A stretch of DNA of 24,662 bases from a virus, in the IMG/VR virus record IMGVR_UViG_3300025617_000112, positions 1 to 24,662 of that record; one strand, given 5' to 3'. The position numbers were made by a program, and so were the translations under genes. The notes under the pieces are model-generated. The model searched no databases. It was not told where the DNA came from and saw nothing but the letters and a program-made list of their open reading frames with translations. Of this stretch, positions 1 through 24,662 are shown piece after piece (position 1 is the first letter of the stretch; each line of letters opens with the position of its first letter).

Positions 1-142
1 TGATGCGTTCCCAATCCGCTGTGGACTGTGCCGCTGTTTTCAGTGCTGTGGCTTTGGCCTCTGCGGTGGCCTTGGTTGATTCCGCCTTGGCACTGACCCA
101 TGTACCGGCCAAGTTCGTGATAGCTGTGACTAACCCAATCAT
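1..142 (-). CDS. Small phage protein, 3' part cut by window edge
   Basis: Partial gene that starts at 142 on the minus strand and runs off the left edge, with 47 residues visible. The visible part begins MIGLVTAITNLAGTWVSAKA, followed by an Ala/Lys/Thr-rich helix (repeated KAE/KAT) and then DWER. Its ATG overlaps the stop of the preceding gene (ATGA at 139-142), so translation is probably coupled. In marine phages, short proteins with this start and a DWE motif usually continue into one or two membrane helices and are often filed as holin-like or unknown; the helices would lie outside the window. That family link is from memory and is weak. Its place at the end of the holin/small-membrane-protein cluster fits a lysis or envelope role. 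Confidence 0.6.
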   Translation of the reverse strand, partial: MIGLVTAITNLAGTWVSAKAESTKATAEAKATALKTAAQSTADWERI

Positions 143-321
143 GTGGCATTACCTGTGACATCCGTCTGTATGCAGATAGCTTCATAGTTGATCTTAGGCT
201 GTGGTGCTGTTGCCATGAAATACTCACGGGCTTCAAAGCACTGATCCATTGTTGCGAATGGGCCTTGAGGATAGACAGCGTAGCCATCACCTTGAATTAA
301 TATTGCAAATAGTAGCCACAT
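139..321 (-). CDS. Hypothetical 60-aa protein with short hydrophobic N-terminus
   Basis: I do not recognise this protein. It begins MWLLFAILIQGDG, so the first nine residues are hydrophobic, but the stretch is too short for a firm membrane anchor call. The rest is polar with two cysteines (near residues 28 and 50). The start at 321 has an AGGGGT ribosome-binding site about 8 bases upstream. The stop overlaps the start of the next gene by four bases. It sits between two genes whose products look membrane-associated, so a small envelope or lysis accessory is possible but unproven. Confidence 0.6.
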   Translation of the reverse strand: MWLLFAILIQGDGYAVYPQGPFATMDQCFEAREYFMATAPQPKINYEAICIQTDVTGNAT

Positions 322-326
322 TACGA

Positions 327-770
327 TTACCCCTGTTTACTTAACCAGTAGAAGATGTAGATTACCAAACCAATGGCTGTGAGAACGCTAATGCCCAGAC
401 CAATCCCAATGCACCAATCAGTAATTTGTTTTTTACGTTTAGCTTTTTTGGCCTTCTCTTCACGTTCAGCACTGTCTCTACTGTCCTTCATTTGTTTCTG
501 GAAGGCTAACCAGTCCTCCCATAGTCCTGCTCTGCCTTGCCATATCATCATCTGTTTCAGAGTAGCTTCATATTCTTTAAGCTGTTCTGCCGCTTGGAAG
601 GCTTGCATATCGGACTTGTATCCGTGTTCGTGTGCCTTCTTTTGTAGTTCTGCTTTGAAGCCAAAGTAGTCTGCTAGTGCATCACCGGCTTCATATAGTT
701 GTTTACCGTTGGCTATCGCTTCTTTGATAACACCAAAGGCGGCATTAGCGGCGGCAAGCTCAGCTATCAT
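327..770 (-). CDS. Conserved phage protein with C-terminal membrane segment
   Basis: 147 residues. An Ala-rich N-terminus (MIAELAAANAAFGVIKEAI...) leads into a long charged, helix-rich region at about residues 30-118 (many Lys, Glu and Gln; likely coiled coil). A basic stretch (KKAKRKKQ) at 109-116 is followed by one strong hydrophobic helix at about 120-143. This MIAELAA.NAA start is shared by proteins in many marine phages, usually annotated as unknown or structural (from memory). The single C-terminal helix behind a basic patch looks like a tail-anchored inner-membrane protein. With a holin-like gene just upstream (10-19 base overlap region) a lysis role such as a spanin-like or antiholin-like partner is possible, but the topology is not that of a classical i-spanin, which is anchored at its N-terminus. 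Confidence 0.75.
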   Translation of the reverse strand: MIAELAAANAAFGVIKEAIANGKQLYEAGDALADYFGFKAELQKKAHEHGYKSDMQAFQAAEQLKEYEATLKQMMIWQGRAGLWEDWLAFQKQMKDSRDSAEREEKAKKAKRKKQITDWCIGIGLGISVLTAIGLVIYIFYWLSKQG

Positions 771-942
771 TAGGAGGCTTCCTGCCTAATAAGCCCTGTA
801 CTGTTTCTGTTTCGTAGATGCGAATGCCTGTCCATATCAATGTGAATAAGGCCGCCAGAGGTGGCAACACATCACCGATTGTTCCTACTACTGTGACTAC
901 ACTAACTGCGTCAATAACCTGCTTAGTGCCTTCTGTTGCCAT
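760..942 (-). CDS. Holin-like small membrane protein
   Basis: 60 residues from the ATG at 942 (MATEGTKQVIDAVSVVTVVG). A GTG at 951 in the same frame would add three residues. AGGA lies about 10 bases before 942 and only 2 before 951, so I prefer 942. One long hydrophobic stretch at about residues 10-43 (VVTVVGTIGDVLPPLAALFT, then LIWTGIRIYE) is followed by a short charged tail. The pattern of a Thr-Lys N-terminus, a VLP turn between two hydrophobic halves and LIW.GIRIYET is typical of small phage holins common in marine podoviruses (family recalled, not searched). It overlaps the next gene by 11 bases. The matching muramidase is about 11 kb away next to the terminase genes, so the lysis genes are split. 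Confidence 0.7.
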   Translation of the reverse strand: MATEGTKQVIDAVSVVTVVGTIGDVLPPLAALFTLIWTGIRIYETETVQGLLGRKPPNDS

Positions 943-960
943 GTCTTTCACATCCTGCCC

Positions 961-1374
961 TTACGCTTCAAGCTGTACCCAAGAGGTTGTATCTTCATCC
1001 CAGCGATACATGATGATGTCGCCATTAGAATCTGTAGTTCCGCTATCTGCTGGTAACGCCACTGGTGCTTCCCATAAACACTGCGTCTCGTTCAGTACCC
1101 ACGAATTGAATGGCTTTGGCGGAATGAACGCATCACGACTCGCATCGTATGTGTATCCAATCCCTGCAAAGTTCTTGCGTAGTGCCTTTGACTGATCTGC
1201 TGACTCTGTGCCATCCGCTTGGTAATGCTTTCCGCCACGGGTGTTGTATGACGTTTGCTTATAAACATCACCTGTCCGTGCAGTCAGTGCCGCCTCTTGC
1301 CCATCGTCTTCCTGTCGTCCGACAGTGACAAAAGTGACAATGTTGTTTTCATCAAGTTTGGCAAAATGTGCCAT
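961..1374 (-). CDS. Conserved phage protein of tail-fibre regions, 'MAHFAKLDENN' type
   Basis: 137 residues. It has a very recognisable layout seen in cyanophages and other marine phages: an N-terminal FAKLDENNIVTFVTVG strand, a central SYNTRGGKHY motif (about residues 42-51), then ALRKNFAGIGYTYD, a DAFIPPKPF.SWVLNE motif (about 82-97), CLWEAPV, and a Trp-containing C-terminal strand (WDEDTTSWVQL). The family occurs next to fibre and adhesin genes. It is thought to be a small virion or host-recognition accessory, but I know of no proven function. Here it lies just downstream of the glycine-rich adhesin, 11 bases away, in the same transcript. The start at 1374 follows a good AAGGAG site. Confidence 0.8.
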   Translation of the reverse strand: MAHFAKLDENNIVTFVTVGRQEDDGQEAALTARTGDVYKQTSYNTRGGKHYQADGTESADQSKALRKNFAGIGYTYDASRDAFIPPKPFNSWVLNETQCLWEAPVALPADSGTTDSNGDIIMYRWDEDTTSWVQLEA

Positions 1375-1385
1375 TGTTTTCTCCT

Positions 1386-3938
1386 TTAACTAAACGTCAC
1401 CGTTTCGCTAGTAGTTGATGTTGCTGTGACAGTATAAGTAGTGTATCCGCCAGCAGTCGATGATGTCTGTGTCACGCCGCCAGAGAATGTTGCTGTGACT
1501 GAATCAGGAATCTTGAATACAACAACACCTGAGCCTCCAACACCACCACTGTGACCGCTTGACCCATTGTACCCGCCGCCTCCTGCGCCACCACCAGTGT
1601 TGACTCCTCCATCATCACCTTGATCGTATGTTTTACCGTCACCACCGCCACCAGTGCCTCCAGAGGCAGGAGATCCACTGAGCACTCCTGCTCCACCGCC
1701 ACCGCCACCGCCTCCTGCGTATGTCGAGCCAGTGATTGATGAGGTTGATCCATTGCCACCGTTTCCACTGGTCGAGCTAGATGTGGTTTGGCCTACTGCC
1801 CCTGCACCGCCTCCACCACCAGCACCATTGCTTGATGAATCACCACCATCATTTCCTTGTGATGGAGATGTTGATGGAGTATTGCCAGAACCTCCAGACC
1901 CACCACGCCTCGAACCGCCCCCAGAACCGCCAGATGTTGCATTGATGTCACCACCACCACCACCTCCACCGCCTCCGGCAGATGTGATTGAGCTGAATAC
2001 TGAGCTTGAACCTTGAGTCCCGCCAGTCGTTGCGTTTGGATTACCACCAGTGCCACCCGCCCCTACTGTAATAGTATGAGCATAGTTCAGAGGCAGTCCT
2101 TCACTTGTTAGCTCACGGAATCCGCCACCGCCGCCACCGCCGCCTTTACGACCACCAGCGCCACCGCCACCGGCAACAACCAAGAAGTCAGCAGTAATCA
2201 GATCAGCAATGTTATAGAAAGTAACAGTCTCTGAAGTCGTCGATGTCGCTGTCACTGTGTAGATATTGAATCCACTGACAGCAGTTGACAGAGATGATGT
2301 CACGCCACTTGAGAAAATAGCTGTCTTGGTGTCAGGAATTTTGATGATAACGACACCTGAACCGCCAGCCGAGGCAGTTTGCGTTGGGTTTGACCCGCCA
2401 CCGCCTCCACCGCCAGTGTTTGTGCCGCCAGCGACTGAGGCACTTGTTCCACCAATGTCTGAGCCATCTCCGCCGCCACCGATGCCGCCATTGTTGCTAC
2501 CGCCTCCACCGCCTCCGGCAAAGTAAACGTCAGAACCAGACACTTCACCGACAGATTTAGATGTAGCAATGGCAGAAGTGATAATTGTGCTAATACTTCC
2601 AGCACCACCGACCGCTGTTGTTGGCGTTGTTCCACCAGCCGCACCAGCACCACCACCGCCTGATCCAGAGTATTGTGCGGCTCCGCCGCCATTGTTACCT
2701 TGTGATGGGCTTGTTGATGGAGTGTTTCCTGCGCCTCCAGCAGTTGTACCGCCAGCACCAAATGATCCTGTTGAACCACCGCCTGATCCACCTGATCCAC
2801 CGACAACAGAGTTTCCGCCTGACCCGCCTTTACCACCACCAGTTGATGTTTTGTCAGAAAATACAGAATTAGAGCCGTTTGCTCCGGGCGACCCATTAGT
2901 GCCACCAGCACCAACAGTGACCGTATACGGTGTGCCAGTTGCTAATGATTCATCACTGAAGTCTCTAAATCCACCAGCACCGCCACCAGCGCCGTTGTAC
3001 TGGCCGATCAATGAATTACCGCCACCGCCACCACCAGCGACCACAAGATAATCAGCCAAGAATGTCGGAATAAACTGAACAGTCTCAGATGTGGTTGATG
3101 TTGCCGTGACTTTGTAAACGAAATATCCGCTAACAGATGTGATTGTTTCGACTGTCACACCACCAGAAAAAGATGCTTGATGAGTGGTTGGAACCTTTAA
3201 GACAACAATTCCAGAACCGCCTGTGCCACCAGAAATGCCTCCAGCGGTTCCACCACCACCTGCGCCTGATCCAGTATTAGTTGCACCGTTTCCACCGACT
3301 CCACTGCCGACCCCGCCGTTACCGCCAATGCCTGATCCACCAGTACCGGCTGTACGTCCAGCAGAAACTCCGCCTCCGCCTCCACCAGCGTATGTTACTG
3401 ACGAACCTGTAATTGATGATGATGAACCAGACCCGCCATTACCGCCATTTACGCTTGCAAAATTTGACCCAGCCGAACCAGCACCGCCGCCACCACCGCC
3501 TGACCGATAAGTAGCTTCATCAGAACCGCCTGTTCCAGAGTTATTACCCTGCGATGGTGAAGTTGATGGCGTATTACCCTGACCAACAACCGAACCAGCA
3601 GAGCCGCCAGATCCTCCATTGCCACCAGCATTTGCTCCAGATGGAAATCCACCTTGACCGCCACCAGTTGAGGTGATTGACGCAAATACGCTGTCGGAGC
3701 CTTTAGTTCCAGAGCCACCTCCAGCACCTCCAGATCCAACCGTTACTGTGTATGTTGCTCCAATGCTAATTGCCTCATCTGTGCCAGTACGGTATCCGCC
3801 AGCACCGCCAGCCCCACCGCTGGCTCCTCCACCACCTCCGGCAACAGTGAGATACTCAACAGCAATGAACTCGCCTAAAGCACGACCCCATCCGTATGCA
3901 CCTGCGACCGCCGCCGCTAGTCTGCTAATGACTGGCAT
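1386..3938 (-). CDS. Glycine-rich three-module adhesin / receptor-binding protein
   Basis: 850 residues, dominated by glycine runs. After a 28-residue leader there are three homologous modules at about residues 29-289, 296-574 and 583-849. Each opens with a [YF]L.VAGGGGG strand followed by a TYTVTVG/.TITVGAGG strand. A GNTPSTSPSQGN motif lies near 121-132, 404-415 and 685-696, then runs of Gly, then GSG[IV]V[VI].K[VI]P. Each closes with a TVTATSTTSETV strand. Known glycine-rich phage adhesins (such as S16 gp38-type polyglycine-II sandwiches) bind outer-membrane receptors; applying that here is inference from composition. The start directly abuts the stop of the tail-fibre gene (3938/3939), so the two are probably translated together as tip and shaft. 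The opposite strand carries long proline-rich open frames that are only its complement. Confidence 0.85.
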   Translation of the reverse strand: MPVISRLAAAVAGAYGWGRALGEFIAVEYLTVAGGGGGASGGAGGAGGYRTGTDEAISIGATYTVTVGSGGAGGGSGTKGSDSVFASITSTGGGQGGFPSGANAGGNGGSGGSAGSVVGQGNTPSTSPSQGNNSGTGGSDEATYRSGGGGGGAGSAGSNFASVNGGNGGSGSSSSITGSSVTYAGGGGGGVSAGRTAGTGGSGIGGNGGVGSGVGGNGATNTGSGAGGGGTAGGISGGTGGSGIVVLKVPTTHQASFSGGVTVETITSVSGYFVYKVTATSTTSETVQFIPTFLADYLVVAGGGGGGNSLIGQYNGAGGGAGGFRDFSDESLATGTPYTVTVGAGGTNGSPGANGSNSVFSDKTSTGGGKGGSGGNSVVGGSGGSGGGSTGSFGAGGTTAGGAGNTPSTSPSQGNNGGGAAQYSGSGGGGAGAAGGTTPTTAVGGAGSISTIITSAIATSKSVGEVSGSDVYFAGGGGGGSNNGGIGGGGDGSDIGGTSASVAGGTNTGGGGGGGSNPTQTASAGGSGVVIIKIPDTKTAIFSSGVTSSLSTAVSGFNIYTVTATSTTSETVTFYNIADLITADFLVVAGGGGAGGRKGGGGGGGGFRELTSEGLPLNYAHTITVGAGGTGGNPNATTGGTQGSSSVFSSITSAGGGGGGGGGDINATSGGSGGGSRRGGSGGSGNTPSTSPSQGNDGGDSSSNGAGGGGGAGAVGQTTSSSTSGNGGNGSTSSITGSTYAGGGGGGGGAGVLSGSPASGGTGGGGDGKTYDQGDDGGVNTGGGAGGGGYNGSSGHSGGVGGSGVVVFKIPDSVTATFSGGVTQTSSTAGGYTTYTVTATSTTSETVTFS
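1392..3854 (-). repeat. Three tandem ~800-bp coding modules within the adhesin gene
   Basis: At the DNA level the adhesin consists of three related segments at about 3854-3072, 3053-2217 and 2192-1392. They share the motifs listed for the protein but vary in the length of their glycine-rich loops. The ends of each module (VAGGGGG and STTSETV) are the best conserved parts. Such tandem homology allows module gain, loss or swapping by recombination. Confidence 0.75.
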
Positions 3939-5987
3939 TTATGCAAAATCCGCTACTGAAGCCAAAACTGTAAATGTTGCATCGGCTGTCTTGATGATGT
4001 TGTAAGTGTACGCATCAATGCCGCTTGCAGTGCCTTCCGTTGGTGCTGATCCACCTTGCCACTTTGGTGTGACCGATGATCCATCCACTTGGAACGCTGA
4101 ATTGTAATACGCTGTCGAGCCTTGTGTGACCAAGAATACAACCGTCAATGCTTCACCAATGGACATCATCGAATTGAGTGTATTCGATCCATCGCCACGC
4201 ACGTTGACTGTCCAGTTCGCAGAAGCGTTTGTTGTGTAATACAGAACCGCCTGAGTCAAGGCATCGTAGTTGATCGTGCCAGTTGCCGCCGTTGCGGAAA
4301 TGGTCATCTTCTCTTTGGTCTGCTGAACCTTAGATGTGCCAGCAACCTCTAAGCCGTCAGTGACTGCTGTTCCGGTGACATCAATGCCTGTGGAGGTTGT
4401 GGTAAATTTGCTAGAATTAGCATAAAAAAGTTGCGCACTACCATTCTCAGAAAACCTTGCTAATTTATCTTGGGATGCTGTCTGAAGCCAAATATCATTT
4501 GAGCCTCTTATAAATAAATCACCTGCTCCAACATCTTCAATAAAACTAGACGATCCATCATGATAAATCTGGAGGTCACCAATATTGCCTAGTTCAATCT
4601 TAGCGTTGTCGTTACCCCTGAACCCATCAGCAGAAATATTACCTGTGACGGTTGCACCTACGTTGGTTGTTTCGAGCTTAGTAGAGTGGTCATAAAACAA
4701 GCGAGTTGTTCCATCTGCTATTGCCTGTAAATAATTTTCGCCTGTTTGAGATTGTAAGGCCATTTCAGTTGACGCTCTAAGGTATAACGCACCTGTTCCC
4801 TCATCTCGTATCCAACTATTACTCCCATCATGATAAATCTGTAAATCAGACCCCGCACCAAAGATGGCCTTGTCGTTGTCGCCAAAGGTTAAATCCCCGG
4901 TAATCGCATCACCTGTATTTAAAATGTAATTATCTGGGATGCTAGTCAGGTAACTCTGCAGGTCACTGATCTGTGACTCAGTAATTGACAATGCCGCTTG
5001 ATGCGCTGTAACGTCTCCCTGAGTGACTGTGTAGTCTGTAATGTACCCTGAGTCGTTTGTAAAACTAGAGACTGCTGTAGGGCTTCCTGTGAGGTCTGAG
5101 TAGGCTCCAGTGGTTGCTACAGTAGCTAGATCGCCCGGCTGTACTGCTGAGTCAGCTAGTGTACCCTGTGCCGCAGTAGCGTAGTCTGTAGATGCTGTTG
5201 TTGCCGCTGTGCCTAGCCCTAAGTTAGTGCGAGCAGATGTTGCATTGTTTAAGTCAGAAAGGTTGTTGACAGCCAGTAGCGCACCAGAGACATCAGCGTA
5301 TGCCGCTACCCATTGGCTACCTGTGTACACCTTCATTACTCCATCAACACTGTTGAAGTACAAGGCTCCACCAACTAACGCATCACCATCGTTATCTACT
5401 GATGGATCTGAACTCTTTTCTCCGAGGTAGCGATCATCGAAATTGTCGAACGCCGCCAGTGTTTGATCTCTTGCAGTCGTCGCAGTTGTTGCCGCGTTAC
5501 TTGCAGTCGTAGCCGCTGTAGATGCTGTAGTAGCAGATGTTGATGCTTCAGATGCTTTTGTAGTTGCTGTAGTAGCCGCTGTAGATGCAGTAGACTCTGA
5601 TGCCGCCGCATTAGTTTCAGCAGTCTCTGCCGCTACCTGTGCCGCTTCTGCCGCAGTACGAGCAGTCGTAGCCGCTGTTGCAGACGAGGCCGCTGTTGTT
5701 GCTGATGTAGCCGCATTGGTTTCGCTAGTAGATGCGTTAGACGCTGAAGTGCTGGCGGCTGATGCTGAAGAGGCCGCTTGAGTTGCTGATGTAGATGCCG
5801 CTGATGCTTGTGATGTTGCAGTGCTTGCGGAGTTAGTTGCACTCGACGCAGAGCTTTCGGCTGAAGACGCTGAAGAGGCCGCATTCGTAGCAGACGTAGC
5901 CGCCTCTGCCGCCTTTGTCGTTACAGTGTTTACTGTTGCAGAGTCTGTAGTCTCAACAGCACCACCGGGGCCACGATAAATGGTCAT
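3939..5987 (-). CDS. Tail fibre protein with Ala/Ser/Thr coiled-coil shaft
   Basis: 682 residues. The N-terminus MTIYRGPGGAVETTDSATVN is a short head typical of fibre proteins in T7-like marine phages and probably the virion attachment part. Residues about 25-195 are a low-complexity Ala/Ser/Thr heptad-like region (SATNAASSASSAESSAS...), a likely trimeric coiled-coil shaft. Residues about 200-380 are mixed fibre repeats (RYLGEKSSDP, LYFNSVDGVMKVYTGSQW, LSDLNNATSARTNLGLG). Two beta-rich repeats then carry LQIYHDGSNSWIRDEG and LQIYHDGSSSFIEDVG, motifs widespread in phage fibres. The C-terminal ~90 residues (from KEKMTISATA) form a separate tip-like domain. The start at 5987 has a GGAGAG site 5 bases upstream. 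It is separated from the coat gene by a terminator-like hairpin and is followed without a gap by the adhesin gene. Confidence 0.87.
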   Translation of the reverse strand: MTIYRGPGGAVETTDSATVNTVTTKAAEAATSATNAASSASSAESSASSATNSASTATSQASAASTSATQAASSASAASTSASNASTSETNAATSATTAASSATAATTARTAAEAAQVAAETAETNAAASESTASTAATTATTKASEASTSATTASTAATTASNAATTATTARDQTLAAFDNFDDRYLGEKSSDPSVDNDGDALVGGALYFNSVDGVMKVYTGSQWVAAYADVSGALLAVNNLSDLNNATSARTNLGLGTAATTASTDYATAAQGTLADSAVQPGDLATVATTGAYSDLTGSPTAVSSFTNDSGYITDYTVTQGDVTAHQAALSITESQISDLQSYLTSIPDNYILNTGDAITGDLTFGDNDKAIFGAGSDLQIYHDGSNSWIRDEGTGALYLRASTEMALQSQTGENYLQAIADGTTRLFYDHSTKLETTNVGATVTGNISADGFRGNDNAKIELGNIGDLQIYHDGSSSFIEDVGAGDLFIRGSNDIWLQTASQDKLARFSENGSAQLFYANSSKFTTTSTGIDVTGTAVTDGLEVAGTSKVQQTKEKMTISATAATGTINYDALTQAVLYYTTNASANWTVNVRGDGSNTLNSMMSIGEALTVVFLVTQGSTAYYNSAFQVDGSSVTPKWQGGSAPTEGTASGIDAYTYNIIKTADATFTVLASVADFA

Positions 5988-6013
5988 AATCTCTCCAGTT
6001 TATAGAATTAGAA

Positions 6014-6035
6014 AGGGGGCCTGAATAGACCCCCT
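6014..6035 (-). terminator. Terminator-like hairpin after the coat gene
   Basis: In the minus-strand RNA, AGGGGGUC (6035-6028) and GGCCCCCU (6021-6014) form an 8-bp GC-rich stem with one G-U pair and a 6-base loop, followed by UUCUAAUUCU. The U-tract is imperfect, so termination may be partial. It lies 9 bases past the coat stop and before the fibre gene, where partial termination would give more coat than fibre transcript. Confidence 0.65.
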
Positions 6036-6043
6036 AGATTGCT

Positions 6044-6994
6044 TTAGGCGTTGAAGACCAATGCCAAAGCTGACTCAGGACGTAATACCTGAATACCGTA
6101 GAGAGTGTCTGCTGTGAACAAATCACCCAAGTACTCTTGCTTGTACTGAGTTTGAGTGCGGACACCCATTTGCTCTGCGAATACCATAGCGTCTTTGTGA
6201 CCTAAGATACCAGCCTTGAGCTCGCCACCACCGGTAGCACCGTTTTCAGCGGCTGTCTCAGTGACAGGGCAGTTTGTAGAAACGTAGATTTGGATACCGT
6301 AAAGTGATCCAATGTTTCCATTCGCTACAGGCTGTCCAGATACGAAGTCTGAAGAGTTGTAACGATCGATACCACGAATAGTCTGAACGACTGAAGGCGG
6401 TACGACGAGGAAACGGTTGTCCATAGGAACATCGTTGTCGTCTAACTGCTTAACAGCGGCGCGTAAGCCAGCATCTGAGAAGATGTCAGCAGGAACTACA
6501 GTGTCAACAGCATACGCAGTCAAGCCTGTAGAAGCGTCCATGTAGAACGAGTTAGAGTGAATGAAGTCTGAACCAGAACCGTTGTCATCACCCAAGCGCT
6601 TAGCAAGTGTAAACAGATCAGTATCAACCTGCTTTGCAAGAGCGTAGCCAGCGTCTGAAGTGTAGAACTGACGCATAGAAGCGAGAGCCTGTACATCAGT
6701 GATGTCTTCGATCAAACGTGAGTACTCGTAGTGCTTGTCTACGGTTACCTGTACTTCTGACTCAGTTGCCGCAATCAGAGTTACCTGAGTTTCAGCAGTC
6801 TTTGCAGATGCATCGCCACGAGTAGGCTTAGGGATGTGAAGTGTGTCGCCCTTCTTGCCAGTCATAGGCATACGGTTGACAAGGTTAGCAAGTACGAGTG
6901 ACTTCTCGTATGCCGCTACGATTTCATCGGACCAGATTTCTGGGATGAAAGTTGCACCAGTAGTATTGGTGACGTGGTTAGTACCAAGTGCCAT
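6044..6994 (-). CDS. Major capsid (coat) protein
   Basis: 316 residues starting MALGTNHVTNTTGATFIPEI, with ATG at 6994 and a strong AAGGAGAT site. The pattern is that of HK97-fold coat proteins of podoviruses: an N-terminal arm, then IWSDEIVAAYEKSLVLANLV at about 20-39, then GDTLHIPKP, then a TVDKHYEYSRLIEDI segment near 105. A central D-rich 'FLVVPPSVVQTIRGIDRY' segment (about 195-215) precedes a C-terminal QYKQEYLGDLFTADTLYGIQVLRPE strand set (about 282-306). The IPEIWSDEI.......LVLANLVNR opening is highly characteristic of marine podovirus coats. Gene order portal, scaffold, coat supports the call. It has its own SD and is followed by a terminator-like hairpin. Confidence 0.92.
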   Translation of the reverse strand: MALGTNHVTNTTGATFIPEIWSDEIVAAYEKSLVLANLVNRMPMTGKKGDTLHIPKPTRGDASAKTAETQVTLIAATESEVQVTVDKHYEYSRLIEDITDVQALASMRQFYTSDAGYALAKQVDTDLFTLAKRLGDDNGSGSDFIHSNSFYMDASTGLTAYAVDTVVPADIFSDAGLRAAVKQLDDNDVPMDNRFLVVPPSVVQTIRGIDRYNSSDFVSGQPVANGNIGSLYGIQIYVSTNCPVTETAAENGATGGGELKAGILGHKDAMVFAEQMGVRTQTQYKQEYLGDLFTADTLYGIQVLRPESALALVFNA

Positions 6995-7012
6995 GTTAAT
7001 ATCTCCTTAACA

Positions 7013-7819
7013 CTATTTGACACGACCTTCAGCGTATGCCTGCATAATCTCATCTGAGAGTTGCTGATACCGCTTAGGGTCAGTTTGCATGAGTTTAATA
7101 ATATCGGCACGACGATAGATCTTCCGAGATGGAGCCTCTCCTGATCCTTTTGCCTTACCTGTCGATGCGGCCTTCGCTTGGTTTTTACGATCCTGTTTCT
7201 GAACCTCTTCCGTCTGCTTAACGATGTCCTGACGTTCTTTCCATAAGGTTAAGAGTTCATCAGCGGCATCATAATCAAACTTCTGATCTGCCTGTGCATA
7301 TAACTGCTGGCGTACTTTAGAAGCCATAATCCATTCGCCAAACTTTTCATCTTTTAATACATCTTGATAATCAGGATGATTTTGATTAAGCTGTGCTAAA
7401 ATGGCAGACTGCTTTGCCTGTAAGTTATATTGCTCAGCTTCCTTCATCTTAGGATGCGAAGCGAGTTTACGCTCGATGTAGGCGTCAGGGTCATCAAAGA
7501 AATCAATCTCTGTTTCCTCTTGTGCCTGTGGGCTTTGTTTTTGTGTTTCAAGTTGTGTCTTGACAAAGTCGTCAACGATTTTCCGCAGTTCCCCAACTTC
7601 AGAGCTCTGACGTCCGATTAGCTTCTCAGCTTCCTCGTGCATCTTTGCAATCTCTAAGGCAGATTTGCCTTTGTATTTGTCTGGGACATCTTCCTCAACC
7701 TCGGCAGTTACCTCTTCAGGTTGCTCTGGTTCCTCTGCAGGCTCAATAGTTTCCTCTGCAGGTAGTTCTGCGAACTCTTCCTCGTTGTCGTCTTCTAGAC
7801 GCTCGATAAATGTTGCCAT
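7013..7819 (-). CDS. Capsid assembly scaffolding protein
   Basis: 268 residues. The N-terminal ~60 residues are extremely acidic (EDDNEEEFAELPAEETIEPA and onward, with many EE and PE). Next come a KYKGKSALEIAKMHEEAEKLIGRQ motif (about 49-72) and helix-rich, Gln/Lys-rich segments, with a basic end (KAKGSGEAPSRKIYRRADII, about 221-240). The motif KY.GKS..E...M...AE.LIG....E.G.LR is typical of podovirus scaffolds, which line the inside of the procapsid and leave or are cleaved before packaging. It sits directly upstream of the coat gene (18 bases), the usual scaffold position. A small dyad lies just ahead of its ribosome-binding site (GGAG, about 9 bases from the ATG). Confidence 0.88.
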   Translation of the reverse strand: MATFIERLEDDNEEEFAELPAEETIEPAEEPEQPEEVTAEVEEDVPDKYKGKSALEIAKMHEEAEKLIGRQSSEVGELRKIVDDFVKTQLETQKQSPQAQEETEIDFFDDPDAYIERKLASHPKMKEAEQYNLQAKQSAILAQLNQNHPDYQDVLKDEKFGEWIMASKVRQQLYAQADQKFDYDAADELLTLWKERQDIVKQTEEVQKQDRKNQAKAASTGKAKGSGEAPSRKIYRRADIIKLMQTDPKRYQQLSDEIMQAYAEGRVK

Positions 7820-7833
7820 TATTAAAAACTCCG

Positions 7834-7847
7834 TGCTAGAATTAGCA
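7834..7847 (-). promoter_or_regulatory. Small perfect dyad ahead of the scaffold gene
   Basis: In the minus-strand mRNA TGCTA-ATTC-TAGCA forms a 5-bp hairpin with a 4-base loop. It ends just before CGGAG, the ribosome-binding site of the scaffold gene. It lies in the only gap (39 bases) between the zinc ribbon and scaffold genes and could tune scaffold translation. The short stem makes this weak. Confidence 0.35.
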
Positions 7848-7858
7848 TTATGGATATA

Positions 7859-8068
7859 TTAGATCTTAGCGGCTCTCTCGTGATCTCTTGCCCACTTATC
7901 ATCAGCATCAGGCCAACCTGTGCCATTAAACTTCGTAGAGACTGGAGAGATTATCCGCTGTGCGGTTTCGCCACAATCCAAGCAAGTAACAAACTCATCA
8001 TTAGAGTCTATCCAGTGCTCTTCAATTTTGTGGCATGTGGTACATCTAAAATCATGTCTCTTCAGCAT
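7859..8068 (-). CDS. Zinc ribbon protein, FmdB-like
   Basis: 69 residues from ATG 8068 (MLKRHDFRCTTC). A GGAGG sits 6 bases upstream, so I reject the upstream in-frame ATG at 8086. Two CxxC pairs (CTTC at residues 9-12, CLDC at 29-32) form a zinc ribbon like that at the start of FmdB-type proteins, followed by G.TAQRIISP and a C-terminal TKFNGTGWPDADDKWARDHE segment. Small zinc ribbons of this kind recur in the head-gene cluster of marine phages between portal and scaffold; their role is unknown. It overlaps the preceding gene by 17 bases. It could bind nucleic acid or be a small head accessory. Confidence 0.75.
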   Translation of the reverse strand: MLKRHDFRCTTCHKIEEHWIDSNDEFVTCLDCGETAQRIISPVSTKFNGTGWPDADDKWARDHERAAKI

Positions 8069-8303
8069 TCTCAGCCTCCAAGACATAATCGTAGTTGTTC
8101 TTTATACCTGTCTCAAAAGATTGCATCTTTAGTAAGACAGCCCGCTCACCTTTGAGGTAAGCCAAGTGGTCTGAATCCTTGATATCCTCAATACGATGAG
8201 TATCAAGCGTTTCAGTAATATCATTAATAAATTGTTTCCAACCATCAGAAAGAAACAAATCAAAGTACCGTTCGTAGTACTTTTCCTCTTCGGAAGTCAA
8301 CAC
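8052..8303 (-). CDS. Conserved 83-aa head-cluster protein of unknown function
   Basis: Starts at a GTG (8303); a TTG at 8300 is the alternative and fits the AAGGAG site better (6-base gap). The only nearby ATG, two bases further up, is out of frame and hits a stop. The protein is acidic and helical: LTSEEEKYYERYFDLFLSDGWKQFI, then LDTHRIEDIKDSDHLAYLKGERAVLLKM, then NNYDYVLEAE. Proteins with the pattern EE..YYE.YFDLF...GWK.......L.......I....L.YLKG.......... are common between portal and scaffold in T7-like marine phages (from memory). It is the first gene behind the internal capsid promoter. Confidence 0.78.
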   Translation of the reverse strand: MLTSEEEKYYERYFDLFLSDGWKQFINDITETLDTHRIEDIKDSDHLAYLKGERAVLLKMQSFETGIKNNYDYVLEAENAEET

Positions 8304-8343
8304 ATTCTCCTTAGTTTCGGTGCGTTGCTAACTATATAGAAAT

Positions 8344-8372
8344 ATTCTAGCACAAATCGTGCCAAAAGTCAA
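8344..8372 (-). promoter_or_regulatory. sigma70-type promoter of the scaffold/coat operon
   Basis: On the minus strand TTGACT (8372-8367), a 17-base spacer and TAGAAT (8349-8344), with TGC directly before TAGAAT as an extended -10. Transcription would begin near 8337 and give a leader of about 34 bases. The -35 overlaps the stop of the 47-aa gene. The spacer itself contains TTGGCACGATTTGTGC (8365-8350), a copy of the motif repeated in the intergenic array, with dyad GCAC-n5-GTGC, so the promoter may be controlled by whatever binds that motif. Confidence 0.75.
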
Positions 8373-8512
8373 GACTTAGCAGACTCTTTTCTTGTTGGTG
8401 TAGACTTCGTAGTCTTTTGAGCCTCTTCAAGCGCCTCTAAACGCTTGTCTAGACCTTCTAAGATCTTATTGACTTGGTTTACAACTTTATTCATATCTGC
8501 TTGTGTGATCAT
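8369..8512 (-). CDS. 47-aa coiled-coil protein after portal
   Basis: ATG at 8512 overlaps the portal stop (ATGA at 8512-8509) and TGA lies at 8371-8369. Product: MITQADMNKVVNQVNKILEG, then LDKRLEALEEAQKTTKS and a basic Ser/Thr tail. Heptad spacing (V, V, I, L, L, L) over residues 8-35 predicts one coiled-coil helix. Small coiled-coil proteins in this position are common after podovirus portals, but I know of no assigned function. Coding status rests on position, coupling and codon-clean frame. Confidence 0.65.
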   Translation of the reverse strand: MITQADMNKVVNQVNKILEGLDKRLEALEEAQKTTKSTPTRKESAKS

Positions 8513-10461
8513 TGATCATTCTCACCTTTCATTTGCTTTTCAACGATAGCTTCATCAGATGCGATGGAGCGCTCTTTTAACAACAACTCTGCAATCTTAG
8601 CTCGACGTTGGAATTCTTTCTCATCCGTGTCGCCCGGTTGTAGGTTTGTTGATAAAACTTTCAGTCGATCTGTCTCAGCCTCGTAAGGGAGTAACTGAGT
8701 TTCGACATTGTTCTGTTGGATACGAGACTGGGCTTCAGCGGCTTGAGCCTGTAAAGTTGCCAGAGTCGCTTGAGCCTGTTGCATCTGCATCTGCATCTGA
8801 GCCTGTTGCATCTGTTGCTCTTCTGGGTTAGGTTGCATCGATTGCTGAAGACCTGCGATGATCTCTTCACGATTAGACAAGTTCATATTGTCAACGATTG
8901 ACTGAACCAGCATTGGGTACATTGGAGAGTCTTGACCCATTGTTTGCATCAACTGTACTAGCTGTGTGACTTCATATTCACGAGCAATAATACCAAGAGA
9001 TGATGATGGTACGAACTTGTAGTCCTGAACAGGATAGAGCTCTGGATCAAACTGCATGTAACGCCATGCCGCCTTCTGAACAAACGGTAGCAAGAAAGCC
9101 TCTTGGAAGTTAATCAATGTACGCTTGTGGCGCTTGATGATCGCTCCAAGTGACATCGAGATACCAGCGGCTGTAGCGTCTCCGTTGATGGACCCTGGGA
9201 TACCTGCCGCATCGATTGCACCAGTAGCCATTTGGACCATCGTTTGTAATGCACCGGCTTGCTGGAAGGTATTACTATCAAGTTGTCCGAACTTGAACGG
9301 CTGTAATATCTCTGATGGATTACCGTTCGTAAGGATAGTCTTGCCGGGTCTAACTTCCATTTTAGCTCCGCGAGGAAGGCGTGAAGCATCAACAGCAAGC
9401 ATAGGGTGTACAGTAAGCGCAAGTGCGTCAATACGGGCTCTCAATTCCGTGTCTAATGCTTTCTGTGCGTTGTATCCCTTCTCACACACTCCACGACCCC
9501 AGAAACGACCGGGTACGATATCCCAAGGGAACGCAATGACAGGACGGTCCTTCATCATGTAAGGGTTCTCTTCGACCTTGAGTACTTGGGAGCCGTTAGC
9601 GATCACTACAATGGCTTCAATGTACTTAGTGTCTTCCTTTTCCCCAACATACTCTTCCTCGTCATCTTCTTTGATGGCGTCATAGAACAACTCTGTAGGG
9701 ACTAAACCGTAGTACTTAGTCAGACGTACCTTATCGTCTGTGTACATGGTAATGTTTTTATCTGCTTCCAGATCGGTGTCTGTGTAGTACTCAGTGATTT
9801 CAACATCACGATAAATACCAGACTCAATACCTTGCTCGACTTGATGCTTAGGAACAAACTCGTCGATAGCGACACCAAGAGCATCCTCAATGTTTGTCGC
9901 AACAGGGTCAATCAAGAAGTTCTGGGGCAGTACAGGCTTTAGACGGACCTTGTAGCGCTCTGCTTCTGTCACGCCATAGGCTTGCATAGCACCGTCCATG
10001 ATCGGCTGTGTAGCAGGACGCATCTCAAGCTCTTCGTCTAGGATGATCTCTGCCATCCCCGTACCAAAGACTGCAGAGTTAATCAAACACTCAGCAACAG
10101 CCTTGCGAATACCACTCTTCTTGAAGTCTTCATCAAGTTGTTGTCTAATCTTTTGTACGTCGATAGGGTTCTGGTCAGCCAAGTCATCTTGAATATCAAA
10201 CCACTTACCACGACCAAATGTCGCTTCCTCAACCTCTGCAACAGAGGACTCTACAGCCTGTTGGAGTGCTGGGGAAATGATACGACTGCGCTCAGACTCT
10301 CGCATCTTATCTGACGGGTCCCAGATACCTCTCCAAAGCCTGTAGTATTCATCAAACTTTGATTCGTAGTTTGCTTCATAGTGGTCACGCCACTGATCAC
10401 ACTTTTCAATAACCCAATCTTCAAGACCAGTTAGGATTGCTGTGCGATTTTCGTAATCCAT
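8509..10461 (-). CDS. Portal (head-tail connector) protein
   Basis: 650 residues. It forms the dodecameric ring at the packaging vertex. Features are an N-terminal WVIEKCDQWRDHYEANYESKFDEYYRLWRGIW region, SRIISPALQQAVESSVAEVEEATFG (about 60-85), RKAVAECLINSAVFGTGMAEI (about 120-140), and NFLIDPVA (near 180). PVIAFPWDIVPGRFWGRGVCE at about 310-330, IPGSINGDATAAG and a C-terminal Gln/Met-rich helix (QQMQQAQMQMQMQQAQATLA..., about 550-585) complete it; the last looks like the helical barrel seen in some podovirus portals. Size and motif order match podovirus portals, though I cannot name the exact subfamily. It follows the large terminase by 3 bases. Confidence 0.9.
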   Translation of the reverse strand: MDYENRTAILTGLEDWVIEKCDQWRDHYEANYESKFDEYYRLWRGIWDPSDKMRESERSRIISPALQQAVESSVAEVEEATFGRGKWFDIQDDLADQNPIDVQKIRQQLDEDFKKSGIRKAVAECLINSAVFGTGMAEIILDEELEMRPATQPIMDGAMQAYGVTEAERYKVRLKPVLPQNFLIDPVATNIEDALGVAIDEFVPKHQVEQGIESGIYRDVEITEYYTDTDLEADKNITMYTDDKVRLTKYYGLVPTELFYDAIKEDDEEEYVGEKEDTKYIEAIVVIANGSQVLKVEENPYMMKDRPVIAFPWDIVPGRFWGRGVCEKGYNAQKALDTELRARIDALALTVHPMLAVDASRLPRGAKMEVRPGKTILTNGNPSEILQPFKFGQLDSNTFQQAGALQTMVQMATGAIDAAGIPGSINGDATAAGISMSLGAIIKRHKRTLINFQEAFLLPFVQKAAWRYMQFDPELYPVQDYKFVPSSSLGIIAREYEVTQLVQLMQTMGQDSPMYPMLVQSIVDNMNLSNREEIIAGLQQSMQPNPEEQQMQQAQMQMQMQQAQATLATLQAQAAEAQSRIQQNNVETQLLPYEAETDRLKVLSTNLQPGDTDEKEFQRRAKIAELLLKERSIASDEAIVEKQMKGENDQ

Positions 10462-10464
10462 TTC

Positions 10465-11718
10465 TTAGTACCCCGATATCTCATCTAAGATTTCAAAATC
10501 ATCATCTTCATAATCATAGTAGTAAGCAACTTTAGCTAACTGGTCTATGTACGCTAATGCATCCACCAAATCGTCGTGGACTAGTGGGTTAGGAAACTGG
10601 AAGAGCTCATCCAAGAACTCAGTATTCCAAGACCCTTCTGCCAGAGTTACCGCACCGTTCTCAAAGCGGCCCTGTAGAGCCCAAACAATCCGATCTGTTT
10701 TTCGTTGGTTCCCGTGTGTCAACTCTTCAACTCTAAAGAATCTCTGACGGGACTTCATAATATCTGTAAGGTAGGGCAGTACAGCGTTCTTTAGAGCGCC
10801 CTTCTCAATCCCTACGGCCACTGGTCGATATTTATCAACCGCATCGAATATCTTCTTTGCAGTCTTCTTGATATCCCAACGACCAAACACAATGTCCGCC
10901 ACATACCAACCATCTTCATTGGCCTTGACGATTGCAATGGAGGTGTTATCTAATCGTTTTGCTCGTGCGGACTTCGCCTTCGCTACGTCTGCAAAGCCTG
11001 CTAAGTCTACCGCAATGTAGTAGTCACCGAAGTCAGGTTCCTCGCCAAACTGAACCCAATCCTCTTTAAAGATTTCAGATCCGAGTGCTTCAAAACTCGC
11101 CATGAATTCTTGCCGGAACGCATAAGATGACATCGACTTTTTAGCGGTATCAATCTCTTCAGGATCCAAGAGCGGGTTATCATACGAAGTGAAATGCCAT
11201 GCACGATACGTTTCATCGTTCTCAAACTCTGCATACTTATAGAGCTCATAGAAGTGGTTACGACCCTTTGGCGTCCCAATAAAGAGTGCATTACCCTTTT
11301 GGTCAGCAAGAGCCGGTCTTAACACCTCTTCCCAAACGGATGGCTTCATATCCGCATATTCATCCATAACAAGGAACTTCAAGGAGACACCACGCATGGT
11401 ATCCGGTCTATCAGCACCTTTTAACGAGATCGTTGCCCCGTTAATCAATTTGATTTGCATGTTATTTACATGACTAGAAGAGACAATGGGATGTGCTAGT
11501 TCAAGTAACACACCCCACATAATATCCCTAGCCTGCCCCTGTGTAGGGGCTACATAGAACACTGTTCCCTTATTAGACTGCAGAGCGTTAAGGATCAACA
11601 TCCAAGCCGCTAGTCGTGACTTACCACAACGACGACCTGCCGCTACAACTTTAAAACGCTCTGTCGCCTCCCAAACTTCTTGTTGCCAAGGTAACAGTTC
11701 AACCTTTAACTCAGACAT
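10465..11718 (-). CDS. terL: Terminase large subunit (DNA packaging ATPase/nuclease)
   Basis: 417 residues. The ATPase domain has Walker A AAGRRCGKS at 26-34 and Walker B FLVMDE at 115-120, with the catalytic E120 present. Motif III-like ALFIGTPKG lies at 144-152. The RNase H-fold nuclease domain has YIAVDLAG (D238), VGIEKG (E305) and HDDLVDALAY (381-390), so its three acidic metal-binding positions are intact. The protein powers DNA into the prohead and cuts concatemers. It is on the short side for the family but complete. Its start overlaps the muramidase stop by one base (TAATG), and the portal follows. The GRRCGKS form of Walker A is common in phage terminases. Confidence 0.95.
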   Translation of the reverse strand: MSELKVELLPWQQEVWEATERFKVVAAGRRCGKSRLAAWMLILNALQSNKGTVFYVAPTQGQARDIMWGVLLELAHPIVSSSHVNNMQIKLINGATISLKGADRPDTMRGVSLKFLVMDEYADMKPSVWEEVLRPALADQKGNALFIGTPKGRNHFYELYKYAEFENDETYRAWHFTSYDNPLLDPEEIDTAKKSMSSYAFRQEFMASFEALGSEIFKEDWVQFGEEPDFGDYYIAVDLAGFADVAKAKSARAKRLDNTSIAIVKANEDGWYVADIVFGRWDIKKTAKKIFDAVDKYRPVAVGIEKGALKNAVLPYLTDIMKSRQRFFRVEELTHGNQRKTDRIVWALQGRFENGAVTLAEGSWNTEFLDELFQFPNPLVHDDLVDALAYIDQLAKVAYYYDYEDDDFEILDEISGY

Positions 11719-12497
11719 TAACTAAACAATGGCCTTTCGTTAATCGTTCCAACATACGAATCTGGATCACGGTATTCAGCAACCAGTTCAGGATCAAGAA
11801 ACAAGTCTTGGTTAAACTCTAAAGGAACATATTGATCCGCTACTGCCTTTGCTGATGTTTTAGCAACTTGTTCTTTAGGCAGAACGGCTAAGGGCTTTTT
11901 TATCTCTTCGTCCACCTGCTGTGCAATGTCCAAAGGGATTATTCCCTCTTCAGGATAATCACGAACAATGTACTTGTTAGCTCTGTTGACCCAGCCCATC
12001 AGATACTTTAGCTTTGATGGATCACTCATTGTGATATCATAATAAAAACGCTTACGCTCTGTAGAGTAGTCGTTTGTATTAATCTTTGAGTCATTGATCG
12101 CTTGTAATGTATTCGGTCCAAGGATTCCATCAACTTCAGAACCAACGATACGCTGTAGTAACTTCGTAGCCTGTGGAGCACCGGCATTGACTGCCATGTC
12201 TACCACATTCTCTTGTAGATCAACATTCGTAATCTTGTCATAGCCCGGACGGTAGTAATAATCCTGAGCATAGATCTCAATCGCATCGTCTTCTGTCAGA
12301 CCTTTAATATCATCTTCAGTGATAGACTCAACAGGGACGCCTCTGTAAGACGCTAGAGCCTGTGGTGTGATACCCCAGTTCGTTCCAATCAGCGCAGAGC
12401 CTGCATAGTTACCAGTGTCATCAGGGTCATTCTGAAACCCACCTTCATTACCAACAATCCTTTCTAGGATTCGTTGTACGTTACTCGGAATCGACAT
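11718..12497 (-). CDS. GH108-like muramidase (endolysin or virion lysozyme)
   Basis: 259 residues. The N-terminus RILERIVGNEGGFQNDPDD (E18 in EGGF) followed by NWGITPQAL matches the catalytic start of GH108 N-acetylmuramidases (pattern EGGY.NDP.D.GG.T..GI). The segment between, GNYAGSALIGT, is slightly longer than in the classic motif. A peptidoglycan-binding-like part follows: VDMAVNAGAPQATKLLQRIV, VDGILGPNTLQAIN (about 123-136), RKRFYYD. The last ~75 residues are an uncharacterised tail with no signal or membrane segment. No signal peptide is seen, so release would need the holin-like protein or virion delivery. It lies between small and large terminase genes, overlapping the former by 17 bases, an unusual place for an endolysin. 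Confidence 0.85.
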   Translation of the reverse strand: MSIPSNVQRILERIVGNEGGFQNDPDDTGNYAGSALIGTNWGITPQALASYRGVPVESITEDDIKGLTEDDAIEIYAQDYYYRPGYDKITNVDLQENVVDMAVNAGAPQATKLLQRIVGSEVDGILGPNTLQAINDSKINTNDYSTERKRFYYDITMSDPSKLKYLMGWVNRANKYIVRDYPEEGIIPLDIAQQVDEEIKKPLAVLPKEQVAKTSAKAVADQYVPLEFNQDLFLDPELVAEYRDPDSYVGTINERPLFS

Positions 12498-12927
12498 CGA
12501 TCACTTCCCCTTCAATAGCTTCAGAGTCTTCATTACCCACAATCGTTGTATCACCACCAACACCAGTAATCATAATACTGACAGAACTTCGTCCATTGGT
12601 TGCCTTATCCTTTTCAAAATAAGAAACCGGTAATACTCGGTCCATACACATCTTCAAAGCGGCCATTTGACCTTGATGTTCATCATCCAAAGCAATGTCA
12701 ATAATCTTATTGATGACTTTGTCGCCCGAAGTTGCTAACAATCGAGCCTTAAACTCATTAATCCTTGCGGCATCACCCGGTGGTCTACCACGAACACCTC
12801 GATTACCACGCTTTTTAGCCTCTACATCAGTCTTCCGAGGTCTACCACGCTTTGCAGGCGCTTTCTTACCCGCATCTTCAGTGATCGGTATAGACTTTGT
12901 AGTCGTTTTAGTCGTTTCAGTCATCAT
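12481..12927 (-). CDS. AT-hook protein, probable terminase small subunit
   Basis: 148 residues. A Lys/Thr-rich N-terminus contains two AT-hook-like motifs, KRGRPRK (near 27-32) and RGRPPG (46-51), which bind the minor groove of AT-rich DNA. Then a helical region: INEFKARLLATSGDKVINKI, IDIALDDEHQGQMAALKMCM, DRVLPVSYFEKDK. The C-terminus is acidic. The helical part resembles small terminase/DNA-maturase-like proteins of marine podoviruses, and its position two genes ahead of the large terminase supports this. It could also be a general DNA-binding regulator. It is the first gene of the left arm, about 40 bases behind a sigma70-type promoter. Two adjacent ATG codons (12927, 12924) are possible starts. 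Confidence 0.72.
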   Translation of the reverse strand: MMTETTKTTTKSIPITEDAGKKAPAKRGRPRKTDVEAKKRGNRGVRGRPPGDAARINEFKARLLATSGDKVINKIIDIALDDEHQGQMAALKMCMDRVLPVSYFEKDKATNGRSSVSIMITGVGGDTTIVGNEDSEAIEGEVIDVDSE

Positions 12928-12965
12928 TAGCTCTGGACTATCGATAAGTTACCCAAGATAGAGAT

Positions 12966-12994
12966 ATTCTATCATAGTTATCAACACAAGTCAA
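12966..12994 (-). promoter_or_regulatory. sigma70-type promoter of the left (structural) arm
   Basis: On the minus strand TTGACT (12994-12989), a 17-base spacer and TAGAAT (12971-12966), preceded by TGA as an extended -10. It is the same hexamer pair and spacing as the promoter at 8344-8372. A start near 12959 leaves a leader of about 32 bases before the AT-hook protein gene. A near-match to a DnaA box (TTATCAACA at 12978-12986, plus strand) lies inside the spacer. Confidence 0.75.
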
Positions 12995-13017
12995 GTGAAA
13001 TGTCAAGCCTTTTCTAC

Positions 13018-13059
13018 TTAATAACAAGTTATTCACAGGTTATTAACAATTTATCCACA
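13018..13059 (+). repeat. Four 11-bp direct repeats with DnaA boxes, candidate origin
   Basis: TTAATAACA (13018), TTATTCACA (13029), TTATTAACA (13040) and TTATCCACA (13051) begin exactly 11 bases apart in the same orientation. The second and fourth match the bacterial DnaA box TTATNCACA perfectly; the others differ by one or two bases. One-turn phasing would place bound proteins on the same face of the helix. AT-rich DNA follows at about 13090-13135. The array sits at the point from which the two gene arms diverge. Confidence 0.6.
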
Positions 13060-13218
13060 TTTCAAAGGGTTATCGAGGGCTCTAGAGGCTATTTAGTATG
13101 GTTCTTTTCCTTATTTAATTTGGCTCTTTAGCAAATCTGTGCGGGAGCATGGAAAATAAAACTAGCAGTAAGGCCTCCCCCGGTACTAGGTAGACTCCAT
13201 AGCCTGTTTAGATCAGAG

Positions 13219-13383
13219 TTGGCACGATTCTTGCATGCTAAATAGTCTGCAGAGTTGGCATAGTTCTTGCATACTCTAGAGCCTGGAGAGTTGGCATAGA
13301 TCTTGCATACCCACCCGGTATAAAAATTGGCACGATTCTTGCAAGACTTTACAGCCTGAATAGTTGGCATAGTTCTTGCATGC
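13219..13383 (+). promoter_or_regulatory. Five tandem sigma54-type (-24/-12) elements, 36-bp period
   Basis: Near-identical 20-bp units start at 13219, 13255, 13291, 13327 and 13364 (spacing 36, 36, 36, 37). Consensus TTGGCAYRRTTCTTGCATRC; the third has ATC for TTC and the fourth ends CAAG. Each has GG, ten bases, then GC, with TGGCA before and TTGCA after, which is the sigma54 (RpoN) promoter core TGGCAC-N5-TTGCW. The 16-base spacers are partly alike (several contain AGCCTG or GAGAG before TTGG). All face right, toward the early genes, but the nearest gene starts 466 bases on. They could be promoters, decoys for RpoN, or sites for a phage DNA-binding protein. Confidence 0.7.
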
Positions 13384-13789
13384 AACTCTAAAGCGCCCAT
13401 AACTTTTCAGTTTATCACAGAACTCTAGAGTCTGTCTAGTCCTAGATCGATTGTATTTATTAATGGGTTTGATGTAGTCGATAGAGAAATAATATAGGCT
13501 AAATAGTTGTCAGAGTATTGAAATGTGAGTGTCGATGTGGCAGGCATTAGAGCTCTGAAAACTAGATCAACACTCTACCAATCTGTCAAATAACTTTGGT
13601 CTAATTGCAAAACCTGAGACGCATTCTAAGGCCCTCTGTCGGTCGATATCGCTCAACCGTTGTCTAGGTATTCAAAAAAATAGATCGTCGATTTCGATAT
13701 TTAGTTGTTGACAGAGTTTGACTAATCTGTTAATCGCGCATGCGTTCCTATTTATGCAATCCAGCCTAGAAATAATTTAAAATAAAGTG
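13384..13789. other. About 400 bp without genes
   Basis: No open frame longer than about 10 codons with a ribosome site was found on the plus strand, and no tRNA-like T-loop was seen. The stretch holds CTCTAAAG and CTCTAGAG motifs (13386, 13423), several GTCGAT/ATCGAT words, a CGCATGCG palindrome near 13738 and a weak TTGACA-17-TAATCG promoter-like pair (13708-13736). It may be a long leader of transcripts from the sigma54-like array, an RNA gene, or part of an origin. Confidence 0.5.
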
Positions 13790-13817
13790 TTGACATTGCT
13801 TGTGACATTGTTAGTAT
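13790..13817 (+). promoter_or_regulatory. sigma70-type early promoter of the right arm
   Basis: TTGACA (13790-13795), a 16-base spacer and TAGTAT (13812-13817). A start near 13824 gives a leader of about 26 bases before the 47-aa gene at 13850. The perfect -35 suggests a strong early promoter read by host RNA polymerase. Confidence 0.75.
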
Positions 13818-13849
13818 TTACGAAACTCATTTAACAAAGGTAATTAATT

Positions 13850-13993
13850 ATGACTAGATCAGATCTCATTAAGGAATTAACTAAGGTTCAGAACCTACCT
13901 CATAACCTGAACCGAGACATCATGACAATTGCGGGTATGATGTCAGACGATCAAATCAAAGCTCACATCGAGCGCAACAGAGAGGCGGCGTAA
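13850..13993 (+). CDS. First early gene, 47-aa hypothetical protein
   Basis: ATG at 13850 follows AAAGG with a 9-base gap and is the first gene behind the early promoter. The product MTRSDLIKELTKVQNLPHNL continues NRDIMTIAGMMSDDQIKAHI and ends ERNREAA; it is helical and charged with no Cys and no membrane segment. I do not recognise it. As the first product of infection it may act on host transcription or defence, which is inference from position only. Confidence 0.65.
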   Translation: MTRSDLIKELTKVQNLPHNLNRDIMTIAGMMSDDQIKAHIERNREAA

Positions 13994-14016
13994 GCCGTCC
14001 TAGGGGAGTTATTACA

Positions 14017-14352
14017 ATGTCAAACAATTACGAAATCTATACACGATTCAATAAGGCTACAGACACCAAGGGCGAGAGCGTGACAGCGATTGCGGTAGAC
14101 CAATTCGATCTATCTAAGCGCCAAATGACAATGCCGTACAACTACGCGCTAAGCATGCAAGACAATCACGACACTGTCGCAAATGCTCTAGACGCTAAGC
14201 TAACAGAAGAGGCGATCATTGAGGATTGCAAGCGAGATCCACGTTTAAATATCAGCATCGAGCGTAGATCGTGCGCTCGGTATCATGTAGTCGCGTTCGA
14301 CGAGACAAAGTCTGGCGCGGGTTTCCGTTATCAAACAGCATACAAGGGGTAA
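14017..14352 (+). CDS. Hypothetical early protein, 111 aa
   Basis: I do not recognise it. It starts MSNNYEIYTRFNKATDTKGE after GGGGAG about 8 bases upstream. The first half is beta-like, with alternating hydrophobics (YEIYTRF, VTAIAVDQFDL). The second half has a helix TVANALDAKLTEEAIIEDCK and ends RYHVVAFDETKSGAGFRYQT. No metal motif or membrane segment. Its stop overlaps or abuts the next gene (TAATG at 14350-14354), so the two are coupled. Confidence 0.68.
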   Translation: MSNNYEIYTRFNKATDTKGESVTAIAVDQFDLSKRQMTMPYNYALSMQDNHDTVANALDAKLTEEAIIEDCKRDPRLNISIERRSCARYHVVAFDETKSGAGFRYQTAYKG

Positions 14353-14357
14353 TGATT

Positions 14358-14699
14358 ATGAAGGTATTCAAATTCAATCCAGCAACAGGTAAGCGTGGTG
14401 AGCAGATCGATGAAATCCGCCGTCCTAGTACGTTTTCACAATCTATTGAGTTTGCACAATCGAAAGGGGTACAGACTCATCTAGACTTTGTGAAGCCGTC
14501 CAACACAGATAACCAAGTATGGTCTTCGCATCTATACATGGGACGGGATGATAAGGCGGGGCAATTAATTGTCTCGGAATATGACGATTGGATTTGTTGT
14601 TGTAGTGGTGAGTATAACGGACAGCCAACAGAAACAGGCATGGCATGGGTCTGGCATGTGATCCCACCATATAAGCAATTAACTAAAGAAGAGGTATAA
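14358..14699 (+). CDS. Hypothetical early protein, 113 aa
   Basis: I take the ATG at 14358 (MKVFKFNPATGKRGEQIDEI), because AAGGGG ends 8 bases before it. An ATG at 14352 overlapping the previous stop is only 2 bases from that site. The frame stays open upstream to 14271 but that part overlaps the previous gene. Features: FKFNPATGKRGEQ opening, DDWICCCSGEYNGQPTETGM with three adjacent cysteines, and MAWVWHVIPPYKQL near the end. The KFNP.TG.RGE opening resembles small proteins in other phages, but I cannot name a family. Confidence 0.68.
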   Translation: MKVFKFNPATGKRGEQIDEIRRPSTFSQSIEFAQSKGVQTHLDFVKPSNTDNQVWSSHLYMGRDDKAGQLIVSEYDDWICCCSGEYNGQPTETGMAWVWHVIPPYKQLTKEEV

Positions 14700-14701
14700 T
14701 C

Positions 14702-14932
14702 ATGGATAACTTAAAAGACTTGGATTCAAAGACGCTGTTCGAGATGCTCGCAAATGCGGTGGCGACATCATCATGCGGTGGACACCACAAGGGCGACATG
14801 AACGATGCATATGCCAAGACCTATGCCGAAGAGCTCAACAGCAGAGGCTATGAGGTTAACTTGTCACACTTTGCAGGCATACGAGCGGCTCTGTCGTATC
14901 TAGGAACATTTAACGGAAGAGGCTCATACTAA
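14702..14932 (+). CDS. Hypothetical early protein, 76 aa
   Basis: Starts 2 bases after the previous stop, with GAAGAGG about 8 bases upstream. Residues: MDNLKDLDSKTLFEMLANAV, SSCGGHHKGD (one Cys and two His), then YAKTYAEELNSRGYEVNL and FAGIRAALSYLGTFNGRGSY. It is probably a small helical protein. The Cys-Gly-Gly-His-His cluster might bind metal but is not a standard zinc motif. Family not recognised. Two stem-loops follow before the next gene. Confidence 0.65.
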   Translation: MDNLKDLDSKTLFEMLANAVATSSCGGHHKGDMNDAYAKTYAEELNSRGYEVNLSHFAGIRAALSYLGTFNGRGSY

Positions 14933-14944
14933 CTACACTGACGA

Positions 14945-14995
14945 GACCGGCTTAAGCTACCGGTCGAAACTGTCGCCAATCCCTCGGGCGGCAGT
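14945..14995 (+). promoter_or_regulatory. Two tandem RNA stem-loops in the gap between early genes
   Basis: First: GACCGG (14945-14950), 9-base loop, CCGGTC (14960-14965). Second: ACTGTCGCC (14969-14977), 9-base loop, GGCGGCAGT (14987-14995), a 9-bp stem with one G-U pair. No U-run follows either, so they are not standard terminators. They could be RNA processing or stability elements that set different protein levels within the operon. Confidence 0.55.
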
Positions 14996-15011
14996 CTGTA
15001 GAGGCTAACAA

Positions 15012-15797
15012 ATGGAGCACATGAACATGAAAAGACTAGTCGGAATTGCAACAAGTAAACCAAAGAGCAAAGCGCCGAGAGGCTTCACAGTCTGGAAAGG
15101 CTTAAGCGCTCTAGACAATCAACCGATAGCCGTGATTGCCACGTTAGAGACCAACAACCGGAAGACCGGCGATATGGTGCAAGTCTGGATTCTACGATCG
15201 GATGTGAATCCGGTAGAGGCTACCAAGACCGGACAAGACTTTTCGATATGTGGTAATTGTCCGCATAGACACCACAACAAGGGCGCCTGTTATGTCAATG
15301 TAGGACAAGCGCCGAATTCGATTTATAAAGCGTTCAAGAATGGTCGATATCCTGAATACGATCACAAGCAACACTCACAATACCTAAAGCATCGCAAGGT
15401 GAGACTTGGTGCCTATGGTGATCCTAGTGCGGCTCCCTATGAGGTTATGCGTTATCTTGCACATATTGGTATCGGTTGGACCGGCTACACGCATCAAGCA
15501 AAGCATCACAATTTCGACGAGCGATTCTTTGACATTTGTATGGTTAGTGCTGATTCACCTAAACAGGCAAAGCTCTACCAAGACCTAGGAGCTCGGACGT
15601 TTCGGGTTGCAATGGTAGGCGATGCAATGCATGACAGCGAGATAGAGTGTCTATCAGACAGCAAGGGGATGACTTGTCTTGATTGTGGTCTATGCAATGG
15701 CAACAAGAGAGAAGCCGAGTCTATCGTGATTGCGGTACATGGCTCCAAAGCGTCAAAGTTCAAGACGTCTACACTGATTCCTTTGACAGAGGTATGA
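15012..15797 (+). CDS. Conserved phage protein, DUF7227-like, Cys-rich
   Basis: 261 residues, with AGAGG 7 bases before the ATG at 15012. It has the arrangement of a family widespread in phages of Proteobacteria that I recall as DUF7227: MKRLVGIATSKPKSKAPRGF, TVWKGLSALDNQPIAVIATL, NRKTGDMVQVWILR, then CGNCPHRHHNKGACYV (about residues 79-94) and GY.PEYD. A C-terminal CLDCGLCNG lies at about 220-228. The two Cys clusters look like metal-binding sites, zinc or iron-sulfur. No enzymatic activity is established to my knowledge. It is the largest protein of the early block before the primase. Family name is from memory. Confidence 0.82.
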   Translation: MEHMNMKRLVGIATSKPKSKAPRGFTVWKGLSALDNQPIAVIATLETNNRKTGDMVQVWILRSDVNPVEATKTGQDFSICGNCPHRHHNKGACYVNVGQAPNSIYKAFKNGRYPEYDHKQHSQYLKHRKVRLGAYGDPSAAPYEVMRYLAHIGIGWTGYTHQAKHHNFDERFFDICMVSADSPKQAKLYQDLGARTFRVAMVGDAMHDSEIECLSDSKGMTCLDCGLCNGNKREAESIVIAVHGSKASKFKTSTLIPLTEV

Positions 15798-15801
15798 ATA
15801 T

Positions 15802-15909
15802 ATGATCGAATCGCAAATGCTCGGCATCGATAACGGAGCGGCTCTGTTGGTCGCTCTCTATGCCATAGGTTGCTTAACTTGGTTAGTTATTAGGAGTATG
15901 AAACCATGA
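15802..15909 (+). CDS. 35-aa single-helix membrane protein
   Basis: ATG at 15802 with the stop overlapping the next start (ATGA at 15906-15909). Product: MIESQMLGIDNGAALLVALY then AIGCLTWLVIRSMKP. Residues about 12-31 form one uninterrupted hydrophobic helix followed by a positive end (RSMK), so an inner-membrane protein with the C-terminus inside is likely. AGAGGT lies about 11 bases upstream. Small one-helix proteins in early regions may block superinfection or act on host membrane proteins; here that is only inference. Confidence 0.6.
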   Translation: MIESQMLGIDNGAALLVALYAIGCLTWLVIRSMKP

Positions 15910-16187
15910 CGACAATAAACATGATCGAACAAGGCGCCAGCCGTTTTTATGAACATGGAAACGCTCGGTTGTTTGAAACCGAAGACGAAAACTATTATTT
16001 CTTTGAACATGCGACACTAGGCGATGAGGGCTTTTGTGGTGGCGTATGGGTTAAGAATCGATACATCATGGATTATGATGGCGTCTACAACCTACCCGAA
16101 GACGTCGAAGCGATTCTATACAGTCTCGGTTGCGCTTGGGTGCATGATGTAACAGAACCACAAGAGGTTGACCATGCAAAAGTGTGA
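15906..16187 (+). CDS. Hypothetical acidic early protein, 93 aa
   Basis: Starts at ATG 15906 with TTAGGAGT about 9 bases upstream. The sequence MTTINMIEQGASRFYEHGNA, RLFETEDENYYFFEHATLGD, EGFCGGVWVKNRYIMDYDGV then LPEDVEAILYSLGCAWVHDV is rich in aromatic and acidic residues and looks like a compact alpha/beta fold with no membrane segment. The pattern DENYYFFEHATLGDE..CGGLW is reminiscent of small proteins in other phage early regions, but I cannot assign a family. Acidic early proteins sometimes mimic DNA; not shown here. Confidence 0.68.
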   Translation: MTTINMIEQGASRFYEHGNARLFETEDENYYFFEHATLGDEGFCGGVWVKNRYIMDYDGVYNLPEDVEAILYSLGCAWVHDVTEPQEVDHAKV

Positions 16188-16293
16188 TCTATGCAACGAC
16201 AAAGCGCTTGTCATTGAAAACGATAGAGACTATCTTTGCGCTAAGTGTTGGCTTAAACATAACAAACCAAATCAAAAGGAAACTAAAAAATGA
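16174..16293 (+). CDS. 39-aa zinc ribbon protein
   Basis: ATG 16174 overlaps the end of the previous gene; AGAGG is 5 bases upstream, and the stop overlaps the next start (ATGA at 16290-16293). Product MQKCDLCNDKALVIENDRDY then LCAKCWLKHNKPNQKETKK. Two CxxC pairs (residues 4-7 and 22-25) with a 14-residue loop form a mini zinc ribbon, followed by a basic tail. Likely nucleic-acid or protein binding. Its coupling on both sides and perfect zinc pattern support it as a real gene. Confidence 0.72.
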   Translation: MQKCDLCNDKALVIENDRDYLCAKCWLKHNKPNQKETKK

Positions 16294-16595
16294 CACCACA
16301 AGACTCTAAAGCCTATTCCGACTATTACGAAGTCTCGGAACACTACCCAGACTTTGACGACTATTGCGAGTTCATGGAAGAGCTCTATCTAAGCGAAATC
16401 TTAGAGTTCTATTGTGAAGCCGATATCACGGACGAGCTCGGTGATCAAGTAAGCTCGGAGCGTATGTTCATATGGTGGGACAATCAACTACCAGAGTTCA
16501 AAACGCTAAAGCTCTCTGAAGCCTACAAAGAGGGATGGCGTGTAGATCTTTACATAGCGTCCGAAGAGCAGAAAATTGAAGATTCTAGGTACTAA
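16290..16595 (+). CDS. Hypothetical very acidic early protein, 101 aa
   Basis: AAGGA about 10 bases before ATG 16290. Very acidic and aromatic: YSDYYEVSEHYPDFDDYCEF, MEELYLSEILEFYCEADITD, ELGDQVSSERMFIWWDNQLP. No Cys pairs, no membrane segment; helical. Not recognised. The excess of Asp/Glu/Tyr is what DNA-mimic inhibitors look like, but composition alone cannot show it. An RNA hairpin follows. Confidence 0.65.
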   Translation: MTPQDSKAYSDYYEVSEHYPDFDDYCEFMEELYLSEILEFYCEADITDELGDQVSSERMFIWWDNQLPEFKTLKLSEAYKEGWRVDLYIASEEQKIEDSRY

Positions 16596-16599
16596 GACA

Positions 16600-16628
16600 C
16601 TCTGAAGCGCTGAAAGGCGCTTACAGAG
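16600..16628 (+). promoter_or_regulatory. RNA hairpin between early genes
   Basis: CTCTGAAGCGC (16600-16610), loop TGAAAG, GCGCTT-A-CAGAG (16617-16628): an 11-bp stem with a single bulged A. It fills the gap between two genes and has no U-run, so a processing or stability element is more likely than a terminator. Confidence 0.5.
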
Positions 16629-16656
16629 CTTTACAATGCGAAATAGAGGTATATTT

Positions 16657-16950
16657 ATGGCTGGTAAGATCCAATGGTCACCACAACAGGTAGAACTATT
16701 AAAGAAACTATGGGAAGAGGGAGTCACGTCCGCCGACATAGGTCGAAAGGTAGGTAAAAACGCGGCTAGCGTTAGAAGTTATGTAAGACGCAACCGAAAG
16801 GCTCTAAAGCTCAAACAGCGTTCAGAGGCTCATAACCTACACTTGCAACCACGGGGTAACAAAGACTTTGAAAGGCTTTGGAGTGGAAGTGTTCCTAGAG
16901 GACATTGGATGATCACAAAAGCATGGGGTAAAGCATGTACCAAGACATAA
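16657..16950 (+). CDS. GcrA-like helix-turn-helix DNA-binding protein
   Basis: 97 residues from ATG 16657, which has AGAGGT 6 bases upstream. An ATG at 16636 would add 7 residues but lacks a good site. The N-terminus IQWSPQQVELLKKLWEEGVT, SADIGRKVGKNAASVRSYVR matches the helix-turn-helix of GcrA-family regulators (W..E.VELLK.LW.EG.SA..IA..LG...........). GcrA in alphaproteobacteria binds sigma70-RNA polymerase and acts at GANTC-methylated promoters. The classic GNAVIGK core is replaced by KNAASVRSYVRR, so this may be a more general phage homeodomain-like regulator. The C-terminal half is basic and not recognised. It is a good candidate for switching early transcription. Confidence 0.65.
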   Translation: MAGKIQWSPQQVELLKKLWEEGVTSADIGRKVGKNAASVRSYVRRNRKALKLKQRSEAHNLHLQPRGNKDFERLWSGSVPRGHWMITKAWGKACTKT

Positions 16951-17018
16951 CCATGCTCATAACCTGGACCGTGATCAGTGGTTGCGTTTATGTCTTCTTT
17001 AGTGTCTCGGACGACTAG
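16935..17018 (+). CDS. Possible 27-aa membrane peptide
   Basis: ATG 16935 lies inside the end of the previous gene, with GGGG 6 bases upstream. Product MYQDITMLITWTVISGCVYV then FFSVSDD has one hydrophobic helix (about residues 7-23). It is very short, so coding status is uncertain; the overlap and ribosome site favour it, as does the similar 35-aa membrane gene nearby. Confidence 0.42.
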   Translation: MYQDITMLITWTVISGCVYVFFSVSDD

Positions 17019-17088
17019 TGTCACACTAGATTTTATCGCGTTTTTGTGCTATTTTCGCTTCTCTAAAGAGCTCTGAAGAGGAACATAA

Positions 17089-17274
17089 ATGCGATGCAAA
17101 GCATGTGATAAATCATTAACGGACTATGAGTCAACAAGGAAGTCTATGACGACAGGTGAGTTCTTAGATCTGTGTAATGATTGTTATAAGTTTATTAAGG
17201 AAGACGTCTATGTGATTGATAATCCTGACAATATGGATATCAATGACGTTATTGACATTAACGATGATTACTGA
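17089..17274 (+). CDS. Zinc ribbon protein of T7-like phages, 61 aa
   Basis: AAGAGG about 8 bases before ATG 17089. MRCKACDKSLTDYESTRKSM, TTGEFLDLCNDCYKFIKEDV then an acidic D/N-rich tail. The two CxxC pairs (residues 3-6 and 29-32) make a zinc ribbon. Proteins reading RCKACD..L...E.TRKS..TGEFLDLC..C are common small proteins in the early/replication region of podoviruses (from memory) with no assigned role. Unlike the 39-aa ribbon upstream it has an acidic, not basic, tail. Confidence 0.78.
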   Translation: MRCKACDKSLTDYESTRKSMTTGEFLDLCNDCYKFIKEDVYVIDNPDNMDINDVIDINDDY

Positions 17275-17299
17275 TACCCTCTCTATATAGTCTATATAG

Positions 17300-17342
17300 C
17301 TCTTTAGTTTATTATTATAATATTACTAATAATAACTAAGAG
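17300..17342 (+). promoter_or_regulatory. AT-rich stem-loop between early genes
   Basis: TTATTATTA (17309-17317) and TAATAATAA (17327-17335) form a perfect 9-bp stem with a 9-base loop. It is extended by CTC-T-TTAG / CTAA-GAG with two single-base bulges, total about 16 pairs. TATAAT occurs in it (17316-17321) but has no -35. It fills the 96-base gap before the next gene. Role unknown: RNA stability, weak terminator or DNA-unwinding site. Confidence 0.45.
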
Positions 17343-17370
17343 ACTCTAAAGAGGATAAGGAAACCGAACA

Positions 17371-17586
17371 ATGAACAACAAAGATTTTGAGACTTCAGCA
17401 CAAGAGATGTCGATGCACATCGCACTATGCGTTTGTGTGGATTATGTCCGTTCATGGGGCACAGTTGATTTCTTGGAAAAGTTAAACGAGTATATCGACA
17501 ACCAAGGTGATTGGTATGAAGTGTATTATGCAATCAACCAATTGAAAGAACGTGAACGACAAGCAGAGCGAGAAGCAAATGAGTGA
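17371..17586 (+). CDS. Hypothetical helical protein, 71 aa
   Basis: AAGGA about 11 bases before ATG 17371. MNNKDFETSAQEMSMHIALC, VCVDYVRSWGTVDFLEKLNE, YIDNQGDWYEVYYAINQLKE and a charged end (RERQAEREANE). All-helical by appearance; a small hydrophobic patch IALCVCVDYV is too short for a membrane span. Not recognised. Its stop overlaps the next gene (ATGAGTGA), suggesting coupling. Confidence 0.65.
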   Translation: MNNKDFETSAQEMSMHIALCVCVDYVRSWGTVDFLEKLNEYIDNQGDWYEVYYAINQLKERERQAEREANE

Positions 17587-17800
17587 ACTTGATACGTTTT
17601 TCTTAATGACAGAGCTCAAGAGGCGACTAAGCAACCACCTCTTCAGCGATGAACCTGAATCAGATAGTTTCTTGGAAGATCTATGGTGCGAGAACGAGTG
17701 CAACGAGGTGACAATGGATCACCTACATAACCAACTCGGTAATCTCATTAGACGCTATGAGACCATCATCAAACTCAGACTGGATGATCGTGATGAATAA
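17579..17800 (+). CDS. Hypothetical helical protein, 73 aa
   Basis: I take ATG 17579, which overlaps the previous stop; a GTG at 17552 in frame has no better ribosome site. MSELDTFFLMTELKRRLSNH, LFSDEPESDSFLEDLWCENE, then a helix LHNQLGNLIRRYETIIKLRL. Acidic middle, basic-helix end. Not recognised. It overlaps the next gene by 8 bases. Confidence 0.62.
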   Translation: MSELDTFFLMTELKRRLSNHLFSDEPESDSFLEDLWCENECNEVTMDHLHNQLGNLIRRYETIIKLRLDDRDE

Positions 17801-18032
17801 ATTACCACCAGTAGAGCGCCCCTATGGTGACTCTATAGGCCTCACAGGCGACAGCGCATACATGTGGGCAATCTTCTTAATGAACGAAGCCGACATGAAC
17901 GAAGATTACATCGCCTATGACGACTGGAAATCGATGGTCGAGTCTCTAAAGCCTTCACCGGGCAAAGCAGTCCCCGCTGTCGTCCACTATGCAAAACTTG
18001 AAGAGGCGATCAAGAATTATGGCGTTTGTTGA
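17793..18032 (+). CDS. Hypothetical early protein upstream of primase, 79 aa
   Basis: Start taken at ATG 17793 (MNKLPPVERPYGDSIGLTGD), overlapping the previous stop; ATG 17784 is three codons longer and also possible. The product continues SAYMWAIFLMNEADMNEDYI, AYDDWKSMVESLKPSPGKAV and ends EEAIKNYGVC. It overlaps the primase-helicase start by 14 bases. No metal or membrane signature. Not recognised. Confidence 0.62.
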   Translation: MNKLPPVERPYGDSIGLTGDSAYMWAIFLMNEADMNEDYIAYDDWKSMVESLKPSPGKAVPAVVHYAKLEEAIKNYGVC

Positions 18033-19629
18033 ACATACCCTAGAGTGTCCGAAGTGTGATAGCAGTGATGCATATGCCATTGACGACAAAGGCTGGGGAA
18101 AGTGTTTTAGTTGTGGTTCAAATGTACCACCAAATACAGGGATAACTGAGAGGGATTCAATGCAGTCTAGTAGGGTAGTATCAATCAAAGACCGAACGTC
18201 CGACACAGAGGCTTACAATGCGTCTCAGGGGGTAATCTATAGGGCTTTTCCGAACAGGAAGATCAATGTCAAGACTTCAGAGGTCTATGGTGTTGGTGTT
18301 AGAGGCTCTGACGTAGTCTTCCCCTTTGGGGGTGATCTAGCCGCCAAGGTCCGGGTCAATGGCGATAAAGACTTCCGTATTGAAGGTGATTGGAAAGGAG
18401 CATCAACACTATTCGGACAAGAGAGATTCTCTGCAGGCCAGAAGTTTGTCATGGTCCTTGAAGGTGAATTTGATGCGATGGCCGCACACCAGATGATGTC
18501 GTATAAGACCCCTTGCGTCTCGGTACGAAATGGAGCTCAATCGGCTCTAAAGGACTGTAAAGCCAACTACGACTACCTCGATTCCTTTGACGAGATCATC
18601 TTTTGTTTTGATAATGACAAACCGGGTCTAGAGGCTCAAGCACAGTGTGCAGAACTGTTTAGCCACAAGGCCAAGTGTTTTAAACATATCAATGGACTGA
18701 AGGACGCATGTGACTACCTTGTTGAGAACGAGGCCGGTTCCTTTGCCAAGGCTTTCTGGAATGCCGAGCGTTGGACACCGGATGGAATCATTGCCGGTAC
18801 GTCATTGTATGATGAGGTGATGAAGCCGTTAGCCAAGGCCGATTGTGAATACCCCTTTGATGGTCTAAACAAACTCACCTATGGTATCCGTAAACAAGAA
18901 CTGGTGACAGTGACAGCAGGATCAGGGCTCGGTAAGTCTCAGTTTCTACGAGAGATCATCTGGCACATCCTGCAGAGCACTCAGTCGAACATTGGATTGA
19001 TGTTCTTGGAAGAGTCCACAAGGAAGACTGGGTTGTCTCTGATGTCTCTAGCGGCTAACAAGCCGTTACACTTACCAGACACCGAGTCAACACAAGAGGA
19101 AAAGGATCATGCGTTCAAAGCGACTCTCGGAACTGATCGTCTCTTCATGTTTGATCATTTTGGCTCAAGTGATGTTGACAATATCGTTAGCCGTGTTCGG
19201 TATCTCGCCAAAGTGGTTGGATGTGATTATATTTTTGTGGATCACATTAGCATTATTGTTTCTGCTCAATCTAATGGTGATGAGCGTAAGGCTATTGATG
19301 AAATCATGACTAAACTGCGGATGCTCGTCCAAGAGACTGGGGCCGCATTGATTGTTGTCTCTCACCTCAAACGACCAGAGTCTAAGGGTCATGAAGAGGG
19401 AGCGGCAACGTCATTGGCTCAGTTGCGAGGCTCTGGCTCCATCGCTCAGTTATCTGACATGGTGATCGGCCTAGAGCGTAACGGACAAGCTGATGATGCA
19501 AGAGAACGCAACACAACCCGTGTCAGAGTACTCAAGAATCGTTTCTCGGGTATTACTGGTCCGGGATGTAGTTTGTTGTACGGACTGGAAACAGGACGGA
19601 TGGTTGAGATTGACGAGGAGGCTCTATGA
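18019..19629 (+). CDS. T7 gp4-like primase-helicase
   Basis: 536 residues from ATG 18019; an upstream in-frame ATG at 17989 adds 10 unrelated residues and lacks a ribosome site. The primase zinc ribbon has C10/C13 and C29/C32. The TOPRIM fold has VLEGEFDA (147-154) and CFDNDKPG (196-203). The RecA-like helicase has Walker A GSGLGKS (301-307), a Walker B-like IFVDH (405-409), VVSHLKRPESKGHEEG (446-461) and the DNA-binding/arginine-finger region QLRGSGSIAQLSDMVIGLERN (468-488). All key parts are intact, and the length is close to T7 gp4 (566). It unwinds DNA at the fork and primes lagging-strand synthesis with the polymerase downstream. The C-terminus (EIDEEAL) is acidic as in T7, where it docks to polymerase. 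Its stop overlaps the next gene by four bases. Confidence 0.94.
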   Translation: MAFVEHTLECPKCDSSDAYAIDDKGWGKCFSCGSNVPPNTGITERDSMQSSRVVSIKDRTSDTEAYNASQGVIYRAFPNRKINVKTSEVYGVGVRGSDVVFPFGGDLAAKVRVNGDKDFRIEGDWKGASTLFGQERFSAGQKFVMVLEGEFDAMAAHQMMSYKTPCVSVRNGAQSALKDCKANYDYLDSFDEIIFCFDNDKPGLEAQAQCAELFSHKAKCFKHINGLKDACDYLVENEAGSFAKAFWNAERWTPDGIIAGTSLYDEVMKPLAKADCEYPFDGLNKLTYGIRKQELVTVTAGSGLGKSQFLREIIWHILQSTQSNIGLMFLEESTRKTGLSLMSLAANKPLHLPDTESTQEEKDHAFKATLGTDRLFMFDHFGSSDVDNIVSRVRYLAKVVGCDYIFVDHISIIVSAQSNGDERKAIDEIMTKLRMLVQETGAALIVVSHLKRPESKGHEEGAATSLAQLRGSGSIAQLSDMVIGLERNGQADDARERNTTRVRVLKNRFSGITGPGCSLLYGLETGRMVEIDEEAL

Positions 19630-19979
19630 GAACATTAGTGGAAATTGCTAAAGATATCCGTAAAGCGCAACGTATTGCTTACGATATTGAAGTAGCCTAT
19701 TTACACTCAGATTACGATGACTTTGATGTCCCTAGTGATCGTGATGTGTATGATGAAGACTTTTCAGCATTAATGAATGAGTTTTCAAGGACCATTGGTA
19801 TCTTTGAGAATGATGAGTTTGCATCATCGACATATGCAATACTTACTACAATTCAAAAACACCTCTCGTTTGATGACTTAGAGGATAAATATCACGATAT
19901 TCGTGAGTACATCGACTGCGATGAGAATCCTACAGTTGAAGGAATTTCTAAGCTCATGGATGAACATCGACATTACTAG
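19626..19979 (+). CDS. Hypothetical acidic protein, 117 aa
   Basis: ATG 19626 overlaps the primase-helicase stop (ATGA) and is preceded by GAGGAGG. The sequence is strongly acidic: IAKDIRKAQRIAYDIEVAYL, then DYDDFDVPSDRDVYDEDF, LMNEFSRTIGIFENDEF, and a helical end. No motif I recognise. Placement inside the replication operon and tight coupling suggest a replication accessory; the acidity would also suit an inhibitor of a DNA-binding host protein. Neither is shown by the sequence. Confidence 0.65.
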   Translation: MRTLVEIAKDIRKAQRIAYDIEVAYLHSDYDDFDVPSDRDVYDEDFSALMNEFSRTIGIFENDEFASSTYAILTTIQKHLSFDDLEDKYHDIREYIDCDENPTVEGISKLMDEHRHY

Positions 19980-19987
19980 GAGGCTCT

Positions 19988-20599
19988 ATGAAGCACTGTA
20001 ACAAATGCGATACAACCAAGGACTTGACCGAGTTCAGTAAAAGTCGTCGCGCTGTGGATGGATTACAACCATTATGCAAAGCATGTATGAGAATTCATCA
20101 GAAAAACCACAATCCAAGACATAACGCTAATCGCATGTTTATCAAAGGTATAGGATACATATCTAAGAAAGACATTAGGTTTAAGGACATCTGGAAACCC
20201 GGTCGTTATAAGTCTGTTATGGACGTTGCAAGTCTTAACGCTGTTGAGACAGTCAAGGCCGGTCATGTGTACATCATTTACAACCACACATTTGAGGGGT
20301 GGTTCAAGGTCGGTTGTGCGCTGGACGCTAAAGATCGCTTGAAGAGCTTCCAGACTGCGTCACCCTTCCGGGACTATAGCCTGATGTTCTACGAAGACTT
20401 TGATGATCGTAAACGCGCTGAGAAGCTGATCCATGACAAGTTGAAGTCACATCCTCGTCTGGTACAATGGAACTATGAATGGTTTATGATTGAACCATCA
20501 ATAATTAAGAAGGTGATTTTAGATGTCAAACAAGAAACGACTGACGCTCGACATCGAGACGAACACGGACCACAATATAATCTGGGGTTGCGTTACTGA
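19988..20599 (+). CDS. GIY-YIG/T5orf172-type endonuclease with N-terminal zinc finger
   Basis: 203 residues, with AGGAGG 4 bases before ATG 19988. The N-terminus CNKCDTTKDLTEFSKSR then GLQPLCKACMR (C4, C7, C30, C33) is the treble-clef-like zinc module found at the start of phage homing nucleases. A linker is followed by GHVYIIYNHTFEGWFKVGCA (near residues 92-111), DRLKSFQTASPFRDYSLMFY, RAEKLIHDKLKS and NYEWFMIE, the layout of the T5orf172/MUG113 branch of the GIY-YIG fold (VYII ... KVG ... R...). The last ~25 residues overlap the polymerase gene by 77 bases in another frame, as if the nuclease gene inserted and read into its neighbour. Likely a free-standing homing endonuclease. Confidence 0.8.
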   Translation: MKHCNKCDTTKDLTEFSKSRRAVDGLQPLCKACMRIHQKNHNPRHNANRMFIKGIGYISKKDIRFKDIWKPGRYKSVMDVASLNAVETVKAGHVYIIYNHTFEGWFKVGCALDAKDRLKSFQTASPFRDYSLMFYEDFDDRKRAEKLIHDKLKSHPRLVQWNYEWFMIEPSIIKKVILDVKQETTDARHRDEHGPQYNLGLRY

Positions 20600-22184
20600 G
20601 GATCACGACACCGGGGAGATTCAGGTCCATCACGGGCCTGAGACTCTAGAGCCTCTGTTGCCACAGTATGATGAAATCATCGGTCATAACTTGATCGGCT
20701 TTGACGCTCCAAAGATTAAAGAGCTCTGGGGTGTTGGTATCAAGAAATCACAAGCAGTTGACACCTTGGTACTGTCTCGCCTACTTAACCCAGTGATCGA
20801 GGGCGGACACAGTCTCAGAGCCTGGGGTGTGCGCTTAGGTGGTGACGGTAAGATTGAGTTCAGTGATTATAATGGTGGATGGACTGAAGAGATGGAGAAG
20901 TACTGTATCCAAGACGTCCGTCTAACCACACAGGTTTACCGGGAGATCCTGACGCATTATGCCAAGTGGAAAGAATCAGACAGAGCAATCAAGCTCGCAC
21001 ACGAATTGTTCATGGAAACATGTAAACAAGAGCGGACAGGTTTTAAGCTGGATGTCCCTAAAGCTCAGATACTACATGCTACTCTGGCAGACCGAATGGC
21101 AACTATTGAAGCTGAATTGCAAGAGATATTTGAACCGATTGTAGAGGAGCGTTGGAGTGAGAAAACAGGAAAACAACTTAAAGATCGAGTCACACCTTTT
21201 AATGTCGGGTCCCGAAAGCAAATTGCAGAGAGGCTCCAAGGGCTTGGTTGGATACCTAGTAAATTTACAGAGAAGGGATCAGTTATCGTTGACGAAACCA
21301 CGCTCGAAACTGTAGAGATTCCAGAGGCTAAACAGATTGCTGAATACTTGATGATACAGAAACGTGTCGGTCTGATCGAATCATGGTTAAAACATGTCGA
21401 TGAAAAGGACTCTCGTGTACATGGTCGTATTATCCCTTATGGGACTATTACAGGACGTGCGAGCCATCATAGCCCCAACTTGGGACAAGTGCCATCGGTA
21501 AAGAAACCGTTCGGTAAAGAGTGCCGGGAGTTGTTTACTGTTGATCAAGGTAATGTCCTATGCGGGATCGACCTTTCCGGGATCGAGCTCAGATGTTTAG
21601 CCCATTACATGCAGGATGAAGAGTGGACAGAGGAGTTGTTAAATGGTGACGTCCATCAGAAGAACGCTGACGCCGCAGGGCTCACGAGAGATCAGGCGAA
21701 GACCCTCCAGTATGCTGTACTCTACGGGGCCGGAGCCGCAAAGGTTGGTAGTATTGTCGGAGGAGGTGCGAAAGAAGGGCAAGCGATACTTGACCGTTTT
21801 TATCGTAACACCCCTAAGCTCCGAGAACTTATGGAGAAAGTGCAGAGGCTTGCAAACAAAGGGTATGTACCGGGGCTTGACGGTCGTCGCATATTGGTGC
21901 GAAGTGAACATGCCGCACTTAATACACTACTCCAAGGATGTGGAGGTACTATTGCTGGGCAGTGGGTTGTTGAAGCCAACAAAGCGATCCGTAAAGCGGG
22001 GCTCGACGCAAGACAAGTTGCGTTCGTGCATGATGAGATTCAAATTGAATGCGAGAAAGGAGTTGCTGAACAAGTTGCAGAAATCGTAGTAGAGAGCGCT
22101 AAACGCGCTGGAGAGATTCTTGGCTTCCGTGTCCCTGTGGATGCTGAAGCGAAGATTGGTAACAATTGGTACGAAACACATTAG
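20523..22184 (+). CDS. DNA polymerase, family A, T7 gp5-like
   Basis: 553 residues, with AAGGTG before ATG 20523. The 3'-5' exonuclease has LDIET (D10, E12), IIGHNLIGFDAP (52-63, D61) and YCIQDVRLT (127-135, D131), all intact. The polymerase has motif A GIDLSGIELR (348-357, D350), motif B RDQAKTLQYAVLYGAG (389-404) with Tyr at 397 (the site equal to E. coli Pol I F762 and T7 Y526), and motif C VHDE (502-505). It is clearly shorter than T7 gp5 (704): between about residues 200 and 226 there is only a short linker where T7 carries the ~76-residue thioredoxin-binding loop. So host thioredoxin is probably not its processivity factor. It works with the adjacent primase-helicase and SSB. Confidence 0.95.
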   Translation: MSNKKRLTLDIETNTDHNIIWGCVTEDHDTGEIQVHHGPETLEPLLPQYDEIIGHNLIGFDAPKIKELWGVGIKKSQAVDTLVLSRLLNPVIEGGHSLRAWGVRLGGDGKIEFSDYNGGWTEEMEKYCIQDVRLTTQVYREILTHYAKWKESDRAIKLAHELFMETCKQERTGFKLDVPKAQILHATLADRMATIEAELQEIFEPIVEERWSEKTGKQLKDRVTPFNVGSRKQIAERLQGLGWIPSKFTEKGSVIVDETTLETVEIPEAKQIAEYLMIQKRVGLIESWLKHVDEKDSRVHGRIIPYGTITGRASHHSPNLGQVPSVKKPFGKECRELFTVDQGNVLCGIDLSGIELRCLAHYMQDEEWTEELLNGDVHQKNADAAGLTRDQAKTLQYAVLYGAGAAKVGSIVGGGAKEGQAILDRFYRNTPKLRELMEKVQRLANKGYVPGLDGRRILVRSEHAALNTLLQGCGGTIAGQWVVEANKAIRKAGLDARQVAFVHDEIQIECEKGVAEQVAEIVVESAKRAGEILGFRVPVDAEAKIGNNWYETH

Positions 22185-22193
22185 TGTTACCTA

Positions 22194-22202
22194 TGTTATA
22201 AT
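22194..22202 (+). promoter_or_regulatory. Extended -10 promoter ahead of SSB
   Basis: TGT directly followed by TATAAT (22197-22202) makes a perfect extended -10. No good -35 is seen 16-17 bases upstream (AAACAC region), which is tolerated for extended -10 promoters. A start near 22209 would give a 23-base leader to the SSB ATG. It would boost SSB, exonuclease and endonuclease in addition to read-through from upstream. Confidence 0.5.
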
Positions 22203-22231
22203 ATTAGTATCACACCAGTAAGGAGAATGTG

Positions 22232-22693
22232 ATGGAACGAGTAAAGTTAAAGTGCGATATCTATTGGGCGTCTACGGATCGTGTCAATGATAACTCAGAG
22301 AAGTTTCAGGTAGATCTTTGTAATCTATCCGATGCGGCTGTACAGGCTCTAGAGTCTATGGGTATCGAGGTTAAGAGTAAGGAAAACAACCCAGAGATGG
22401 GTAACTTCATTACTTGTAAGTCTAAGATGACGATTAAGTCATACGACACTGATGGTCAGCAGTTGACTGGCTTTCCACAAACAGACTCAGGCGAGCCCTC
22501 GTCACAGGCTGTGAAGATCGGCAACGGATCGAAAGGTATCGCTCTGGTCGGCTTCTATGAGTGGCAGTACAAGAACAAGGCAGGTGTCTCACCTTCTTTG
22601 CGTAAGCTCGTTGTCACGGACCTGATCCGCTATGAAGACTCTGTCGAAGACATGGTCACACTAGATGATGACGATGAGGATGAAATCCTTTAA
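22232..22693 (+). CDS. Single-stranded DNA-binding protein, gp2.5-like
   Basis: 153 residues from ATG 22232 (AAGGAGA, 5 bases upstream); a GTG at 22229 adds one residue only. The body carries DIYWASTDRVNDNSEKFQVD, LCNLSDAAVQALESMGIEVK, FITCKSKMTIKSYD and GNGSKGIALVGFYEWQYKNK, the beta-strand pattern of podovirus SSBs of the T7 gp2.5 type. The last ~14 residues are almost all Asp/Glu and end DDDDEDEIL: the acidic tail that contacts polymerase and primase-helicase. T7 ends in Phe; here it ends in Leu. It coats single-stranded DNA at the fork and in recombination. The stop shares one base with the next start. Confidence 0.85.
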   Translation: MERVKLKCDIYWASTDRVNDNSEKFQVDLCNLSDAAVQALESMGIEVKSKENNPEMGNFITCKSKMTIKSYDTDGQQLTGFPQTDSGEPSSQAVKIGNGSKGIALVGFYEWQYKNKAGVSPSLRKLVVTDLIRYEDSVEDMVTLDDDDEDEIL

Positions 22694-23397
22694 TGTGTTA
22701 TCATGCGATCATCGATGCAGACATTCTAGTTTACCGCATTGGGTTCGCTACAAGTGAAGAGACCGAGGAGATGGCTATCAAGACGATGGCCGTCTACATC
22801 GAGGACATGATTATGTTCGATCTTCCTTACTGCACGACATGGACGTTACATCTCACTGGTAAACGCAATTTCAGGGACGAGATTGCTGTTACCGCTCCCT
22901 ACAAAGGTAACCGTACAGGCAACGCAAAGCCAACCCATTATAAAGCCCTCAGAGACTACTTAGCGTGGTCATGGGACGCTACTATATGGGAAGGCTTTGA
23001 AGCCGATGATGCGGTTGCTATTGAGGCTACAGAGCTCGGGGAGAGAGGAGTCATTGTATCTTTGGATAAAGACCTTGATCAAGTTGTTGGCTGGCACTTC
23101 AACTTTGCGAAAGGACTCCTATATTACATTGACCAAGAGACAGCAGATTTCAATTTCTATAAACAGTTTCTAACAGGCGACCGGGTAGATAACATAAAAG
23201 GAGTACATGGCATCGGAGAGAAACGTGCCACCGCTCTCTTGGAAGGTAAAACTGTTGAGGAAATGTGGGGAATCATTGTTGATAAGTTAGGGTATGATCG
23301 AGCAATTGAGAACGGTCATTTGTTGTATATGCTCCGATCTGTCGGGGATTCATTTAAACCACCGGTAGCAGATGAAAGCACAATCAGCAAAAGCTAA
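22693..23397 (+). CDS. 5'-3' exonuclease (T7 gp6-like, FEN fold)
   Basis: 234 residues, starting within TAATG of the SSB stop, so coupled. PIN/FEN motifs: IIDADILVYR (D8, D10), then the arch region KRNFRDEIAVTAPYKGNR (57-74), WEGFEADDAVAI (E103, D105, D106), VSLDKDLDQV (D125, D127), and the helix-three-turn-helix TGDRVDNIKGVHGIGEKRAT (161-180, D163 and D166). All acidic metal ligands expected for the family are present. It degrades RNA primers and host DNA, and produces single strands for recombination. It is shorter than T7 gp6 (300). The end overlaps the endonuclease gene by 26 bases. Confidence 0.9.
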   Translation: MCYHAIIDADILVYRIGFATSEETEEMAIKTMAVYIEDMIMFDLPYCTTWTLHLTGKRNFRDEIAVTAPYKGNRTGNAKPTHYKALRDYLAWSWDATIWEGFEADDAVAIEATELGERGVIVSLDKDLDQVVGWHFNFAKGLLYYIDQETADFNFYKQFLTGDRVDNIKGVHGIGEKRATALLEGKTVEEMWGIIVDKLGYDRAIENGHLLYMLRSVGDSFKPPVADESTISKS

Positions 23398-23716
23398 AGG
23401 CCGCAAGCTACAGCAGACAGTCCGTGACGGCATTCTAGAGCGTTTCCCAGCGCTTGAGCCTGACGATGTCCGCAGTACTGGTATGGGGCAGTCTGGAGAA
23501 GATGTCCAGTTGTCCCCCGCCGCTCGGAAGGTCTTTCCATACTCTGTAGAGTGTAAGAACCTTGCAAAGATTGCGGTGTATAACTACTACGATCAATGCA
23601 TGACAAACTGTGGCAACCATGAGCCACTTGTTGTCATTAAACAGAACAGGTCTAAGCCATTAGCGGTTGTAGACCTTGAACATTTCTTAGATTTAGTGGA
23701 GAACAAACATGAGTGA
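23372..23716 (+). CDS. PD-(D/E)xK endonuclease, Holliday-junction-resolvase-like
   Basis: 114 residues. KGRKLQQTVRDGILERFPAL, then DDVRSTGMGQSGEDVQLSPA (D44 in GED), YSVECKN (E60-C-K62) and LVVIKQNRSKPLAVVDLEHF. The GED ... ECKN pattern is the PD-(D/E)xK core of small phage resolvase-like nucleases. In T7-like genomes endonuclease I (gp3) has this role, resolving branched DNA before packaging and cutting host DNA. It is shorter than T7 gp3 (149) and closer to the archaeal-type resolvase-like branch seen in marine podophages. It overlaps the exonuclease and next genes. Confidence 0.82.
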   Translation: MKAQSAKAKGRKLQQTVRDGILERFPALEPDDVRSTGMGQSGEDVQLSPAARKVFPYSVECKNLAKIAVYNYYDQCMTNCGNHEPLVVIKQNRSKPLAVVDLEHFLDLVENKHE

Positions 23717-23936
23717 CTTTTGGCTTAACAAGGAAGACGACAAGATTCGTGTCAGCTTCAGTTTTAGTTTGTACGGTAAGACTAACGAGTTTAACGGAGT
23801 CTATGAGGACAGTGCTCACTGGAGCGAGGTCTTAGATGATATTGTAAAGACTCTAGAGTCCTCGTATAGTTATTCGTTTAATATTAATGAAGAGCTAGGT
23901 ATCTACTACAAGGGTAAAGCCGATGAGTGCGAATGA
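23709..23936 (+). CDS. Hypothetical protein, 75 aa
   Basis: ATG 23709 overlaps the endonuclease stop, with GGAG about 8 bases upstream. MSDFWLNKEDDKIRVSFSFS, LYGKTNEFNGVYEDSAHWSE, VLDDIVKTLESSYSYSFNIN then ELGIYYKGKADECE. Alternating strands followed by a helix and a strand; looks like a small soluble alpha/beta protein. I cannot name a family. It overlaps the DUF3310 gene by 14 bases. Confidence 0.65.
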   Translation: MSDFWLNKEDDKIRVSFSFSLYGKTNEFNGVYEDSAHWSEVLDDIVKTLESSYSYSFNINEELGIYYKGKADECE

Positions 23937-24138
23937 GGTCCAAGTCGGAGGTGCTCATTACACGTCTAAATTGATCCAACCTTGGGAGGCTATGGAGGCT
24001 TGGATGACTGAAGATCAGTTTAAAGGTTTCCTCAAAGGTAATGTTATCAAGTATCTAGCACGATGTGATGACAAAGGTGGCAAGATTGATCTTGAGAAGG
24101 CTCGTCATTATCTTGACAAGCTCATCGAGATGTATTAA
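23923..24138 (+). CDS. DUF3310 protein
   Basis: 71 residues; AGGG about 8 bases before ATG 23923. VQVGGAHYTSKLIQPWEAME, then FLKGNVIKYLARCDDKGGKI, DLEKARHYLDKLIE match the DUF3310 signature: GG.HY....IQP.E.........F..GN.IKY..R...K.G..DL.KA..YL..LI. The same domain occurs in T7 gp1.7, linked to nucleotide kinase activity and dideoxythymidine sensitivity, and in many phages as a free-standing unit. A nucleotide-metabolism role would fit the RNR gene just downstream. Function of the domain alone is not settled. Confidence 0.85.
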   Translation: MSANEVQVGGAHYTSKLIQPWEAMEAWMTEDQFKGFLKGNVIKYLARCDDKGGKIDLEKARHYLDKLIEMY

Positions 24139-24155
24139 AATAGTAGGTTCGTGTC

Positions 24156-24332
24156 GTGATTACTCTACAAGAACTTAAAGAGAGACTGGCACAGTTGGAC
24201 GAGGTGACACTTCTAGAGACTCTAGAGATCACCTCTGACGACATTGTAGCCCGTTTTACGGACTATATCGAAACCAATTACGAATACCTTACTGGAGAAT
24301 TCGATGAAGCAACACCTTGGGATAACGATTGA
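24156..24332 (+). CDS. Small conserved protein upstream of RNR, 58 aa
   Basis: GTG start at 24156 (AGTAGG about 9 bases upstream); no ATG fits. Product: MITLQELKERLAQLDEVTLL (first residue GTG), ETLEITSDDIVARFTDYIET, then NYEYLTGEFDEATPWDND. Small acidic helical proteins with ITLQELKERLA.LDEVTLLE.LEI.S.D.V.RF are found just before RNR or near it in marine podoviruses (from memory). Function unknown. It overlaps the RNR start by 29 bases. Confidence 0.7.
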   Translation: MITLQELKERLAQLDEVTLLETLEITSDDIVARFTDYIETNYEYLTGEFDEATPWDND

Positions 24333-24662
24333 TGTCGAACGAGACTTTCGCCTTAGTGACCAAGCAATTAAACTCATGCATGACTACTATATGCTTGAGC
24401 ATGAAGACTCACCTCAAGAAGCCTTTGCTCGTGCTAGTGTGGCCTACTGTGGCGGTGATCTCGATTTTGCACAGCGTATTTACGACTATGCATCAAAAGG
24501 CTGGTTCATGTTTGCGAGCCCTGTACTCAGCAATGCCCCGGAACCGCATGGAAAGGCTAGTGGCTTGCCTATTAGCTGTTTCCTTACTTATGTGGGGGAC
24601 AATCTTGATAGCCTTATTGAACATAATGGTGAAGTAGCATGGCTTTCCGTAAAGGGCGGCGG
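24304..24662 (+). CDS. Ribonucleotide reductase large (alpha) chain, 5' part
   Basis: ATG 24304 with GGAGAA about 6 bases upstream; runs off the right edge with 119 codons visible. VERDFRLSDQAIKLMHDYYM, then EDSPQEAFARASVAYCGGD, YASKGWFMFASPVLSNAP (about 73-90), GLPISCFLTYVGDNLDSLIE (about 97-116) and VAWLSVKGGG. The PVLSNAP and ISCF....D.L motifs are those around the first redox-active cysteine of class I/II reductase alpha chains; the SCFL..V.D.LD form is common in aquatic phages. It makes deoxynucleotides for the phage polymerase. The class cannot be fixed without the C-terminal part. Confidence 0.9.
   Translation, partial: MKQHLGITIDVERDFRLSDQAIKLMHDYYMLEHEDSPQEAFARASVAYCGGDLDFAQRIYDYASKGWFMFASPVLSNAPEPHGKASGLPISCFLTYVGDNLDSLIEHNGEVAWLSVKGG

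Follow-up and report, generated by a model that had tools for sequence, protein, structure and literature searches.

The window considered here, that is, the whole stretch of 24,662 nucleotides analysed, carries on its minus strand a late operon that includes the major capsid protein. The promoter of this operon reads, on the minus strand from 8372 to 8344, TTGACT-TTTTGGCACGATTTGTGC-TAGAAT; it combines recognisable sigma-70 -35 and -10 hexamers with a 17-bp spacer (8366-8350) and an extended -10. Behind it come some 35 nt of leader, AAGGAG as ribosome-binding site and then an 83-aa ORF. The earlier note called it the scaffold/coat promoter, which is correct inasmuch as both genes lie in the operon, but the first genes are the 83-aa ORF and then a 75-aa zinc-ribbon ORF. 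At the scaffold start there is also, on the plus strand (7813-7842), a good sigma-70-like promoter with GTGCTAGAAT, directed against the late genes. Between the early and late genes lies a region, hereafter the hub, with an array of five units (13219-13380; start spacings 36, 36, 36 and 37) that read TTGGCAYRRTTCTTGCA or close variants of it and match the textbook sigma-54 -24/-12 element. The features are as follows:

6044 to 6994, minus strand: major capsid protein, capsid operon
7013 to 7819, minus strand: scaffold-like ORF, capsid operon
7859 to 8086, minus strand: 75-aa zinc-ribbon ORF (below the Pfam cut-off), same operon as the 83-aa ORF
8052 to 8303, minus strand: 83-aa ORF, first gene after the capsid promoter, with homologues at the equivalent place in relatives
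8337 to 8338, minus strand: start sites predicted from geometry, 8338 for sigma-54 (19 bp past the motif centre) and 8337 for sigma-70 (7 nt past the hexamer)
8344 to 8349, minus strand: sigma-70 -10 hexamer TAGAAT, extended by TG at 8352-8351
8349 to 8365, minus strand: the "sixth copy", a sigma-54-type -24/-12 element TTGGCACGATTTGTGCT in the capsid (late) promoter spacer, 16.7 bits
8367 to 8372, minus strand: sigma-70 -35 hexamer TTGACT (TTGAC invariant in 58 distinct family promoters, themselves picked by TTGAC)
12966 to 12994, minus strand: second late promoter, TTGACT-N17-TAGAAT, upstream of the terS-like/AT-hook ORF
13219 to 13235, plus strand: array unit 1, TTGGCACGATTCTTGCA, 21.6 bits
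13255 to 13271, plus strand: array unit 2, TTGGCATAGTTCTTGCA, 18.8 bits
13291 to 13307, plus strand: array unit 3, TTGGCATAGATCTTGCA, 18.9 bits
13327 to 13343, plus strand: array unit 4, TTGGCACGATTCTTGCA, 21.6 bits
13364 to 13380, plus strand: array unit 5, TTGGCATAGTTCTTGCA, 18.8 bits
13790 to 13817, plus strand: early sigma-70-like promoter TTGACA-N16-TAGTAT, downstream of the array

The rule behind the sigma-54 start (19 bp from the motif centre) is that of PMC4591121, and both start positions are inferred from geometry. The terS label rests on position and on similarity among relatives, the protein being without a clear family match. The second late promoter of the window lacks a sigma-54 element, unlike the same promoter in some relatives. 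Four copies of a second repeat, ACTCTAGAGCCTG, are interleaved with the array units (13194-13434), and a G/T-rich element of the approximate form AAGTGTGnGnGTCTnTGTAGTACC follows the array at about 13520-13550; its equivalents in L004, L028, L065, L087, L089 and L097 are found in hubs of very different relatives.

Identity of the element in the promoter spacer

The 17-nt spacer of TTGACT-N17-TAGAAT is occupied by TTGGCACGATTTGTGC (8365-8350, minus strand), with one further T at 8349. The earlier note had seen here a sixth copy of the array motif, and this is borne out: the sequence shares 14 of its 16 bases with array units 1 and 4, including all of the first 11, and the GG-N10-GC spacing of sigma-54 sites is kept. 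Three matches to the array motif with at most three mismatches were found in the window, against 0.23 expected by chance.

Every position of the window was scored on both strands with a sigma-54 matrix built solely from the 50 intergenic E. coli ChIP-seq motifs of PMC4591121 (Table 1), with no phage sequences. The six best sites are the five array units (21.6, 21.6, 18.9, 18.8 and 18.8 bits) and the sixth copy (16.7 bits), which is thus rank 6 of about 49,000 positions; the next sites score 13.6 and then 10.9 bits. Since this external matrix ranks precisely these six sites highest, the array motif can be identified with the sigma-54 -24/-12 element, and judging from the sequence it is very probable that the element is of the sigma-54 type. 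The E. coli intergenic sites span 7.9-20.7 bits with a median of 15.8, a range that includes the sixth copy, and the array units, at 18.8-21.6 bits, exceed most of these training sites (PMC4591121). Over 100 simulated windows the mean score of the best site was 13.8 bits, with an overall maximum of 18.6, so that the score of the sixth copy could arise by chance in one window and the case for this copy rests on its position and conservation.

The sigma-54 consensus of PMC4591121 is TGGCACR-N4-TTGCW, with GG and TGC named as the important bases. All of these are kept in the sixth copy, the sole difference being the less important position -15, which is G and not T and counts against the sigma-54 reading. 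At 59 distinct hub sites of the family, TTGGCA is fixed and followed by Y and R, N4 is free, TGC is nearly fixed and the last position is A or T; GG and TGC are conserved and N4 varies, as in sigma-54 sites, but since the hub sites were chosen with the matrix, this tolerance pattern is partly circular. The phage sites thus resemble sigma-54 (RpoN) promoters in sequence, in GG-N10-GC geometry and in the positions at which variation is tolerated, and differ from those of E. coli (PMC4591121) in being phage-borne, arranged in tandem arrays and embedded in a sigma-70 promoter.

The GCAC-n5-GTGC dyad that had been proposed as an operator does exist at the sixth copy but is absent from the array units (GCAC/GCAT...TTGC), so that the proposal is not supported for the shared motif; of 14 distinct late promoters, two are C/G-symmetric, ten T/A-symmetric and two asymmetric. 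In MerR-type promoters a dyad lies in a spacer of 19-20 bp. The capsid promoter has in common with them a dyad between -35 and -10, whereas its spacer is 17 bp long, the dyad is missing from the array, and no MerR protein was seen.

Conservation and distribution among relatives

The relatives comprised 80 loci taken from IMG/VR at a TerL identity of at least 72%, all of them uncultured and most of the records fragments; there is no close named phage, a BLAST search of the late region against named phages having given no DNA match. Sites of at least 15.8 bits were counted in 81 unselected loci, with the 700 bp ahead of the terS-like gene as the hub and the 140 bp before the 83-aa ORF as the promoter region. 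Their density is 1.27/kb in the hub, 1.62/kb in the capsid promoter region (a value due in part to weaker matches whose -24 is the TGGTATAAT of the -10) and 0.014/kb elsewhere, that is, about 100 times lower. The many unrelated copies inside genes, which the earlier note had named as refuting its proposal, were therefore not seen. Twenty column-permuted matrices yielded next to nothing in the hub or promoter region and a mean of 1.8 matches in all the rest. The pattern TTGGCAYRN5TGCW matched 50 times in 30 records, largely chosen for the motif, and its reversal not once. Arrays with at least two copies occur in 14 of 53 hub clusters; the tandem arrays on phages have three to six sites, mostly at 25-39 bp spacing, and the copies mostly face the early genes, some convergent pairs about 4 bp apart being found in L004, L048 and L073. 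Tandem sigma-54-type arrays are also present in two 42 kb contigs (L084 and L088) whose TerL is at most 29% identical to that of the family, so that such arrays are not confined to it.

Nearly the whole family has, before the 83-aa ORF, a sigma-70 promoter of the TTGAC-N type whose spacer measures 17 nt and whose -10 is preceded by TG. In a search guided by the portal protein, and hence blind to the promoter, TTGGCAYR-N5-TGC was found at the same place and in the same register in all 13 relatives with a portal identity of 76-96%, and in none of those below 73% with a scorable promoter, where the sigma-70 promoter is still there. The first gene behind the motif is mostly only 52-62% identical across the 13 motif-keeping relatives. 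Among relatives the motif at the capsid promoter varies between CACG, CATA and CATG and between ATTT and AAAT, changes that sigma-54 tolerates, and the GGCA positions are unconstrained in 44 motif-free promoters. Mapped onto a tree of the portal protein, the motif defines a single supported clade with 24 rows, and L006 and L166 stand apart as two further gains; the tree includes some rows selected for the motif, the blind portal search being the unbiased version. A scan of viral contigs with the composite promoter pattern gave at least 120 matches with some 35 family loci, against 24 matches and no family member for a swapped-base control. A general enrichment of the composite in unrelated phages was considered and dropped: among the matches listed, the non-family share (of -10 matches, a rough count by eye) is no higher than that of the control.

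The element is present at further late promoters as well. L097 and L125 have it inside the spacer of the terS-side promoter, again in the +7 register; the contig of L097/L151 bears it at both late promoters, and in L103 (11662-11684, minus strand) the composite is found at a third late promoter, before an operon with a tail-type gene. In L098, L102, L105, L106, L158, L180 and L195, whose spacer copy is that of the 83-aa ORF promoter and which have no hub array, a reversed copy starts 22 nt before the -35 of the terS-side promoter. L029 shows this reversed arrangement, close ahead of the -35, at the promoter of the 83-aa ORF. The earlier observation that the motif points in the direction of transcription thus holds for the window, but not for this sister clade, whose copy at the other late promoter faces the opposite way. 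A +19 register in L022, L034 and L035 (GTGGTATAATATTTGCA, with the -24 over the -10) reaches only 15.8 bits, its TGGTA being dictated by the -10, and is regarded as suggestive; a third motif of the L105 contig lies within the DNA polymerase gene and looks like a coding coincidence.

NtrC-type and DnaA boxes in hubs of the family

The relatives' hubs were scanned with GCACY-N5-RGTGC, the core of the published NtrC box TGCACCAnnnTGGTGCA (PMC8743547). It occurs 32 times in the hubs versus twice in about nine times more other DNA, while the same dyad at spacings 0-4 and 6-11 was not found in the hubs at all. After merging of near-copies, 19 boxes remain in nine of 53 hub clusters; tandem dyads of this type were noted in the hubs of L006, L008, L011, L015, L021, L040, L052, L105, L106, L158 and L180. 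The hubs of L040 and L052 are similar to NtrC/sigma-54 nitrogen-regulated promoters (PMC8743547) in that a sigma-54 site facing the early genes lies some 200-240 bp downstream of the boxes, whereas in L008, L011, L015 and L021 they have no clear sigma-54 site nearby, which counts against the sigma-54 reading. A scan of the window found no NtrC-type box, so that it does not qualify as an NtrC-activated promoter. It also differs from the sigma-54 promoters of E. coli in that no activator gene was found there. Activator sites are unnecessary for sigma-54 binding.

DnaA boxes, TTATCCACA, number 75 in the hubs versus 15 elsewhere (about 45 times denser, up to ten per hub), and because of this enrichment the hub may also be a replication origin. 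Clusters of them are present in the window (13020-13060) and in the hubs of L006, L012, L025, L038, L039, L098, L102 and L195. A mutual exclusion between lineages of sigma-54 arrays and NtrC/DnaA boxes was considered and not upheld (p = 0.13 once near-identical hubs were merged).

Probable overlap of sigma-54 and sigma-70 promoters

Which factor would read the element? Neither a phage sigma-54 nor an activator gene was recognised in 16 phage records, several of them above 30 kb, in searches whose controls were positive. Since nothing of the kind was recognisable in these records, the enzyme would be that of the host, and the binder is probably the host sigma-54 polymerase. The earlier suggestion of one regulator for hub and late promoter fares well, the same element being present in both and one factor probably reading both. 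The host need not possess RpoN, which counts against the sigma-54 reading. Searches by tRNA, Rfam and TerL in genomes gave no host, the TerL search yielding two MAG contigs only. The relatives concerned, L091 and L092, lie in MAGs labelled Sphingobacteriales and Verrucomicrobiales; as their promoters are of the proteobacterial type, this placement suggests mis-binning.

Overlapping sigma-70 and sigma-54 promoters, one of the options offered earlier, emerge as the best reading from the matrix ranks, the relatives and the conservation. Bound sigma-54 holoenzyme forms a closed complex that depends on an AAA+ activator (PMC7057263), and E. coli sigma-54 represses overlapped sigma-70 promoters in vivo and with purified parts (PMC4551910). 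From the identity, place and conservation of the element, which can be read from the DNA, we infer the part of host sigma-54, its binding and the direction of its effect, and we consider a competition, or gated switch, at the overlapping promoters to be a reasonably probable reading. Host RNA polymerase with sigma-54 would bind the element superimposed on the sigma-70 promoter, so that the two polymerases would occupy the same DNA and compete, with predicted starts within 1 nt. The sigma-54 closed complex, unable to open without its activator, would by default block sigma-70 and restrain the capsid operon; an active host activator, of the NtrC type in some relatives, could let the sigma-54 polymerase initiate at this shared start. 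In the hub, the array would offer five tandem sites for sigma-54 polymerase, directed at the early genes. Motif-bearing promoters have the hexamers TTGACT and TAGAAT, versus the more ideal TTGACA and TATAAT of motif-free ones, and with the less ideal hexamers competition would be easier. As in the Class I/II sigma-54-repressed promoters of E. coli (argT, chaC, mdfA, patA; PMC4551910), the sigma-54 site overlaps the sigma-70 footprint, and the sixth copy has C at -12, as do all the repressed cases there. Those cases are host metabolic genes, whereas the present candidates are phage late promoters, in which a single register is conserved in a clade and returns at further late promoters.

It is possible, if rather unlikely, that the promoter is instead productively dual: sigma-70 would generally serve it, activated sigma-54 would contribute from the same start during stress, of nitrogen or another kind, and competition would be a by-product. 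The +7 register, with its nearly coincident predicted starts and its recurrence at three different late promoters, would fit such a use, as would the NtrC-type boxes of the relatives' hubs. Yet this register shares TGC with the extended -10, so that sequence economy alone could fix it, and the window has no NtrC-type activator site. Moreover, the reversed sites upstream of the -35, at the terS-side promoter of the L098 clade and at the 83-aa ORF promoter of L029, cannot make the late transcript, and they speak for competition rather than for a purely productive use.

A phage-encoded protein other than sigma-54 could recognise TTGGCAYR-N5-TGC and repress or activate the hub and late promoters, which we consider improbable. 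The early region does encode a small GcrA-like HTH protein and several uncharacterised ORFs, and convergent pairs about 4 bp apart would be odd for promoters. The tolerated variation, however, matches sigma-54 with a matrix that comes from E. coli, and the element lacks the symmetry of a dimer operator, that of the late copy being missing from the array. The GcrA-like protein (16636-16950), previously put forward as a candidate binder, does not track the motif: it is present in some motif-negative relatives and was not found in motif-positive contigs of 31-37 kb. Nor did support emerge for the AT-hook protein named beside it.

That the sixth copy is a chance similarity born of the TTTT...RTGC composition of extended -10 promoters is barely credible: TGC overlaps in part with the extended -10, leaving only GGCAY unexplained, one 16.7-bit site can arise randomly in a window of this size and the composite pattern has a non-family background among viral contigs, but such an origin is contradicted by conservation in all 13 close relatives despite their diverged first gene, by the freedom of the GGCA positions in motif-free promoters and by the family-free swapped-base control.

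Tailed phages are normally thought to time their late genes with regulators of their own, with a phage polymerase or with changes to the sigma-70 polymerase. The sigma-54 sites, together with the NtrC-type sites of relatives, suggest that in these phages late gene expression may be coupled to a regulatory circuit of the host: a widespread family of uncultured aquatic phages appears to put host sigma-54 sites both at the hub and inside late promoters. If so, the course of infection would depend on the nitrogen or envelope-stress state of the host, and sigma-54 closed complexes would serve as repressors of phage genes. The literature searched, outside most subscription journals, contains no description of tandem sigma-54 sites or of sigma-54/sigma-70 composites in phage late promoters.

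An unlikely but conceivable extension of the competition reading is a late switch coupled to replication, in which, once the phage has entered, closed complexes would shut the late promoter until the replicating five-site array titrated the limited sigma-54 polymerase and freed the promoter for sigma-70; more broadly, the family hub would be a collection of host-regulator sites (sigma-54, NtrC, DnaA) that differs by lineage. Hubs without sigma-54 arrays have other repeats, TTTAGTCATGACTAAA and TAAGTCTAACTGTTGTACTC, as observed in L035 (8423-8632), L080 (2266-2424) and L083 (8713-8863).
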